Source of the DNA: an uncultured Bizionia sp.
GTDB taxonomy: Bacteria; Bacteroidota; Bacteroidia; Flavobacteriales; Flavobacteriaceae
Length of the DNA: 63,607 bases
Assembly: GCA_947496215.1 (NCBI GenBank)
Contig: CANMCF010000026.1
Span: 1-63,607, forward strand
Reading direction: 5' to 3'
Position 1 is the first letter of the stretch. The number at the start of each line of letters is the position of its first letter. This document shows, piece by piece, positions 1 to 63,607 of the stretch. A model generated the notes under the pieces. It was not told the DNA's origin, did no database searches, and saw nothing but the letters and a program-made list of their open reading frames with translations. Position numbers and translations under genes: made by a program.

Positions 1-1
1 T

Positions 2-94
2 GTATGTAACAAACTACTAAAGCAAGCTTTTTCAATAGTTAAAAATGGTGTCCCTTATGATGACGATTACAGAAGTATGTTGGCTAAAAATTAG
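2..94 (+). pseudogene. 3' end of a probable IS110-family transposase (cut by window edge)
   Basis: An open frame enters from the left edge and ends in TAG. Its last residues read NKLLKQAFSIVKNGVPYDDD followed by YRSMLAKN. This resembles the usual C-terminus of IS110/IS1111 transposases, in which a ...NKL.KQAFAIVKNG..YD..Y... stretch closes the transposase_20 domain. Only about 30 codons are visible, so it cannot be judged whether the element is intact. The call is by family resemblance of a short tail; another DNA-processing protein is possible. Confidence 0.5.
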
Positions 95-126
95 TGTATT
101 TTACTTGTTTTTAACCTCAGTTCTTT

Positions 127-848
127 GTTGGCTGTAGTTTTTTATGTCCGATTGTTAAATTCATTTCTCAATTCCCATTCTTCATTGATAGATTTTAGGT
201 TTTCCAATTCTGAATCAAAAATCCATTTAGAAATCCTTTTCTTGTCTTTTGTATTAATCTTATAATTTAAGTCAAATTCCAATTCAGTTTTTTGTTTTGA
301 ATTAAACTCCATTAATGTCGGGAAATAAACTTTTCCTAAATCTCTATTTGTACCGTTTTCTATTATGTGAAAATGTGCTGGTCCGTGTTCATTTCTACCA
401 GCTCCAGATGTTTCTCCACCTCGAATATCTAAGTAGAATTTTGAAAAAAATCTACCACTCATATTCTTAAGCTGTAACCATATAGAATCAGAACTTGATT
501 TTATTTTGTCAAAATTGAAATGCTCTATATTTTCTCTTTCCGATATATAGAATTCATTTATTTCGTTATTTTCAAAATATTCCCAACCAGAGTAGACATT
601 TATTCTTACATACCAATCGGTTATTTTGAAATCAATATTTTTTACTCGTGATTCAACTTGTTTTAAATCAGTTACAGAAAATAATTCTACGACAAAACCT
701 TCTAATAAAGGAAATTCTTTCGCTTCTATTTTTGCACCTGCTAAACTAAATTTAGGATGCTCTATTTTACCTTTCAAACACTTGTTTTCGCTGTCAAGGT
801 TAAAATCTTTAATTGAAGTTTTAATTTTCATTTCAAATTACAGCCAAC
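127..848. repeat. 10-bp inverted repeat framing a single gene
   Basis: GTTGGCTGTA lies at 127-136 and its exact reverse complement TACAGCCAAC at 839-848. The two arms sit just outside the stop and start of the gene between them. A 19-bp palindrome (two 9-bp arms around one base) follows at 855-873. Such framing is what a single-gene mobile cassette would leave, but no recombinase or target duplication is visible. Confidence 0.5.
142..831 (-). CDS. Hypothetical protein, DUF4160-like C-terminus
   Basis: This is a 229-residue soluble protein without signal peptide or membrane helix. The N-terminal two thirds are not recognised. Around residues 140-160 it carries GAGRNEHGPAHFHI followed by a short strand-rich tail. 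That recalls the H.PPHFHV core of DUF4160, a small domain often found in toxin-antitoxin-like and mobile gene contexts. It stands alone between a transposase relic and a T9SS gene and is framed by an inverted repeat, which fits an accessory gene. No function is assigned. The start is the only ATG near the beginning of the frame. Confidence 0.6.
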   Translation of the reverse strand: MKIKTSIKDFNLDSENKCLKGKIEHPKFSLAGAKIEAKEFPLLEGFVVELFSVTDLKQVESRVKNIDFKITDWYVRINVYSGWEYFENNEINEFYISERENIEHFNFDKIKSSSDSIWLQLKNMSGRFFSKFYLDIRGGETSGAGRNEHGPAHFHIIENGTNRDLGKVYFPTLMEFNSKQKTELEFDLNYKINTKDKKRISKWIFDSELENLKSINEEWELRNEFNNRT

Positions 849-992
849 TATCATATAAGTGCATTGCACTTATTTTCTTTATGCAATATAGTTCTTTTTT
901 TTAGCGATGAATAGGTGTAAAGACTGAATCCTTCTATGAAAATCATCAAAAGAGGATATATGCATGTTAACCGTTATAAACGGCTAAGAAAA

Positions 993-1020
993 ACACACAC
1001 ATAGTATCATATGCGTGTGT
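993..1020 (-). terminator. Terminator of the polysaccharide deacetylase gene
   Basis: Arms 993-1003 and 1010-1020 form an 11-bp stem with one mismatch around a 6-nt loop. It lies just past the stop of the minus-strand gene and is followed on the minus strand by a T-rich stretch. Confidence 0.6.
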
Positions 1021-1030
1021 GGTTTGTATT

Positions 1031-2329
1031 CTAAGGATTAATCAGTTTTTTCGTCATCAAGATACCATCGATTGACATCACCAAATATATTGGCTGTCCT
1101 TTCCATCTTGAAACATTCAACTGCAGTTGATGTTCGCCACTGAGATATTCCTTTTTTGAAATGTTTTGCAGTAGGGCTCCAGTTTGACTTATTATTGATA
1201 TGGACAAATTGCCTTTTTTCTTCAAGGTGAACTCCAAGTATGCTATGTCTCCTTTTGATGGATTGGGAAAAAGGTTCAAATGGGCAAGGGAATGCGAAAA
1301 TTCATCTAGTCCCAATGATTCTTCTCCAGTGATGATGATGTCACCTCCATTTGGCAATGCATCGAGTTGGATGAATTTTTCCGAGGATTCCTCCAATATT
1401 TGATAACCTATTGGATTGCCGTCCTGTGTAGCCGAGGTAACGGACCAATCCATTGGAATGGTTCTTTTCACACTCAAAGGGATGTTATATATGTTGGTAT
1501 CCAAATTGTTGGTAAGTTGGAAGACGATTTCATTGTTGTCGTTGGAAGTTTCAACAATGGATGAGCTGTCACGTTCCTTGATGTATTTTACTGCATCTCC
1601 ATAGGTGGCAACCCAAAAGGTCTCTTGGTTTTGGTTCATGTAGTTGAGATGCGTATCTAAATCTGTAGAGGCAATGGGAGAGAATCCTCCATCGTTGTCT
1701 ATGCCATGCAAGAGGAATACGACCCAACCATTTGAGGAAGTCGCCTCATTGACCTTGCTCGTGAAATGGTCGTTCGTTATTATGGATCCTGCAGTTCCAC
1801 ATACTATGGAACTTACGCTCATGATATTTGCAGGGGTGCTGTTCTCTATTGCACCTTGGCAGGTTCTTGCACTGATGTATAAGGATTCGGTTTGTGCATT
1901 GTCTCCGATCGTGCAATAGGGATAGGCAAATGTGAGGCATTGGTTTCCAGAGATGTTTGTGTTTATTGCATTCTTGGAACCTGCCAGTTCATCCAATCTT
2001 TGTACTTCGGTCAGGCCACCGAAATCTGGATGTGATTTCGAGTGGCTTGCCACTTCATGGCCTTCTGTGGATGCGGCCTGAAATGCTGTCCAATTGGGAC
2101 CCCAGTTGGTGGTTATGAAAAAAGTCGTTTTGAAGCCATAATTGTCGAAAATGGGTTTCGCAACTGTCAATTGCTTTGCAGTGTTGTCATCCCAAGTATA
2201 ACTTACGGCTGCATCTGTGAAGTTTTTCCAAGTGCCAATTTCATATGCAGGATCGACTTGGCAAGTAGCAATTTGGGTTTGTAAGAGGACAAGTAATACA
2301 AGGATTGTTTTTAAGGGGTGGTTTTTCAT
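1031..2329 (-). CDS. Secreted polysaccharide deacetylase (CE4) with T9SS sorting domain
   Basis: The 432-residue protein has a signal peptide (about residues 1-24), a NodB/CE4 domain and a C-terminal T9SS type A sorting domain (about 350-432, NLFPNPSKG start). In the CE4 domain I see the metal/catalytic motif SYTWDD (D47, D48), then GHEVASHSKSH with the zinc pair H96 and H100, and a later LLHGID motif. CE4 enzymes remove N- or O-acetyl groups from chitin, peptidoglycan or other polysaccharides; the substrate cannot be told here. The sorting domain implies export by T9SS and surface attachment or release. It is transcribed alone, divergently from the next T9SS protein. Confidence 0.85.
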   Translation of the reverse strand: MKNHPLKTILVLLVLLQTQIATCQVDPAYEIGTWKNFTDAAVSYTWDDNTAKQLTVAKPIFDNYGFKTTFFITTNWGPNWTAFQAASTEGHEVASHSKSHPDFGGLTEVQRLDELAGSKNAINTNISGNQCLTFAYPYCTIGDNAQTESLYISARTCQGAIENSTPANIMSVSSIVCGTAGSIITNDHFTSKVNEATSSNGWVVFLLHGIDNDGGFSPIASTDLDTHLNYMNQNQETFWVATYGDAVKYIKERDSSSIVETSNDNNEIVFQLTNNLDTNIYNIPLSVKRTIPMDWSVTSATQDGNPIGYQILEESSEKFIQLDALPNGGDIIITGEESLGLDEFSHSLAHLNLFPNPSKGDIAYLEFTLKKKGNLSISIISQTGALLQNISKKEYLSGEHQLQLNVSRWKGQPIYLVMSIDGILMTKKLINP

Positions 2330-2892
2330 TGTTTTGATTTTTAATTATGAGGATTAATATGCATTGTTTTGTTCAATGCAATGCTGTTGAAGTATTGGTG
2401 TCATGTTTGGGTCTGTTTTCATATAATGTATATAAAGCATCGATTTAAGCAAGATTCATTGGAAGTCATAACCTGATGGACAAGGAATTGAAATCGATGT
2501 CTGTTGATTTTCAAGTCTTTGGTAGGGATGGATAAATCTATGCGTATCGTCGAATACTGTAAAAAATGTGGGAGATTAAAAAGCCAAGTTAGCATTAATT
2601 TATAAAAAAAAGAAACATGGGGTTTCATCATATGATTTACCTTTCTGTCTTAATGGTTAAATGCCCATGATATGAGCTCTTTTTCATTCCGAAATTTCTA
2701 AGATTAAGAAAAGGTTAATTCTATTGTGAGATGTTTCTCAAAAAAGAGGTGTCTGATCGGAGATTCATACATATTGTGATACGATACTAATAACATTTGA
2801 TACTATATTATCCGAGATGATGCGATATTTAATATAAACTACTTAATTAGTGGGGAATTAAGTATTCTTTACCCCTTAAACGTTAAAATATC
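2330..2892. other. Divergent intergenic region without a recognisable gene
   Basis: This 563-bp AT-rich region separates two divergently transcribed T9SS genes and must hold both promoters. A 70-codon minus frame at 2419-2631 has no signal or known motif and I do not accept it as a gene. AACATTTG, about 90 nt before the plus-strand gene, is a near match to the -7 element but has no convincing -33 partner. Confidence 0.5.
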
Positions 2893-5800
2893 ATGAAATT
2901 AAAGTTAATTTTCGCCGTTATTTTCCTACAAGTTATTCTTATCGGCAATGCTCAAGAAAATTATGAGCCTCATGTTTGTCACCCACCTACCATAGAGCGC
3001 ATAGACAAAGAACAGCTAGCTAACAAGACAGTAGATTCTCCAAATGTCATGCCCGCAGGAATCGTAGCCTATACACAAAGCATTCATAATGTCATCGTGA
3101 AATGGGAGACAGGTAGCTTTGGTGCCTTTAGAATAGGTACGGCTCCAGGTCTTCAGGATATTCGATGGGGGCAAGGTTTAAATGGGCAAGCCAGACACAC
3201 TGGAGGTCATAGCTATGAAGATCTTAGACTATCTGCTCAGGGCTTGGGAAATACATTTAACATAGGAGATACCTTTTACATAACAATGGATCCAGGATTG
3301 GCTTCAGAGTGGGTTTCTCCTCCTTTGGTATTTCAATGGGAGAATTTGGGAGATCCTACGAACAGCTTGACGATAAACATAGAAACAAATTATGGAGCAG
3401 GAGGCTATGGGCCATACAACGCGACTCAGGCTGCCAAAATGATGGATTTCTATAATTTGGTGAACCCAATAATCGAGGACATATATGGGCCTCCTTCAAG
3501 AAATCACAGTGTAAACGTGGTAAATGATGCATATGCTCAAGGAGTGAACATATATTATAACGGACCAAACCAGATCAGTAGTACCTTTGTATTGAATGGA
3601 GACGGTGATTTGGATCAGCCTAGATTGATGATTCATGAGCTAATACATGCCTATAGGGACAATGTCGGGCTTTCTTCAAACGAAAAATGGCACTATGAGC
3701 CAGAATTGAGTGGCTTTGAAGAAGGAATGGCAGAAGCTATGGCCATTATTGTAATGGATAGGTTCATTGGATTGTATCCCAACTTTTTTGCCGGAGACGA
3801 ATTCAAGATTCATTGGAATCATTCCAGGGGAATGCCTTTTTCTTGGGATTATGACTTTCAAAATCACGAGCAAATTAGAAACAAGGACTATTTCAGTTCA
3901 GACATCGCCACTGGAGGGCATTGGATAAGATACGGAATGGGAGCGACAGCTTTTAGAAAGATGTACATTGAAGACAATGACATTTTCAAGAAATTCAATG
4001 CAGAATATTATAGCAGGTTGAATGCAGATCACAATCTATTGCCGAGTAGAGCCTTGTTTGTGGATATTTTTGAGACGGTATCCACGGAGGTTGAAAGAAC
4101 ACCGGTGAAGGAATGGATAAATGAACAAAAAATATTGGATTGTGATGTGGAATTGGAGAAGAAGGTGTTTATGCTTACTTTTACCAATATCTCATGGGCC
4201 GCTTTTACTCAAGACAATAGAATATTTTTCTTGGAAACACATGAGAACAACAAGGAGTGGGCTTGGGATTCTTCGGATGCAGCTGGCGCAAATGAAATTG
4301 ACGGAGGAGCAAATACCCCGGAAACTTGGGGGTGGACGCATCAATTGAATAATGTTCCAGGACAGTTTACTGCAATACAAGATTGGGACAACACAGCATA
4401 TGCCGGATCAAACAAAAATATTGTAAACGATTACCATGGACTTTTTGACGGGCAATTCCTACTCGGGCCGTACCAAGGGGCAAATCCTTATAGATCTTTT
4501 GATGGGATCGCATATGACGACTCTGGGCAATTTACCAGAGATTATTTGCAAAATCAAAATTACCCTGTTGGAGCAGAGATGGGGAAACGAGCCTTGGCAA
4601 TAGGAAGTCAACAATTGTATACCTCTACAGCGGATGATGCCAATTTTTGGCCTCCAGGAATCATAGCAGATAGAAAGATAACGGATATGGACCAATCTGG
4701 TTTGTATAGATGGGAAATAGCCTTCAATGATCCTCAAGGACCAACTGTGGAAGGTAGTTATTTTAGGATGTTGGGAGATGATTTTGTAGATGTCAAAGGT
4801 GTTTTCGGTGGAATATACAGTGAAACAAATGACAGTGTTGATGGTAAGTTAATCATAGAGCATGAAGACTTTGGAGAAGAACCAGAGATAACGATAAGCA
4901 ACAATGCGTTCAAATCCTCAAGACCTTGGGCTTCCATCTTGGAAGCAGATGTGAACAGACAAGGAGGGCGCAACGATAGAAGATATTCGGAACCAGGCAA
5001 GATTCACAACATTTTCATTAGTAGCGATTGTACGCAACGTAAAATAGATTTTAGAACGATTGGTTATGGTGATGGATTGGATGGAATACAAATGATGTTG
5101 TTCAAGGTGGAGGAGATGGAAGACATCATCTTTACTGAAAGCGCAGATTTGGATGTCTGTCTAAATGATTCGGCTTCATTTACGGTGACAAACAATTTTC
5201 CAGACATATTGGATGGTGACTCAAGGATTACCTACAGATGGTTGAATCCTACAGGGACGGAAGTCTCTACGACATTGGATTATGACATAGCGAGTGTAAC
5301 GGCGGCAGATCAAGGAACCTATACTTTGGAGATAGATTTCTTTGGATGTGTGATAAGCAAAACCGTGGATTTGAACCTTGGATGCGCCAGTAACATAGAT
5401 TTTGATGGTACAGATGATTACGCCAACAGAAGTTCTTTGATAGGTGGTTTGTCTGCCTCTACCATGATGGGGTGGATAAAGGTTGATGAAGTAAGAGGAG
5501 CAGACATAATGGGGCAAGATAGCTTTAGAATTTTCACGGACAATTCAGGGCAATTGCAAGCAGAAGTCAAGACAGGAACGACGACTACTACCGTAGCAGG
5601 TGGCACAACAGCCATAACACCTAACATATGGAGCCATGTCGCTGCCACATATGATGGGGTTTCAGATGCCTTGACTCTCTATATAAATGGAGAACAAGTA
5701 GCTCAAGTCGCTACAACTGGAAATGCATTGAGTGTAGATGCCAATGATTTTGAGATTGGGCGAAGAAGTAATGGCGATGATCGCTACTTCAAAGGAGACA

Positions 5801-7881
5801 TGCAGGAATTGAGAGTTTACGATGCAGCTTTGTCATCTACGCAGTTGCAAGAGCAAATTTACCAACAAGTAGAAGACAATGGTGGTAAGGTGAGAGGAAT
5901 CTCCATTCCAAAGGACATTGATGGCGGTTCGTTGAATTGGAACAACTTGATGATGTACTTGAAGTTGGATCCAGCTGCAGTGGTGGCAGGAATGACGGTT
6001 GATGATTCTGCGGGTGCAAACGATCTTTCCATTAACAACATGACCACCAATCAAGTTCTAGGAGCACCGGTGCCTTATCAAGCTTCTACGTCAGGAAGCT
6101 GGACGACACCTGCTACTTGGACCAATGGAACAGAATGGGACATTACAAGTTTGCCTAACAAGGATTGGGCAATCGTTCAAGTAACAAACAATGCGAAAGT
6201 TACAACGACTGCAAGCCATACGCATTTGGGCTTGTTGTTGGATGCAGGATCGGAACTGGAAATACAAGACGATCAATTATTGGCAAATACCAGTTATGTG
6301 AAGTTGGATGGTGAGATAGATTTGGAGGGAGAATCTCAATTCATTCAAACCATTGATTCCGATTTGGACGTTGCCAGTTCAGGCACCCTGGAACGCGACC
6401 AACAGGGGTCACAAGACCTATATACATATAATTACTGGGCATCACCAGTAGGAGCTACAAACAATGTGGCAAACAACAATAGCTACACCGTACCAGAGAT
6501 CTTCAACGATGGAACAGACAGTTCAGCACCCATAAACATCAACTTCCTTACAACTGGGTATGATGGTGCAAATGGCTCTCCAATCAGCATTGCCGATTTT
6601 TGGATTTGGAAATACGGTAACCTTGCACCCGACTACTACAATTGGGAGCATGTACGCAGTACTGGTTCTTTGATGGCTGGAGAAGGGTTTTCCATGAAAG
6701 GGGTAAATGATACGAACGGCAACGTTACTTTGGAACAAAACTATGTTTTGAAGGGGAAGCCCAACAATGCAGAAATCCTATTGACCATAGATAATGGGAA
6801 CAATTACCTTGTAGGAAATCCTTATGCCTCTGCCTTGGATGCCAATCAATTCATTGCAGACAATACCACCACAACCGGAACGTTGTTGTACTGGGAGCAT
6901 TGGGGTGGAGGTACCCACAATACCACCGGTTACAAAGGAGGTTATGCGATGTACAACCTATCTGGAGCCGTACCGGCCATGCAATATGACTTTGAGACAG
7001 GAGGAACGTTGCCTGGAGGAACACCAAACAAATTGCCAGGACGTTACGTCCCTGTAGCCCAAGGTTTCTTTGTCGTCGGTACAAGTTCGGGAAACATCAC
7101 CTTCAACAATGGTCAGCGTATCTTTGTAAAGGAAGGGGCAGATTCTGTCTTCATAAGAAATGGAGATGGATCTACAGTGACCAACACTTCAAACACTACA
7201 GATGATAGATTGAAAATTAGATTGGGATACAAATCGGTTAACGAAGAGTACTCCAGACAAATCCTGGTTACGGTTGACGATCAGGCAACTCCTGAAGTGG
7301 ATTTTGGATACGATGGAGAAAACATAGATACTCAAATACATGACATGCATTGGGTGATCGACAATAGGAATTTTGCCATTCAAGGCATTGATGCCATTGA
7401 TGAAAGCACTATTTTGCCTTTGGGCTTGAAAACCGAATTGGATGGGGTTAACACCATTAAAATAGATGCATTGGAGAATGTGCCAAGCGATTTGGAAATC
7501 TACGTCTATGACTTGGAGGAGGATGCTTATCACGACTTGAGAAATTCTAATTTCACGATAGACTTGCCAATGGGGGAATATGTGGATAGATTCGAATTGC
7601 GCTTTAGCAGTGTATTGGGTACTGACGAATTCGAAGATGAATCAGGCATTCAATTCTATTTTGCAAATGACAATGAATCCATCGTTGTTGAAAATCCAAA
7701 GTCGAAAAATGTCGAATCCGTTGAATTGTTCAACATATTGGGGCAAACCATAGTGAGATACGATGGGATGGGAACTCAAGAATACAGTGAATTCAAGACA
7801 AGCAACATAAGTACTGGAAGCTATGTTCTGGAAATTGTAACAGAAGGTGGTAAGATATCCAAGAAAGTATTGATTGAATAA
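2893..7881 (+). CDS. Large T9SS-secreted metalloprotease-like protein with LamG domain
   Basis: The 1662-residue protein starts with a signal peptide (about 1-20). A putative zinc peptidase region follows, with HELIH (H248, E249, H252) and, 24 residues later, FEEGMAEA, which can provide the third (Glu) ligand as in gluzincins. An Ig-like segment (about 745-830) precedes a LamG/concanavalin-like domain (about 831-985, NIDFDGTDDYA and MGWIKVDE). A long region (about 1040-1560) with a YNYWASPVG motif has a counterpart in the 1804-residue protein at 16771-22185. A T9SS type A sorting domain closes the protein (about 1585-1662). The likely role is extracellular or cell-surface proteolysis or binding. 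Family membership of the peptidase is inferred from spacing only. Confidence 0.75.
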   Translation: MKLKLIFAVIFLQVILIGNAQENYEPHVCHPPTIERIDKEQLANKTVDSPNVMPAGIVAYTQSIHNVIVKWETGSFGAFRIGTAPGLQDIRWGQGLNGQARHTGGHSYEDLRLSAQGLGNTFNIGDTFYITMDPGLASEWVSPPLVFQWENLGDPTNSLTINIETNYGAGGYGPYNATQAAKMMDFYNLVNPIIEDIYGPPSRNHSVNVVNDAYAQGVNIYYNGPNQISSTFVLNGDGDLDQPRLMIHELIHAYRDNVGLSSNEKWHYEPELSGFEEGMAEAMAIIVMDRFIGLYPNFFAGDEFKIHWNHSRGMPFSWDYDFQNHEQIRNKDYFSSDIATGGHWIRYGMGATAFRKMYIEDNDIFKKFNAEYYSRLNADHNLLPSRALFVDIFETVSTEVERTPVKEWINEQKILDCDVELEKKVFMLTFTNISWAAFTQDNRIFFLETHENNKEWAWDSSDAAGANEIDGGANTPETWGWTHQLNNVPGQFTAIQDWDNTAYAGSNKNIVNDYHGLFDGQFLLGPYQGANPYRSFDGIAYDDSGQFTRDYLQNQNYPVGAEMGKRALAIGSQQLYTSTADDANFWPPGIIADRKITDMDQSGLYRWEIAFNDPQGPTVEGSYFRMLGDDFVDVKGVFGGIYSETNDSVDGKLIIEHEDFGEEPEITISNNAFKSSRPWASILEADVNRQGGRNDRRYSEPGKIHNIFISSDCTQRKIDFRTIGYGDGLDGIQMMLFKVEEMEDIIFTESADLDVCLNDSASFTVTNNFPDILDGDSRITYRWLNPTGTEVSTTLDYDIASVTAADQGTYTLEIDFFGCVISKTVDLNLGCASNIDFDGTDDYANRSSLIGGLSASTMMGWIKVDEVRGADIMGQDSFRIFTDNSGQLQAEVKTGTTTTTVAGGTTAITPNIWSHVAATYDGVSDALTLYINGEQVAQVATTGNALSVDANDFEIGRRSNGDDRYFKGDMQELRVYDAALSSTQLQEQIYQQVEDNGGKVRGISIPKDIDGGSLNWNNLMMYLKLDPAAVVAGMTVDDSAGANDLSINNMTTNQVLGAPVPYQASTSGSWTTPATWTNGTEWDITSLPNKDWAIVQVTNNAKVTTTASHTHLGLLLDAGSELEIQDDQLLANTSYVKLDGEIDLEGESQFIQTIDSDLDVASSGTLERDQQGSQDLYTYNYWASPVGATNNVANNNSYTVPEIFNDGTDSSAPININFLTTGYDGANGSPISIADFWIWKYGNLAPDYYNWEHVRSTGSLMAGEGFSMKGVNDTNGNVTLEQNYVLKGKPNNAEILLTIDNGNNYLVGNPYASALDANQFIADNTTTTGTLLYWEHWGGGTHNTTGYKGGYAMYNLSGAVPAMQYDFETGGTLPGGTPNKLPGRYVPVAQGFFVVGTSSGNITFNNGQRIFVKEGADSVFIRNGDGSTVTNTSNTTDDRLKIRLGYKSVNEEYSRQILVTVDDQATPEVDFGYDGENIDTQIHDMHWVIDNRNFAIQGIDAIDESTILPLGLKTELDGVNTIKIDALENVPSDLEIYVYDLEEDAYHDLRNSNFTIDLPMGEYVDRFELRFSSVLGTDEFEDESGIQFYFANDNESIVVENPKSKNVESVELFNILGQTIVRYDGMGTQEYSEFKTSNISTGSYVLEIVTEGGKISKKVLIE

Positions 7882-7960
7882 CGGCGTTTCTGTTTGTGGT
7901 ACCTCCATGGAGCGTATTCAAAAGGAAAGTTGCAAAATAAATTATTGTTAATTCAGAAAA

Positions 7961-7988
7961 GAAAAACACGTAGCTTTACGTGTTTTTC
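7961..7988 (+). terminator. Terminator after the LamG metalloprotease gene
   Basis: A perfect 12-bp stem (7961-7972 with 7977-7988) encloses a GCTT loop. Its right arm ends in a T-rich run, as expected for an intrinsic terminator 80 nt after the stop codon. Confidence 0.8.
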
Positions 7989-8056
7989 TTGTTATAGCAA
8001 ATAATTGGGAGAAACTATGGTAATTGTTTGTACATTTAATAATAAAACTAACCAAT

Positions 8057-8383
8057 ATGTACAATTACAAAGCAAAGATTATAGGTGTTTACGATGGAGA
8101 TACGGTTACCGCTGTCGTAGATTTGGGCTTTTTGCATAGCCAAGAAATGAAATTGCGTCTTTATGGGATCGATACTCCGGAATTAAGAGGTGCCGAAAAA
8201 ATAGAAGGGAGAAAGGTGCGAGATATTTTACGTGGAATGATACTGGACAAGGAAGTAGAAATACATACCTACAAGGACAAACAAGGTAAGTATGGTCGCT
8301 ATCTGGCGACTATTGTCCTAGATGGTGTGGACATCAACCAATGGTTGGTGGACAATGGCCATGCCGAGCCTTATCTCATATAA
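8057..8383 (+). CDS. Staphylococcal nuclease-like (SNase) protein
   Basis: This is a 108-residue single-domain OB-fold nuclease. Catalytic positions of the family are present: R34 in KLRLYGIDTPE, E42 in the same motif, R81 in KYGRYL, and the calcium-ligand aspartates D15 and D39. SNase enzymes cleave DNA and RNA to 3'-phospho products using Ca2+. There is no signal peptide, so the protein would stay in the cytoplasm or be exported by an unseen route. The ATG at 8057 is preferred: the upstream extension (start 8024) encodes a stretch foreign to the family. It is a single gene bounded by terminators on both sides. Confidence 0.85.
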   Translation: MYNYKAKIIGVYDGDTVTAVVDLGFLHSQEMKLRLYGIDTPELRGAEKIEGRKVRDILRGMILDKEVEIHTYKDKQGKYGRYLATIVLDGVDINQWLVDNGHAEPYLI

Positions 8384-8412
8384 AAAAAAGCGGCTACAAA
8401 GCCGCTTTTTTT
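8383..8412. terminator. Bidirectional terminator between convergent genes
   Basis: The 7-bp GC-rich arms AGCGGCT/AGCCGCT (8389-8395, 8400-8406) around an ACAA loop are flanked by an A run on the left and a T run on the right. The element can therefore stop transcription from both sides. Confidence 0.85.
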
Positions 8413-8419
8413 AATTTCC

Positions 8420-8965
8420 TTATTGTTCTGCCCCTGGAGGGTATTTGGTCATGATCTTTGCTACGAATTCATTGATTCTAGCTTCTTTCTTTTCTATGTT
8501 GCTGGTCGAACTCAAATAACCTGAGCCCTTTCCTTGCCATACCAATTCCTTTTTGTTGGCATCGATGAGGTCAATGTATAGACTCCCTTCCGTATTGGTT
8601 CTAACGGAATTGAAGTTATTCCAGTAATATGGGCTCCATCCCCAACCGTAACCGTATGGTCCGAAGCCATTGTTGTATACGTTTATGTTTTCACGGGACT
8701 TTGTGAATATGCTTACCAACAAATCCGGGTTTTCGGATTTTGTGAAACCCTTGGCCAACATTTCGGATTCGATGGCACGAAGTATTCTTCGTTTGTCCAA
8801 ATCACTTATTTTTGCTTTGTCTATTCCTGTTTTGAAGAATGCAAAGGTCTTGTATTCGTTAAAGTTTGCGTTTTTGTCGTAATCTGAAACCACGCGTACC
8901 GAGGTACAAGAACTTGCTGCCATGAACAGCAATAGGATTGGTAATGTTTTTAGTATCTTTCTCAT
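8420..8965 (-). CDS. DUF4136 lipoprotein
   Basis: This is a 181-residue lipoprotein. It has a type II signal with lipobox around C20 (FMAASSC) and a DUF4136 domain beginning VRVVSDYDKNANFNEYKTFAF. A Gly/Tyr-rich loop (YNNGFGPYGYGWGWSPYYW) sits in the middle, and there is a typical late motif LYIDLIDANKKELVWQGKG. DUF4136 proteins are common envelope lipoproteins of unknown function. The ATG at 8965 places the lipobox correctly; a frame extension to 8992 would put nine extra residues before it. The gene starts 47 nt after hutU and could share its transcript, though no functional link is known. Confidence 0.8.
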   Translation of the reverse strand: MRKILKTLPILLLFMAASSCTSVRVVSDYDKNANFNEYKTFAFFKTGIDKAKISDLDKRRILRAIESEMLAKGFTKSENPDLLVSIFTKSRENINVYNNGFGPYGYGWGWSPYYWNNFNSVRTNTEGSLYIDLIDANKKELVWQGKGSGYLSSTSNIEKKEARINEFVAKIMTKYPPGAEQ

Positions 8966-9012
8966 AGATGAATGTTGTTTTTTTGTTCCCATAGAAGGAA
9001 ACCTATTAATGG

Positions 9013-10998
9013 TTATAACGAGTCTATAATAGCATCATCAACATTGTTGGGCAGTGTTACCTTCAAGTTTGGCTCGATTTCCATGGCGCGTTTTATTGCA
9101 AAAACAGCTCCTTCGTTTCTAGCCCAGCTACGTCTTGAAATGCCATTGTTGACATCCCAAAATAACATTGATTTCAAACGCTTTGACGCTTCTTTAGTAC
9201 CATCAAGAACCATACCAAATCCACCATTTATTACTTCACCCCAGCCAACGCCTCCTCCGTTGTGGATACTTACCCAAGTTGCTCCTCTAAAACTATCTCC
9301 AATGACGTTATGAATGGCCATATCTGCTGTAAATCGAGATCCATCGTAAATGTTTGAAGTTTCTCGATACGGAGAATCCGTTCCAGAGACGTCATGGTGA
9401 TCACGCCCCAAGACAACGGTTTCAATGTCTCCTTTCGCAATGGCTTGGTTGAAGGCTTCTGCAATTTTTGCACGACCTTCTGCATCTGCATACAGTATTC
9501 TGGCTTGGGACCCAACTACCAATTTGTTTTCTTGGGCGCCTTTTATCCATCGTATGTTGTCCGCCATTTGTTGTTGGATTTCCTTTGGGGAATCTTTCAT
9601 TATTTCCTCCAGTACCTCACAGGCAATGGCATCTGTTTTCGTTAGATCTTCTGGGTTTCCAGAAGCACAAACCCAGCGAAATGGCCCAAAGCCATAATCG
9701 AAGCACATTGGCCCCATAATGTCTTGCACATAGCTTGGATATTTGAAATCGATGCCGTTTTCGGCCATTATATCTGCTCCCGCTCGAGAAGCTTCCAATA
9801 AAAAGGCGTTACCATAATCGAAGAAATAAGTACCTTTTGCCGTATGGTTGTTTATGGCATTTGTATGACGACGCAAGGTTTCTTGAACTTTGTCCTTAAA
9901 CAATTCAGGGTCGTTTGCCATCATTTCATTGGCATCTTCGAAAGAGATTCCAGTAGGGTAGTAGCCTCCTGCCCATGGGTTGTGCAATGAGGTTTGATCG
10001 CTTCCCAAGTCGATATGTATGTTCTCCGTGTCGAATTTTTCCCAGACATCGACAATGTTCCCCAAATATGCAATGGAAACGACTTCTTTGTTTTCTTGAG
10101 CCACTTTCACACGGGTCACCAGTTGATCCAAATCCTCTATCTTTTCGTTGATCCAACCTTGATCCAGTCGTACTTGGGTTATCTTGGGGTTCACCTCGGC
10201 ACAAACGGTTATGCATCCAGCAATGTTTCCTGCTTTTGGTTGTGCTCCGGACATTCCTCCCAAACCAGAGGTTACGAACAGATGCCCCTTAGGGCTTTTT
10301 CCTATTTTCCTGAATCCGTTTAAAACTGTTATGGTGGTTCCGTGTACGATACCCTGAGGACCAATGTACATGTAACTTCCAGCTGTCATTTGTCCATATT
10401 GGGTGACACCCAAGGCGTTGAACTTTTCCCAATCGTCCGGTTTCGAGTAATTGGGAATCATCATTCCATTGGTAACAACTACTCTTGGAGCTTCTCTATG
10501 GGATGGGAACAAGCCCATCGGGTGACCGGAATACATGACAAGTGTTTGCTCATCATTCATCTCAGCCAAGTATTTCATCGTCAGTCTGTACTGTGCCCAA
10601 TTGGAAAAGACACCTCCATTGCCACCATAGGTGATCAATTCATGGGGGTGTTGTGCCACTGCATAATCCAAATTGTTCTGGATCATCAACATTATCGCTG
10701 CTGCTTGCTTTGATTTTGCGGGGTATTCGTCTATGGGTCTGGCGTACATCCTGTAATCTGGACGCAAGCGATACATGTATATGCGCCCATAGCTGTCTAG
10801 TTCTTCTTTGAATTCCCTTATTAATGTTTCATGGTCTTTTTTCTCGAAGTAGCGCAATGCGTTCCTCAAAGCCAACTTTTCTTCTTCCTTGGATAGGATT
10901 GCCTTTCGTTTTGGCGCGTGATTTATTGATGGATCAAAAGGTTTTGCTGCAGATAATGTTGAAGGAATCCCTTCTAGAATTTGTTCTTTAAATGACAT
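9013..10998 (-). CDS. hutU: Urocanate hydratase
   Basis: The enzyme converts urocanate to 4-imidazolone-5-propionate, the second step of histidine degradation, using tightly bound NAD+ as electrophile. At 661 residues it is the long form usual in Bacteroidota; proteobacterial enzymes have about 555. Visible signatures are GGNGGVFSNWAQYRLTMKYL, YIGPQGIVHGT, the glycine-rich VTSGLGGMSGAQPKA of the NAD site, and FRWVCASGNPEDL, whose cysteine is C444. The Gly-rich IHNGGGVGWGEVINGGFG lies near the C-terminus. No hutH, hutI or hutG neighbour is present, so the pathway genes are dispersed or lie elsewhere. The protein is cytoplasmic. Confidence 0.97.
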   Translation of the reverse strand: MSFKEQILEGIPSTLSAAKPFDPSINHAPKRKAILSKEEEKLALRNALRYFEKKDHETLIREFKEELDSYGRIYMYRLRPDYRMYARPIDEYPAKSKQAAAIMLMIQNNLDYAVAQHPHELITYGGNGGVFSNWAQYRLTMKYLAEMNDEQTLVMYSGHPMGLFPSHREAPRVVVTNGMMIPNYSKPDDWEKFNALGVTQYGQMTAGSYMYIGPQGIVHGTTITVLNGFRKIGKSPKGHLFVTSGLGGMSGAQPKAGNIAGCITVCAEVNPKITQVRLDQGWINEKIEDLDQLVTRVKVAQENKEVVSIAYLGNIVDVWEKFDTENIHIDLGSDQTSLHNPWAGGYYPTGISFEDANEMMANDPELFKDKVQETLRRHTNAINNHTAKGTYFFDYGNAFLLEASRAGADIMAENGIDFKYPSYVQDIMGPMCFDYGFGPFRWVCASGNPEDLTKTDAIACEVLEEIMKDSPKEIQQQMADNIRWIKGAQENKLVVGSQARILYADAEGRAKIAEAFNQAIAKGDIETVVLGRDHHDVSGTDSPYRETSNIYDGSRFTADMAIHNVIGDSFRGATWVSIHNGGGVGWGEVINGGFGMVLDGTKEASKRLKSMLFWDVNNGISRRSWARNEGAVFAIKRAMEIEPNLKVTLPNNVDDAIIDSL

Positions 10999-11126
10999 TG
11001 TTTTGTTTTTTTATTAAAAATCGGTTCTGGCGAAAGATTAATAATCAACTATGGGTAACGGATGTCTGCGCGATGATAGTTGTTCGCGATTAATATTTTG
11101 TATGTCTTGAAATAACTGTCCAATTT

Positions 11127-11288
11127 CTATTTCTGCTTGTTTGTGTTCTTGTCATATCCATAAGGGCAATGTCTGCAACCACTTTCACAACAATAGCCTC
11201 TTTTTAGGTGATATTGCGCTGTGAAACACTTGTAGCCTTCCGGTGTCAAATAGTAATCCCCTTCTTCTATTGGAATGAGTTTCTTCAT
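11127..11288 (-). CDS. DUF5522 small cysteine-rich protein
   Basis: A 53-residue protein with the DUF5522 signature: EGDYYLTPEGYKCFTAQYHL, then KRGYCCESGCRHCPYGY. The cysteine cluster CC..GC.HCPYG suggests a metal- or Fe-S-binding knot, but the function is unknown. The start is placed at 11288 (MKKLIPIEEG). An upstream extension to 11339 would overlap the divergent neighbour and is foreign to the family. Confidence 0.85.
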   Translation of the reverse strand: MKKLIPIEEGDYYLTPEGYKCFTAQYHLKRGYCCESGCRHCPYGYDKNTNKQK

Positions 11289-11338
11289 ATATCGCAAATA
11301 TAATGTAAATTGGACTGATTTTTGAATGCTATAGAGCA

Positions 11339-11662
11339 ATGATTTTTTTTTCTAAATATTTAGTCCCAAAAGGTTATACGGGAATAACCATATTTCCTTT
11401 TGTTTTTCTAAAACACAAAGACTTAAAGGAGGACAAGGTGCTTGTCAATCATGAGAACATCCATTTGAAACAGCAACTGGAGTTGTTGGTGTTGCCTTTT
11501 TATGTCCTCTACTTCCTTGAGTTTGTCATAAGATTTGTCCAATACGGAAACTGGTACCGTGCCTACCGAGGCATTTCGTTTGAGAGAGAAGCCTATATAA
11601 ACGAAAACGACCTTGATTATTTGAAAACAAGGCCATTTTGGTGTTTTATGAAATATTTGTAA
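11339..11662 (+). CDS. Small membrane-associated protein with HENIH motif
   Basis: This 107-residue protein has a hydrophobic N-terminal segment, then HENIHLKQQLEL (about residues 38-49) and a membrane-like stretch LLVLPFYVLYFLEFVIRFV. A downstream FEREAY could give a third ligand. HExxH followed by a hydrophobic helix and a later Glu is the layout of minimal zinc peptidases, such as the M56/BlaR1-type or M48 core. I do not recognise a named family, and catalytic activity is inference. The gene diverges from the DUF5522 gene with about 50 nt between them. Confidence 0.65.
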   Translation: MIFFSKYLVPKGYTGITIFPFVFLKHKDLKEDKVLVNHENIHLKQQLELLVLPFYVLYFLEFVIRFVQYGNWYRAYRGISFEREAYINENDLDYLKTRPFWCFMKYL

Positions 11663-11692
11663 CCCTCTTTGAGGACATGTCCTCAAAGAGGG
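11663..11692. terminator. Perfect 30-bp palindrome between convergent genes
   Basis: Two 15-bp arms (11663-11677 and 11678-11692) are exact reverse complements with no spacer. The palindrome starts directly after the stop of the plus gene and ends 7 nt before the end of the minus gene. It lacks a T run on either side, so termination is plausible but not certain. Confidence 0.55.
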
Positions 11693-11699
11693 ATGACAT

Positions 11700-12545
11700 T
11701 TAATCTCTACCGATGTAAGTGACGTTTAATTGACATAGGTTTCCTAGGTTCGCAGAGGTCTCTCCTACGATGTGATGAGCTCCACTTATGTCATATATGT
11801 TGTCTTCTCCAAGAGGAGAGTAAGTAGCTCCAAAATTACATGTGTCACCGGAGTTCAAAGTCACATTGATGACCAAGGTGACCTCATTCATCAATTGGTA
11901 GACATCAAAACCACCAGACCCATCGGTTCCGTCACTAGAGCGGTAATAACTCATGGAGTAATTGTATTTGTCGTAATCCACGCTTTGGATGGTTAACCTG
12001 AACATACCTTCAACGTAGCCCAATGAAGCATAGCCACTTATGTCTTGAGCTCCAGTTAGGTTGGTGGTGTCATCATCTACCAAGAAAGCACCCAAATGTC
12101 CAGCGAAGATAAATTGGTATACTCCATCGTAAGGAGCAGTAAAGGATAAGCTGCCTAAACCATTTATGCCTGTGAAACCACTACCAGTAGTATAGGTATT
12201 GCTGCTTGTCTGTATGTAGGACTGACTAAACCTCCTTTGATATTGGGATACCCATCTGGAACCATCCCAGAAGTACAATCCTGGTGTAACTCCATAAGTA
12301 CCCGAAGTCGTATTTGTATTGTATATCATGGTTCCCGGAAGAATGCTTCCGCCTTGAGGGTTTATTACCGGAGCTTCCACATTGGTAGCTGTCAAAGTTA
12401 CTCTTGGAGGCAAAAAGCCAGCAGTTGTCGAGTTGATTTCCAAGGCTGCATTGGGGGAAGTGGTTCCAATACCAATTTGAGAATACGTGTTTTGAAAAAT
12501 AAAAAGAAATGCGATAAAAGTAACTAGTTGGGAGATCTGTTTCAT
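11700..12545 (-). CDS. Secreted GIGTT-module protein with C1q-like C-terminus
   Basis: The 281-residue exported protein has a signal peptide (about 1-22, cleavage near TYSQ). It continues with the 'GIGTT' module IGIGTTSPNAALEINSTTAG and GTMIYNTNT...GLYFWDGSRWV, which recurs in four other proteins of this window. The C-terminal half (about 130-281) reads like a jelly-roll of the C1q/TNF type: SFTAPYDGVYQFIFAGHLGA, paired strands, and a final cysteine-containing strand. Such proteins are probably surface or adhesion proteins. There is no T9SS sorting domain. It is a single gene read toward the palindrome at 11663. Confidence 0.6.
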   Translation of the reverse strand: MKQISQLVTFIAFLFIFQNTYSQIGIGTTSPNAALEINSTTAGFLPPRVTLTATNVEAPVINPQGGSILPGTMIYNTNTTSGTYGVTPGLYFWDGSRWVSQYQRRFSQSYIQTSSNTYTTGSGFTGINGLGSLSFTAPYDGVYQFIFAGHLGAFLVDDDTTNLTGAQDISGYASLGYVEGMFRLTIQSVDYDKYNYSMSYYRSSDGTDGSGGFDVYQLMNEVTLVINVTLNSGDTCNFGATYSPLGEDNIYDISGAHHIVGETSANLGNLCQLNVTYIGRD

Positions 12546-12966
12546 TTGTATGGGATTAAAATGGATAAAGTGCGTGAACTAATATAGAGTTATTTTAAAA
12601 GGGTCAGTTGTTGGTTTTTTGGCTTTTCGATGAAAGAATGTAAAAACCCGACAAATCACATTGTTCTGTCTATTAGCGACATGTAATCATAGATTAAATG
12701 TTTGTCATTTGCTTCAGTGTTTTGAAGAAGTACTGTTTCAATACTTTAAATTAAAATCTTAGTGTCGAATGATTTTATGTGGTGATGATACAATTTATGA
12801 GAAACTAGACGAAGAGAATGAGTATTGAATTGTGATTCTATGATTTCTATGGAGATCCTCATTAAAATAAAAGAAATAGAATAGGATAGATGTTCTTGAT
12901 GCCTTCTCATAAAAAAAAGCCTTTACTTGAATAGCAAAGGCTTTTTATCTCATATTGTATTTTTTA
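12546..12966. other. Intergenic region, only a terminator seen
   Basis: This stretch of about 420 bp is AT-rich with stop codons in every frame. It contains the terminator of the downstream minus gene (12914-12946) and must include the promoter of the 281-residue surface protein. I see no small gene or RNA element in the rest. Confidence 0.5.
12914..12946 (-). terminator. Terminator of the first tandem GIGTT paralogue
   Basis: An 11-bp stem (AAAAAGCCTTT with AAAGGCTTTTT) encloses an 11-nt loop and lies 20 nt past the stop of the minus-strand gene. The minus-strand side ends in a T run. Confidence 0.8.
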
Positions 12967-14610
12967 TTATTCTTTCTTTTTGAATTCCCTAGGTCTCCAA
13001 GCATTTTTTTGTTCGCTTACATTTTTGACTTTAGTTGGGTTCTCAGGAGCATTGTCCCCAAACCGTACTGTGCCATTGTCACTCCAAATGGCTTTTTTGT
13101 TATTGTCATCTCTGGTTTCGTCAGACATGAGGCCATCCAGGTTTCTATCGAAGTCTTTGCTCAATAGTTCTGAAGAGACTGTGGATTTGGTCCTTTTTTC
13201 GGCAACGGCAATCCAATTGAAACTTACATTGGAAGAACCTTCTCTATTTTCCTTTATGGAAAAACCGTATTTGTCTATAGAGACGATGTATACCCCATTG
13301 TTTTCCCCATTTGGTGTTGCTGTAACGATGATGGGTTTGGAATCATCAATGATTTGGGAATATTCCTTGTTGAAAGCAATGTAACTTGTTCCGTTGACCA
13401 ATTTCCCCACTCCTTTGTCTTGGATGTCTTGACTCATGGAAGTGTTGGCATAGGATACTGCTCTTGATCCATCTTGTTTTTCATCCAATACGATAAAGGA
13501 TTCATTGGTAATCGTCTTTCCTTGGTTATAATTGGCAAAGCGTTCTCCTGTGAAAACTGTACCATATTCATGCCCTTTGACCCAAGCACCGACTACACCA
13601 CCACGTACTCCCAAACCAATGGAAGTATCTATGAAGTTGCTGGATGTTGTCTTGCCTCCAGCGTTACCATTGAATCTTGCGCCACCAAAGGCATATACCG
13701 AATAGTCATTTCCATTGCTTGCAAAATACCCCAATGCTCCAGAAGCAAAGGAATTCGTGCCTATTACGCCTCCTGTTCTTTGTTGCGAATTATCACCCGT
13801 ATCACCTTTTACACCAAAGGCATAGGCTACATCGTTGAGCATGGATCCCACGACACCCGACCCTATGTCATTGGTGAAATCGGAACCTGCAGTCGACGTG
13901 TTTGTCAAACCTCTTACCCCAGGTCCTTGAGAGTTCGTTCCTTCGTACTCCCCTTGCACACCTGCAAACAATGTAGAGCCACTTTGAATTTGCCCATAGA
14001 CACCGCCGCCATCTTGATCCGTGTAGCCATTCACAGCCCATGGGAAAGTGGCATTGCCAGTACTTACTCCATTCATCAAGTCACCAGGCAATACCGTCTC
14101 CAATGCGCCGATGAAAAATTCTCCCAAAGCGGAAATCCTTGCAGCATGTGTGCCATTCGTCCTGATGTCTATGTTGGTGTTGTCATAGGTACCCAAAAAG
14201 TGAGTTCCAGATGTAGCGGTGGTACCAGAAACTCCAGTTACACCTCCGTCTATGCCTCCATTGCCTATAATGGACCAATCCAAGCCGCCAGGTGAGCCTG
14301 CAACGGAAATCCATTTGGTATCCAGCCAGTAGTATAATCCTGGCGATACGTTTGTTGGTATTGTCCCTGCCGTATTGGTGTTCCAAACCATGGTCCCATT
14401 TGGAATGGTGCCGCCTTGTGGATTGACCACAGGGGCTTGAGCATTTAAATCCGTCAATGCAACTTGCGGAGGAATCAATCCTTGTGTATTGGATGATACA
14501 TCCAAAGCACCTCGAGGAGTTGTTGTACCTACTCCAACTTGAGCAAATACGTTTGCAGTAAAGAATACTGCAACAAAAGACATTGAAAGTCGAGCGAATT
14601 TCTTAGCCAT
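12967..14610 (-). CDS. Secreted GIGTT-module surface protein, tandem paralogue 1
   Basis: This 547-residue exported protein has a signal peptide (about 1-24, ending VFAQ). It continues with VGVGTTTPRGALDVSSNTQG, PPQVALTDLNAQAPVVNPQGG, GTMVWNTNT and a YYWLDTKWISVAG strand. The middle is Gly/Asn-rich and beta-structured. The C-terminal domain (about 400-500, YIVSIDKYGFSIKE and VSFNWIAVAEKR) resembles the end domain of many flavobacterial surface proteins. The tail is basic. It is about the same length as the next gene and highly similar throughout, so the two are a tandem duplication. The start is set at 14610; two codons upstream would need a TTG start. Role unknown; adhesion or surface coat is a guess. 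Confidence 0.65.
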   Translation of the reverse strand: MAKKFARLSMSFVAVFFTANVFAQVGVGTTTPRGALDVSSNTQGLIPPQVALTDLNAQAPVVNPQGGTIPNGTMVWNTNTAGTIPTNVSPGLYYWLDTKWISVAGSPGGLDWSIIGNGGIDGGVTGVSGTTATSGTHFLGTYDNTNIDIRTNGTHAARISALGEFFIGALETVLPGDLMNGVSTGNATFPWAVNGYTDQDGGGVYGQIQSGSTLFAGVQGEYEGTNSQGPGVRGLTNTSTAGSDFTNDIGSGVVGSMLNDVAYAFGVKGDTGDNSQQRTGGVIGTNSFASGALGYFASNGNDYSVYAFGGARFNGNAGGKTTSSNFIDTSIGLGVRGGVVGAWVKGHEYGTVFTGERFANYNQGKTITNESFIVLDEKQDGSRAVSYANTSMSQDIQDKGVGKLVNGTSYIAFNKEYSQIIDDSKPIIVTATPNGENNGVYIVSIDKYGFSIKENREGSSNVSFNWIAVAEKRTKSTVSSELLSKDFDRNLDGLMSDETRDDNNKKAIWSDNGTVRFGDNAPENPTKVKNVSEQKNAWRPREFKKKE

Positions 14611-14756
14611 AATCAATTAAGTAAAATAGGTTAATAATTTTGAGGGACGGCGAATATATAATTTTTATTGAAAAAAAAGTGACAAATACTTATATTTTAA
14701 CGTTTTAATGAAGTTTGACAGTTTAAAGAAATGAAAGAATGAAAAGTCATTGCATA

Positions 14757-14791
14757 AAAAAAGCCCTCACCATAATATGGTAAAGGCTTTT
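14757..14791 (-). terminator. Terminator of the second tandem GIGTT paralogue
   Basis: An outer stem AAAAGCC/GGCTTTT encloses a second perfect stem ACCATA/TATGGT with a small internal loop. It lies 21 nt past the stop of the minus gene, and a T run follows on the minus strand. Confidence 0.7.
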
Positions 14792-14811
14792 GAGTTGTAT
14801 GTTTAAAGAAA

Positions 14812-16464
14812 CTAGTCTGCTTTTTTGAATTCTTTAGGTCTCTGTGCAATCTTTTGCTCTCTATAATTTTTCTCCTTTGTTGGGTTTGCTGGTGCTGTAT
14901 TTCCAAATTTAACAGTTCCACTGTCACTCCAAATGGCTTTTCTGTCGGCAATGTCTTTTGTTTCGTCTGACATTACACTACTTAAGTTTCTATCGAAATC
15001 AGCACTCAAGAGCTCTGACGATACAGGTCTGGATTTGGTTCTCTTTTCAGCAATGGCAATCCAATTGAAAGAAACGTTGGAAGTTCCTCCTTGGTTTTCT
15101 TTTATGGTAAAACCATTTTTGTCTACTGAGACAATGTGCACGCCATTGGTTTCTCCATAAGGAGTCACTGTAACTATTACTGGTTTGGAATCATCTATGA
15201 TTTGAGAATATTCCCTGTTGAAAGCTATGTAGCTTGTTCCATTTGCCAATTTTCCCACTCCTTTGTCTTGGATGTCTTGACTCATGGAAGTGTTGGCATA
15301 GGATACTGCTCTTGATCCATCTTGTTTTTCGTCTAACACTATAAAAGCTTCATTGGTAATCGTCTTTCCTTGGTTATAATTGGCAAAGCGTTCTCCTGTG
15401 AAAACTGTACCATATTCATGTCCTTTTACCCAGGCTCCGATAACACCGCCGTGTACTCCCAAACCAATGGAAGTGTCTATGAAATTATTAGAGGTCTTAC
15501 CTCCAGGTACACCATTGAATCTTGTGCCACCAAAGGCATATACGGAATAGTCATTGTTGTTTTGTGCAAAGTATCCCAATGCTCCGGATGCAAAGAAATC
15601 CGTACCTATGACACCTCCAGTTCTTCTTTGTGTACTATTTCCAGTTTCTCCTTTTACTCCAAAAGAATAAGCCACATCATTTAAGAGTGATCCCACGACT
15701 CCAGCTCCTATGTCATTGGTGAAATCTGAGCCGGCAGTAGATGTATTTGTCAAGCCTCTAACTCCAGGTCCTTCAGAATTAGTACCTTCATATTCTCCTT
15801 GTACAGCTGCAAATATGGTACTACCGGATTGTATTTGTCCATAGACGCCACCACCATCTTGATCCGTGTAACCATTGATGGCCCATGGGAAAGTAGCATT
15901 GCCTGTGCTCACACCATTCATCAAATCACCAGGTAACACAGTTTCCAATGCACCGATGAAGAATTCTCCCAATGAGGAAATCCTTGCAGCATGTGTACCA
16001 TTCGTCCTGATGTCTATGTTGGTGTTGTCATAGGTACCCAAAAAATGGGTTCCAGTAGTAGCGGTAGTACCTGAGACTCCTGTTACACCACCGTCGATGC
16101 CTCCATTGCCTATTATGGACCAATCCAAACCACCAGGTGAACCAGCAACGGATATCCATTTGGTGTCCAACCAGTAATATAGACCTGGAGATACATTAGT
16201 AGGTATCGATCCTGTCGTATTGGTGTTCCAAACCATGGTCCCATTGGGTATTACACCTCCTTGTGGATTGACAACGGGGGCTTGTGTATTCAAATCGGTT
16301 AGGGAAACCTGTGGGGGAATCAATCCTTGTGAGCTGGAGGAAATGTCCAAAGCACCACGAGGAGTTGTAGTGCCCAATCCTACTTGGGCATTTGTTTCTA
16401 ATATTAGAAAAGTACAAAATAGTGCACCTATAAATAACGTCTTGTTAGGTAGTTTGAGAGCCAT
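14812..16464 (-). CDS. Secreted GIGTT-module surface protein, tandem paralogue 2
   Basis: This 550-residue protein is built exactly like its downstream neighbour: a signal peptide to about residue 26 (ETNAQ), VGLGTTTPRGALDISSSSQG, the NPQGG/GTMVWNTNT strands, a long Gly/Asn-rich middle, and the VSFNWIAIAEKR end domain. Indels against paralogue 1 are only one or two residues. The nucleotide sequences diverge at synonymous sites over most of their length, except for two identical blocks described in the findings. Each copy has its own terminator, so they are separate transcription units. The function is unknown. Confidence 0.65.
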   Translation of the reverse strand: MALKLPNKTLFIGALFCTFLILETNAQVGLGTTTPRGALDISSSSQGLIPPQVSLTDLNTQAPVVNPQGGVIPNGTMVWNTNTTGSIPTNVSPGLYYWLDTKWISVAGSPGGLDWSIIGNGGIDGGVTGVSGTTATTGTHFLGTYDNTNIDIRTNGTHAARISSLGEFFIGALETVLPGDLMNGVSTGNATFPWAINGYTDQDGGGVYGQIQSGSTIFAAVQGEYEGTNSEGPGVRGLTNTSTAGSDFTNDIGAGVVGSLLNDVAYSFGVKGETGNSTQRRTGGVIGTDFFASGALGYFAQNNNDYSVYAFGGTRFNGVPGGKTSNNFIDTSIGLGVHGGVIGAWVKGHEYGTVFTGERFANYNQGKTITNEAFIVLDEKQDGSRAVSYANTSMSQDIQDKGVGKLANGTSYIAFNREYSQIIDDSKPVIVTVTPYGETNGVHIVSVDKNGFTIKENQGGTSNVSFNWIAIAEKRTKSRPVSSELLSADFDRNLSSVMSDETKDIADRKAIWSDSGTVKFGNTAPANPTKEKNYREQKIAQRPKEFKKAD

Positions 16465-16770
16465 AAGTTAAGAATAAAATTAATATATCTGGGATTTCAA
16501 ATATACCACAAATTTTCAAAAAAACAAATGAAATGCATATTTTGACGACAAACTACACGTTTTGGTGTTGTGATGAACCTTTTTTAACAAATGATGAAAA
16601 AGAAGATTTGTTAAAAAACGAAAAAGAGGTCAAGCCTTTGAAATAAAGGGAGTTTCATATGTTTTAGTTGTTTTTGTTCCTGTTTTTTGTTGAATCTTAT
16701 CCGTAAAAAAAGCAATTTTTATTTTTTTAAAATAAAAATTGCTTTTTGTAACTAGTTTATTATGTTTTAG
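16465..16770. other. Intergenic region, terminator only
   Basis: About 300 bp of AT-rich DNA upstream of the second GIGTT paralogue. Apart from the strong terminator at 16707-16747 for the giant minus-strand gene on its right, I see no gene or RNA element in it. Confidence 0.5.
16707..16747 (-). terminator. Strong terminator of the 1804-residue protein gene
   Basis: A perfect 19-bp stem (16707-16725 with 16729-16747) encloses a 3-nt loop. It lies 24 nt past the stop of the minus-strand gene, with a T run on that strand. Confidence 0.85.
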
Positions 16771-19700
16771 TTAATGAATTGCTTGTTTGTAAATGATGCC
16801 ATTGTTTTCCATGGTTATTTTTAGCAATAGCATTCTGTTGGCTTTTTGAATGCCTTCTAGAGGGATTTCTTTGGTGTTTATTTCCTTGTAATTTTGCAAC
16901 CTTCTTCCAAGTACGTCATAAACAGTGATTTCTTTCATGTTTTTTGAAGTGGATATGACATTCAAGGTCTCATTAGATATGACCTTTATGTTGTTTTCAT
17001 TTTCCGACACTTCATCGACAGACAGGGTTTGGTCTTTGTAGATCAATTCGAATCTGTCATCGAAAACGCCGACATCCGAATAAAAGATATATGGGGCGGA
17101 TTTCAAGTTGTGAGTAAAATTCAAGTCATTGTCTCTAATGAAAATGTCCTGATCGTCAAATAATTCATCGATATGGTCCAAGCCAATTCTATAGGAGTTG
17201 GCAATTGTGGCTTTGAAGCCCAATGGTACTACATCTGACTCTTCAAAAGGCAAGGGTCTTCCTTGTATGGCTAGGTTGCCTTCTGGAATGATTGAGTAGA
17301 AGGTTACGAAGTTTCCACTGTTGGACAATCCATCTAAACCTCTATCCCAACCATAGGTTGCGCCTTCGACGTAGCCAATTAGGACTTGGCTGAAAGCTTC
17401 TTCCTCATTGCTCAGATTCAACCAAATTCTATGCTTTTCAAAACCTGTATTCGTGGTTTTCAAGAATGTGCCATTGTCATTTTTTACCCGCATGGTATTG
17501 TCAAAGACTGCTGTGCCGTTGTTAAGCCCCAAAACATAGAATGACTGTCCGGAGGCAATGTACCTGGAAGGAGTCAGGCCTCCTGATGCAGCTGTGTTGG
17601 CTGTACCCAAAGAGTTTACCGTTGCATAGTCGCTTCCTGTGTAATTTGCTACATAGTCTGCATAGAATGGATCAGGGTTGGCTGTCGAAGGAGGTGTGTT
17701 GTGAGTCCAAAGATATATGGTGCCATCCAACAAAGGAGAATTTGTCGCATCATTTAGAAAACTCACTATGTCTATGGCTGAAGGATATGGGTTTCCTATG
17801 AAATGCCATTGGTCGTCATCAGGACCTACCGTCGTGTCTCCATACGTTGTGCCGACATCTGCATCGGTACCTATTACTATGGGAATGTTGATGTTCCCGT
17901 TGGCAGGAGTCCCTTCGAAGGTGCCCGTATACACTACTTTTGTTGCTGGATTGGTGCTAAATGTTTGTGGAGCTCTAATCGCATAACCTGTACCATTTAT
18001 CATATCCGTGGTAGTGGCATTTTCCAGAATCCAGTTCCCGTGTCCATTGGAAATGGTTGATTGCCAACTAAAAAACTTGTCCCCAAGCGTATTGGGCGAT
18101 AACTGCAATAGTTTGAAACCAGAAGCAGTGGTCATTGGAGAGCTCCAATAAGTGTAGTCATATCTATAAACAGGCTGTGTGTCCCTTTCTACCTTGACGA
18201 TGCCTGTATTTGCATCGTTGTTGATTTGAACTAGACTGGCACTGTCCCTGATGTTGAAAATACCGTTTGTGTCCACGGTGACCCAGTCGGAAACGATCAA
18301 GTTGTTTCCCGACTGCAATTCCAAATCACCAGTCGGTCTAACTGTAAGATTCTTTGCATAGGCTTCGTAGGCAGTACCGGAAATAATGGTTTGATTGGGA
18401 ATTATAACGCAATTGTCAGCAGTGGGAATTCCATTTGGCAACCAATTGGTCGGATCGTTCCAATCTGTGGAAGTTGTTCCATCCCAATACATTGTCCTGT
18501 TGTTTATGCTAATGTTGGCACTTACATCACAGCCATTGTCCAAAGTGGCAGTGGCAACAAAGGAGAAGGTGCTGGATTGCAATTGCGTGGTTGTTGGTTT
18601 GATGTATACCGTATTGACTTTTGTTCCTGTATAAGGGATTGTGGCTGCTGCATCCTCATAGGCATCAATTGAGGTGGAACTTGTCCATGTGAAAGAAGAG
18701 AGGACAGGTCTGGATCCGTACAGCTCAATGTTGTCCACGGCAACTCCGTCACACCAATAGTCGGCAAGGTACCGTATTCTAACTTTTAAATTGGTTTCGT
18801 TTACATAGGCGCTCAAGTCGAAGGAGACATTGCTCATGTTTGTGCCATAACCTATATCATCATCATATGTATGGAACGTCGTCCATGATGTTCCTCCATC
18901 TGTCGAGACTTCTATGTTCACATCTTCAGGAATAGTGGGAGTGAACAAGTAACGAGAAAAATAGATGTCGAAACTCAGAGTCAAATCGGTAAAGGTAGAG
19001 GAGTCCAATGTTGCAGATTCCAATGCGTTTTCCGTAATGTTCGATGTCCCGGTATCGGATGTGGCCATTGCAAATTTATTGGTGCCAAAGCCAGAGGATA
19101 TGGCAGGAAACCAAACTTGTTCCGAAGGGATGAAGGTGCTTGTTCGTTGTTGCCACATGGTTATGGCGCTTTCTCCAACACTATGGTCACGTATGTTGTT
19201 GTTCGTCATTGCGCCTAGTCCAGAACCTTCGAAGTCCTCATCGATAAGATAGGCAATCTCATTGGCACTGGTCGCAGAAATTTGAATGATGTCATCTTCT
19301 CCACAAACTTCAGGAACAGACGGAGAAAAACTTAAAGTGGTAATGTGTTTTATGGTCGCGGTAAGTTTTGTTCTTACCAAAGATTCACAAGATCCATTGT
19401 CTGCAGTTACATAATAATCTGTCGTGGTGCTGATGTCGGGAGTGATCCAATTTCCGTTGGAAGTGGTAGCTAGTGGAGTCACTGCAACATCACTATCATA
19501 CCAGTTGTACTTTATCGTACCCGAACTTCCTGTTACGGATAGATTTACTGTACCAGAGCCACAATTGGATCCTTCGGTTATGGAATCTATGGTTGCCCCA
19601 CAACTTTGGATTACAGTAAAGGTATAATCTTCGGTTTCTCCATATTCAGTGAAAGTTCCGTTGGTGTTGAAGTCCTCGCAGGAGTCGAAATCGTAGGAGT

Positions 19701-22185
19701 AGGATTCAGTAGGGCCGTCATAGCTGTTGTATAGCTTTATGCGCATTCTATAATCCCCAAGGGCTTGGTTTGGAGGGATGATGAAACCAAAGGTCGTACT
19801 GGAAGTCGCAATGGACCCTGTGTCATATACGAGCTCGGAGGCTGTCTCCTCGAAAAGACCATCCAGATCCCAGTCCACCCATACTTTTATATGTCCTCTG
19901 GAATTATTCGACTCCAAGAATACGTTTATTCCTTCTCCTTGGGCCTGTATGCTGTTCGTCAAACCTGTCCAATCCTGATATCCAACTGTCGCAACGGACG
20001 AATAGCTGTTGTTGAGGTTGGTGACATCGTTCAAGGTACCTATGAACTCCACGTCGTCTATGTATAGGAAGGTCTCGTCGCTCGTGGATGCTGGTTCGCA
20101 ATATGTGGCTATGGAGGAAGTGGTGGCATTGCCAGTCAATGGAGCTGTCGTAAAGTATAATGGGCCACCGGTGCATCCCAAGTTGTTGTAGGAGAAGACG
20201 AAAAAGTAGTAAGTGGTCGTTATGCTTAGTCCTGAAGCGGAAAAATTGACATTGTTGTCGTTGTCCACTACCGTGTTGCCTGCTCCAACCGTATCACCGA
20301 TGTTATATGACGTCGTGTTGTTGGGAGTTGGTGTTGTTCCTGTGGTATTCATAACCACTAGGTAATTGTCCGGTGCCGGGGACGCAGCTGTAAAACTACC
20401 AGCTACGGTACTACTTGTGACAGATCCAAAGGTCAAGATCGTGGCTTGCGCCGTAGGAGTAGTACATGCTGGAGGTGTCCCAACTACAAGAGTATAATCT
20501 TCTGTTTCCCCTCGATCGGAAACATAGGTACAGGAATTCGGGTTGGTGGTAAAGTAGTCGATAAGAACACGCATTCTATAATTACCCGGAGCTGTAGTTC
20601 CTGGAAGGGCAAAGCTTCCTGTGATTCCCGTGACATAGGCTCCGGATCCGAATACTTGTTCTCCAGGGTCATCAAAGTCAAAATCGTTGTTGTAGTCGAT
20701 CCATATGTTTGCTCCAAAGTCACCAGCACCCCCGCCTATGAAGGTACCGCTAAAGTTGACGGTGCCTCCTGCGGTTTGCGTAACCGTTTGTCCTGTGAAA
20801 TCGCCATAACCAGCTACAGAATAACCTGATCCGTTGTTTGTTATGTTGGTCGTGCCTCCAGTTGTGCTAAAGTCATTTATGTAAAAATTGGAATCTGTGG
20901 ATGCTGGCACGCAGTAACTAGGTACCGTAGTCGTAGCACTCCCAGTTAAGGGGCTTGTCGTATTGTATGCAGGTCCTCCTGTACAAGAAGTACCATTGTA
21001 CGAGTATATGAAAAAGTAATAGGTCGTTGTCGAACTGAGACCTGAAGCTGTAAATGTCAAATTTGAATCGTTGTCCACGACGGTATTTCCAGCTCCAATG
21101 GTGTCTCCTATGTTGTATGTGGTCGTGTCTACTGGAGAAGGGGGGATGTTAGTAGTGTTGACCACTACAAGATAATTGTCTGAATTAGGTGAGGCAGAAT
21201 TGAAACTACCACTAATGATGCTACCAGTTATTGTTCCAAATGACAAAGAGGTTGGTTGTGCTGTTGGAGTCGAACAGGCTGGTGGTGGTTCCGTCGCACA
21301 AATGTCGAAGGTACCATTGTTGTCATTTCCATATTCGAAGAAACGAATGTATAGGGTATTTCCAGGTGTTTGTCCTGTCAATGAAAGATAGGGCATCAAA
21401 CCGTTTGCACTTGAGTTGTCATCGCAGGCCACCAGAGCCAACGACCCACAACTTCCAGAATAGACAGCCATACCGCCATCTGTTAAGACACCGGTGTTGG
21501 TATCGATCTCCAAACTGCCAGCAGCAGGTACGACCACGGAAAACCAAACGTCGCCGCCAGTATAGCTCGAACATCCAGGTGCTGGTGTCTCACCGCTATC
21601 TGTAGCATTGGCATTGGTGTAGGTTGCAAAGTTACAACTTGCATTTGTGGTCAAGGCGATGGCATTGGCACAGTCATTGTTGCTTGGAGGAGGAGGGGCA
21701 GTTGTATAGGTTACTACGATGTCTCCATTCAAGTTGTTTGTGGTGGCGCAATCGTATCTGTTCAAATGTATTCTGTAGTCCCCAGTCGTTGAAGGCGTGA
21801 AGTCTATGGATGCAGCACTTCCAGAACAGGAAGGTCCATTGTCATCATTGAAGGCTACTGAAGTTCCTCCTGAATCTCTAATGGTCATTTGGGTGTCGAA
21901 CCCGGAGCCGCAGTTGGAAATGCTATAGGTGGCACCAGCAATCATGTTGGTGACTAGGAAATTTCTTCTTCCTCCTTGATTGTTGGGAGGTGTACAGGTT
22001 ATACTTGTACTTAGGACTGTTGGAGCGGCAGTGGTGCATGCATTGTTGGCAATACCAGCACATTGTGCATAACCATGAAGAGGCAGTAGGAACAAGGTAA
22101 ATAAATATGTAAAGTGCTTATGCGTTTTAAGTGTCTTGTAAATGAAATTAATTACATTTGGAACTGAGAGTAGGTTTCTATTCAT
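16771..22185 (-). CDS. Giant T9SS-secreted GEVED-domain protein
   Basis: The 1804-residue surface or extracellular protein begins with a long signal sequence (about 1-41, ending HGYAQ). It has two early beta-sandwich regions, the second (about 170-305) of the NDCANAIALT...GGDVWFSV type. Two similar FnIII-like segments (SFGTITGSIISGSF and LTFGSVTSSTVAGSF, both with DNYLVV.NTT) precede two GEVED domains. These end GETEDYTLVV (about residue 565) and GETEDYTFTV (about 855), each with the IWIDYNNDFDFDD or KVWVDWDLDGLFE metal-site-like loop. A DYTYWSSPM module and the following segment are shared with the protein at 2893-7881. A T9SS sorting domain ends the chain (about 1730-1804). Probable role: adhesion or polymer binding. 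Confidence 0.75.
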   Translation of the reverse strand: MNRNLLSVPNVINFIYKTLKTHKHFTYLFTLFLLPLHGYAQCAGIANNACTTAAPTVLSTSITCTPPNNQGGRRNFLVTNMIAGATYSISNCGSGFDTQMTIRDSGGTSVAFNDDNGPSCSGSAASIDFTPSTTGDYRIHLNRYDCATTNNLNGDIVVTYTTAPPPPSNNDCANAIALTTNASCNFATYTNANATDSGETPAPGCSSYTGGDVWFSVVVPAAGSLEIDTNTGVLTDGGMAVYSGSCGSLALVACDDNSSANGLMPYLSLTGQTPGNTLYIRFFEYGNDNNGTFDICATEPPPACSTPTAQPTSLSFGTITGSIISGSFNSASPNSDNYLVVVNTTNIPPSPVDTTTYNIGDTIGAGNTVVDNDSNLTFTASGLSSTTTYYFFIYSYNGTSCTGGPAYNTTSPLTGSATTTVPSYCVPASTDSNFYINDFSTTGGTTNITNNGSGYSVAGYGDFTGQTVTQTAGGTVNFSGTFIGGGAGDFGANIWIDYNNDFDFDDPGEQVFGSGAYVTGITGSFALPGTTAPGNYRMRVLIDYFTTNPNSCTYVSDRGETEDYTLVVGTPPACTTPTAQATILTFGSVTSSTVAGSFTAASPAPDNYLVVMNTTGTTPTPNNTTSYNIGDTVGAGNTVVDNDNNVNFSASGLSITTTYYFFVFSYNNLGCTGGPLYFTTAPLTGNATTSSIATYCEPASTSDETFLYIDDVEFIGTLNDVTNLNNSYSSVATVGYQDWTGLTNSIQAQGEGINVFLESNNSRGHIKVWVDWDLDGLFEETASELVYDTGSIATSSTTFGFIIPPNQALGDYRMRIKLYNSYDGPTESYSYDFDSCEDFNTNGTFTEYGETEDYTFTVIQSCGATIDSITEGSNCGSGTVNLSVTGSSGTIKYNWYDSDVAVTPLATTSNGNWITPDISTTTDYYVTADNGSCESLVRTKLTATIKHITTLSFSPSVPEVCGEDDIIQISATSANEIAYLIDEDFEGSGLGAMTNNNIRDHSVGESAITMWQQRTSTFIPSEQVWFPAISSGFGTNKFAMATSDTGTSNITENALESATLDSSTFTDLTLSFDIYFSRYLFTPTIPEDVNIEVSTDGGTSWTTFHTYDDDIGYGTNMSNVSFDLSAYVNETNLKVRIRYLADYWCDGVAVDNIELYGSRPVLSSFTWTSSTSIDAYEDAAATIPYTGTKVNTVYIKPTTTQLQSSTFSFVATATLDNGCDVSANISINNRTMYWDGTTSTDWNDPTNWLPNGIPTADNCVIIPNQTIISGTAYEAYAKNLTVRPTGDLELQSGNNLIVSDWVTVDTNGIFNIRDSASLVQINNDANTGIVKVERDTQPVYRYDYTYWSSPMTTASGFKLLQLSPNTLGDKFFSWQSTISNGHGNWILENATTTDMINGTGYAIRAPQTFSTNPATKVVYTGTFEGTPANGNINIPIVIGTDADVGTTYGDTTVGPDDDQWHFIGNPYPSAIDIVSFLNDATNSPLLDGTIYLWTHNTPPSTANPDPFYADYVANYTGSDYATVNSLGTANTAASGGLTPSRYIASGQSFYVLGLNNGTAVFDNTMRVKNDNGTFLKTTNTGFEKHRIWLNLSNEEEAFSQVLIGYVEGATYGWDRGLDGLSNSGNFVTFYSIIPEGNLAIQGRPLPFEESDVVPLGFKATIANSYRIGLDHIDELFDDQDIFIRDNDLNFTHNLKSAPYIFYSDVGVFDDRFELIYKDQTLSVDEVSENENNIKVISNETLNVISTSKNMKEITVYDVLGRRLQNYKEINTKEIPLEGIQKANRMLLLKITMENNGIIYKQAIH

Positions 22186-22371
22186 AATCGGGGTAGTTTG
22201 AAATTTAACAATCCATAGTTTATTATGAAATTGTTATAAAGGTTAAAAATTAACAAACGACGATTAACCCGGGAGCAATCAGATAAGTAAGTCTGAATAG
22301 GTATTTAATCTTGGAGCATTTAAAAGGTAATTAAAAAAAGTGATCAAAACAGTTAAATGTCTTTGAAATAC

Positions 22372-22449
22372 TTATTTAATCGATGAAATGTATATAAAAA
22401 AAACAAAAAAAACAATTTTAAATCTATAAAACGTTTATTTAATCGATGA
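22372..22449 (+). repeat. 15-bp direct repeat at a gene start
   Basis: TTATTTAATCGATGA occurs at 22372-22386 and 22435-22449. The second copy contains the start codon of the following gene. The first copy opens a four-codon frame (ATG AAA TGT ATA TAA). Confidence 0.7.
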
Positions 22450-23381
22450 GAAGCGCAATTGATGTTCTTTTTGAAGTGAGTAAATCTTTGAATGTAACTG
22501 TTAATCTGGGTGTTAGTGATTTTTTGTCTTTGGAAGTGAAGCGAGAAGATTTAATTCATTCTATTGTTTCTGGAAACAAATATCGAAAATTAAAATACAA
22601 TGTTTTATCTGCCAAGGAAGGAGGGTATGATACCTTGCTGACATTTGGAGGTGCTTTTTCCAATCATATTGCTGCTGTTTCGGCTGTCGGAAATATATGT
22701 GGTTTGAAAACGATAGGGGTCATACGAGGAGAGGAACTAGCTGATAAGATAGGAGGAAATCCTACATTGTTACAAGCCAAAGAGAATGGAATGACATTCA
22801 AGTTTGTGAGTAGGAGTGATTATAGGCGAAAAGCAGAGGATTCTTTTCTCAAGGCCTTGAAAACCGAATTTGGAAATTTCTACAAGATACCTGAAGGAGG
22901 AACAAATGATATGGCGGTAAAAGGGTGTGAGGAGATATTGACAGAGGAAGATAAAGAATTCGATTATGTCTGTGCGCCAGTAGGTACAGGAGGCACGCTT
23001 TCTGGTTTGATAAACAGTTCAAGGCCAAATCAGAAGATTTTGGGATTTTCAGCTTTGAAGGGAGGTTTTTTATACGAAGATATTAGTAAGTTTGCAAAGC
23101 AGGAGAATTGGGAATTGATAAATGATTATCATTTTGGAGGCTACGCAAAAATAAATACCGAGTTGGTAACGTTTCTCAATGCGTTCCATACCGTTCACGG
23201 CATTCCCTTGGACCCTATCTATACCGGGAAAATGGTATATGGGATAATGGACATGATCAAGCAAGGTTATTTCCCTGAAAATTCCAGAATATTGGTTATT
23301 CATACAGGAGGATTGCAAGGAATAGAAGGAATGAACAAGATATTGAAACAAAAAGGAATACCATTAATACAATATAGTTAA
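22446..23381 (+). CDS. PLP-dependent D-cysteine desulfhydrase / ACC deaminase family enzyme
   Basis: This 311-residue enzyme is a fold-type II PLP enzyme. The cofactor lysine is K45 in SGNKYRKLKYN, followed by TFGGAFSNHIAA (substrate and PLP ring contacts) and the phosphate loop VGTGGTLSG. Members deaminate 1-aminocyclopropane-1-carboxylate or break down D-cysteine to pyruvate, H2S and ammonia. In flavobacteria without an ethylene link, D-cysteine desulfhydrase is the likelier role. Sequence alone does not separate the two. The stop codon overlaps the next start by one base (TAATG), so it is translationally linked to the glucosaminidase gene. Confidence 0.85.
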   Translation: MRSAIDVLFEVSKSLNVTVNLGVSDFLSLEVKREDLIHSIVSGNKYRKLKYNVLSAKEGGYDTLLTFGGAFSNHIAAVSAVGNICGLKTIGVIRGEELADKIGGNPTLLQAKENGMTFKFVSRSDYRRKAEDSFLKALKTEFGNFYKIPEGGTNDMAVKGCEEILTEEDKEFDYVCAPVGTGGTLSGLINSSRPNQKILGFSALKGGFLYEDISKFAKQENWELINDYHFGGYAKINTELVTFLNAFHTVHGIPLDPIYTGKMVYGIMDMIKQGYFPENSRILVIHTGGLQGIEGMNKILKQKGIPLIQYS

Positions 23382-24184
23382 TGAAACAGTTATTTATTAT
23401 TTTAGGTTTGGCGATGTTGGTGTCCAGTTGTGGATCACAGCGAAAAGTGACAACGACGAAATCAAACAAGAAAGCCGTTAGAGTCGTAAAAAACAAACCA
23501 AGGACAAAGGAGGGAACCAAGCCAAAGGTAGAAATGGTGATAAAGGATACTCCAGAGGTGTATGCTAGTCCTACCGAGGAATACATAGCCATTTATAGTG
23601 ATATCGCACAAGACGAAATGCGTAATTACGGAGTGCCTGCAAGCATAACCTTGGCTCAAGGCATCTTGGAATCAGGTTCAGGTAAAGGACGCTTGTCTGT
23701 TAAGGCTAACAATCATTTTGGGATTAAATGCCATAAGGGATGGACTGGTGGACGTATTTACCACGATGATGACAAGGATCAAGAATGTTTCAGAAAATAC
23801 AAGAATTCTAAATATTCCTTTAGAGACCACTCACTTTTTTTAAAGGAACGCAAGCGATATTCGAAACTGTTCAAGTTAAAAAAGGATGACTATAAAAATT
23901 GGGCGAAAGAGTTGAGAGCTGCAGGGTATGCAACAGATAGAAAATACCCTCAGAAATTGATAAGCCTAATTGAAAGGTATCAATTGGATCGTTTCGATGC
24001 TGAGGTTCTCGGAAAGGATACAGGAGTGAATGAGAAGCATACCGTCGTTAAAGGAGATACATTGTATTCTTTGTCTAGACGTTACAGCCTTTCAGTTCAG
24101 GAACTCAAAGATTTAAATAGTTTAGAGAACAACGATTTATTCGAAGGGCAAATGTTGTTCGTCAAGCCCTTGCCAAAAGATTAA
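23381..24184 (+). CDS. Glucosaminidase lipoprotein with LysM domain
   Basis: This is a 267-residue lipoprotein with its lipobox at C17 (LVSSCGSQ). A basic linker leads to a glucosaminidase domain (about 75-210) with the signature SITLAQGILESGSGKGRL, whose glutamate is the expected catalytic acid, then NNHFGIKCHKGW and a late AGYATDRKYP. One LysM domain (about 220-262, HTVVKGDTLYSLSRRY) gives peptidoglycan binding. The enzyme should cleave N-acetylglucosaminyl bonds of peptidoglycan from the periplasmic side of the outer membrane, in growth or separation. It sits in a three-gene run with the PLP enzyme and hemL. Confidence 0.9.
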   Translation: MKQLFIILGLAMLVSSCGSQRKVTTTKSNKKAVRVVKNKPRTKEGTKPKVEMVIKDTPEVYASPTEEYIAIYSDIAQDEMRNYGVPASITLAQGILESGSGKGRLSVKANNHFGIKCHKGWTGGRIYHDDDKDQECFRKYKNSKYSFRDHSLFLKERKRYSKLFKLKKDDYKNWAKELRAAGYATDRKYPQKLISLIERYQLDRFDAEVLGKDTGVNEKHTVVKGDTLYSLSRRYSLSVQELKDLNSLENNDLFEGQMLFVKPLPKD

Positions 24185-24193
24185 TTGCAATAT

Positions 24194-25477
24194 ATGATTT
24201 ATAAACGTAGTAGTGAATTGTTCGCGCAAGCAGAACAAGTTATACCTGGTGGTGTGAATTCCCCAGTAAGAGCCTTCAAGGCGGTTGGAGGAACCCCAAT
24301 TTTTGTTAAAGAAGCCAAAGGAGCCTATTTGTATGATGAAGATGGTAACCAATTGATAGATTACATCAATTCTTGGGGACCGATGATCTTGGGGCATGCA
24401 TACGAACCTGTGGTTTCTGCAGTCATAGAAAAAGCCAAGAAAGGGACATCCTTTGGCATGCCCACGGAAATAGAAACTAAGATAGCGGAGTTGGCGGTGT
24501 CCATGGTTCCGAACATAGACAAGATAAGATTTGTCAATTCTGGGACAGAGGCTTGCATGAGTGCGGTGCGTCTGGCAAGAGGATTCACAGGGAAAGACAA
24601 AATAATAAAATTTGCAGGTTGCTATCATGGGCACAGTGATTCGTTTTTAATACAAGCTGGGAGTGGAGCAATAACATTTGGTACTCCAAATAGTCCAGGT
24701 GTGACTGGAGGAACTGCAAAGGATACACTTTTGGCACGATATAACGATCTGTCCAATGTAGCCGAGTTAATCGAAGCTAATATCAATGAAATCGCTTGCA
24801 TCATAATAGAGCCAGTTGCTGGAAATATGGGGTGTATCCCACCTAAGGAAGGTTTCTTGCAAGGCTTACGTGACTTATGCGATGAGAATGGAATTTTATT
24901 GATATTCGATGAGGTGATGACAGGTTTCCGTTTGGCTAAAGGAGGAGCTCAAGAGTTATATGGTGTAGATGCAGACATAGTTTGCTTTGGAAAGGTAATT
25001 GGAGGAGGACTGCCTGTTGGAGCTTTTGCGGCGAGAAAAGAAATAATGAATTGTTTGGCTCCTCTGGGGCCAGTATATCAAGCTGGGACATTGAGTGGAA
25101 ACCCATTGGCAATGGCAGCAGGCTTGGCAATGTTGACTACTTTAAATGATGATGCAGATGTATTTGTACGTTTGGCGAAGAAAACAGAATACTTGCACAA
25201 GGGATTGTCCGAGGTTTTGATGAAACATGACATCGTTCACACCATAAATAGAGTAGGGTCAATGATTTCTGTGCATTTTGATGAAGCTGAGGTCGTAGAT
25301 TTTGAAACCGCAGCAAATGGAAACAATGAGATATTCAAAACCTTTTTTCACGAGATGTTGAAAAAGGGAATTTATATTGCTCCTAGTGCCTTCGAAACTT
25401 GGTTTATAGCAGATGCTTTGACTTATGAGGATTTGGACAGGACGATAGAAGCTTGCAACTCCGTTTTCACCAAATAG
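24194..25477 (+). CDS. hemL: Glutamate-1-semialdehyde 2,1-aminomutase
   Basis: The enzyme turns glutamate-1-semialdehyde into 5-aminolevulinate, the last step of the C5 route to haem, in the cytoplasm. It has 427 residues and the family landmarks [49 protein letters not shown], an FDEVMTGFR metal/PLP ring motif and the Schiff-base lysine K267 in [11 protein letters not shown]. The start is set at ATG 24194; three codons upstream only a TTG is available. The gene follows the LysM lipoprotein by 9 nt and ends the transcription unit at a very strong palindromic terminator. Confidence 0.97.
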
Positions 25478-25485
25478 GAGAAAAG

Positions 25486-25537
25486 ATATTAAAAAGAAAA
25501 GCGATCATTCTAGAATGATCGCTTTTCTTTTTAATAT
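25486..25537. terminator. Perfect 52-bp palindromic bidirectional terminator
   Basis: The arms 25486-25511 and 25512-25537 are exact reverse complements over 26 bp each, centred on TCT/AGA. The GC-rich core GCGATC is flanked by A- and T-rich ends. It lies 8 nt after hemL and 10 nt from the end of the convergent gene, so it can terminate both. Confidence 0.9.
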
Positions 25538-25547
25538 GTATAAATGT

Positions 25548-25958
25548 TTATTTTCTTTTTGGAGGTGTATTGCTGGTACGCCCTTGAGTCGTGTTGCTTG
25601 AAGCTTTTGACCCTGGTTGACCTGTAGCTACCAAGTATCTGTTGTATAGTTCCTTGTCGTTTAATGCAGTCTTGATCATTTTGGAAAGACGTTCTTGAAT
25701 TAAAGCCTGATTTTTATTGTATTCTTCGGATCCAGCCTTGTTTGTCTTTTCAATGGTGTTCTGTTTGTCTACAAACTCCTTGTAAGCTTCGTACACTTGT
25801 GACAACACATCATTGTCGAATTTTAATAACTGTTGCAATTTTTTTGCTGAGGCTTCTGCTCTCTTGTTTATTTCAGTTTTGCTTTGGGCTGAAATTGTTT
25901 GTGTTCCCAAGACCATTACAAAGGCAAAAAGACATAAAGTAATTATTTTTTTCATCAT
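25548..25958 (-). CDS. Small exported alpha-helical protein
   Basis: This 136-residue protein has a signal peptide (about 1-24, ending SAQ) and a charged helical core. The tail is Ser/Thr/Pro/Lys-rich and ends TPPKRK. There is no enzyme motif. The segment KLQQLLKFDNDVLSQVYEAY followed by KMIKTALNDKELYNRYL recalls the small periplasmic Spy/CpxP-like or LTXXQ-type proteins of Bacteroidota, but the match is loose. Two ATG codons lie side by side at the start. It is transcribed toward hemL and separated from the next exported gene by its own terminator. Confidence 0.6.
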   Translation of the reverse strand: MMKKIITLCLFAFVMVLGTQTISAQSKTEINKRAEASAKKLQQLLKFDNDVLSQVYEAYKEFVDKQNTIEKTNKAGSEEYNKNQALIQERLSKMIKTALNDKELYNRYLVATGQPGSKASSNTTQGRTSNTPPKRK

Positions 25959-26016
25959 TTTAGATAATTAGGCATTAATTACCCAAAGTAAAGCTATTTA
26001 CATAAAATTAACAAAT

Positions 26017-26053
26017 AAAAAAGGCGTCGATTATATAATCAGCACCTTTTTTT
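26017..26053 (-). terminator. Terminator between two exported-protein genes
   Basis: An A-run/T-run pair encloses an imperfect stem whose core GATTAT/ATAATC is perfect. It lies about 45 nt past the stop of the upstream minus gene. Confidence 0.6.
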
Positions 26054-26097
26054 GCTTAAAACCAATTCGTATTTAATTATTTCTAATGATGATATTT

Positions 26098-26580
26098 TTA
26101 ATTCTTTTTTTCTCTTCTGTCGTGCTTCCTGTGTTTTTTACCTTGCATTTTTCTTTTTTTCATATGCATGTCTTTCTTGGCTTGCATTTTTTTCCATTTT
26201 TCAAATTGATCGGCATTGAGAATGGACTTCATTTCCTTCTTTTTTGCAATTTGCTTGTCCAACCTCTCATTCTTCATTTTTATGAGTTCCTCTTGAGAAC
26301 GTTTTTTTGTTTCTTGTCTTTCTTTCGCTCTTTTTTCCATTTTAGCCTTTCTGACTTTTGCATCTCTAAGGTTTAACTCTCCTATTTTTTTTTGTTGAGC
26401 TTCTGTCAAGTCCAAGTGCAAGGTCATTTTCTTTGTTTGCAGTTGAGCCATGTCTTCTGCACTTATGTTCTTCATCTTTTCAACTCTTTCCTTTCTTAAG
26501 TCTTTGCGGTCTTCTTTTTTGTCTTGAGCTGTGATTTGAAGGGAGATCAATGCGATTGCAAGTATTGCCAATTTTTTCAT
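26098..26580 (-). CDS. Exported Lys-rich Spy/CpxP-like helical protein
   Basis: This 160-residue protein has a signal peptide (about 1-19, ending ITAQ). The body is highly charged and almost wholly helical. LHLDLTEAQQKKIGEL (about 53-68) and SILNADQFEKWKKMQ (about 118-132) look like two LTxxQ-type motifs, as in the Spy/CpxP family of periplasmic chaperone-like stress proteins. The C-terminus is strongly basic (KRKMQGKKHRKHDRREKKN). The likely place is the periplasm. The Spy-like assignment is by motif and composition only. Confidence 0.65.
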   Translation of the reverse strand: MKKLAILAIALISLQITAQDKKEDRKDLRKERVEKMKNISAEDMAQLQTKKMTLHLDLTEAQQKKIGELNLRDAKVRKAKMEKRAKERQETKKRSQEELIKMKNERLDKQIAKKKEMKSILNADQFEKWKKMQAKKDMHMKKRKMQGKKHRKHDRREKKN

Positions 26581-26659
26581 TTTAATTTGTTTTAGATGTT
26601 ATTTGATTCTAAGACCGTTGCATTTAAAAAAGGTTTAAAGTCAATTTGTTTTTTAACGA

Positions 26660-28171
26660 CTAATTAACAATTTGGGCTTCTTTTATCAAGTTTATGGTGG
26701 TAATGTACAATGGTGTATTTTCCATTTTGCTTTTTAGCCAAGCATAATAGCTCATAACGAAAATGTCCTCTTGTTCCGCTTTTACCCATTCGAAGGTATT
26801 TTTCACCTTGTCGTGGAATGAAATGGATCTCACTTTTTCTGGCGCTTTGTAGTATTCTTCGACAAAGGAAAGATAGCTGATTACACGCTGCTGGTTGATG
26901 CTTTTCAAATACTCGAAATGTAGCCTTTTGAAACTCAACAACCTGGAGTCCACCAAATCGATGTTTTGCAATTCTATGTGTAGGATGATTTCTATCAGGT
27001 TCTTTTTGAGAACCCATTCTTTTCCCGCTTTTGTTTCATGGTACTTGTCCGTATGATAGAATTTTGAAAAGGATTGGTGTGCCTTTTTGTAATCTCCAGC
27101 CTGAATGTAAAACATGATCAAGCTCAAATTGATGTCAAGCAGGCTTTCCACGTCTTGATGCTTCTGCTTTGCAATCGGTTCCAATGTGGAAATGGCTTTG
27201 CCTTGTAGGTTCGAATAGTTGTAATTTAGAGCCAACAGCAAATTGTATTTAAGAAAAAAGGTCTTGTAATGTTTTTTTTGTTTTGATGACATGAGCTTGT
27301 GCATGTTGTCCAGATAGAATAGCGAGTCGTTGAATTTCTTGTTTCGGAATAAGGTATTGGCTATTATATATAGAACTTGAATATGATAGAATAGTTGCTT
27401 GTCCTTGTTCTTGTGGGTTTGTATCGTCTTGTAGGTGTCAATGAGGAAGGGTTCGATCTTCAAATAATCTTTTGAGACAAAAGCAGAGATGCTGACAATG
27501 GTCATTAATTGGTACAACGATTTAAATGACATGGAATCGTTGATGTTTATGTTGTGTTCTTTCAATGTGTCGTTTAGCAGCGTTTCGAAATCCACAATAT
27601 TCCCTCTGTATGTGATGTCGTTTAGTGTTTGCCTTATTTTGGCATAGACAATGTTGAGCTGGTCTTCCAGGTAGTTGTTTTTTTGATTGGCCTTGAACTT
27701 GCCAATTAATGAATCGATGTCTATTTGGGGGTAGGCATAGGCGTATTGGATTTTTGTGTGGTAGATTTCATTTAGTATGGCAAACAAATGATGCTCCGTA
27801 GCAATCTTTTCGGCCTTGTCCAGAATCTTGTAGGCCATTTTATAATGTTTATGTGTCAAAAAGGTTCTTGATGCAAGTATGTATTTTATGATTTGCATGT
27901 CCACGGAGTTCTCTTCTTTCAAGTTGGCATTCGCAATGAAATCTATTATGGATTGGTACAAACGTTTTCTCAAAGCGTGGTAGGCTTCTTTTTTATGGCC
28001 TTTATACAGTTTTACGCATAGTGACTTGGAATCGTCTTCGTTTTTTACCAACAGTTTGAAGAGTTCTATGTTTTTTGTATCACTGCGTTTGTTCTTTTTT
28101 TCCAAATATTGGATGAACTGCTGCTGCTCTTCTATGGAAAACGTAGATATTATTTCATTTAAATTTGTCAT
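26660..28171 (-). CDS. Cytosolic all-helical (TPR-like) protein of unknown function
   Basis: This is a 503-residue protein without a signal peptide or membrane segment. From about residue 60 it is a chain of helix pairs. Lines such as SLFYLDNMHKLMSSKQKKHY and FYIQAGDYKKAHQSFSKFY have TPR-like spacing of hydrophobic and small residues. The N-terminus (MTNLNEIISTFSIEEQQQFI) recalls other uncharacterised Bacteroidota helical proteins. I know no function. The upstream region (28172-28322) is very AT-rich and shared with the divergent membrane cluster. Confidence 0.6.
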   Translation of the reverse strand: MTNLNEIISTFSIEEQQQFIQYLEKKNKRSDTKNIELFKLLVKNEDDSKSLCVKLYKGHKKEAYHALRKRLYQSIIDFIANANLKEENSVDMQIIKYILASRTFLTHKHYKMAYKILDKAEKIATEHHLFAILNEIYHTKIQYAYAYPQIDIDSLIGKFKANQKNNYLEDQLNIVYAKIRQTLNDITYRGNIVDFETLLNDTLKEHNININDSMSFKSLYQLMTIVSISAFVSKDYLKIEPFLIDTYKTIQTHKNKDKQLFYHIQVLYIIANTLFRNKKFNDSLFYLDNMHKLMSSKQKKHYKTFFLKYNLLLALNYNYSNLQGKAISTLEPIAKQKHQDVESLLDINLSLIMFYIQAGDYKKAHQSFSKFYHTDKYHETKAGKEWVLKKNLIEIILHIELQNIDLVDSRLLSFKRLHFEYLKSINQQRVISYLSFVEEYYKAPEKVRSISFHDKVKNTFEWVKAEQEDIFVMSYYAWLKSKMENTPLYITTINLIKEAQIVN

Positions 28172-28266
28172 TTAATCGTCAGTAAAAAATGTTTTATGTC
28201 ATTAAATATAGTATTTTTTATATTTATTAAATAAAAAATATCGTCAGTTTTTATTGTAAACTGTAT

Positions 28267-28296
28267 TTGTTACTTCTAGTTTGTATTGCACTTTTG
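28267..28296 (+). promoter_or_regulatory. Candidate promoter of the membrane-protein cluster
   Basis: TTG at 28267-28269, a 19-nt spacer, then CACTTTTG at 28289-28296 match the Bacteroidota layout TTG-N19-TAnnTTTG except for one base. The small gene starts 27 nt downstream. Confidence 0.4.
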
Positions 28297-28322
28297 TCAT
28301 ATAATCATTAAAACAAAACAAT

Positions 28323-28481
28323 ATGAACCATTATTTGAAAACCACAATTTTAATAGTCGTATTTGGTACAATGACCATTTTTTCCAAAACGATTCAACAA
28401 GAACTTATAGCTGGTTACAACCAATGCATTGCCTTTATGGAGAGCAATGCATCAAATTCTATAAAACCTCTAGGTGTTTAA
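28323..28481 (+). CDS. 52-residue small exported or membrane peptide
   Basis: A short frame begins MNHYLKTTILIVVFGTMTIF and ends ASNSIKPLGV. Residues 6-20 form one hydrophobic helix or signal sequence, and the remainder is a short polar segment with a single cysteine (NQC). It is preceded by a candidate promoter at the right distance, and its stop is one base from the ATG of the next gene. Both facts argue for real translation as the first gene of the cluster. I know no homologue. It could act as a leader peptide or a small membrane partner of the next proteins. Confidence 0.55.
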   Translation: MNHYLKTTILIVVFGTMTIFSKTIQQELIAGYNQCIAFMESNASNSIKPLGV

Positions 28482-28482
28482 G

Positions 28483-28950
28483 ATGAAGTTGAAGCAAGTA
28501 AATATAGCTTTTGTCGTAACTGTGGGAGTTTCGGTTTTGGTATTCGTCTATTTGGTGTTTTTGGGGTACGATGAAATAAAGACATTCAAGGATGTCATAA
28601 AGATTATAGCCTCTATTCTATTCCCCATTCCAATGCTGTTTTTTGTGCGTTTCATCTTAATCGAGCACTTTTTGCCAAAAAACACAGACGACTATAAACT
28701 CAAAAACCAAAGACCAGCTACAATCTTGTTGCTGATAGCAGTAGTCTCAAGTCTGGTAATAATGCAAATGTTGGAGTTGGTGACACAACAAAAAATGGAA
28801 GACAACCTGATTTTTGCACACCTTATAAACTCTACGACGATAAGTAGTTATGTGCTCAACTACATTCTATATAACAATTTAAAGGTAAACGGAATTTTAA
28901 GTGGAGTCTTGTTGTCATTGGCTGTACACGTTTTCTTTTTGTCAAACTAA
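28483..28950 (+). CDS. Four-helix integral membrane protein
   Basis: This 155-residue protein has four hydrophobic segments (about 7-28, 39-60, 85-105 and 125-153) and few polar motifs; a short loop carries EHFLPKNTDDYKLKNQRP. It is not recognised. The start is taken at ATG 28483 (MKLKQVNI); a GTG three codons upstream would overlap the preceding small gene. Only 3 nt separate it from the ceramidase-like gene, so the two are almost certainly co-translated. Confidence 0.65.
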   Translation: MKLKQVNIAFVVTVGVSVLVFVYLVFLGYDEIKTFKDVIKIIASILFPIPMLFFVRFILIEHFLPKNTDDYKLKNQRPATILLLIAVVSSLVIMQMLELVTQQKMEDNLIFAHLINSTTISSYVLNYILYNNLKVNGILSGVLLSLAVHVFFLSN

Positions 28951-28953
28951 TTA

Positions 28954-29736
28954 ATGGAGAAGATGCACTCAATGATTAAAAGGGAAAATATGGGATATAT
29001 GATTCTAGCAATAACATTTGTTGCAATGTCTGCTATCATATTTAAACAGTCACCAATAGAACAGAATCAATCGTATCATGGTTTTAGTGATTCGAAAGTA
29101 GTTTTTGGAATTCCTAACTTCTGGAATGTGATGTCTAATCTACCATTTATGATCATTGGTTTTCTTGGGCTATATAGATTGAAGTCAATTGCGAAAACCA
29201 AGATTCAATATATGCTCTTTTTCATTGGAATCATTCTCGTTTCGATTGGATCAAGCCATTATCACCTAAACCCCAATGACGTGACTTTGGTTTGGGATAG
29301 GTTGCCAATGTGTGTGGTCTTCATGTCTTTGTTTTCAATTGTGATAAGCGAGTTTATTGACGATAGGATGGGATATTTGTTATTGTTGCCATTGCTGGTA
29401 TTGGGGGCGACATCCATCTATGTTTGGGGTGAATTCAATGATTTGAGATTGTATGCCTTGGTTCAATTCTATCCCGTTTTGACAATACCCATCATTCTTG
29501 TGTTTTTCAAGTCTAAGTACGACTGCACATTAGGGTACTGGGTGTTGCTAATGGCATATGTCTTGGCAAAGGCCTTGGAACATTATGATAACCTCGTGCA
29601 CGATCATTTGCGAGTAATCAGTGGGCATTCATTAAAGCACATCTTAGCTGCCATAGGGCTGTACATATTGCTCTTAGGCTATGTAAAAAGAAGCAAAGTC
29701 GTAGATGAAAATCTACAAGAAAACATAATCAACTAA
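28954..29736 (+). CDS. CREST-superfamily hydrolase (alkaline ceramidase-like), membrane
   Basis: This 260-residue protein has about seven membrane helices. The spacing of polar residues matches the alkaline ceramidase site: S100 and H104 in SSHYHL, D115 in WDRLPM eleven residues later, and H225 and H229 in GHSLKH. These correspond to the Ser, the Asp and the three zinc histidines known from human ACER3. CREST members are intramembrane zinc amidases; bacterial versions may act on ceramides, sphingolipids or other acyl-amides of the envelope. Bacteroidota sphingolipids make a lipid substrate plausible, but this is inference. It sits in a compact run of membrane proteins. Confidence 0.75.
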   Translation: MEKMHSMIKRENMGYMILAITFVAMSAIIFKQSPIEQNQSYHGFSDSKVVFGIPNFWNVMSNLPFMIIGFLGLYRLKSIAKTKIQYMLFFIGIILVSIGSSHYHLNPNDVTLVWDRLPMCVVFMSLFSIVISEFIDDRMGYLLLLPLLVLGATSIYVWGEFNDLRLYALVQFYPVLTIPIILVFFKSKYDCTLGYWVLLMAYVLAKALEHYDNLVHDHLRVISGHSLKHILAAIGLYILLLGYVKRSKVVDENLQENIIN

Positions 29737-29775
29737 AACAAATACAATTTATTTAATCATCAAAATTTTAAAATC

Positions 29776-30258
29776 ATGAATCAGATATTCAATACTTCAA
29801 AAGAAAAAAACAATACAGGGAAAAGGGAATTGTTGTTTACTTTTCAATCCATAATAGTGACTGGTTTGCTGGCATTCACCGCGATAGCCTTTTTCTTTTA
29901 CAACAATTTAAACATCGAAAAGGGGATTAAAGTCGTTTTTGCACCTTTTTTATCGGTAGTACCATTGCTCTTCATCTTATCCGTCTTGAGGGATTTGAGG
30001 AATGGGTTTAAAGAAGGGAATTACAATAAAGATGAAATCATAAAATTCGGGCTTATAACAATTGGAGTCACAGCAGCATTTACAGGAATTACCTATCTAT
30101 TATCGGAAATCGATGCGTTGGAAGTTTTGTTGGCAGCAATCATAGCGGTCTTGAGTACGGTGTTCTTTTTAAGAAGCAAAATCAAGGACATTTTGGGAAT
30201 GTCCATAATAACAGGGATTGCTGAAGGGATTATTATCTATATGATCTTTTTGTTTTGA
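29776..30258 (+). CDS. Four-helix membrane protein of unknown function
   Basis: This 160-residue protein has a polar N-terminus (about 1-20) and four hydrophobic segments (roughly 22-44, 50-72, 88-110 and 115-158, the last possibly a hairpin). There is no catalytic motif. It follows the ceramidase-like gene by 39 nt in the same direction and is followed by a hairpin, so it probably ends the first part of the transcription unit. Confidence 0.6.
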   Translation: MNQIFNTSKEKNNTGKRELLFTFQSIIVTGLLAFTAIAFFFYNNLNIEKGIKVVFAPFLSVVPLLFILSVLRDLRNGFKEGNYNKDEIIKFGLITIGVTAAFTGITYLLSEIDALEVLLAAIIAVLSTVFFLRSKIKDILGMSIITGIAEGIIIYMIFLF

Positions 30259-30286
30259 TGATTGGTTAATTTGATTGGTTGACCAT

Positions 30287-30319
30287 AAAATGGCGTGGCA
30301 ATGTATGTTGCGCCATTTT
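30287..30319 (+). terminator. Hairpin inside the membrane-gene cluster
   Basis: Arms AAAATGGCG (30287-30295) and CGCCATTTT (30311-30319) form a 9-bp stem with a further CAA/TTG pair inside. A short T run at the end of the arm suggests partial or full termination before the next small gene. Confidence 0.55.
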
Positions 30320-30357
30320 AAAACAAAAAAAAACAGAAAAAACAGAAAATATAATAT

Positions 30358-30657
30358 ATGACTATTAGAAAAGTAACAACAGAAAAAATAATATTGGCTT
30401 TGGGGGCATTTGCTCCTTTGTTTTTATTCTTGTTGTATTTGAACCATAAAATATTTCATTGTCGTTTTGTATTAATAGGGGTTGTACAAGAAATGTTGAC
30501 CATACCTTGTATCTTGGGGCAACCATTGTTGCTATTTTTGGCAATAAGGGGACTTTGTCTAAATAAATTCCAGGAAAGGATTTATGCGAAGATAGCCATT
30601 GTGATCCTTGTTGTGGGGATAGCGTTAACTATATCAAGTTTTATTGTAAGTCAATAG
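30358..30657 (+). CDS. Small three-helix membrane protein
   Basis: This 99-residue protein has hydrophobic segments at about 13-30, 42-64 and 78-96 and a CRFVLIGVVQEMLTIPCILGQP loop with two cysteines. The pattern resembles other small uncharacterised Bacteroidota membrane proteins. It lies in the cluster between the four-helix protein and the DUF2157 gene, with about 100 nt on each side. Confidence 0.55.
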   Translation: MTIRKVTTEKIILALGAFAPLFLFLLYLNHKIFHCRFVLIGVVQEMLTIPCILGQPLLLFLAIRGLCLNKFQERIYAKIAIVILVVGIALTISSFIVSQ

Positions 30658-30772
30658 AATTTAATGAAGCATTCATAATTGAAAATCAGATGAGTAGTAG
30701 GTTGATTGTGCATGAGTGTTACAAATGAAGGATGAGAAGCAATAAAAATAAACAGATGAAAAGCAATACAAA

Positions 30773-32053
30773 ATGAACTCAAAACTCACAAAGGAACTTC
30801 CGGAACTGGTCGAAAATGAAGTGATATCCAAAGACACTGCCACTAGGATAGAAAGCTATTACAAATCGAAAAGAAATGATAATCCGAATAGGTTGTTTAC
30901 TGTTTTTGGTGTGTTGGGATCTATTTTGGTTGGATTGGGAATAATTTTAATATTGGCACATAACTGGGATGTTTTTTCAAAAACGATAAAAACACTGTTT
31001 GCTTTTGTCCCATTGTTGATAGGACAAGGGTTGGTAGGCTTTTCCATATTGAAAAATAAAAGTCAGGCCTGGAAGGAAGCTTCGGGCACCTTTTTGTTTT
31101 TTGTCGTTGGAGCATCTATGGCCATGGTGAGTCAAATCTATAACATTCCTGGGAACTTCAGTAGTTATATGCTTACTTGGGTTTTGTTGTGTGTACCATT
31201 GATCTATTTGCTGAAATCCAGTGGTTTAGCTTTGTTGCATGTCGTATTTGCAACCATCTATGCTTGTGAGTATGGTTACTCCTATGGGAGCAACATTCCT
31301 TGGATGTATTTGTTGCTCATTGTGATTATGATGCCTTATTATGCAAGATTGATGAAAAGAAGGTCAAAGTCAAATGTGACCTCAGTTTTCAATTGGTTGT
31401 TGCCTTTAAGTCTCATCATAACTTTGGGAACGTTCATAGTAAGGTTCGATGAATTGGTTTTCCTATCCTATGTCATTCTATTCGGATTGTTTTACAACCT
31501 AGGTAAGATGCCAATATTCGAGAATTTGAAATTAAGGCAAAACGGGTATCTGGTTTTGGGTTCTCTTGGTACTGTCGTCATGTTGTTGATGACCAGTTTT
31601 AAATGGGTTTGGAAGGATGTATATGGGATTGTCAGATCAGACATGGGAGAAGCATCTTTGGTTGTGGTGTTATTTGTGGCAACTACATTTGCATTGATCT
31701 ATTTGTTCTTGAAAAAACGAGTGGAGAAAGCCAATCTGTTTCATTTCATATTCATCATAATGAGCGCATTGTTTTTTGTAGGATTGACCAATGCGATCAT
31801 ACCAACGATAATATCAAATATGCTTCTCTTTGCTTTGGGGGTGAATGCGATTAAAATGGGAGTGGATAAAATGCACTTTGGAGTATTGAACTATGGATTG
31901 ACAATTGTTGCAGCTTTGATATTTTGTCGATTTGTCGATACCAATATGGGGTTTGCGATAAAAGGATTGTTGTTTGTGGTGGTAGGGATTGGTTTTTTTG
32001 TCACCAATTACGTCATGCTCAAAAAACAGAAAAACAAAGAAGAAGAACTTTAA
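30773..32053 (+). CDS. DUF2157 multi-spanning membrane protein
   Basis: The 426-residue protein has a soluble helical N-terminus (about 1-40, LPELVENEVISKDTATRIESYY), then a typical DUF2157 start (LFTVFGVLGSILVGLGIILI and LAHNWD) and about ten further membrane segments. DUF2157 proteins are inner-membrane proteins of unknown function that often occur next to GDYXXLXY-family genes, as here: the next start lies 11 nt downstream. Confidence 0.8.
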   Translation: MNSKLTKELPELVENEVISKDTATRIESYYKSKRNDNPNRLFTVFGVLGSILVGLGIILILAHNWDVFSKTIKTLFAFVPLLIGQGLVGFSILKNKSQAWKEASGTFLFFVVGASMAMVSQIYNIPGNFSSYMLTWVLLCVPLIYLLKSSGLALLHVVFATIYACEYGYSYGSNIPWMYLLLIVIMMPYYARLMKRRSKSNVTSVFNWLLPLSLIITLGTFIVRFDELVFLSYVILFGLFYNLGKMPIFENLKLRQNGYLVLGSLGTVVMLLMTSFKWVWKDVYGIVRSDMGEASLVVVLFVATTFALIYLFLKKRVEKANLFHFIFIIMSALFFVGLTNAIIPTIISNMLLFALGVNAIKMGVDKMHFGVLNYGLTIVAALIFCRFVDTNMGFAIKGLLFVVVGIGFFVTNYVMLKKQKNKEEEL

Positions 32054-32063
32054 GATAATTGTC

Positions 32064-32630
32064 ATGAGAAAAATAAAACCACAATACCTGTTTATGCTGT
32101 TCGTGTTGGTAGCCATAGCACAATTGTTTGTTCCAGCCCAAATGATTCTTGGAGAAGAAATCATTTTGGATACGGGAACAGCTTATAAGTTCAGGACACA
32201 GCCTATAGATCCCAGTGATCCTTTTAGAGGGAAATACATTGTCTTGAGGTATGAAATGAATACAGCTGCTTCTGGAGATTCATTATGGGAAAGACGAGAA
32301 GATGTCTATGTGTATTTGAAAAAGGATAGTTTGGGATTTGCCGAATTGGCAAAGGTGAGCAAAATACCATTGGCCATTGAAAACGATTATGTCGTAGCAA
32401 AAGCAAGTTGGTATGACCGAAATAAGGGGGAGGTACATTTCAATTTGCCTTTTGATCGTTTTTATATGGAAGAAAGCAAAGCCAAGCCTGCCGAAGATGC
32501 CTTTAGGAATGCGCAGAGAGATTCTCTGCCAAACAATACTTATGGGCTGGTTTACATAAAGGATGGGGATGCGGTTTTAAAAGATGTGCTAATAAATGAA
32601 ATTCCCATCGCAGACTATGTGGAGCAATAA
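32064..32630 (+). CDS. GDYXXLXY-family membrane-anchored protein
   Basis: The 188-residue protein has one N-terminal membrane anchor (about 8-28) and an extracytoplasmic beta domain. The family motif appears as RGKYIVLRYE (about 54-63, with K in place of D), preceded by YKFRTQPIDPSDPFRG. A second signature KASWYDRNKGEVHFNLPFDRFYMEE follows near the middle. The start at 32064 (MRKIKPQY) is chosen because an upstream extension would overlap the DUF2157 gene by 65 bases. DUF2157 and GDYXXLXY proteins are frequent partners; their joint role is unknown. Confidence 0.8.
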   Translation: MRKIKPQYLFMLFVLVAIAQLFVPAQMILGEEIILDTGTAYKFRTQPIDPSDPFRGKYIVLRYEMNTAASGDSLWERREDVYVYLKKDSLGFAELAKVSKIPLAIENDYVVAKASWYDRNKGEVHFNLPFDRFYMEESKAKPAEDAFRNAQRDSLPNNTYGLVYIKDGDAVLKDVLINEIPIADYVEQ

Positions 32631-32641
32631 TTAAAATTGGC

Positions 32642-32649
32642 TAACTTTG
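32642..32649 (+). promoter_or_regulatory. -7 element before the M49-like gene
   Basis: TAACTTTG fits the TAnnTTTG consensus and lies 24 nt before the start codon. I see no good -33 TTG, so the call is tentative. Confidence 0.35.
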
Positions 32650-32673
32650 GGCTTCAACATAACTATTTAAAAA

Positions 32674-34332
32674 ATGAAAAATACATTTGTAATGGTATTG
32701 GCAATTGCAGTTTTGTGGTCTTGTAAAGAAGATGTCAATAAAACAGAGGTAGATGTCAATGATGGGAATGCGATTAAAAAAGAGAAAACTGAAATGCAAA
32801 CCAATTTAGATAAATACGTCAGTGTAAAATTAACATCAGATTTAAGTGCGTTAACAGAGAATGAACGTAAGATGTTGCCTATTTTGATAAAGGCAGCAGA
32901 TAAGATGAATGCATTGTTTGCCTATGAAGCTTACGGAGATGTCAACAAATTATTGGGGACGATAGAGGATGAGGATACCAAAAGATATGTAAAGATCAAT
33001 TATGGTCCTTGGGATAGATTGGCCAACAACAAATCCTTTGTAGATGGTGTAGGCAAAAAGCCAAAAGGAGCGAATTTCTATCCGGCGGATATGACCAAGG
33101 AAGAATTTGAAGGAGCAGAATTGGAAAGTAAATCCAGTATCTACAATTTTGTACGTCGCGATGAAAAAGGAAAACTATATACGATACCATACCACAAGCA
33201 ATTCGAAAAAGAAGTAAAAGAAGTATCCGATCTATTGTTGGAAGCATCGAGGCTAGCCGAAGACAAGGGGTTGAGGACTTATTTGGAATTGAGATCCAAA
33301 GCTTTGTTGGATGACCAATATCAAGCCAGTGACTATGCTTGGATGGATATGAAAAACAACACGTTGGATGTTGTGATTGGTCCAATTGAAACATACGAAG
33401 ACCAATTGTTTGGAAACAAGGCAGCTCATGAAGGATACGTATTGATCAAAGATCAAGCTTGGAGCAAGCGTTTGGAAAAGTTCAGTAGCTTTTTGCCAGA
33501 ATTGCAAAAAGGATTGCCAGTAGCCGAAAAATACAAGAAAGAAAAACCGGGAACGGATAGTGATTTAAATGCATACGATGTTGTTTTCTATGCTGGAGAT
33601 TGTAATTCGGGAAGCAAGACCATAGCAATCAACTTGCCAAACGATGAAGAGGTGCAGCTTAAAAAAGGGACACGTCGCTTACAGCTTAAAAATGCAATGA
33701 AAGCCAAGTTCGATAAAATTCTATTGCCAATTTCAGAGGTTTTGATAGATTCAAGTCAGCGAAAGCACATAACCTTCGATGCCTTTTTTGCAAACACAAT
33801 GTTCCATGAGGTAGCACATGGTCTAGGAATAAAAAATACGATAACAGGAAAAGGAACGGTAAGAATGTCCCTTAAAGAACATGCAAGTGCCTTGGAGGAA
33901 GGCAAAGCTGACATTCTTGGACTGTATATGGTACAGCAGTTGCATGCAAAAGGAGAGTTGAAGGAAGATTTAAAGGACAACATGGTCACTTTCATGGCTG
34001 GAATTTTCCGGTCTGTTCGCTTTGGAGCGTCTAGTGCACATGGAAAAGCCAATATGATTCGTTTCAACTTCTTCAAGCAGATGGGAGCATTTTCCAGGAA
34101 TGTTGATGGAACCTACATCGTGAATTTTCAAAAAATGGAATTTGCGATGGAAACATTGTCGGAAGTCATCTTGAATTACCAAGGAGATGGAGATTATGAA
34201 GGAGTAGGCAACTTTGTAGCCAATTATGGTAGTATCGCAGAAGAGTTGCAAAGGGATTTGGATAGGTTGAGTGATGCTAGTATTCCAGTGGATGTTATTT
34301 TTGAACAGGGAACATCGGTTTTGGGACTATGA
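32674..34332 (+). CDS. M49-like (dipeptidyl peptidase III family) zinc peptidase lipoprotein
   Basis: The 552-residue lipoprotein (lipobox C17, VLWSCKED) has an M49-type zinc site. H378 and H382 lie in FHEVAHGLG, and E409 lies in ALEEGKADILGLYM, which matches the EECRAE-type second motif of dipeptidyl peptidase III. Canonical members carry the hexapeptide HExxGH. This protein has the shorter pentapeptide HExxH, a variant described for Caldithrix abyssi. Also typical are NFYPADMTKEEFE and the central VVFYAGDCNSGSKTIAINLPND. The family removes dipeptides from peptides or acts on other substrates. The lipid anchor places it in the envelope. Single gene with its own promoter and terminator. Confidence 0.8.
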   Translation: MKNTFVMVLAIAVLWSCKEDVNKTEVDVNDGNAIKKEKTEMQTNLDKYVSVKLTSDLSALTENERKMLPILIKAADKMNALFAYEAYGDVNKLLGTIEDEDTKRYVKINYGPWDRLANNKSFVDGVGKKPKGANFYPADMTKEEFEGAELESKSSIYNFVRRDEKGKLYTIPYHKQFEKEVKEVSDLLLEASRLAEDKGLRTYLELRSKALLDDQYQASDYAWMDMKNNTLDVVIGPIETYEDQLFGNKAAHEGYVLIKDQAWSKRLEKFSSFLPELQKGLPVAEKYKKEKPGTDSDLNAYDVVFYAGDCNSGSKTIAINLPNDEEVQLKKGTRRLQLKNAMKAKFDKILLPISEVLIDSSQRKHITFDAFFANTMFHEVAHGLGIKNTITGKGTVRMSLKEHASALEEGKADILGLYMVQQLHAKGELKEDLKDNMVTFMAGIFRSVRFGASSAHGKANMIRFNFFKQMGAFSRNVDGTYIVNFQKMEFAMETLSEVILNYQGDGDYEGVGNFVANYGSIAEELQRDLDRLSDASIPVDVIFEQGTSVLGL

Positions 34333-34356
34333 TATTGTATACAGGTGAAGATTACG

Positions 34357-34389
34357 AAAAAGGCTTTGGATTGTTTTCAAAGCCTTTTT
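34357..34389 (+). terminator. Terminator of the M49-like gene
   Basis: A perfect 12-bp stem (34357-34368 with 34378-34389) encloses a 9-nt loop, ends in a T run, and lies 24 nt after the stop codon. Confidence 0.85.
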
Positions 34390-34529
34390 TGTGTTATTGG
34401 TATTTTTTTTAACTCTTATTACTCAGGGAGTTACCGGTAGGCGAAGGTATTTGCGTTTAATCGAGTAATGTGTTTTTTTTCGATATAATGCATGGCATTA
34501 ATTTTTAAATTCTATTTATATTTCTTATT

Positions 34530-34589
34530 GTTGTCAAGTATTATGAACCCTTAAGTAATAACCATTCGTTGTCAAGTATTATGAACCCT
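34530..34589 (+). repeat. 22-bp direct repeat at a small gene start
   Basis: A 22-bp segment beginning GTTGTCAAGTATTATGAACC is present at 34530-34551 and again at 34568-34589. Both copies contain an ATG. The first reads Met-Asn-Pro-stop, and the second opens the following gene. Confidence 0.8.
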
Positions 34590-34757
34590 CTAGTAATCTC
34601 CTTAACAGTTTTAGTCATACTCTTCGCAATCGTATTGCGAGTCCTCAAATCCATACATAAAATCAAGACATTGAGGCAAAGCGGTATTAACGTCACCAAT
34701 AAAAATATGTATTACAAATGGATCTCCAATACTTTTTTGAAGAATCTACCTTTGTAA
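34581..34757 (+). CDS. 58-residue single-pass membrane protein
   Basis: The frame begins MNPLVISLTVLVILFAIVLR and continues with a basic tail (KSIHKIKTLRQSG, then NMYYKWISNTFLKNLPL). One hydrophobic helix (about 4-21) is followed by a positively charged soluble part, so the C-terminus should face the cytoplasm. The start lies in the second copy of a 22-bp direct repeat. No homologue is recognised. It is probably real because of the membrane segment and the conserved initiation context, but this remains uncertain. Confidence 0.45.
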   Translation: MNPLVISLTVLVILFAIVLRVLKSIHKIKTLRQSGINVTNKNMYYKWISNTFLKNLPL

Positions 34758-34856
34758 CAACACTGATTTAATGGTGTCTATACTATAATATCACACTCTC
34801 TTTTAGGAGCATCTTCCATTTAAAATTTATATCTTGTATGTTAAATACAATGTATA

Positions 34857-35735
34857 ATGCCTTATTGGTTACATATCCTCATCATAGTTCTTATTATTTA
34901 TGTAATAATAAGCATAGCATTGTATTATTTGCAGGATTACTTCCTCTTCAAACCAGAAAAATTGCCTAAGGACTTTCAGTTTCTATATGATAATCAGGAA
35001 ATTGAAGAGTACAACTTGGAAACCCGTGATGGAGCAACGATAAATGGAGTGCTTTTTAAACCCAAGGGAAAATCGAAGGGAATCGTATTGTATTTAAAGG
35101 GGAATTCCAAGAGCATAAAGGGATGGGGTAAGTTTGCTGTGGATTTTACTAGGCATGGTTACAGCGTGGTCATGGTGGATTATAGAGGATTTGGAAAAAG
35201 TACGGGAAGACGATCCCAAAAAGCAATAAAGAGAGATTTACAGGTTGTCTACAATAAAATAAAAGAGAGGATCACAGAGAATAGGATAATTATTTATGGA
35301 CGGTCGCTAGGATCGGGATTTGCCTCAAAGTTGGCATCGACCAATCATCCAAAGTTACTAGTTTTGGATGCGCCATACTATAGTTTGACGAAGGTAACTT
35401 CGCGTTATATGCCCTTTATGCCATTGTCGGTATTGATAAAGTATCCTTTGCCAACATATAAATGGTTAAAGTATGTACAGTGCCCGATACATATCATACA
35501 TGGGACAGACGATAAGTTGATTCCCTACAAAACCAGTGTGAAGTTGTCCAAAGTGAATCCCAAGCGAACTAAATTACATACAGTGATAGGTGGTGGGCAC
35601 AAAAATTTAAACAATTTCGAATCCTATCATAAGATAATAAATGATATTATCAATTATAAAATAGAAGCAATAGATTTTTCAACTACAAGTATAAATGTCA
35701 TTCATTCCTCAAAAAAAAATATTAAAAAGGCTTAG
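34857..35735 (+). CDS. Membrane-anchored alpha/beta hydrolase, paralogue 1
   Basis: The 292-residue protein has an N-terminal membrane anchor (about 5-27) and an alpha/beta hydrolase domain of the YfhR/BEM46 (ABHD13-like) type. The nucleophile is S150 in IYGRSLGSG, the acid is probably the aspartate of HGTDDKLIPY, and the base is the histidine of GGGHKNL. An early LYLKGNSKSIKGW motif takes the oxyanion position. Possible substrates are esters or thioesters of lipids or peptides; none is known. It forms a tandem pair with the next gene. The C-terminus is about 30 residues longer than that of paralogue 2. Confidence 0.85.
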   Translation: MPYWLHILIIVLIIYVIISIALYYLQDYFLFKPEKLPKDFQFLYDNQEIEEYNLETRDGATINGVLFKPKGKSKGIVLYLKGNSKSIKGWGKFAVDFTRHGYSVVMVDYRGFGKSTGRRSQKAIKRDLQVVYNKIKERITENRIIIYGRSLGSGFASKLASTNHPKLLVLDAPYYSLTKVTSRYMPFMPLSVLIKYPLPTYKWLKYVQCPIHIIHGTDDKLIPYKTSVKLSKVNPKRTKLHTVIGGGHKNLNNFESYHKIINDIINYKIEAIDFSTTSINVIHSSKKNIKKA

Positions 35736-35742
35736 AAAGATA

Positions 35743-36519
35743 ATGCCAACTATAATTGGGGTATATGTGTTAATAGGCATTCTATTATATATGTTTCAAG
35801 AAAGAATACTATTTAGACCTACAATTTTAGAACAAGATTACGAGTTTGTGTTTTCTTATGATTTTGAAGAATTAACTTTAAAAACAGAAGACAAGGCTTC
35901 ACTGAATGCAATACATTTCAAAGTAGAAAGTCCAGAAGGGATCATTTTGTATTTTCATGGGAACAAAGGAAATATCCAGCGTTGGGGAGCATATACGGAG
36001 TTTTTTGTGAAAAAAAGATATGATGTATTGGTAATGGATTATAGAACTTTTGGTAAGAGCAAAGGCAAATTAAGTGAGGAAGCTCTTTATAAGGATGCCC
36101 AATTGTTCTATGATTATTTGAAGAAACAATACGAAGAAGGTCAAATAACGATTTATGGTCGTTCTTTGGGAACGGGAATTGCAACATGGGTTGCTTCTAA
36201 GAACAAACCAAAGCAGCTCCTTTTGGAAACGCCATATTATGGTATTGCAGATGTTGCCAAACATCGATTCCCTATATTTCCAATAGAATCACTATTGAAC
36301 TATAAATTTCCAAGTCATCAATTCATAAAAGATATAAAATGCCCGATTTCTATATTTCATGGTACAAAAGATAAAGTGGTACCCTATAGATCGGGAAGAA
36401 AGCTATTTGATGAAGCTCCAAAGGAACTTACTACTTTTACGAAAGTAGATGGAGGAAATCATAATAACTTGATTCTCTTTAAGGATTACTTGGAAGGAAT
36501 TGATTCTGTTTTGAAATGA
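35743..36519 (+). CDS. Membrane-anchored alpha/beta hydrolase, paralogue 2
   Basis: The 258-residue protein has the same plan as paralogue 1: an N-terminal anchor beginning MPTIIGVYVLIGILLYMFQE, FRPTILEQDYEF, LYFHGNKGNIQRWG, nucleophile S141 in IYGRSLGTG, an aspartate in HGTKDKVVPY, and a histidine in GGNHNNL. The start at 35743 aligns with the start of paralogue 1 and leaves 7 nt between the genes. An alternative ATG at 35695 would overlap the first gene by 41 bases. The paralogues have diverged along the whole chain, so the duplication is old. Confidence 0.85.
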   Translation: MPTIIGVYVLIGILLYMFQERILFRPTILEQDYEFVFSYDFEELTLKTEDKASLNAIHFKVESPEGIILYFHGNKGNIQRWGAYTEFFVKKRYDVLVMDYRTFGKSKGKLSEEALYKDAQLFYDYLKKQYEEGQITIYGRSLGTGIATWVASKNKPKQLLLETPYYGIADVAKHRFPIFPIESLLNYKFPSHQFIKDIKCPISIFHGTKDKVVPYRSGRKLFDEAPKELTTFTKVDGGNHNNLILFKDYLEGIDSVLK

Positions 36520-36582
36520 TATGCCTTGACTTTTAAGAGATTTTCATGCCTCAGGTAAAGAATTGGTTTGTTTCTTTAAACA

Positions 36583-36612
36583 AAAAAGAACCACGATTGA
36601 GTGATTCTTTTT
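36583..36612. terminator. Bidirectional terminator after the hydrolase pair
   Basis: A 12-bp stem with one mismatch (36583-36594 with 36601-36612) encloses a 6-nt loop, with A and T runs on its two sides. It lies between convergent genes. Confidence 0.7.
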
Positions 36613-36639
36613 GTCTCGTTCAAAGATGGTAATGGAGGT

Positions 36640-37050
36640 TTAGCATTTTCCATAGATGACATTTCCGATAACTTGATCTATGTCTGGTTCATTTGTCGTG
36701 AACGTCAAAGTTAATTCTTTTTCGAATTTAAGAGGATAAGGGAAACCTAAAGTCACATTTTCAATCAACCCAGTTTTTACCAATACCATACCATATGGGT
36801 TTTGTTGCGTAAACCCTAGATTTCTCATTGCAGCATACGAAAGGTTGAAAATGCTTTGTCCATCAATGGTCAAATCGACAAAGGAAATGTCATTGGTTCC
36901 TCCTTGCTTGCTAAGATGAGCACCCATGAATAGACCAGGCCCCTTTAACCTTACCAATTCGTGTTTCCCTTTTTCTGGTTTAACCCTTAAACCCTGTTTT
37001 CTTTGGGGAGCGCAAACTCCACCTATGCATTCGCATCTTGTAGTTCCCAT
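36640..37050 (-). CDS. Orphan cytosolic protein with N-terminal cysteine cluster
   Basis: This is a 136-residue protein without a signal peptide. The N-terminus MGTTRCECIGGVC has three cysteines in a C-x-C-x4-C pattern, and the very last residue is a fourth cysteine (YGKC). The rest is strand-rich: GKHELVRLKGPGLFMGAHLS, ISFVDLTIDGQSIFNLSYAA and EKELTLTFTTNEPDIDQVIG, suggesting a single beta-sandwich. I recognise no family. The four cysteines could bind a metal or form inter-chain links. It is a single gene, convergent to the hydrolase pair. Confidence 0.6.
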   Translation of the reverse strand: MGTTRCECIGGVCAPQRKQGLRVKPEKGKHELVRLKGPGLFMGAHLSKQGGTNDISFVDLTIDGQSIFNLSYAAMRNLGFTQQNPYGMVLVKTGLIENVTLGFPYPLKFEKELTLTFTTNEPDIDQVIGNVIYGKC

Positions 37051-37426
37051 AATATTTGTTTTATTAATAATGTACTTACTCTATTTGCAGGCTTTTCGGT
37101 TTACGCCTTATCAATTGTTTTTTGATATTGCAAAATTGAAGTAATTATAAAAGTGAAACCAGAGTGGTTTTCTCCGTTTTCGGTAAGTTATTTCCCTTTT
37201 TTTATATGATGGATTCCATATTTAAGAATCAGTAGAAAAGAAATATCTGTTTTGAATATGGGGTTTTACTGTTTCCAACAGTTGGAAATAGCATTTTGGA
37301 TTGCATTGTTTAGTTTTTGAAATATATGGCAATCAACAGTTTATGGTCATTGAGGGAATAAAAATCAAAAAGGCATACATTCCAAGAATGCATGCCTTAT
37401 ATCTTATTGTTGACTTCATTTGTATG
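37051..37426. other. Intergenic region between orphan gene and lysS
   Basis: This AT-rich region of about 375 bp holds the lysS terminator (37371-37399) and a perfect 17-bp palindrome (TTTCCAAC-A-GTTGGAAA, 37272-37288). The promoter of the minus-strand orphan gene must lie at its left end. I see no coding region. Confidence 0.5.
37371..37399 (-). terminator. Terminator of lysS
   Basis: Arms 37371-37383 and 37387-37399 pair over 13 bp with one mismatch around a 3-nt loop, 27 nt past the lysS stop. The minus-strand side continues into a T-rich run. Confidence 0.75.
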
Positions 37427-39118
37427 TTAAACCATTTCAACAAACAAGCCGTCGTCTGTTTTGTTTACTTTGGCAACTCCGAGTTTGGTCAACCCCTTTA
37501 TGGTTTTGTCCCATTTCTTGTTGCTTAAACCTGATTGTGATTTTAAATCGTTCAAGTCGCTAGGAGTATTCTTCTTCAATATTTCAAAAACAGCTTTTTC
37601 TTCTTCACTCATTGGGATGGCCTTTTTTTCGGGTCTCATTTGAGGAAAGAACAATACTTCCTGTATGGATTGGTTATTGGTTAGGAACATGATTAGACGA
37701 TCCATTCCAATTCCCATTCCAGATGTAGGAGGCATACCGTATTCCAAAGCACGTAAAAAATCGTGATCTATGAATTCCGTGGCTTCATCATCTCCTTTTT
37801 GAGCCAATTTCAATTGGTGTTCAAAACGTTCACGTTGATCTATCGGATCATTCAATTCCGAATAGGCATTGGCGATTTCCTTTCCACAAACCATCAATTC
37901 AAAACGCTCTGTCAATTCAGGATTGTCTCTATGTTCTTTGCATAGAGGGCTCATTTCTTTTGGATAGTCGGTGATGAAAGTAGGTTGTATGTAGTTGCCT
38001 TCACATTTTTCTCCAAATATTTCATCAATCAATTTTCCTTTACCCATTGTGTCATCCACGGCAATACCCATGCCTTCAGCTGCATTGCGTATTTCTTGCT
38101 CTGTTTTCCCGGTAATGTCAAAACCAGTGAATTCCTTGATGGAATCTGCCATGGTTATACGCTTGTATGGTGCTTTGAAATTAACCTTGTGTTCCCCAAA
38201 GGTAGCCTCGGAAGTTCCATTTACAGCAATGGCACATTGCTCGAGCAAACGCTCACAGAAATCCATCATCCAATTGTAATCCTTATAGGAAACATAGATT
38301 TCCATGGCGGTGAACTCAGGATTGTGCGTACGATCCATTCCTTCATTCCTGAAATTTTTGGAAAATTCGTAAACACCATCAAAACCACCTACGATCAAGC
38401 GTTTTAGATATAGTTCGTTGGCTATTCGCATATATAGAGGAATGTCCAAACTATTGTGATGAGTAATGAATGGGCGAGCAGCAGCTCCTCCAGGAATGGG
38501 TTGAAGGACAGGGGTTTCTACTTCAAAATACCCGGCCTCGTTAAAGAAGTTACGCATCGCAGTAAATAATTTTGTACGCTTTACGAAAACATCCTTCACG
38601 TGTGGGTTTACTACCAAATCGGCATAACGCTGTCTGTAGCGCATTTCCGGATCTGTAAATGCATCATATACGATACCATCTTTTTCTTTTGGGATGGGCA
38701 AAGGCTTCAATGATTTGCTTAGCAATTTGAAATTTTTGACGCGAATGGTGATTTCTCCCACTTTTGTCTTGAACAACTCTCCCTCAATACCAACGAAATC
38801 TCCCAAATCCAATAACTTCCTAAAAACGTCGTTGTATAGGGTTTTGTCTTCTCCCGGACAAATTTCATCTCTATTGAAATACACTTGAATGCGCCCTTCC
38901 GCATCTTGTAGTTGAGCAAAAGAAGCCTTTCCTTGTATGTTTATGGTCATTAGTCTACCAGCGACAATTACCTGTTTGTCTTCTGAAAAATCAGCCTTAA
39001 TCTGTTTGGAACTATGATTTACAGGAAATAAATCGGCAGGGTAAGGGTTAATCCCCAATTCACGTAATTTTGCTAGTTTTTCTCTACGAACGAGCTCTTG
39101 CTCAGATAATTGTGACAT
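37427..39118 (-). CDS. lysS: Lysyl-tRNA synthetase, class II
   Basis: The 563-residue enzyme charges tRNA-Lys with lysine using ATP. An N-terminal OB-fold anticodon-binding domain (about 50-150, [21 protein letters not shown]) precedes the class II core. Motif 2 appears as [20 protein letters not shown] and motif 3 as [20 protein letters not shown]. After motif 3 a further stretch of about 60 residues ([20 protein letters not shown] onward) looks like a small helical domain. Such a C-terminal extension is usual in Bacteroidota LysRS and absent in E. coli. It is a single transcription unit with its own terminator. Confidence 0.98.
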
Positions 39119-39289
39119 AGTAATGTATTGTGTGTATTTAAGCCAACAAAGATAGGATTAAAACAGATGAATTAAAACTAATTTTTTTGCGATATTGTTC
39201 AACCCACACAGTTTCTTTTTTAGTGGTATGCTTACACGTATAATTGTAACAAAAGAGAAGAGATGACGTCATATATATACATCAATCAT

Positions 39290-39311
39290 CAATCTACAAG
39301 GAAGTAGATTG
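39290..39311 (+). other. Hairpin in the leader of the YqaE-like gene
   Basis: CAATCTAC and GTAGATTG form a perfect 8-bp stem around AAGGAA, 18 nt before the start codon. No T run follows, so it may be an mRNA leader structure rather than a terminator. Confidence 0.4.
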
Positions 39312-39329
39312 TATTAAATCAAAATTATT

Positions 39330-39488
39330 ATGAGTTTTTGGAGAGTTCTACTTTCAATTTTATGCCCACCTTTGGCTATTTTGGACAAAGGTTGCGGATC
39401 AATCGTCATCGTTTTCTTGTTGTGGCTTTGTGGCTGGGTGCCAGGGGTTATCGCAGCTTTGGTAATACTTAACAATCCTAACAGATAA
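39330..39488 (+). CDS. YqaE/Pmp3 family membrane protein
   Basis: The 52-residue proteolipid begins MSFWRVLLSILCPPLAILDK and ends VIAALVILNNPNR. It has two hydrophobic helices separated by a short polar turn with GCGS, and the family motif PPLA...G...W..G..PG.IHA appears as CPPLAILDKGCG and LCGWVPGVIAAL. Pmp3/YqaE proteins are tiny membrane proteins linked to salt, cold and membrane-potential stress. The gene is short but the match is clear. It is followed 42 nt later by the lipoprotein gene in the same direction. Confidence 0.9.
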   Translation: MSFWRVLLSILCPPLAILDKGCGSIVIVFLLWLCGWVPGVIAALVILNNPNR

Positions 39489-39530
39489 AAAGCTATATTT
39501 GTAGTCTTAAATTTTAATCAATATTTTATA

Positions 39531-40286
39531 ATGAAAAAACTTACTTTTCTGTGTCTGTCTTTTTTTGCCCTGTTGTTGGCAAGTTGTCAATTTTCTGAGG
39601 ATATATATATAAATGAAGACGGTTCTGGTAAAATGTCATTTTCCTTTGATGGTTCCCAACTCATGCAAATGGCAGGTGATAAAATAAGTGAAACCGAAGA
39701 GGAGGCTATCGATTCAACATTCAGCTTCAAGGAAATTTTCGATGCCAAACGTGATAGTATTTCAAAGCTTTCCGCAGAAGAACAAGCAAAGCTTAAGAGC
39801 TTGGAGCCTTTCAATATGCATATGATCATGAATCCTGAGACATCGGAAATGAAGTTTGATATGTATAGAGAGTTCAAGAAAGCAGACGAACTTCGAGATA
39901 TGTTCAAGGCCATGAACAATTTTAGCAACATGGCAGGAAAGGGAGCAGCTCAGGCGAACGACCCCAACAACCCTTTTTCCTCTTTGGGAGAAAATGGAAG
40001 TACGGAGTTGAACTATGCATATGATGGTAAGGTGTTTACGAGAGAGGCGAAGATATTGGACAAAGAAACTTACAAGCAAATGACCGATAGTTTAGGCGAA
40101 ATGAGTATGATGTTTGGAAGCTCCATGTATAAATTGAACTATCATTTTCCAAAAAGGATTAAATCGGCATCCAATGAGAAAGCTCTGTTTAGTGAAGATA
40201 GAAAGACGGTTACCGTGGAGTTTGGCTTTATGGAATATGTTACAAATCCTGAAGCATTGAATTTAGAGGTGATTTTAGAAGATTAA
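39531..40286 (+). CDS. Conserved-type flavobacterial lipoprotein, function unknown
   Basis: The 251-residue lipoprotein has its lipobox at C19 (LLLASCQFSED). The start of the mature protein, DIYINEDGSGKMSFSFDGSQ, is a pattern seen in many Bacteroidota envelope lipoproteins. A central helical stretch with AEEQAKLKSL is followed by a strand-rich C-terminus (KTVTVEFGFMEYVTNPEALN). It has no catalytic motif. It sits between the YqaE-like gene and lipB, 3 nt before the lipB start, so it is co-translated with lipB. Confidence 0.7.
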   Translation: MKKLTFLCLSFFALLLASCQFSEDIYINEDGSGKMSFSFDGSQLMQMAGDKISETEEEAIDSTFSFKEIFDAKRDSISKLSAEEQAKLKSLEPFNMHMIMNPETSEMKFDMYREFKKADELRDMFKAMNNFSNMAGKGAAQANDPNNPFSSLGENGSTELNYAYDGKVFTREAKILDKETYKQMTDSLGEMSMMFGSSMYKLNYHFPKRIKSASNEKALFSEDRKTVTVEFGFMEYVTNPEALNLEVILED

Positions 40287-40289
40287 CTT

Positions 40290-41000
40290 GTGAACAAAAG
40301 CATAAGCATACGGGATTTAGGTACAAAGGACTTTAAGGACACTTGGGATTATCAAGAAGAATTGTTCAAGGGGATTTTGGATACCAAAATAAAAAATAGG
40401 AGAGAGGATGCAGGATTGGAGACTCAAAACCATTTTTTGTTTGTGGAGCATCCTCATGTGTACACTTTGGGTAAAAGTGGTGATCTGTCAAATCTATTGT
40501 TGAGCGAAGCTCAGCTTACCGAAAAAGGAGCAACTTTCCATAAAATTAACAGAGGAGGAGACATTACTTACCATGGGCCTGGACAAATTGTCGGGTATCC
40601 AATTTTGGATTTGGAAAATTTCTTTACAGACATACACAAATACTTGCGACTTCTGGAGGAAATGATAATTCTTACCTTGAAGGAATATGGTATAAAATCT
40701 GAACGTAGCCCAGGAGAAACTGGGGTTTGGTTAGATGTGGGGACTCCATTTGCCCGTAAGATTTGTGCTATGGGAGTGCGTGCTAGCCGTTGGGTTACCA
40801 TGCATGGCTTTGCATTGAATGTCAATGCAGATTTAGGCTATTTCGACAATATAATTCCTTGTGGAATTAAAGGTAAGGCTGTAACATCGCTCAATGTGGA
40901 ATTGGGAATGAAGATCGTAGATGAAGCTGAAATAAAGGATAAGTTGTTAAAGCATTTTGCAACTCTTTTCCAAGCTGAATTAAAAAGCGAAGTTAGCTAG
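40290..41000 (+). CDS. lipB: Octanoyl-(acyl-carrier-protein):protein N-octanoyltransferase
   Basis: The enzyme transfers octanoyl groups from ACP to the lipoyl domains of 2-oxoacid dehydrogenases and GcvH, the first step of lipoate formation. In its 236 residues I see RGGDITYHGPGQIVGYPILD, the catalytic lysine K157 in FARKICAMGVR, the histidine-containing VTMHGFALNV and the catalytic cysteine C191 in IIPCGIKGKAVTSL. The start is GTG; no ATG is available at the family's usual N-terminus. It follows the lipoprotein gene almost directly. lipA is not in the window. Confidence 0.96.
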   Translation: MNKSISIRDLGTKDFKDTWDYQEELFKGILDTKIKNRREDAGLETQNHFLFVEHPHVYTLGKSGDLSNLLLSEAQLTEKGATFHKINRGGDITYHGPGQIVGYPILDLENFFTDIHKYLRLLEEMIILTLKEYGIKSERSPGETGVWLDVGTPFARKICAMGVRASRWVTMHGFALNVNADLGYFDNIIPCGIKGKAVTSLNVELGMKIVDEAEIKDKLLKHFATLFQAELKSEVS

Positions 41001-41011
41001 CTCTCGATACA

Positions 41012-41434
41012 TTGAAGAATGCCATACTTTATGTATTGAACGTATTTCTACTATTTGTGGAGGGGTATGATATTTTACCGAATTTTTCATTGGACAAGGA
41101 TGATTTTGAAAAAGTATATGGAATAGTCTCTTTTGTAAAGAAGGAAACCTATGAAGAATGAAGATCAAAGGATTACTTGTTTAAAAACATAATCAGGGAA
41201 TGGATCATAGTTACTCTAGCGGATAGGAACTACAAAGAATATTATGTTTCCGATATATACGAAGACTATTGGTCCAAGTTGCTAGGTCATGATATTGTTG
41301 GAAGGGGAATGGTACTGTATTTGGGGCTCGGAAAGGAAAAAGAAGACCCTTTTAGGATGGAGGTTGACGATGAGCTCATATACGATACCGATATACAATA
41401 TGGTAGAAATATACTTATTTTTATTATTGTCTAG
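41012..41434 (+). pseudogene. Broken gene of unknown family with an in-frame TGA
   Basis: One reading frame runs from just after lipB to 41434 and is interrupted only by TGA at 41159-41161. The upstream part reads like a genuine protein (LYVLNVFLLFVEGYDILPNF). The downstream part continues in the same frame (YLFKNIIREWIIVTLADRN, then EYYVSDIYEDYWSKLLGHD). There is no convincing start; a TTG at 41012 is the best available. No family is recognised. Most likely a decayed gene whose 5' end is gone. Confidence 0.5.
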
Positions 41435-41620
41435 CCTTGCTTTGATGGATCAATGAGTTGTGAATGATTGTCTATAGGGCAATGAGATGAGAAGTATGTG
41501 AAATTGCACACTAATCAATTGAAACTATTTTTGATATAGTGTATGCTTTGTGTAGAGGCCGTTGATTCGGTAGACGATTTTTATTGTTTGGTAATTAGTA
41601 GCTTTATAAGGCTTTAATGC

Positions 41621-41628
41621 TAATTTTG
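41621..41628 (+). promoter_or_regulatory. -7 element abutting the first TPR-HTH regulator
   Basis: TAATTTTG fits TAnnTTTG and ends 5 nt before the start codon. The same element and spacing recur before the paralogous regulator at 45379-45386. Transcription from it would start at or near the ATG. Confidence 0.4.
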
Positions 41629-41633
41629 CAATA

Positions 41634-43223
41634 ATGAAGCAAATACTCTTACTTATCTTTGTTCTCTTTAACTACTTTTCATTTTCTCAGGAAGCAGATA
41701 GTACATTAGAATGCTTGGAAGAAGCGCTAAAAACGGCGACTTCAGATACTTCTAAAATAAAGGCAATGTTAAATCTGGGAGAGTATGAGTTGGATCATAA
41801 CTTCAGTAAGGCAGAAGATGTCATTAATGGTGCATATGCTTTTGTTCAAGACAAGAAAACAGTATTGGGACAAAACTATGAGGCATTGGTACTTGTGGAA
41901 TTAGGCGTTTTAAAAAGGAGAAAAGGAAAACATACAGAGGCATTAAGTCATTATTTAAAAGCACTTGGTCTTTTTGAAAAAGAAAAAGATTCTGCTAACA
42001 TAGCTGATGTTTATCATAACATAGGAATGATTTACAAGTATGAAAAAGAGTATTCCAAATCCATGGAATATTTTAGGGAATCGATAAAGGTCAATGAATC
42101 TATAAACAATGAAATAGGAGTTGGAATAACATTTATGCTAATTGGGAGCAACTATAAGTCTCTAAGGCAATATGATTCTACAGAATGGTATTATAATAAA
42201 TCAAAAAAGATATTTACTGTATTAAATGACACTAAAAACTTTCAACGAGTTAATAACCATTTGGTGATATTATATCTCAGAACAGGAAGGGATGCGTTAG
42301 CCTTACAGCTAAGTAAAGATAATACCTCATACTCCAAAGAGAAAGGGGAGACTCTGAACTTGGTTTCTAATTACTTGACAACATCAAACATTTACTATAA
42401 GAGTAAAATGTATAGAGAAGCTGGACGTTTTGTAGATTCTGCATTAAGGTTAGCTAAGAAGGAAGGGTTTAAGCATAAGGTTACAGAAGGTTATGGAAAA
42501 AAAAGTAAATTATGGTCTAAATTAAAAAATTATAAATCGGCATATATTACTCATAAAATTTATAAAAAATATTCAGATTCGATTCATAACACCAATAATG
42601 TAAAGAAAATTCAAGAATTGGAATTAAAATATGTATTTGAAAAAGAAAAACTAAAAGACAGTTTACAATTTTCTCAAGAAAAAAGAGAAATTCAGTTAGT
42701 AGCAGATAGTGAGTCTTCTAAGAAAACACTCTATTTTATACTTTTAATAACAACGCTATTGCTTAGTGCAATTATTGCCTTTTTAGTAAAAAGAGATTTT
42801 AAATATAAAAAACGCTTACTAGAATTAGAAAATAAAACGCTATTAGAAGAAAAAGAACAAATAACACTGGCCTTCGAAAACTTAAAAAATAGTGCTAACG
42901 AAGAAGAACGTGTAAAGGCAAAACAAGATATTTTAAAACTTAAAATTTTAACAGAGGACGATTGGAATCATTTTAAAAATAAATTTGAATTGCTCTATCC
43001 CAATTTTTTTAACCTTTTATATATGTCAGGTTTTCAATTCACAAAATCTGAAACCCGATTTTTAATTCTAAAGAAATTAGATTTAGAAACTAAAGAAATT
43101 GCTAATATGACAGGAGTTTCTAATGATAGCGTATTAAAAACCCAATACAGACTTCGAAAAAAGCTAGACTTATCAAAAACTACGGATATCATAAATTACA
43201 TAGAGCAAGGCGTTGGACGTTAG
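41634..43223 (+). CDS. Transmembrane TPR sensor with cytoplasmic LuxR-like HTH, paralogue A
   Basis: This 529-residue one-component regulator starts with a signal peptide (about 1-19). TPR-type repeats (about 50-340, e.g. ADVYHNIGMIYKYEKEYSKS) are followed by one membrane helix (about 366-385). A coiled coil (about 387-440) leads to a C-terminal LuxR-like helix-turn-helix (about 469-513: KSETRFLILKKLDLETKEIA, then SNDSVLKTQYRLRKKLDL). The layout puts the TPRs in the periplasm and the HTH in the cytoplasm. Such TPR-TM-HTH regulators are known in Bacteroidota, mostly with unknown ligands. No kinase or receiver domain is present. It lies directly upstream of a surface-protein gene. Leucine codon use shifts toward TTA in its 3' half. 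Confidence 0.75.
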   Translation: MKQILLLIFVLFNYFSFSQEADSTLECLEEALKTATSDTSKIKAMLNLGEYELDHNFSKAEDVINGAYAFVQDKKTVLGQNYEALVLVELGVLKRRKGKHTEALSHYLKALGLFEKEKDSANIADVYHNIGMIYKYEKEYSKSMEYFRESIKVNESINNEIGVGITFMLIGSNYKSLRQYDSTEWYYNKSKKIFTVLNDTKNFQRVNNHLVILYLRTGRDALALQLSKDNTSYSKEKGETLNLVSNYLTTSNIYYKSKMYREAGRFVDSALRLAKKEGFKHKVTEGYGKKSKLWSKLKNYKSAYITHKIYKKYSDSIHNTNNVKKIQELELKYVFEKEKLKDSLQFSQEKREIQLVADSESSKKTLYFILLITTLLLSAIIAFLVKRDFKYKKRLLELENKTLLEEKEQITLAFENLKNSANEEERVKAKQDILKLKILTEDDWNHFKNKFELLYPNFFNLLYMSGFQFTKSETRFLILKKLDLETKEIANMTGVSNDSVLKTQYRLRKKLDLSKTTDIINYIEQGVGR

Positions 43224-43238
43224 TTTATTGAGTGAAAC

Positions 43239-43295
43239 TGTCCTGTTTTTGTCCAGTAATGTTTAGCATTTCCTTATGATTAACACTTAGGTTTG
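43239..43295 (+). promoter_or_regulatory. Tandem operator plus -7 element of the beta-solenoid gene
   Basis: TGTCCTG (43239-43245) and TGTCCAG (43250-43256) form a direct repeat with an 11-bp period, one helical turn. TAGGTTTG (43288-43295), an exact TAnnTTTG, follows after 30 nt of spacer from the end of the GTCCAGT box. A -33 TTG is absent, which fits an activator-dependent promoter. The promoter at 47005-47062 has the same plan. Confidence 0.6.
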
Positions 43296-43326
43296 CATAC
43301 AATTATACAACCCTAGTAAATCTATC

Positions 43327-45276
43327 ATGAAAAAAATAATATTAAGTATTTGTGCAATACTATGTAGTACCACTGCCATGGCGCAAACAGGAAATTATTT
43401 GTCCGGCGGTACTGTACAACCAGACGCTAATACTCCAGCGCCATACGATGGTACCACGACTATTGGTGCTCCAGGTTCATCTCTAAACAATTCAGCAGAT
43501 CATAATACACTTATAGGAGAAGGAGCAGGTGCTTCATTATCTTCTGGAGACCAAAACGTATTTTTAGGAACAGCAGCTGGCGCATTATTAGAAGGGAGTT
43601 CTGCCGATAATGTAATTATTGGTGCATTTGCAGCTGATCAAACTGATGACTCATTTTTATTAGATAATGTAATCATTGGCGCTAGAGCTGCAAGAACACT
43701 AGAGGGTAATGATAATATTGTAATTGGTAATGAAGCAGGTGAAGTAATGACAACAGCGGATGACAATGTTATTATTGGCACTCAAGCAGGAGAAAACTTA
43801 ACAACAGGAAATGATAATGTTTTTATTGGAGACTTTGCAGGAGGAGATACAACGACAGCTTCAGATAATGTTTTTATAGGAGATAAATCGGGGTACTATA
43901 ATACCACAGGAGATGATAACGTTTTTGTTGGTGAACAAACGGGTTATAATAACACTACAGGAGTGAGTAATGTTTTCATTGGTGGCTATGCAAATACGTC
44001 AACAGATGGGCTCTATTCGGCTTATAGTAATACTGGGGGAGCAAATACAACAGGTAGCAATAATACCTTTTTAGGAGCTGGTGCTGGTGGTGAGAATAAG
44101 ACAGCATCTGAAAATACATTTATAGGATCTCAAGCAGGAGACCAAAACGAATATGCAAATTTTAATACGTTTGTAGGTTTTCAAGCGGGAACAAGAAATA
44201 ATGTTAGTAGAAATATTAACGATGCAATGAATAATACGTTTGTGGGTTGGCGAGCAGGCGTATTAAATGAAGAAGGTTATAATAATGTAGTAATGGGGTA
44301 CGATGCTGGTTTTAATAATGACGGAAGTTACAATAGTGTTGTTATTGGGTATTTAGCAAAAATTAATAGTAATGATAATAATGATAGATACAATAGCGTC
44401 ATTCTTGGTGCAAATGCAGAAACCTCAAACAACAATACTATTGCTTTGGGGGCTAATGCAAATGCTTCAGGAAATTATGCCGTTGCAATAGGCTCCAATG
44501 CTATTGCAACTACAAACAATAGTATGGTTCTTGGAGGCGTTACCAATACAGATCGGGTGAGTGTAGGTATTGCAACGGGAACGCCTAATCAAAATGCATC
44601 ATTAGATTTAGCAGACACAGATAAAGGTTTGTTATTAAATAGAGTAACCAATGCAGAACGCACAGCTATGATTACTGCTCCAGCTTCGGGTGTTGCTTTA
44701 ACCTCTACAGACGCAGGTTTAATGGTGTACGATACAGAGGATAAATTACTCTACATCTGGGACGGAACACAATGGGGAGAAGTAGGCTCTAATGCAGGTT
44801 CTGGTGTAAGTGCTGTACCAGAATTATTAAACTATCAAGCATCTGTACGAGATGCTTCAGGAGATATACTAGCAAATCAATCCGTAAGTTTTAGAATGTC
44901 TATAATCGATGTCATTTCAGGAAGTACTACTGTGTATTCAGAAACACATGAGGTTACGACATCTAATAATGGTTTGGTTAATTTTGAAATTGGAGGAGGA
45001 ACAATTGTTTCTGGTTTATTTACAGATATCGATTGGTCTCATAACAATGCTTTGCAAATAGAATTAGATACTACAGGCGGAACAACTTACATTGTTATGG
45101 GGACAACCTCATTTGTAAGTGTGCCTTATGCATTACGTGCAAAGTATGCAGAGAATATAACGTCATCAACCAATGCGAAAATAAGTGACACCTCTAAAGA
45201 TGATAGAATTAAAGCATTGGAAAAAGAAGTACAAGAGTTGAAAAAACTAATGAATCAGATTATCAAGAAGAATTAA
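43327..45276 (+). CDS. Secreted beta-solenoid repeat protein with trimeric-fibre features
   Basis: The 649-residue exported protein has a signal peptide (about 1-20). About 320 residues follow of imperfect 16-20-residue repeats of the type NVFIGDFAGGDTTTASD or NTFIGSQAGDQNEYA, resembling YadA/Hia head repeats that form trimeric beta-rolls. At about 421 comes a GIGTT-like module (ASLDLADTDKGLLLNRV and GLMVYDTEDKLLYIWDGTQW). Next is a beta domain (about 498-617, NYQASVRDASGDILANQSVS) known from many flavobacterial surface proteins. A C-terminal coiled coil (RIKALEKEVQELKKLMNQII) could trimerise the fibre. There is no T9SS sorting domain. Its promoter suggests control by the TPR-HTH regulators. 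Confidence 0.7.
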   Translation: MKKIILSICAILCSTTAMAQTGNYLSGGTVQPDANTPAPYDGTTTIGAPGSSLNNSADHNTLIGEGAGASLSSGDQNVFLGTAAGALLEGSSADNVIIGAFAADQTDDSFLLDNVIIGARAARTLEGNDNIVIGNEAGEVMTTADDNVIIGTQAGENLTTGNDNVFIGDFAGGDTTTASDNVFIGDKSGYYNTTGDDNVFVGEQTGYNNTTGVSNVFIGGYANTSTDGLYSAYSNTGGANTTGSNNTFLGAGAGGENKTASENTFIGSQAGDQNEYANFNTFVGFQAGTRNNVSRNINDAMNNTFVGWRAGVLNEEGYNNVVMGYDAGFNNDGSYNSVVIGYLAKINSNDNNDRYNSVILGANAETSNNNTIALGANANASGNYAVAIGSNAIATTNNSMVLGGVTNTDRVSVGIATGTPNQNASLDLADTDKGLLLNRVTNAERTAMITAPASGVALTSTDAGLMVYDTEDKLLYIWDGTQWGEVGSNAGSGVSAVPELLNYQASVRDASGDILANQSVSFRMSIIDVISGSTTVYSETHEVTTSNNGLVNFEIGGGTIVSGLFTDIDWSHNNALQIELDTTGGTTYIVMGTTSFVSVPYALRAKYAENITSSTNAKISDTSKDDRIKALEKEVQELKKLMNQIIKKN

Positions 45277-45378
45277 AGCGTTAATATTTGATGAGGTATT
45301 TCTTTTAGAATGAATCAACATGCTACCAAAGCATGAAAAACAGGATACTCTTTTTACCAGTTAATCATTTAGAATTGG

Positions 45379-45386
45379 TAATTTTG
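45379..45386 (+). promoter_or_regulatory. -7 element abutting the second TPR-HTH regulator
   Basis: TAATTTTG lies 4 nt before the start codon, as in the paralogous regulator. A -33 TTG is not obvious. Confidence 0.4.
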
Positions 45387-45390
45387 AATA

Positions 45391-46989
45391 ATGAAAAGAG
45401 TTTCATTTATTTTCTTTCTGTTTATTTCTTGGACAGCTATTTCTCAAGACGTAGACACTACTTTGGTACGATTGCAAGGTGTTTTAGAAAGTGCTGTATT
45501 AGATTCAGCAAAAGTTGAAGCTTTGCTGGATTTAGGAAAACATCAATTTGGAAGAGACAATTATAGTGCAGAAGATTATCTTTTAACTGCTATTAATTTT
45601 ATAGAAAATAAACCGTATACATCAAATGATCAATTAGCCGTAGCGTATCGTGTATTGGGTGCTGTGGAAAGAAGAAAAGGAAACTACAAGAAGACATATG
45701 CGTATTATTATAAGTCTTTACGTCTGTCTTCAGACTCAGCACATGTGGCAACAGTACATCACAATTTAGGAGCAGCTAAGTTCTTTCAAAAGGATTACTC
45801 TGAAGCATTGGTTGAGTTTCGTAAAGCAATTGCTATATGGGAAGTGTTGGGAGAATATGCAGATGCTGGCGGAAGTTATAATGAAATGGGTGGAATATAT
45901 AATACGCTGAGACAAGTCGATTCTGCTCGGTTTTATTACGATAAAGCAATAAAGTTATTTGCCGAAGGCTATAAAAAAGACACCCTAAATTACACAAATA
46001 GATATTATGGCATCCAGAATAGTTTGGGTTTTATTTTATTATGCGAAAGAAAATATGATAGTGCGCTTTCAAATTTCAATAGGGCGAGAGCACATTTTTC
46101 TAAACCTGGAGGAGATAAGAGTAGATTAATTCTAGTAAACCGTTATATTTCTGAATTGTATTACCGTCAGAAAAACTATAAGAAAGCCCTATTCTATGAA
46201 AATGAAGCATTATCCATAGGACTTTCAGAAGGATTGAGGCATCGTGTTGCAAATGCCTTGAAGAAACGAAGTAAGTTGTATGAGAAAATGGGTAAACCAG
46301 AAGCAGCTCTTAAAGACTACATATTATACAAAACCTATTCAGATTCTCTTATTAATGCAGAAACCATAAGGAAGGTTCAAGCTCAGGAATTGGGATATCA
46401 ATTCGAAAAAGAGAAGCTGTCCGATAGCTTAGCATTTGCAGAAGAAAAAAGAAAAATTGAATTGATGGCAGATAATGAATCTTCTAAGAAAAAAATATAT
46501 TTCGCTCTTTTAATAATAACACTATTGCTAAGTGCTATTATTGCCTTTTTAGTGAAAAGAGATTTTAAACATAAAAAACGTGTATTAGAGTTGGAGAATA
46601 AAACCTTACTAAAGGAAAAAGAACAAATTACTATTGCTTTTGAGACATTAAAGAATAGTACAAATGCTGAAGAACGCATAAAAGCAAAGCAAGACATCTT
46701 AAAACTAAAAATCTTAACAGATGAAGAGTGGAATCATTTTAGAAGTAAATTTGAATTGCTATATCCCAACTTCTTAAACATTTTAAATGCATCTGCTTAT
46801 CAATTCACAAAATCTGAAATCAGATTTTTAATTCTAAAGAAATTAGATTTAGAAACATTGGAAATTGCTAATATGATAGGTGTTTCTAATGATAGTGTAT
46901 TAAAAACTCAATACAGGCTTCGTAAAAAGTTGGACTTGTCAAAAAACACTGATATTATTGGGTATGTAGGGCAAGGTTTTGATTTTTAA
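45391..46989 (+). CDS. Transmembrane TPR sensor with cytoplasmic LuxR-like HTH, paralogue B
   Basis: The 532-residue protein has the same plan as paralogue A: a signal peptide (about 1-18), TPR repeats (about 55-340, VHHNLGAAKFFQKDYSEALV), a membrane helix (about 369-389), a coiled coil and a LuxR-like HTH (about 471-516). From the membrane helix to the C-terminus the two proteins are nearly identical (SAIIAFLVKRDFK, LELENKTLL, KAKQDILKLKIL and SNDSVLKTQYRLRKKLDLS are shared). The TPR halves are much more different. It precedes the 2437-residue surface protein with about 100 nt between them. Confidence 0.75.
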   Translation: MKRVSFIFFLFISWTAISQDVDTTLVRLQGVLESAVLDSAKVEALLDLGKHQFGRDNYSAEDYLLTAINFIENKPYTSNDQLAVAYRVLGAVERRKGNYKKTYAYYYKSLRLSSDSAHVATVHHNLGAAKFFQKDYSEALVEFRKAIAIWEVLGEYADAGGSYNEMGGIYNTLRQVDSARFYYDKAIKLFAEGYKKDTLNYTNRYYGIQNSLGFILLCERKYDSALSNFNRARAHFSKPGGDKSRLILVNRYISELYYRQKNYKKALFYENEALSIGLSEGLRHRVANALKKRSKLYEKMGKPEAALKDYILYKTYSDSLINAETIRKVQAQELGYQFEKEKLSDSLAFAEEKRKIELMADNESSKKKIYFALLIITLLLSAIIAFLVKRDFKHKKRVLELENKTLLKEKEQITIAFETLKNSTNAEERIKAKQDILKLKILTDEEWNHFRSKFELLYPNFLNILNASAYQFTKSEIRFLILKKLDLETLEIANMIGVSNDSVLKTQYRLRKKLDLSKNTDIIGYVGQGFDF

Positions 46990-47004
46990 TGGTTTATGTT
47001 TAAT

Positions 47005-47062
47005 TGTCTAGTTTTTGTCCAGTGTTATTTCACTGTTTTTAATGGTTTTTGCCATAGGTTTG
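47005..47062 (+). promoter_or_regulatory. Tandem operator plus -7 element of the giant LRR gene
   Basis: TGTCTAG (47005-47011) and TGTCCAG (47016-47022) repeat with an 11-bp period. TAGGTTTG (47055-47062) follows, 31 nt after the GTCCAGT box. The box GTTTTTGTCCAGT and the stretch after the -7 (CAYACRATTA...AACCC) are shared with the promoter at 43239-43295. Confidence 0.6.
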
Positions 47063-47095
47063 CACACGATTAAATAACCCAAAGCAAAATCCATC

Positions 47096-50000
47096 ATGAA
47101 GCAGCAAGTCCTACTTATTGTAACATTATTCTTGTCATTGCATTTTCAAGCCCAAGACTGTTCCTCGTTAATGGAACCGGTATCTCTTCATAACCGTACA
47201 AACGAAGCCACGCTTATTATAGAAGGAGAAGTCATCAATAGTACTAGCTACTGGGATACTGCTCATCAAAATATTTATACCATTCATGAAGTTACTGTAT
47301 ATAAAAATGCTAAAGGTGACAATGAAGTTACTGTTTTTGTTGAAACTTTAGGGGGAATAGTTGGGGATGATATGCAAACAACATCAAGTTCAGCTAGTTT
47401 GAATGAAGGAGATGTTGGGGTGTTTTTTTTAAAAAACTCCAATGTCATATTTTCAAATGGGCAACAAACCTATCAGATGGTAGCGGCAGCTCAAGGTTAT
47501 ATTAGGTATAATAAAATGGATAATACTGCTACAGATGTTTTTAATAAATATACATCTGTAGAAAATGAGTTATACCAAAGGCTTGAATTGGCTACTAATA
47601 AAAAGATGCAATTTGTGCAAGAACGTATCGTAAATACTGTGCCAAGCTCTGCATTTGCCATACCAGTAATAACAAGTTTTACACCTACAATTGCAAGTGC
47701 AGGAACTGGAACTACAATAACAATTTCAGGGTCTTCTTTTGGTACAGCTTTAGGGCAGGTATTGTTTCCAACAGCTAACAATGGAGGTGTGACATATACT
47801 GCTGCTAAAGATACGCAAATCGTAATTTGGTCAGACCAAATAATTATAGTTAAAGTACCTTATACTGCAGGCACAGGTACCATTCAAGTTTTGAATGCTT
47901 CAGGTACCACAACAAGCACAGGGACACTCACAATTCCTTATAGTCATAGCAATGCCAGTTCAATAACTACAGATTATCCTAGAACAATGCAAAGTAGTAG
48001 TGGAGGCGTGACTTTCGATTATCATACCGATTTTAATACCAGCGCAGCAAAACCTTATTTTGAACAAGCATTTGGTTTGTGGAACTGCGAGAGCGGAATC
48101 AATTTTGCTTTTGGTACTACCACTACAACAGATGTTACAGCAGATGATGGTATTAACATTGTGCGTTTTGACAACGGAAACGAATTACCTTCTGGAGTTT
48201 TAGGGCAAGTAACCACAAGAGCATCTCAGATTTGTAGTGTCACTGGAAATGCCCTGGCTAGAGAAATGGATATTACCTGGAACGATGATTTTAATTTTTA
48301 TTATGGTGATGGAACACCCGGTGTTACCCAATACGATTTTAAAACTGTAGCCTTACATGAATTAGGGCATACACATCAATTAAATCATATTATTAACTCT
48401 AATAACATTATGCATTATAACCTTGGACCAGGAGTGTCTAAGTTTAATTTATCTACAGATGATATTGATGGTGCAAATTATACGATGTCTGTTTTTACAG
48501 ACGCATCACAATGTAGTGCTATGACAGCTAATAGTCAATGTACCTTTGTTCCTGATGATAATTTTGAAGCTTATTTAGAGGCGAATAACATGGGGAATGG
48601 TATAGATGGGGACGATTTAGTTACTACAACCAATATTTCTGGAGTTACTTACTTGAGTGTTTCGAGTCAAGGGATATCTGATTTTACAGGAATTGAAGAT
48701 TTTAGTGCATTAGAAACTTTATTCGTTTTTAGCAATACAATGTCAACTATAGACTTAACTTCAAATGTAAATTTAAAAGACTTTAGATGTAGTTCTTCAT
48801 CTTCATTAACAACCATAAACATTGCTACATTAACTGCTTTAGAAACTTTAGATATCGCTGGTACTGCTATATCTACAATTGATGTAAGTAATAATACTGC
48901 TTTAAAGACAGTTTGGGCAGGAGCTGCAGGAATAACTTCACTTGATGTTAGTAATAACATTTCACTGGATTTTTTACATATTTCAAATTCATCCATAACG
49001 AATTTGGATCTTAGCGCTAATAGTGTACTAACACAATTTTTTGCACAGAATGCTGCTTTAGAAAGTTTAAATATTAAAAACGGAAATAATACTAATATTA
49101 CAACGTTTCTTGCAACAGGTAATACAAACTTAGGATGTGTAACGGTGGATGATGCCCTATATTCAACTACTAATTGGACTAGTGTTGATGCTACTACCTC
49201 GTTTAATGAAAATTGTGATGCTACAATTTATGTTCCTGATGATAATTTTGAAGCCTACTTAGAAACACATGATGTTTCAGGAAACTCTGTAAGCGTAGGT
49301 AATGTGTCTAGTATGGGTAATGGAATAGCAAATGATAATTATGTGTATACTTACCGTACTTCTGGAGTGACAAACTTAGCCATAAATAACTTAGGGATTA
49401 CTGATTTAACAGGTATTGAAGCTTTTTTAAGTATTGTAACTCTAGAATCTCATGGTAATAGTTTAACTTCAATAAATTTAAACAATAATATAAATCTAGA
49501 ATATCTTAAATTGGGAAGTAATGTAGGATTAACAACTATTAATCTTTCAACCCTAACCTTATTAAAAGAGCTTTGGTTATATGATTCAGGATTAACAACT
49601 TTAGACATCTCAAATAACATAGATTTAGAAAATTTATATGTTTTTAATACAGAGATAGATGCATTAAACGTAAGTGCAAATTCAGCTTTAATTGATTTAA
49701 GATGTCATAGTAATAATTTAACAAGTTTGGATGTAAGCAATAATCCTTTGCTAACGATACTTATTGCTGAAAATAATAATATTTCTACTACTACATTATA
49801 TAATAATAATGTTTTAGATATATTAGATTTATCTGGTAATAATTTAACAGTAATAGATGTTAGTCAACATATAGCTATAAGTTCTCTTGATTTAGCAGAT
49901 AACATTATAAGCACTTTAGACCTTAAAACAAATACAAACTTAGCAAGTATTATTGTTAATGATAATGAACTAACAGAACTTGATGTAAGAAATGGTAACA

Positions 50001-53000
50001 ATAGTGCTATTTCAGATAGTGGTTTTAGAACCTCAGGAAACCCTAATTTAGCGTGTATAAATGTAGATAGTGAAAGCTACTCTACAACAAATTGGACAAC
50101 TTATGTAGATGGTACGTCATCTTTTAATGAGCATTGTAACGAAACGTTTGTACCAGATGATAATTTTGAAAATTATTTAGAAACACATGATGCCTCAGGA
50201 AATACAGTTGCTGTTGGTCATGCAACTAGTATGGGTAATGGTGTTGCTAATGATAATTATGTTACAACGACTGCCATTAATACCGTTTCTGGATTAAATA
50301 TTTCTGGATTAAATATAAGTGATCTAACTGGTATAGAAACTTTCTTAGCATTAGAAACATTAGTTTGTAATAATAATAATTTAACCACATTAGATATAAG
50401 TGCTAATATTAATTTAATTGGATTGTATGCTAATGATAATGGATTAACGTCTATTAATTTTGGTTCAATAACAACATTACTAATTGTTAACTTAAGTATT
50501 AATGAATTAATAGATCTTGATCTTACCATGTTATCTAATTTAGTTGGTTTGAATGTTTCTAATAATGAGCTAATAAGTTTAAATCTTAAAAATGGAGCTA
50601 ATACCTTATTAGATACAAATTCGGATTTTTATGCTACCGGGAATCAAAACTTAAGTTGTATTAACGTAGATGACGAGGTTTTCTCATCGGCAACATGGCA
50701 GAATATTGATTCCACAACATCATTTAGTGAGCATTGTGGGCTCACTTATGTCCCTGATGATAATTTTGAACAACGACTAGTTGATTTAGGTTATGATACT
50801 GGTACATTAGATGATTATGTGCCTACCAGTTTAATTTCAGGAGTAACATTCTTAGACGTAAGAAATAAAAGTATTGCAGATTTAACAGGAATTGAAGGTT
50901 TTACAGCTTTGGAAACATTATTTTGTGATTCTAATGATTTAACAACAATTAATACCAGTCAAAACATAGCACTATTTAATCTAAGGTGTTATGGTAATCA
51001 AATTTCATCATTAGATCTTAGTACAAACACTAACCTACAATATTTAAGCGCATCACCTAATAATTTAACCACTTTAGATTTAGAGTTTAATACAGCTTTA
51101 AAAGAAGCCTTTTTAAATAATAACGATTTAATAGCATTAAATTTAGATACATGTGTCTCTTTAGAAAGATTACAAGTAAATGGTAATAATTTAAGTTCAT
51201 TAAGTATTGTTAATGGGAATAATATAAATATTACAGAGTTTACTGCGGAGAACAACCCCTACCTTACGTGTATAAATGTTGATGATGAAACAGCATCGTA
51301 TTTAAGTACTTGGAGTAAAGATGCAACGGCTTCTTTTAGTATACATTGTAATGAAACGTATGTGCCCGATGATAACTTTGAAAATTACTTAGAAACGCAT
51401 GATGCTTCAGGAAACATAGTTACTGTAGGTGATTCTAGTAGTATGGGGAATGGTATAGCTAACGATGACTATGTAACTACGGCAAACATTAATGCAGTAA
51501 CGAGTTTAAATGTTGTTAGGAAGAATATCGCCGATCTTACTGGTATTGCTGATTTTGTAACATTAGAAGTGTTGTCTTGTGGGGATAATTTATTAGAGGA
51601 ATTAGATGTGAGTCAAAACTTGCTATTGACTCAATTATATTGCGGTGAAAATCAATTAACCAATTTAGATGTAACTCAAAATACAGCATTAATTGAATTA
51701 TCTTGTTTCAGTAATGCTATAGATAATTTGGATGTAACCCAAAACATAGCATTAATAGAAATTAATTGTTCCTTAAATCAAATTGAAAATTTAGATGTAA
51801 CTCAAAATACAGCATTAACAGATTTAGAATGTGATTCCAATCAAATTACAGCTTTAGATGTTACTCAGAATATAGCATTAATATATTTTGATTGTCAAAA
51901 TAATCAAATTACAAGTTTAGATCTAACACAAAACATAGTTTTAAATGAGTTTTACTGTAATGAAAATACATTGACCTATTTAAACCTTAAGAATGGTAAT
52001 AATTTAAATTTAGATCTGTATGCCGATCAAAACCCAAATCTCTACTGTATTAATGTAGATGATACGTCGGCAGCTTATTTAAGTTCTTGGACAAAAGACG
52101 CAACGGCTTCTTTCAGCGAACATTGTTATGAAACCTATGTTCCTGATGATAATTTTGAAAATTATCTAGAAACACATGACACTTCAGGTAATGTAGTTAC
52201 TATAGGTGATGTTAGTAGTATGGGTAACGGTATTGCAAATGATGATTATGTAACTACTGTAAATATAGAATCTGTTGCGAGCTTGACTATGTCAAATAAA
52301 TCAATTGTAGACATGGCTGGTATTGAAGGATTTATAGCTATAGAAACGTTAATTGTTCCAGTAAATACATTTCCTACTTTAGATTTGAGCAGTAATATTA
52401 ATTTAAAAGCACTGACCTGTAGTTATAATTCAAGTTTAATAAGTATTAATGTTAGCTCAAATACATTATTAGAAAGTATTACTTGTGGTGAATCAGCTAT
52501 TGCTTCATTAGATTTAAGCGGAAACCCCCAGTTGAAATATTTAACCTGTGATTCAACTCAAATAACAAGTTTAGACTTGAGTAATAATCTTTTAATAGAA
52601 ACAATTTTTGCAGTGAATAATGACTTGATAGAGTTAGATTTATCACTTAATATTACTTTGTTGGATGTAAATGTTTCTAATAACAACTTAACGGAATTTA
52701 ATATTAAAAATAGTAATAATACAAGTATAACAGGTTTTGACATAACATCAAATCCAAACCTTACTTGTATAAATGTAGATGATGCTACGTACTCCACTAC
52801 TAATTGGACAAATATTGATGCAACAGCATCTTATGGAGAACATTGTTATGAAACCTATGTTCCAGATGATATTTTTGAAGCATATTTAGAGACGCATGAT
52901 GACTCAGGGAATACAGTTACTGTAGGAGACACTGCTAGTATGGGGAATGGTATTGATGGTGATGGCTATGTAACTACGAGTGCCATTGAAAATGTAGTTT

Positions 53001-54409
53001 CATTAGAATTACCATACCAAATACCAGGACCAGGGCAAGTAATTGATCCTGCAACTTTGATATCAGATTTAACAGGTCTAGAAGGTTTTATTGCTTTAGT
53101 GAATTTTGATATTCGTTTTCAGAATATAATCAATTTAGATGTTACCGAAAACATAAATTTAGAAACGTTAACCTGTTATGATAGTACAGTAGCTAATTTG
53201 GATGTTAGTACAAACCTACAATTGGAATCATTGGTTTTTTCAGGGAATGAAATAGAGACATTAGATATAACTAATAATACACAATTAGTAAAACTATTTG
53301 CTACAGATAATAATATCACCGATATAGACCTTAGTAATAACACTTTATTAGAAGAGGCGCGTCTTAATTTCAATCAATTAAGTGTAATAGATTTTAGTAA
53401 CAATACGTTATTAAAAGAAGTATTTTTGAACAATAATCAACTTGCTTCCGTAAATCTTAAAAATGGAAACAATGCTATTATAATTTCATTTATTGCGACC
53501 GGAAATAGTAATCTTACTTGTGTACTAGTAGATGACACTACTTATTCAACTACAAATTGGACCAACATAGATGCTCAAACTAGTTATAACGATGTGAGTT
53601 GTGATCTTCAAATTTTACCAAAAGTATTCTTGCAAGGAGCCGCTTTAAACCCAAATACAGGAGAAGAGACATTAATGCGAGATGATTTAAGAATAGCAGG
53701 TTATATACCTACGAGTTCTCCTTATAATCTAGACTCTATAGATACAGCAATATTAAATGTTACAGGTGCAAATGCTATTGTAGATTGGGTATATGTAGAA
53801 TTAAGAGGCGCCAATGATAATACATTTATTGTTGCAAATACAAGTGCATTATTACAACGCGATGGAGATGTCGTTAGTTTAGATGGTGTGTCTCCAGTTA
53901 ACATAAACATACCATCAGGAGATTATTATGTTAGTATTAAGCATCGCAATCACTTAGGGATTATGACGGCTACTACCATAGCATTGTCTAGCACAGCAAC
54001 AACAGTCGATTTTATAGATGCAGCCAACCCAATTACTTTTGGAACAGATGCGCAAACCACCTTTGGAATGCCAAGTGGTGTAGAAGCCATGTGGGCAGGA
54101 GATGCAAATGGAGATGGGCGATTAAATTATTCAGGTGGGCAATCTGATGTGCCAAGCATAAGAAGTCAAGTGTTTAATGATCCAGACAACTCCGTATTTG
54201 GCGGCCCTCCAGTGGCCAGTTATCCTTCACAAGGCTATGATGGAACAGATACGAATTTAGACGGTAATACAGTGTATTCAGGAACAGCGAGTGATGTTTT
54301 GTACATAAGGAACAATATTTTCAACAATCCATCGAATTCGGTATTTGGAGGGCCGCCAACATCAACATATTTGTTTACACAACAATTGCCAGAAGGCGCA
54401 AATAATTAA
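47096..54409 (+). CDS. Giant secreted metzincin-like protein with IPT/TIG and seven leucine-rich blocks
   Basis: The 2437-residue exported protein has a signal peptide (about 1-19) and an N-terminal domain, then an IPT/TIG domain (about 190-280, PVITSFTPTIASAGTGTTIT). A zinc metalloprotease domain follows, with HELGHTHQLNH (H421, E422, H425, H431) and the later Met in NNIMHY, the metzincin layout. Seven blocks begin with VPDDNFE-type motifs at about residues 484, 711, 1018, 1218, 1422, 1681 and 1921. Each holds 21-22-residue leucine-rich repeats (LDVTQNTALIELSC type). Most end in a C.NVDD...W...AT.S...HC cap. The C-terminal part (from about 2174) has a calcium-loop-like DANGDGRLNY and a second NLDGNTVYSG. 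I see no classical T9SS sorting domain. Probably a surface adhesin or protease. Confidence 0.75.
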   Translation: MKQQVLLIVTLFLSLHFQAQDCSSLMEPVSLHNRTNEATLIIEGEVINSTSYWDTAHQNIYTIHEVTVYKNAKGDNEVTVFVETLGGIVGDDMQTTSSSASLNEGDVGVFFLKNSNVIFSNGQQTYQMVAAAQGYIRYNKMDNTATDVFNKYTSVENELYQRLELATNKKMQFVQERIVNTVPSSAFAIPVITSFTPTIASAGTGTTITISGSSFGTALGQVLFPTANNGGVTYTAAKDTQIVIWSDQIIIVKVPYTAGTGTIQVLNASGTTTSTGTLTIPYSHSNASSITTDYPRTMQSSSGGVTFDYHTDFNTSAAKPYFEQAFGLWNCESGINFAFGTTTTTDVTADDGINIVRFDNGNELPSGVLGQVTTRASQICSVTGNALAREMDITWNDDFNFYYGDGTPGVTQYDFKTVALHELGHTHQLNHIINSNNIMHYNLGPGVSKFNLSTDDIDGANYTMSVFTDASQCSAMTANSQCTFVPDDNFEAYLEANNMGNGIDGDDLVTTTNISGVTYLSVSSQGISDFTGIEDFSALETLFVFSNTMSTIDLTSNVNLKDFRCSSSSSLTTINIATLTALETLDIAGTAISTIDVSNNTALKTVWAGAAGITSLDVSNNISLDFLHISNSSITNLDLSANSVLTQFFAQNAALESLNIKNGNNTNITTFLATGNTNLGCVTVDDALYSTTNWTSVDATTSFNENCDATIYVPDDNFEAYLETHDVSGNSVSVGNVSSMGNGIANDNYVYTYRTSGVTNLAINNLGITDLTGIEAFLSIVTLESHGNSLTSINLNNNINLEYLKLGSNVGLTTINLSTLTLLKELWLYDSGLTTLDISNNIDLENLYVFNTEIDALNVSANSALIDLRCHSNNLTSLDVSNNPLLTILIAENNNISTTTLYNNNVLDILDLSGNNLTVIDVSQHIAISSLDLADNIISTLDLKTNTNLASIIVNDNELTELDVRNGNNSAISDSGFRTSGNPNLACINVDSESYSTTNWTTYVDGTSSFNEHCNETFVPDDNFENYLETHDASGNTVAVGHATSMGNGVANDNYVTTTAINTVSGLNISGLNISDLTGIETFLALETLVCNNNNLTTLDISANINLIGLYANDNGLTSINFGSITTLLIVNLSINELIDLDLTMLSNLVGLNVSNNELISLNLKNGANTLLDTNSDFYATGNQNLSCINVDDEVFSSATWQNIDSTTSFSEHCGLTYVPDDNFEQRLVDLGYDTGTLDDYVPTSLISGVTFLDVRNKSIADLTGIEGFTALETLFCDSNDLTTINTSQNIALFNLRCYGNQISSLDLSTNTNLQYLSASPNNLTTLDLEFNTALKEAFLNNNDLIALNLDTCVSLERLQVNGNNLSSLSIVNGNNINITEFTAENNPYLTCINVDDETASYLSTWSKDATASFSIHCNETYVPDDNFENYLETHDASGNIVTVGDSSSMGNGIANDDYVTTANINAVTSLNVVRKNIADLTGIADFVTLEVLSCGDNLLEELDVSQNLLLTQLYCGENQLTNLDVTQNTALIELSCFSNAIDNLDVTQNIALIEINCSLNQIENLDVTQNTALTDLECDSNQITALDVTQNIALIYFDCQNNQITSLDLTQNIVLNEFYCNENTLTYLNLKNGNNLNLDLYADQNPNLYCINVDDTSAAYLSSWTKDATASFSEHCYETYVPDDNFENYLETHDTSGNVVTIGDVSSMGNGIANDDYVTTVNIESVASLTMSNKSIVDMAGIEGFIAIETLIVPVNTFPTLDLSSNINLKALTCSYNSSLISINVSSNTLLESITCGESAIASLDLSGNPQLKYLTCDSTQITSLDLSNNLLIETIFAVNNDLIELDLSLNITLLDVNVSNNNLTEFNIKNSNNTSITGFDITSNPNLTCINVDDATYSTTNWTNIDATASYGEHCYETYVPDDIFEAYLETHDDSGNTVTVGDTASMGNGIDGDGYVTTSAIENVVSLELPYQIPGPGQVIDPATLISDLTGLEGFIALVNFDIRFQNIINLDVTENINLETLTCYDSTVANLDVSTNLQLESLVFSGNEIETLDITNNTQLVKLFATDNNITDIDLSNNTLLEEARLNFNQLSVIDFSNNTLLKEVFLNNNQLASVNLKNGNNAIIISFIATGNSNLTCVLVDDTTYSTTNWTNIDAQTSYNDVSCDLQILPKVFLQGAALNPNTGEETLMRDDLRIAGYIPTSSPYNLDSIDTAILNVTGANAIVDWVYVELRGANDNTFIVANTSALLQRDGDVVSLDGVSPVNINIPSGDYYVSIKHRNHLGIMTATTIALSSTATTVDFIDAANPITFGTDAQTTFGMPSGVEAMWAGDANGDGRLNYSGGQSDVPSIRSQVFNDPDNSVFGGPPVASYPSQGYDGTDTNLDGNTVYSGTASDVLYIRNNIFNNPSNSVFGGPPTSTYLFTQQLPEGANN

Positions 54410-54539
54410 AATGTAATAGCACTATTGTCAAAAACCTATCTAATGACTAAATTTTAGTTTAAATACAACTTCAGACACTTTTAATGAACTAAAACAATAA
54501 TATTTTAAAAAAGCAATAAAATGCATATTTAAATTAGTA

Positions 54540-54639
54540 ATGAAAAAAACAATTACTATTCGTGTTGTTATGCATTGGTGTTTCATTCCCACAAGAAACC
54601 TATATGCTAGACGATGATTTTGAACAAGCCTTAGAATAA
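54540..54639 (+). pseudogene. Frameshifted relic of a VPDDNFE-type leucine-rich repeat protein
   Basis: An ATG opens MKKTITIRVV. In the next frame a signal-peptide-like stretch continues (LCIGVSFPQETYMLDDDFEQ, then ALE and a stop). ETYMLDDDFEQ matches the ETYVPDDNFE block start of the giant gene just upstream. One frameshift joins the two parts. The rest of the gene is missing. It looks like a decayed copy of a protein of the same family. Confidence 0.6.
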
Positions 54640-54727
54640 GTATGTATTTCATCTTGATTATATGTTGTTTCGTCGATTGTTTGATTCTGGTTGTTCATTC
54701 TAAATATCTAGTTTTTAGCCTTGTTTA

Positions 54728-54735
54728 TATATTTG
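54728..54735 (+). promoter_or_regulatory. -7 element before the 303-residue GIGTT protein
   Basis: TATATTTG matches TAnnTTTG and lies 57 nt before the start codon. No clear -33 TTG is visible. Confidence 0.35.
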
Positions 54736-54792
54736 CCTCAGTGTAAATCGTTATTTGTGGGTTGATCATAAATAACATCCGAAAACAATAAA

Positions 54793-55704
54793 ATGAACAG
54801 ATATAAATTTATTTTGCCCTTCGTGGCAAGCATGTTTTTGTGTGCAATCGGCAGTGCTCAAGTTGGGATAGGAACTACGGCCCCCAGTGCCATCTTGGAT
54901 GTCAGTGCATCAAATAGAGCGACACCAGCCTATCATGATGGTATTTTGATTCCTAGGGTAGATGCTTTTCCTGTTGTCAATCCTACAGCAACTCAAGATT
55001 CTATGTTAATATATTTGACAACGGACATCGGTACGGACGAAAAAGGATTCTATTATTGGAATTTTGCATCTTTGAAGTGGATTCCATTCAATAAGTTGGA
55101 GTGGAAGGACACAGCTTCTCCAACGCCAGGCATAGTTGCCAATCAGGCAAATCTATTGGGGAACCAAGTTGTTGTTACAGATAATGGACGTATAGGAATA
55201 GGGACGGACAATCCAACTCAAGCGCTTCATATAGACGACGGAGACATCTATATGAATAATCAGTCATCACCAACAATAGAAATGCAAAGTACTTCAGGAG
55301 GAGCTACTCCAGCAGGAACGATTCTAATAGAGGAACAAGATGCTAACTGGAATGGCCAATTGAGATTCAATGCCAATCCAAATGCATGGGAATTTCTAGC
55401 TAAATCAGGATCCAACTCTACGGACAATCATATGCTTATGTACATCGATGCCGAAAATGGAAATAAAGGCTTTGTGAGAATAGGGAAGATGGATGTGGAT
55501 AGTATTGTCGATGGAGATTTGAAGGAGACACTGGAAGTGTTGGGAGGCATAAAGATAGAACAAAGCAAAAGTGTTACAGGTACTATATCTCATGATAGTT
55601 CATTGAACCCGCCAGCAGGTGGTGCGGGCACTATGGTTTTTCAAGATGGTGACAGTTCATTCTATGGATGGAATGGAACGGTTTGGAAGAAATTGGACAA
55701 TTAG
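54793..55704 (+). CDS. Secreted GIGTT-module protein
   Basis: The 303-residue exported protein has a signal peptide (about 1-23, ending GSAQ) and two GIGTT-type modules: VGIGTTAPSAILDVSASNRA with a FYYWNFASLKWIPF strand, and a second RIGIGTDNPTQALHIDDGDI. The C-terminal third resembles the end region of tail-fibre-like proteins (ETLEVLGGIKIEQSKSVTGT, TMVFQDGDSSFYGWNGTVWK). No chaperone or T9SS domain follows. Codon use is back to the TTG-rich type. The role is unknown; probably a surface protein. Confidence 0.6.
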   Translation: MNRYKFILPFVASMFLCAIGSAQVGIGTTAPSAILDVSASNRATPAYHDGILIPRVDAFPVVNPTATQDSMLIYLTTDIGTDEKGFYYWNFASLKWIPFNKLEWKDTASPTPGIVANQANLLGNQVVVTDNGRIGIGTDNPTQALHIDDGDIYMNNQSSPTIEMQSTSGGATPAGTILIEEQDANWNGQLRFNANPNAWEFLAKSGSNSTDNHMLMYIDAENGNKGFVRIGKMDVDSIVDGDLKETLEVLGGIKIEQSKSVTGTISHDSSLNPPAGGAGTMVFQDGDSSFYGWNGTVWKKLDN

Positions 55705-55729
55705 CCAATTCTTCTTTGGCCGGCATTTG

Positions 55730-57061
55730 TTACATTTCGTTTTCAAGCATGTGAAAATAATTTTTTAAGCCGTATGAGTATTTGTTTTGGTTTACTCCTA
55801 GGGTTTTGAATTCCTTCTTCATTACTCTTATCAAGTCAGGTTTTATGTCTTTTCCTTCTATTTTGGCACAGTTCAGTTTTACCCAATGAATTTTTGAGGA
55901 ATTGGGGAAATCTGTCAATGCCTTCTTTAAATCCGGATTGTCATATTTGTTTTTATCAGCCAATCCAATGAAATAGCTTATGGCAAATCTTTCACTTTGG
56001 TAGTCATACCAACCTTTTTTATCAGTTTGTTCAGAAACATGCCCATTAACTGTAGACTCTAAATAAGCAAATATGTTCAAAAGCTCTTCATTCTTATGTT
56101 TATCTGCCAATTCGATTATTTCTTTCCCTCTTTTTTCAAAGAATTCTTTTTCATCCAATAGTTTATTGATGAACGAAATTCTAAGCAAATCTGAAGTTAT
56201 TCTTCCATTGAGGGGTAATTCATTGTTGTCAATGATCAACTTTGAATTTAATAGCAATGCTTTTATGGAATCAGTGCTACCAGGTTTTTCGGATAGGTGT
56301 TTTATTTTATTGTAAGCAGAGGTTTGTATGTATTCTTTGCTATCGTCTCCAAAGTTTTTTTTGATCGTGACCATATCTTTCTCTAAGAAAGATTCTTGCA
56401 TATTGTTGTTCCACCAATCCAATTCCCAATTCAAATCTAGAAATATGAGTTCAAAGGCACTTTCTGTATTTTTGGATTTAATTTTGGTTATCAAGTCCGA
56501 ACGTTTTTTTATTTGATCGACTTTGCCATGAATTATATGGATGGCCTTATCTATCCCAGTGTGGTTTTTTGAATGATTTGCTTTTTTCCAATGCTCTATT
56601 GCTTTTGAATGATTATCTATGTTAAGGTAGCATTCACTAAGCCAGACATCTATTCTGTAATCTGTGTCATTTGTTGTCTTGTAAATCTCGTAATGCTTGA
56701 TTGCGGTGTCATAATCTCCAATTCGATGACTCTCGATTGCATATTCCAAATTGAATTTTAGCTCATTTGTTTTTTTTTCGTAAGCAGATTTATGCAACTC
56801 ATAAGAAGCTTTTGGGGCAATGCTATAAAGAGCACCTCCAATCAAATACTCTTGGTATTCATTTTTAGCTATGGAGATTAAAGCATTTACACAATCATCA
56901 CAATCTTTATTTGTCAAACAATCAGAGAAGAAGTATTCTAGCGCAGGGGTTATTTTTTTCAGATTTTTTTCGATGACCTTTTTGTTGTCTTCAATTGTTA
57001 TTTGAGAGTGGCAACTCAACAATATGAGGTTGACAAATAGGAAGAGGCTTGTTTTTCTCAT
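55730..57061 (-). CDS. TPR-like lipoprotein
   Basis: The 443-residue lipoprotein has its lipobox around C17 (LILLSCHSQ) and helical TPR-type repeats in its first half (DYDTAIKHYEIYKTTNDTDY, IDNHSKAIEHWKKANHSKN). Further helices follow without an enzyme motif. The mature protein has cysteines in FFSDCLTNKDCDDCVNAL, which may form a disulfide pair. It is the last gene of a four-gene minus-strand run that starts with rnhB (gap of 54 nt to the gene before it). The start is at 57061; an extension to 57082 places seven extra residues before the signal. Function unknown. Confidence 0.65.
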   Translation of the reverse strand: MRKTSLFLFVNLILLSCHSQITIEDNKKVIEKNLKKITPALEYFFSDCLTNKDCDDCVNALISIAKNEYQEYLIGGALYSIAPKASYELHKSAYEKKTNELKFNLEYAIESHRIGDYDTAIKHYEIYKTTNDTDYRIDVWLSECYLNIDNHSKAIEHWKKANHSKNHTGIDKAIHIIHGKVDQIKKRSDLITKIKSKNTESAFELIFLDLNWELDWWNNNMQESFLEKDMVTIKKNFGDDSKEYIQTSAYNKIKHLSEKPGSTDSIKALLLNSKLIIDNNELPLNGRITSDLLRISFINKLLDEKEFFEKRGKEIIELADKHKNEELLNIFAYLESTVNGHVSEQTDKKGWYDYQSERFAISYFIGLADKNKYDNPDLKKALTDFPNSSKIHWVKLNCAKIEGKDIKPDLIRVMKKEFKTLGVNQNKYSYGLKNYFHMLENEM

Positions 57062-57115
57062 TGTAAGAATAAGTATTGTCACTGGACTTTTAAGGTTAAC
57101 TCGAGAGTTTGAGAT

Positions 57116-58165
57116 CTAATCCTCTGCGTTGAAAAAGACTTTGTAGTAAAACATTTTTTTATCCTCATCGTACCCGCGTTCCAGATGTTCACTTGCAGCA
57201 TCAGGAGCGTCAATATCCAACTTTATCTGTATGTGTGTGTCCAATTTTATGTCGGTCTTGATCTTTTTCTTTTCTTTGTTGACAACAGCTTCGGCCAAAT
57301 CAAATTGATTGCGAAGTACGACATTGAGTTCACTTTCATATTCCTTTTTAAAATCTTCGAACATTTGAATCTGTTTTTCCTCTTCGAAGATTTCTTCTTT
57401 GAAACGTTCGACATTCACGATTTCGTTTTCCTTGAAAAAATCGATGGTTTTGGCCAAAAAGATGTTACGTTCCTGTTCTCCATAGCTGGTTTTTAGGATT
57501 TCTGTGGAAAATTCTTTGCAGAGGTCGATATAATCATAAGTATGATTGTTCATATCATCTGCATATTTGATGTTTAAAAAGTGGTCGGTCCAATATTGCG
57601 CATCATAATTGTTGTTGTCGGCACTTAGGATGATGTTGCCCTCCATATCGGTTTGATTTAGTATCAAACACCCTTTGTCCACCTTTTTTGAGCTAATTCC
57701 TTTTTGCACCAAAACATCATAACTGTTGTTTTCCAAATAGGTTTGGAAGAAATTGATCTTGCTTTCTATTTTGAAGATACCGATGGCATTGGTGCTCATA
57801 TCCTTGTATTCGATGCCTTCGAACATTGCAATCAAGACATCCCCAGTTTTTATTTGCGAAGAATTGGATTGTTCGAATAAGTGCTTCACAATGTTCTTGG
57901 AAGTTTCTATGAATGCATCGTCATCGTTGAAAATTTGTCTTGCGTATGCATTGATCTCATTTAATTCAACATTGGAGTGGTGATTAAAACGGAAGCTTTG
58001 TACTACAGAACCAAACGGGCGCAACAAAAACGGAAGCATTAAATTGTAACTATCCTCATCGAAGTGTACCAATTGCTCTGAAAATGCATTTTTGGTATCA
58101 TTGTGCTTGTTACCGACCTTGTGGATTATGAATTTTGAAATGCTTGCGTTGGTACGTTTTATCAT
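57116..58165 (-). CDS. Nucleoid-associated protein (NA37/YejK-like)
   Basis: The 349-residue cytoplasmic protein resembles the NA37 family (E. coli YejK/NdpA). The N-terminus SISKFIIHKVGNKHND and the middle LIAMFEGIEYKDMSTNAIGI, then DKGCLILNQTD, are the usual landmarks. Family members bind the nucleoid, but their role is unclear; some occur in defence or mobile contexts. The start is set at 58165 (MIKRTNAS); upstream codons to 58198 give a sequence not typical of the family. It lies 57 nt after the 808-residue lipoprotein gene in the same direction. Confidence 0.75.
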   Translation of the reverse strand: MIKRTNASISKFIIHKVGNKHNDTKNAFSEQLVHFDEDSYNLMLPFLLRPFGSVVQSFRFNHHSNVELNEINAYARQIFNDDDAFIETSKNIVKHLFEQSNSSQIKTGDVLIAMFEGIEYKDMSTNAIGIFKIESKINFFQTYLENNSYDVLVQKGISSKKVDKGCLILNQTDMEGNIILSADNNNYDAQYWTDHFLNIKYADDMNNHTYDYIDLCKEFSTEILKTSYGEQERNIFLAKTIDFFKENEIVNVERFKEEIFEEEKQIQMFEDFKKEYESELNVVLRNQFDLAEAVVNKEKKKIKTDIKLDTHIQIKLDIDAPDAASEHLERGYDEDKKMFYYKVFFNAED

Positions 58166-58222
58166 CTTATGGAAAATTACTGTTTTTATAAAGTGCAATA
58201 GTAGTAAATACTATGCAATGGT

Positions 58223-60649
58223 TTAATTAATTTCGTATACTAAAATGGAATTGTTTTCTCCCTTGGTCACAAACTCCAAACTACGATCTTTGTCTATGTT
58301 GTCTAAATCTATGGAGGAGTTGCCGTAAACAGGAAAGTTTGCAATGGATTTTGCTTGGCTATCGAAAAGCAAGACCTTATGTGATTGCAAGTCTGTTATC
58401 GAAACATAGATCTTGTTGTTGATGTAGAACAGTTTCGGCTTTGAGTAATTGGCAAAATCCAATGATATGGTTTTGCCTTTTATAGATAGCTTGTTTTCCG
58501 ATTGCGTAACCAATGTCTTCGAACTAGTGGTCAAGCCGTGGTTGTCAGAAAGTTGTAAGGATTTGGTCTTTGTATTTCCACGTTGGTCTATCGTAACTAG
58601 TTTGCCATCGGAACTGGTAGTGGTAAAAGTGTTATTGTATTTATAGACAGCCTCTTTCGAGTAATTGATTTTTGTTTTTGCCTTGACCCTTGATTCTCCT
58701 CTTCGGCTTAGGATATTTAGACTCTTGTCAGTTTTGATGACAATGTAATCCTTGCTACCTATTCGAATATGTTGTGGTTGGTGATTGATGGCTTCATTGG
58801 CCTTTTTGAAATTGAAGCCACGAACAGTTTTACCTTTGGCATCATACAACAGCACATTCTTCCCTTGTGTGACGAAAAATCTGTAATTTTTGTTCTTGTC
58901 ATAATCGAAAACAGAAAGAGGTTGTGTGATCTCATCATTGAACTGCAATGGGTAGCCTGTTACGTCTTTACCTTCTCGGGTAATTAAATAGATACGATTG
59001 CGTGTGGCAAATGCAAGTTGCAACCTGCCGTTTTTATAAATGTCAATTTGTTCTATCCTCCCTAGGATGGGACCATCTATTTGTTTCTTCCAAAGAACAT
59101 TTCCGTTATTGGAAATTAAATACAATTTATTGTTTATGTCTTGTACGACTATTTCTTTTCCTTTTGTACGATGGTTGGTGACAAATTGCGGATTGTTGAG
59201 TAGGTTGGCATCCAACTTGATGTTTAGAACCTCTGCAACCGAGTTTTCCACAGCTTTGGTTTTGCTCTTGCTTAAAATGCCGTTAAAGTGTGCATAGTCA
59301 GTGTCGTAGACAAATTGTATGACAGAAGATTTATAGCTGCCTAGTGAAGAATCAAAAGAAGACCCTAGATTTGTCCTTAAGACTTTTTTTAAGGCATTTG
59401 GACTCAAAACTTGTAAAATAGAAGAAGCATCACTTAGTTTGCTAGCTACTTTTTTGTAATACTCGCGAGTATCCAACGTTGTTTCATTTTGGTAGTTGGC
59501 AATGATGTTCTGCAATACGTCCATACTATTGGCAAAAACGAAGAACTGATCGATAATGCAATAATACTTGGCATCGTCAAAAGCAATCAAAGGAGCAAAC
59601 GTCGTTTTGAAAAGTGCTGGTTGACTAAAACTGAAGATATCTGTCTGTCTGTAGCTTTCTATTCTATTTTGCTCACTCAACATGGCATCTTTTGTACTAC
59701 TGACATCTATGGAATTCAAAACGATGGCCTTGTTGTTGCCCTCGTATATGGAGCCAATTTCAACAATGTTGTCAAATAAAGGGAGTTGAATGCTATCATT
59801 GGATTTGTTGTTGAAAACACTTAGGTTGTTGCGGAAGTCTTCAAAGGCATCAAAAGTGAAACTTAAGAAACCATCACAGTTCGAAGGAGCTATTTTAGCA
59901 AGTTCGTTGTCTTGCGGAATGGTGTTTTTAAAGACATTGATTAAGCTTTCTGTGGAATCGTTTGCTTTGGTGATTCCGTTCAGAAAAATTTGGTCTTGTG
60001 TTATTTCGGTGTCAAAGGCTGTATAATTGGTGAAGTTAGAACTCATAAGGTCTTCCGAAAGGAAAAGAGTTTCTATTGTGTTGTCATTGATGACCACAGA
60101 CAAATGATTGTCGGTATTCGTGGTATTCAACATTTTTTTTATGGTGGCATTGTTGGACCCTTTGTCTAAAACCGATTCCAATACTGTGGGACTTGAAGAA
60201 CCAATCAAAATACTATCCTTTACCAGGGTATATAACACCTTATTGTCATATGTTGTTTTTTTTGCGGTATGCTTTCCTATGGAATGATCTATAGTGACGA
60301 CATCAGGAATGGAGTCCGTAAGGAATACGGTCGGAGTTAATTTAGTCGAAAATAAAAAGTGCAAACTATCATTTTCATCTTTGGACAATGAAATCAATGT
60401 CGGATTGGAAGCATTTAAATACTTCAATCCTGAAAGTGTGGTAGAAACAGATTCATATCTTGAAGTAGAAGATATGCTTTGAATGAAGTCATTGTTGTTC
60501 AAATTGCTCTTCAAACTCTCTACGGTATTTGCATTGAGGATAACAGAGGCATCGTTAGGAATGAAATCATAGATTGAAGCGTTCTTGTTATTGGTACTAC
60601 AGCCAATTAATAAAACGGAAATAATAATACTGTACCAAATGTTCTTCAT
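58223..60649 (-). CDS. Large lipoprotein with C-terminal beta-propeller-like domain
   Basis: The 808-residue lipoprotein has its lipobox at C17 (LLIGCSTN). The first part (about 20-470) is mixed alpha/beta with DFIPNDASVILNANTVESLK near its start, a pattern seen in flavobacterial proteins of unknown function. The second part (about 480-808) has repeated strands of the form LYLISNNGNVLWKKQIDGPI or RIYLITREGKDVTGYPLQF, with PQQ/propeller-type spacing. It probably lies on the periplasmic side of the outer membrane. Its gene follows rnhB by 52 nt; the link to rnhB is positional. Confidence 0.65.
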   Translation of the reverse strand: MKNIWYSIIISVLLIGCSTNNKNASIYDFIPNDASVILNANTVESLKSNLNNNDFIQSISSTSRYESVSTTLSGLKYLNASNPTLISLSKDENDSLHFLFSTKLTPTVFLTDSIPDVVTIDHSIGKHTAKKTTYDNKVLYTLVKDSILIGSSSPTVLESVLDKGSNNATIKKMLNTTNTDNHLSVVINDNTIETLFLSEDLMSSNFTNYTAFDTEITQDQIFLNGITKANDSTESLINVFKNTIPQDNELAKIAPSNCDGFLSFTFDAFEDFRNNLSVFNNKSNDSIQLPLFDNIVEIGSIYEGNNKAIVLNSIDVSSTKDAMLSEQNRIESYRQTDIFSFSQPALFKTTFAPLIAFDDAKYYCIIDQFFVFANSMDVLQNIIANYQNETTLDTREYYKKVASKLSDASSILQVLSPNALKKVLRTNLGSSFDSSLGSYKSSVIQFVYDTDYAHFNGILSKSKTKAVENSVAEVLNIKLDANLLNNPQFVTNHRTKGKEIVVQDINNKLYLISNNGNVLWKKQIDGPILGRIEQIDIYKNGRLQLAFATRNRIYLITREGKDVTGYPLQFNDEITQPLSVFDYDKNKNYRFFVTQGKNVLLYDAKGKTVRGFNFKKANEAINHQPQHIRIGSKDYIVIKTDKSLNILSRRGESRVKAKTKINYSKEAVYKYNNTFTTTSSDGKLVTIDQRGNTKTKSLQLSDNHGLTTSSKTLVTQSENKLSIKGKTISLDFANYSKPKLFYINNKIYVSITDLQSHKVLLFDSQAKSIANFPVYGNSSIDLDNIDKDRSLEFVTKGENNSILVYEIN

Positions 60650-60701
60650 ATTGAAATAAAAGGTTTTTGTAAAAATACCTATTTGTTTTAGTTCGTAAAA
60701 A

Positions 60702-61301
60702 CTAAAGTTTTAATTTTAATTGTTCGGGTAATAACTTGAAGCTTTTTCTGTGGTATTTTGTCGGTCCATACCTTCTAATGGCTTCCCTGTGTTCTTTGGT
60801 TGGATAACCTTTGTTTTGTTTCCAATTGTACATTGGGAACTCCTCATGGATTCTATTCATATAGTCATCCCGATAGGTTTTTGCCAAGATGGAAGCTGCA
60901 GCTATGCTCATGAATTTGCCATCTCCTTTAACTATGGTTTCGAAAGGAATGTTGTTTAACGGTTTGAACCTGTTGCCGTCCACTATAATGAACTCAGGCG
61001 TAGGAGTCAGTTTTAAAATGGAACGCTGCATAGCCAAGATGGAAGCATTTAAAATGTTTATTTCGTCGATTTCAGTTTCAAACACATGGGTAAAGGCAAA
61101 GGAAAGAGCTTCAGTTTCAATTATTGGCCTCAGTAATTCACGTTTGCTTTCAGTAAGTTGTTTGGAGTCGTTCAATATGTTGTTTTCAAATTCCGGAGGC
61201 AATAGTACTGCAGCAGCAGTGACTGGTCCGGCAAGGCAACCACGGCCAGCTTCATCAGTACCACATTCCAAGGTGGTGTTGGAGTAATTTAATTGTAGCA
61301 T
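60702..61301 (-). CDS. rnhB: Ribonuclease HII
   Basis: RNase HII cuts RNA of RNA/DNA hybrids and single ribonucleotides in DNA, with Mn2+ or Mg2+. The 199-residue protein has the metal-site motif [15 protein letters not shown] (D16 and E17) and later [12 protein letters not shown] and the [12 protein letters not shown] motif with further carboxylates, then [12 protein letters not shown]. It is cytoplasmic. It heads a four-gene minus-strand run and diverges from the porin-like gene, with about 120 bp between starts. Confidence 0.97.
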
Positions 61302-61422
61302 TTATATAAATCTTAACACCATGACAGTATTAAATATTGTAATTATGTGATTATTGTTAGAAAATGAAAAACCATCTAAGATATTTCCTATTTTTGGCAA
61401 AAATTCCAATAACCTAGAAATA

Positions 61423-63432
61423 ATGACGTTTAATGTTTCAGGGTTTAAAAATAATTATGATTTGAAGAATAAAATAATTTTAGTGACCTTTTTATTGTGT
61501 TTCTTTTCTGTGGTAGGGGCTCAAGACAAGCCATTGCTTCCACAAGAAAATCAGCCAACACAATATTCAGGCCCTATAAATGATACGCTGAGAAGAGGAG
61601 GGAAAAGTACAAGCAACAAAAACATAAAGAACAAAGAAGCCAAAATAACTGACTACCTCATTGTCTCTCATCAAAGGGATACTACCTATGTAGATACGAC
61701 GCTGTCCATTAAAAAGGAGTACAAGTACAACTATCTAAGAAAAGACAATTTTGAGTTGATGCCATTCTCGAATTTGGGACAAACCTACAATACATTGAGT
61801 TACAATGTGGAAGAAATTGATTTGATGCCAAGTTTTGGAGCTCGAGCAAGACATTTCAATTATATGGAGGTGGAAGACATCAACTATTACCATGTGCCGA
61901 CACCATTGACGGAATTGTTATATAAGACGGCATTTTCACAAGGACAACTAATAGATGCTTTTTTTACGGTGAACACATCCAAGAGATTTAATTTTTCGGC
62001 AGGATACAAGGGGTTGCGCTCATTGGGTGTTTACCAACATATACTGGCTAGTACGGGTAACTTTAGGTTCACCTCCAGCTATAAGACTAAAAATAAAAGA
62101 TATGTGGCCAATGCTCATTTTGTATCCCAAGATTTACTGAACCAAGAAAATGGAGGTCTAAAGGACGACAATCTTGCCTTTTTCGAATCTGGAGAAGATG
62201 AATTTAAAGATAGGGGCGTCCTGGAAGTTAATTTTGAAGATGCTGAAAACGTATTGAAGGGAAAACGTTTTTACTTGAATCATTCCTATGCCATAATTGA
62301 TAAAAGTGATTCCATCTCAAAAAACAATTTGAATGTAAAACACATTGTGTCGTTAAAGGACAAGAGTTTTACGTTCGATCAAATAAGCGCCAATGCCTTT
62401 TTCGGAGATGCCTTCCAATCCAGGTCTTTGAGAGACAGAGTGACATTGGAAGAATTATATAACCAAGTGCAGTTGAACTATGCCAATGTAGTCCTGGGGG
62501 AATTGCAGTTTAATGCAAGTCATAACAATTACAACTATGGATACAACAAGATTGTGATCTTAAACGGCAATGCGATAACCAATAGATTGAAAGGTGATGT
62601 GTTTGCTGTTGGCGGAAAATATAAAAAACAAATAAAAGGTTTTCTTTTAAAAGGAGAACTAGGCATAAATGTATCTGGAGATTTAGATGGTAACTATGTA
62701 AAAGGGGAAGCTTCCTATCAAATAAACGAGGACTTGATAATAGGAGCGCAAATCAATCATAGTTCAAAGGCTCCAAATTACAATGCGCAGCTAAACCAAA
62801 GCAATTATATAAGCTACAATTGGCAAAACAGTTTTGATAATGTCGAAACACAACAATTGGCTTTTAATATAGAATCGAACAAGTTGGCAAATGTATTTGT
62901 GGATTTGTCTACGATAAGTGATTATGTGTATTTTGGCAAAAATGAAGAAGGGTTTGTCAAGCCATTTCAAAATGACAAACCGATAACCTATCTTAGGGTC
63001 AAAGCCAATAAAGAGATAAAGTATAGGAACTTTACATTGAACAATACGGTTATGTATCAAAATGTAAAAGATGACAACAAGGTTTTTAATGTGCCAGAAA
63101 TAATTACGCGCAATACGCTATATTACTCCAATCATATATTTAAAAAGGCAATGTTCTTGCAAATGGGGATTACATTCAACTACTTCACATCATACAACAT
63201 GAATGGATATGATCCGTTGCTGGCGGAATTCTATGTGCAAAACGAACAAGAGTTAGGGAGTTTTCCAAGGTTGGATTTCTTCATTAATGCAAAGGTTAGA
63301 CAAACAAGAATATATTTAAAGGCAGAACATTTCAATGCAGCCTTTACAGGATACAATTATTATTCGGCACCAAATAACCCCTATAGAGATTTTTCCGTAC
63401 GGTTTGGTTTGGTTTGGAATTTCTTTTTGTAG
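61423..63432 (+). CDS. Putative outer-membrane beta-barrel porin (Porin_10-like)
   Basis: The 669-residue exported protein has a signal peptide ending SVVGAQ. A Lys/Thr-rich linker follows (DTLRRGGKSTSNKNIKNKEA). A long series of alternating amphipathic strands runs to the end (RFNFSAGYKGLRSLGVYQHI, QLNYANVVLGELQFNASHNN) and the last strand is FSVRFGLVWNFFL, with terminal aromatic residues as in outer-membrane barrels. Architecture and length fit the putative porin family of Bacteroidota. The start at 61423 is chosen because TATTTTTG, an exact -7 element, lies 27 nt upstream; a TTG at 61354 would include this promoter in the gene. The transported substance is unknown. Confidence 0.75.
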   Translation: MTFNVSGFKNNYDLKNKIILVTFLLCFFSVVGAQDKPLLPQENQPTQYSGPINDTLRRGGKSTSNKNIKNKEAKITDYLIVSHQRDTTYVDTTLSIKKEYKYNYLRKDNFELMPFSNLGQTYNTLSYNVEEIDLMPSFGARARHFNYMEVEDINYYHVPTPLTELLYKTAFSQGQLIDAFFTVNTSKRFNFSAGYKGLRSLGVYQHILASTGNFRFTSSYKTKNKRYVANAHFVSQDLLNQENGGLKDDNLAFFESGEDEFKDRGVLEVNFEDAENVLKGKRFYLNHSYAIIDKSDSISKNNLNVKHIVSLKDKSFTFDQISANAFFGDAFQSRSLRDRVTLEELYNQVQLNYANVVLGELQFNASHNNYNYGYNKIVILNGNAITNRLKGDVFAVGGKYKKQIKGFLLKGELGINVSGDLDGNYVKGEASYQINEDLIIGAQINHSSKAPNYNAQLNQSNYISYNWQNSFDNVETQQLAFNIESNKLANVFVDLSTISDYVYFGKNEEGFVKPFQNDKPITYLRVKANKEIKYRNFTLNNTVMYQNVKDDNKVFNVPEIITRNTLYYSNHIFKKAMFLQMGITFNYFTSYNMNGYDPLLAEFYVQNEQELGSFPRLDFFINAKVRQTRIYLKAEHFNAAFTGYNYYSAPNNPYRDFSVRFGLVWNFFL

Positions 63433-63607
63433 TTAATACCCTCCATAAGTCATACATTTCATCAAGAAATAGCAAGAATTCCATTGTGTGCTTTTGAAGT
63501 ATTCCCGTTTTCTAACAATCAATGAAAAGCAGATTGGGCTAGGGTAGCGGGCGTAATTTCGTCAGGCAGCAAAACAGCTGTTATTTAGGGTATATATAAT
63601 AAGGACA
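63433..63607. other. Right edge without a gene, GC-richer segment
   Basis: No gene starts here. A segment at about 63528-63580 is visibly richer in G and C than its surroundings and contains the perfect palindrome AACAGCTGTT. I cannot assign it. Confidence 0.4.

Follow-up and report, generated by a model that had tools for sequence, protein, structure and literature searches.

Two one-chain TPR-TM-HTH regulators with unlike sensors and a shared predicted operator precede surface-protein genes in an uncultured Bizionia

Introduction

Two genes for TPR-TM-HTH proteins, each followed on the same strand by the gene of a large surface protein, raise the question of what these regulators control and whether the locus is a single sensing module present twice. 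The window analyzed here is a complete contig of 63,607 bp (C26) from an uncultured Bizionia sp., whose genome (G000) comprises 4.95 Mb in 132 contigs. TPR-TM-HTH proteins are known in Bacteroidota. In a literature search mostly outside subscription papers, we found no published operator for such proteins and no publication describing the wiring of regulator, operator, and surface protein. We consider it likely that the two regulators, RegA and RegB, are membrane-spanning one-component activators with local regulons, that output domain and operator change together in this group, and that two unlike sensors are connected to one operator in the window.

Architecture of RegA and RegB

41634–43223, + strand: RegA, 529 aa, with a signal-like N terminus, a TPR sensor, a TM segment, and a C-terminal HTH output at about residues 431–515 (ORF, Pfam, AlphaFold, fold search, hydrophobicity)
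45391–46989, + strand: RegB, 532 aa, laid out as RegA, with a different TPR sensor and the same output type (ORF, Pfam, identities, hydrophobicity)

The open reading frames of both regulators and both targets were recovered exactly where the first-pass annotation had placed them. Pfam detects TPR repeats in RegA and RegB, which are followed by a single strong hydrophobic segment (peak residues 367–385 in RegA and 369–387 in RegB). No kinase or receiver domain was matched in either protein by Pfam or NCBIfam, in agreement with the initial description of one-chain TPR-TM-HTH regulators that dispense with both. The model of the kinase FimS (NF053520) covers only the TPR/TM part (residues 3–399 of RegA and 6–402 of RegB) and scores 71.7 and 53.9 bits, respectively, at a cut-off of 600 bits.

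The HTH matches the Pfam family GerE (PF00196) with an E value of 0.11 and 12.5 bits, under the cut-off of 23.5. The AlphaFold model of the output domain has a pLDDT of 82. It gave no structural match in the PDB at E ≤ 0.001; NarL/GerE/LuxR-type proteins make up most of the best rows (E 0.3–0.5), for example the DNA-binding domain of VraR (probability 1.00, TM to target 0.77, rmsd 1.7). A PDB sequence search with the output profile returned one match, a sigma-H factor (E 0.012). Because the fold rows are mostly NarL/GerE/LuxR-like and the sequence match is a sigma-H factor, the domain may be either GerE-like or sigma-region-4-like. Sensor, TM segment, and a DNA-binding domain predicted from this weak but consistent fold match are thus combined in one chain, and RegA and RegB apparently sense on the outer side of the inner membrane and bind DNA on its inner side.

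Target proteins of the window

43327–45276, + strand: Target 1, a YadA-head/mosaic-adhesive-trimer-like fiber, 649 aa (ORF, Pfam YadA_head repeat, NCBIfam Bdello_MAT_N)
47096–54409, + strand: Target 2, a metzincin-like/TIG/LRR protein, 2437 aa, with a signal-like N terminus (ORF, Pfam)
53567–54406, + strand: C-terminal domain of Target 2, which recurs on targets of relatives and has no Pfam match (comparison with relatives' targets, Pfam)
54544–54639, + strand: non-intact remnant similar to the N terminus of another LRR-type target (read by eye)

Target 1 matches Bdello_MAT_N with an E value of 1.2e-8 and 34.9 bits (cut-off 60). Target 2 contains matrixin (PF00413), TIG, and LRR domains of Pfam. 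A putative zinc-binding sequence, HELGHTHQLNH, can be read in it, which we take to deviate in a single residue from the usual metzincin form. The two proteins had been annotated as a β-solenoid and a metzincin/LRR surface protein, respectively; Pfam bears out the latter name, and the 649-residue protein is better called a YadA/MAT-like fiber.

Among the 397 family genomes, at least 42 encode the C-terminal domain of Target 2 (FLQGA...GEE.LMRDDLR), and the open frames that carry it range from 165 to 3043 aa. It belongs to no Pfam family, and NCBIfam gives only a match at E 0.1. A fold model of this domain was dropped as too poor (pLDDT 42), and its weak sequence matches in the PDB (best E 0.016) were disregarded.

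The remnant at 54544–54639 consists of a signal-like segment followed by ETYMLDDDFEQALE, to be compared with ETYVPDDNFE, and suggests that a further target gene was lost at this position. The coding stretch upstream of RegA (41001–41633) looks decayed, its long frame being interrupted. In G002, a genome of the same genus, the region upstream of RegA contains a 765-aa fiber gene whose end is about 740 bp away.

Distribution and gene order in relatives

Regulator homologues are found at E 1e-50 in 6 of 397 family genomes and by profile at 1e-70 in at least 10 of 397. Counts from this profile search and from the survey of the C-terminal domain are lower bounds, with 3 and 6 candidates, respectively, scored per genome. 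At 1e-100, a Kordia genus search found homologues in 3 of 11 genomes (rows G406 and G398:C4:523763 were left out of examination), and a third genome of the window's genus contains none at 1e-20. A scan of genome contigs yielded nine loci, of which L045 was discarded, its match covering only 25 residues. The system of regulator and surface protein is patchy across relatives.

We defined close homologues by an E value of at most 1e-190, a cut-off chosen post hoc with the rows already in view. The 17 proteins so defined were all drawn from regulator-driven searches and comprise eight rows of the family profile search, seven of the Kordia genus search, and the Psychroserpens and Lacinutrix loci. 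Thirteen have a same-strand surface-protein gene (LRR/C-terminal-domain or YadA type) directly next. Three are followed by another regulator of the same array, and those arrays lead to a surface-protein gene; the last (G158) has a fiber gene upstream instead. Among the less similar rows of the family search, only 1 of 11 (G117) is directly followed by a surface-protein gene. Linkage of the regulator to a large exported protein, as first proposed, is therefore borne out by the neighborhoods of the close homologues (13 of 17 versus 1 of 11). One of six distant HTH relatives in the window's own genome is also followed by a surface-protein gene.

The alternation of regulator (R) and target (T) that the first-pass annotation had emphasized is not conserved. 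The window has the order A-fiber-B-LRR (R-T-R-T), G002 the order A-B-fiber-fiber-LRR-LRR (R-R-T-T-T-T, the last LRR frame being interrupted), and both Kordia genomes the order A-(158-aa TM-HTH)-B-LRR-LRR (R-r-R-T-T).

A shared predicted operator in the window

43239–43256, + strand: Operator 1, TGTCCTGTTTTTGTCCAG, a head-to-tail repeat with an 11-bp period, one of only two sites in the window's own genome
47005–47022, + strand: Operator 2, TGTCTAGTTTTTGTCCAG, likewise one of these two sites

Both target gaps of the window carry the 18-bp pattern TGTC[CT][AT]G-TTTT-TGTCCAG (TGTCYWG-TTTT-TGTCCAG), here called the type II operator. With up to one mismatch, Operators 1 and 2 are its only occurrences in the 4.95 Mb of the genome, and the reversed control gives none; the shared target promoters postulated from the window are thus real. 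No operator site was found in the window before RegA, RegB, or the 303-aa gene.

Exact type II sites number two in the window's own genome (both before targets), three in G002, five in Kordia G397, and three in Kordia G398. Those of G002, G397, and G398 all lie inside the regulator/surface-protein cluster, and the reversed control matched in none of these four genomes. A scan of 10 genomes gave five further sites with one mismatch (reversed control, one match in G158). Only one of the five stands beside a regulator and a target, between a previously unseen TPR-HTH gene and an LRR gene of G098:C6; the other four are in unrelated loci (G002:C6, G158:C12, G397:C1, and G397:C13). In 249 family genomes, the exact pattern matched eight times (reversed control 0), five times in G000 and G002 and three times in polysaccharide-type loci that have no close RegA/B homologue. 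The type I pattern described below has seven exact matches in the 10 genomes (reversed control 0) and two in the 249 genomes, both in G098:C8 (reversed control 1).

At the three polysaccharide loci (L107, L108, and L109 in G247, G021, and G003), an exact TGTCTAGTTTTTGTCTAG precedes genes of presumably sulfatase, glycosidase, or SusC-like character. In G247, a more distantly related TPR-TM-HTH gene is located about 3 kb from the site, and related outputs may also control polysaccharide loci. The 158-aa sensorless TM-HTH protein of the two Kordia genomes (L038 and L039, 11636–12112) has a type II output and an operator of its own upstream.

We also considered that the site might be a 3′ element of the regulator gene. 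This was ruled out because sites also precede targets that are not behind regulators, such as LRR1984 of G002 and the second of the LRR genes in G098:C8.

Promoter layout

43288–43295, + strand: −7 box TAGGTTTG of the fiber promoter, offset 31 from Operator 1 (alignment of sites)
47055–47062, + strand: −7 box TAGGTTTG of the LRR promoter, offset 32 from Operator 2 (alignment of sites)

The operators of the window end 31–32 nt before a TAnnTTTG −7 box. In the available text on Flavobacterium psychrophilum, TAnnTTTG is the sigma-A −7 box and spans −12 to −5 (PMC9723704), which would place the operator at about −62 to −45. The spacing is a preferred one: TA...TTG starts 31–33 nt past the operator in 20 of 26 sites, whereas composition shuffles average 1.4 such sites and never exceed 4. 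Among the six exceptions, three lack TA...TTG, and in the other three the box lies at 43–44 nt, farther away by roughly one turn of the helix. No conserved −33 element was found among the 26 sites.

For counting across intergenic gaps, a wide layout was defined as a repeat of period 10–12 ending 31–33 nt before the −7 box, a form that had been widened to period 12 and TT[GA] after L073 was seen. Only gaps of 50–600 bp were counted, and six overlapping loci were omitted. The wide layout is present in 14 of 22 regulator-to-target gaps versus 9 of 171 other gaps (shuffles, about 5%; Fisher 2.5e-10, for loci that are not independent), and in 13 of 21 when L080, fetched because of its operator, is set aside. 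Two of the eight regulator-to-target gaps that lack it have an operator with a −7-like box at 43–44 nt. The remaining classes score 3 of 9 (regulator to regulator), 6 of 28 (targets not behind a regulator), 2 of 29 (the regulators themselves), and 2 of 10 (other genes behind regulators).

Because the wide form had been loosened on seeing L073, a strict form (period 10–11, TA...TTG) was run as well, which is found in 11 of 22 regulator-to-target gaps versus 5 of 171 others. Eleven of the 22 gaps had helped to reveal the layout. Among the 10 that were neither used for noticing it nor fetched by operator, four have the strict form (versus 5 of 171, p 0.0005), one of which, L074, had been seen by eye beforehand. 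The layout thus reaches past the loci that suggested it, though not to all. A layout scan of 17 regions matched five, including L071, already known, and L074, whose site was first seen by eye.

From the position of the operator relative to the −7 box, we infer that the regulators activate. One-component regulators can also repress, and the sign of regulation is not readable from sequence, so that RegA and RegB might hold the same promoters silent until freed by a periplasmic signal. We regard this as unlikely, however, because in 20 of 26 sites 31–33 nt separate the end of the operator from the −7 box, which the operator never overlaps, and because the absence of a conserved −33 box suits an activator.

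Operator type follows output type

Type II outputs go with TGTCCAG-type sites (n = 13); the sites that go with type I outputs are of the TGYYAC type and have a period of 10 (n = 12). These sites were gathered type by type; a looser pattern admitting both types gave no crossed pair of output and operator. Kordia G398 contains both operator types on one contig, each behind the matching regulator.

This pairing bears on the possibility that some other factor binds the shared site, with the neighboring TPR-TM-HTH genes as passengers. Three exact type II sites have no close RegA/B homologue beside them, and four of the five one-mismatch sites lie in unrelated loci, as such a factor would allow. Nevertheless, site type tracks the adjacent HTH, not the sensor, at every listed site (13 of type II, 12 of type I), which together with the lack of crossed pairs and the arrangement in G398 makes a foreign factor very unlikely.

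Further half-sites accompany further outputs. TGACAC-N4-TGACAC is found in Lacinutrix (layout scan) and Kordia (by eye, then by scan), and the corresponding regulators pair on both trees, starred for the sensor only. GCACCC-N6-GCACCC occurs in Kordia L073 and in L034 of G321, whose HTHs form one clade (100/100); at L034, the target lies upstream of the regulator. TGCGAC-N4-TGCTAC stands beside a further pair, in G002 (scan) and Kordia (by eye).

Some loci depart from the arrangement in the window. On contig C7 of the window's own genome (L088, 3271–10786), a propeller/Y_Y_Y sensor with a related HTH precedes a 1392-aa YadA-like fiber, and the layout match there, TGTACCC-ATTT-TGTCCCC, is a repeat of period 11 with the usual spacing to a −7-like box. 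In G001, the gene of a 1805-aa target follows that of a 7TMR-DISM protein carrying such an HTH, with no layout match at that place. Two regulators of G321 are followed by operators but by no adhesin. On the minus strand of L071 (G321:C1, about 9250–9530 and 11160–11360), two tandem TPR-TM-HTH genes are each followed by a type I operator and a −7 box, after which comes a short stretch, similar in both cases, with a terminator-like stem at its end. These stretches are possibly small RNAs or tiny genes that serve as targets.

Different evolutionary histories of sensor and output

RegA and RegB are about 31–34% identical in the sensor, 81% in the TM/linker region, and 79% in the HTH, so that their outputs as a whole are 79–81% identical. 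Between RegA and the Psychroserpens regulator, identity is 73% in the sensor and 31% in the HTH. The switch in identity along the chain falls at about residues 330–375, before or at the TM segment, indicating that juxtamembrane region, TM segment, and HTH move together. The Psychroserpens operator, TGCCAC-TTTT-TGTCAC, precedes an LRR target that is 57% identical to that of the window over about 1,890 residues. Sensor and target thus appear to have been retained while output and operator changed.

The trees of the two halves are incongruent. The sensor tree groups the A proteins of the window and G002 with the Psychroserpens protein (98/97) and the Kordia A proteins with three type I regulators (99/98). 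In the output tree, all type II rows (n = 10) fall together (100/100); in the sensor tree, they are separated. AU tests reject type II as a single sensor clade (p 0.0002), the A sensors and Psychroserpens as a single output clade (p 2.7e-20), and monophyly of the four type II A sensors (p 6e-5); these p-values are optimistic because the groups were named after the identities had been seen. Three changes of output type fall on the sensor tree, which we read as a sign of repeated output exchange inside arrays.

Nucleotide identities were considered for concerted evolution or recent conversion. The A and B HTHs of Kordia G398 are 96% identical in amino acids and 88% in nucleotides, and the two Kordia B orthologues 83% and 81%. 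At third codon positions of shared residues, the two comparisons are nearly equal (78% versus 76% over 84 codons), and the A protein of Kordia G397 shows the opposite pattern to G398, which leaves this candidate weak.

That the locus is a duplicated regulator-target module, as the R-T-R-T order and the 79–81% identical outputs had suggested, is barely credible, because the sensors are only 31–34% identical and fall in separate clades of a contradicting tree, the targets are of different kinds, the likeness is confined to the output half, and neither G002 nor Kordia keeps the order.

Proposed mechanism

In the activator scheme that we prefer, the periplasmic TPR sensor would read a signal, and the chain would cross the inner membrane once. 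The cytoplasmic HTH, probably in the form of a head-to-tail dimer, is predicted to occupy the direct repeat (about −62 to −45) and would then recruit RNA polymerase to a promoter that has a good −7 box and lacks a conserved −33 box. The sequences themselves show the architecture, the common operator and how rare it is in the genome, its favored spacing, the linkage to targets, the incongruence of sensor and output, and the pairing of operator with HTH; signal, binding, dimer form, and activation rather than repression are the parts of the scheme that we infer. As far as near-exact sites show, the regulon would consist of the adjacent surface-protein genes only. Because A and B share one output type, two different signals would feed one operator, resulting in OR logic or, if A and B form heterodimers, in a joint decision. 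Across relatives, the output half (juxtamembrane region, TM segment, and HTH) would be exchanged between sensors, and the adjoining operators would change too.

A wider reading, of which we are less than convinced, is that of an exchangeable kit across Flavobacteriaceae. Varied periplasmic sensors (TPR, propeller/Y_Y_Y, perhaps 7TMR-DISM) would be fused to related HTH outputs, each with its own half-site (TGTCCAG, TGYCAC, TGACAC, GCACCC, or TGCGAC) in one head-to-tail promoter layout. Output and local operators would switch together, and the exchange of outputs within arrays would keep unlike sensors on one operator, with membrane heterodimers possibly deciding jointly before surface fibers are made.

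Operator, promoter position, and the pairing of HTH and site together predict targets and make the control of giant LRR and fiber proteins directly testable. The data also offer a natural experiment on rewiring, in which sensor and target stay constant, output and operator differ, and the target is not lost.

Comparison with known systems

Regulators of the ToxR/CadC type combine a periplasmic sensor, one TM segment, and a cytoplasmic DNA-binding domain in one chain without a phosphorelay, and carry a winged OmpR-type output at the N terminus. RegA and RegB likewise join sensor, single TM segment, and putative cytoplasmic DNA-binding domain in one chain. However, their order is inverted (sensor N-terminal, HTH C-terminal), their sensor consists of TPRs, and their output is GerE- or sigma4-like instead of winged OmpR-like; Pfam gave no winged OmpR match in either protein.

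The HTH region also matches the BT3442 family (NF053779; E 2.9e-6 for RegA and 4.6e-5 for RegB), but the scores of 26.3 and 22.3 bits are far under the 940-bit cut-off. BT_3442 is a TPR protein encoded in a cluster with MACPF and lipoprotein genes, and the accessible sections of that study neither treat it as a regulator nor give it an operator (PMC2954219). FimS of Porphyromonas (NF053520) resembles RegA and RegB in the TPR/TM region, whereas its model is that of a histidine kinase, the kinase part of which is unmatched in both. On the target side, Target 1 resembles the mosaic adhesive trimer fibers of Bdellovibrio through its Bdello_MAT_N match, under the cut-off; these belong to another organism, and the accessible sections of their description contain no such regulator (PMC10769870). 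Reg_prop/Y_Y_Y proteins with an HTH also occur in Bacteroidota; the example on contig C7 of the window's own genome places a related HTH before a YadA-like fiber in the same promoter layout, with a propeller sensor in place of the TPRs.
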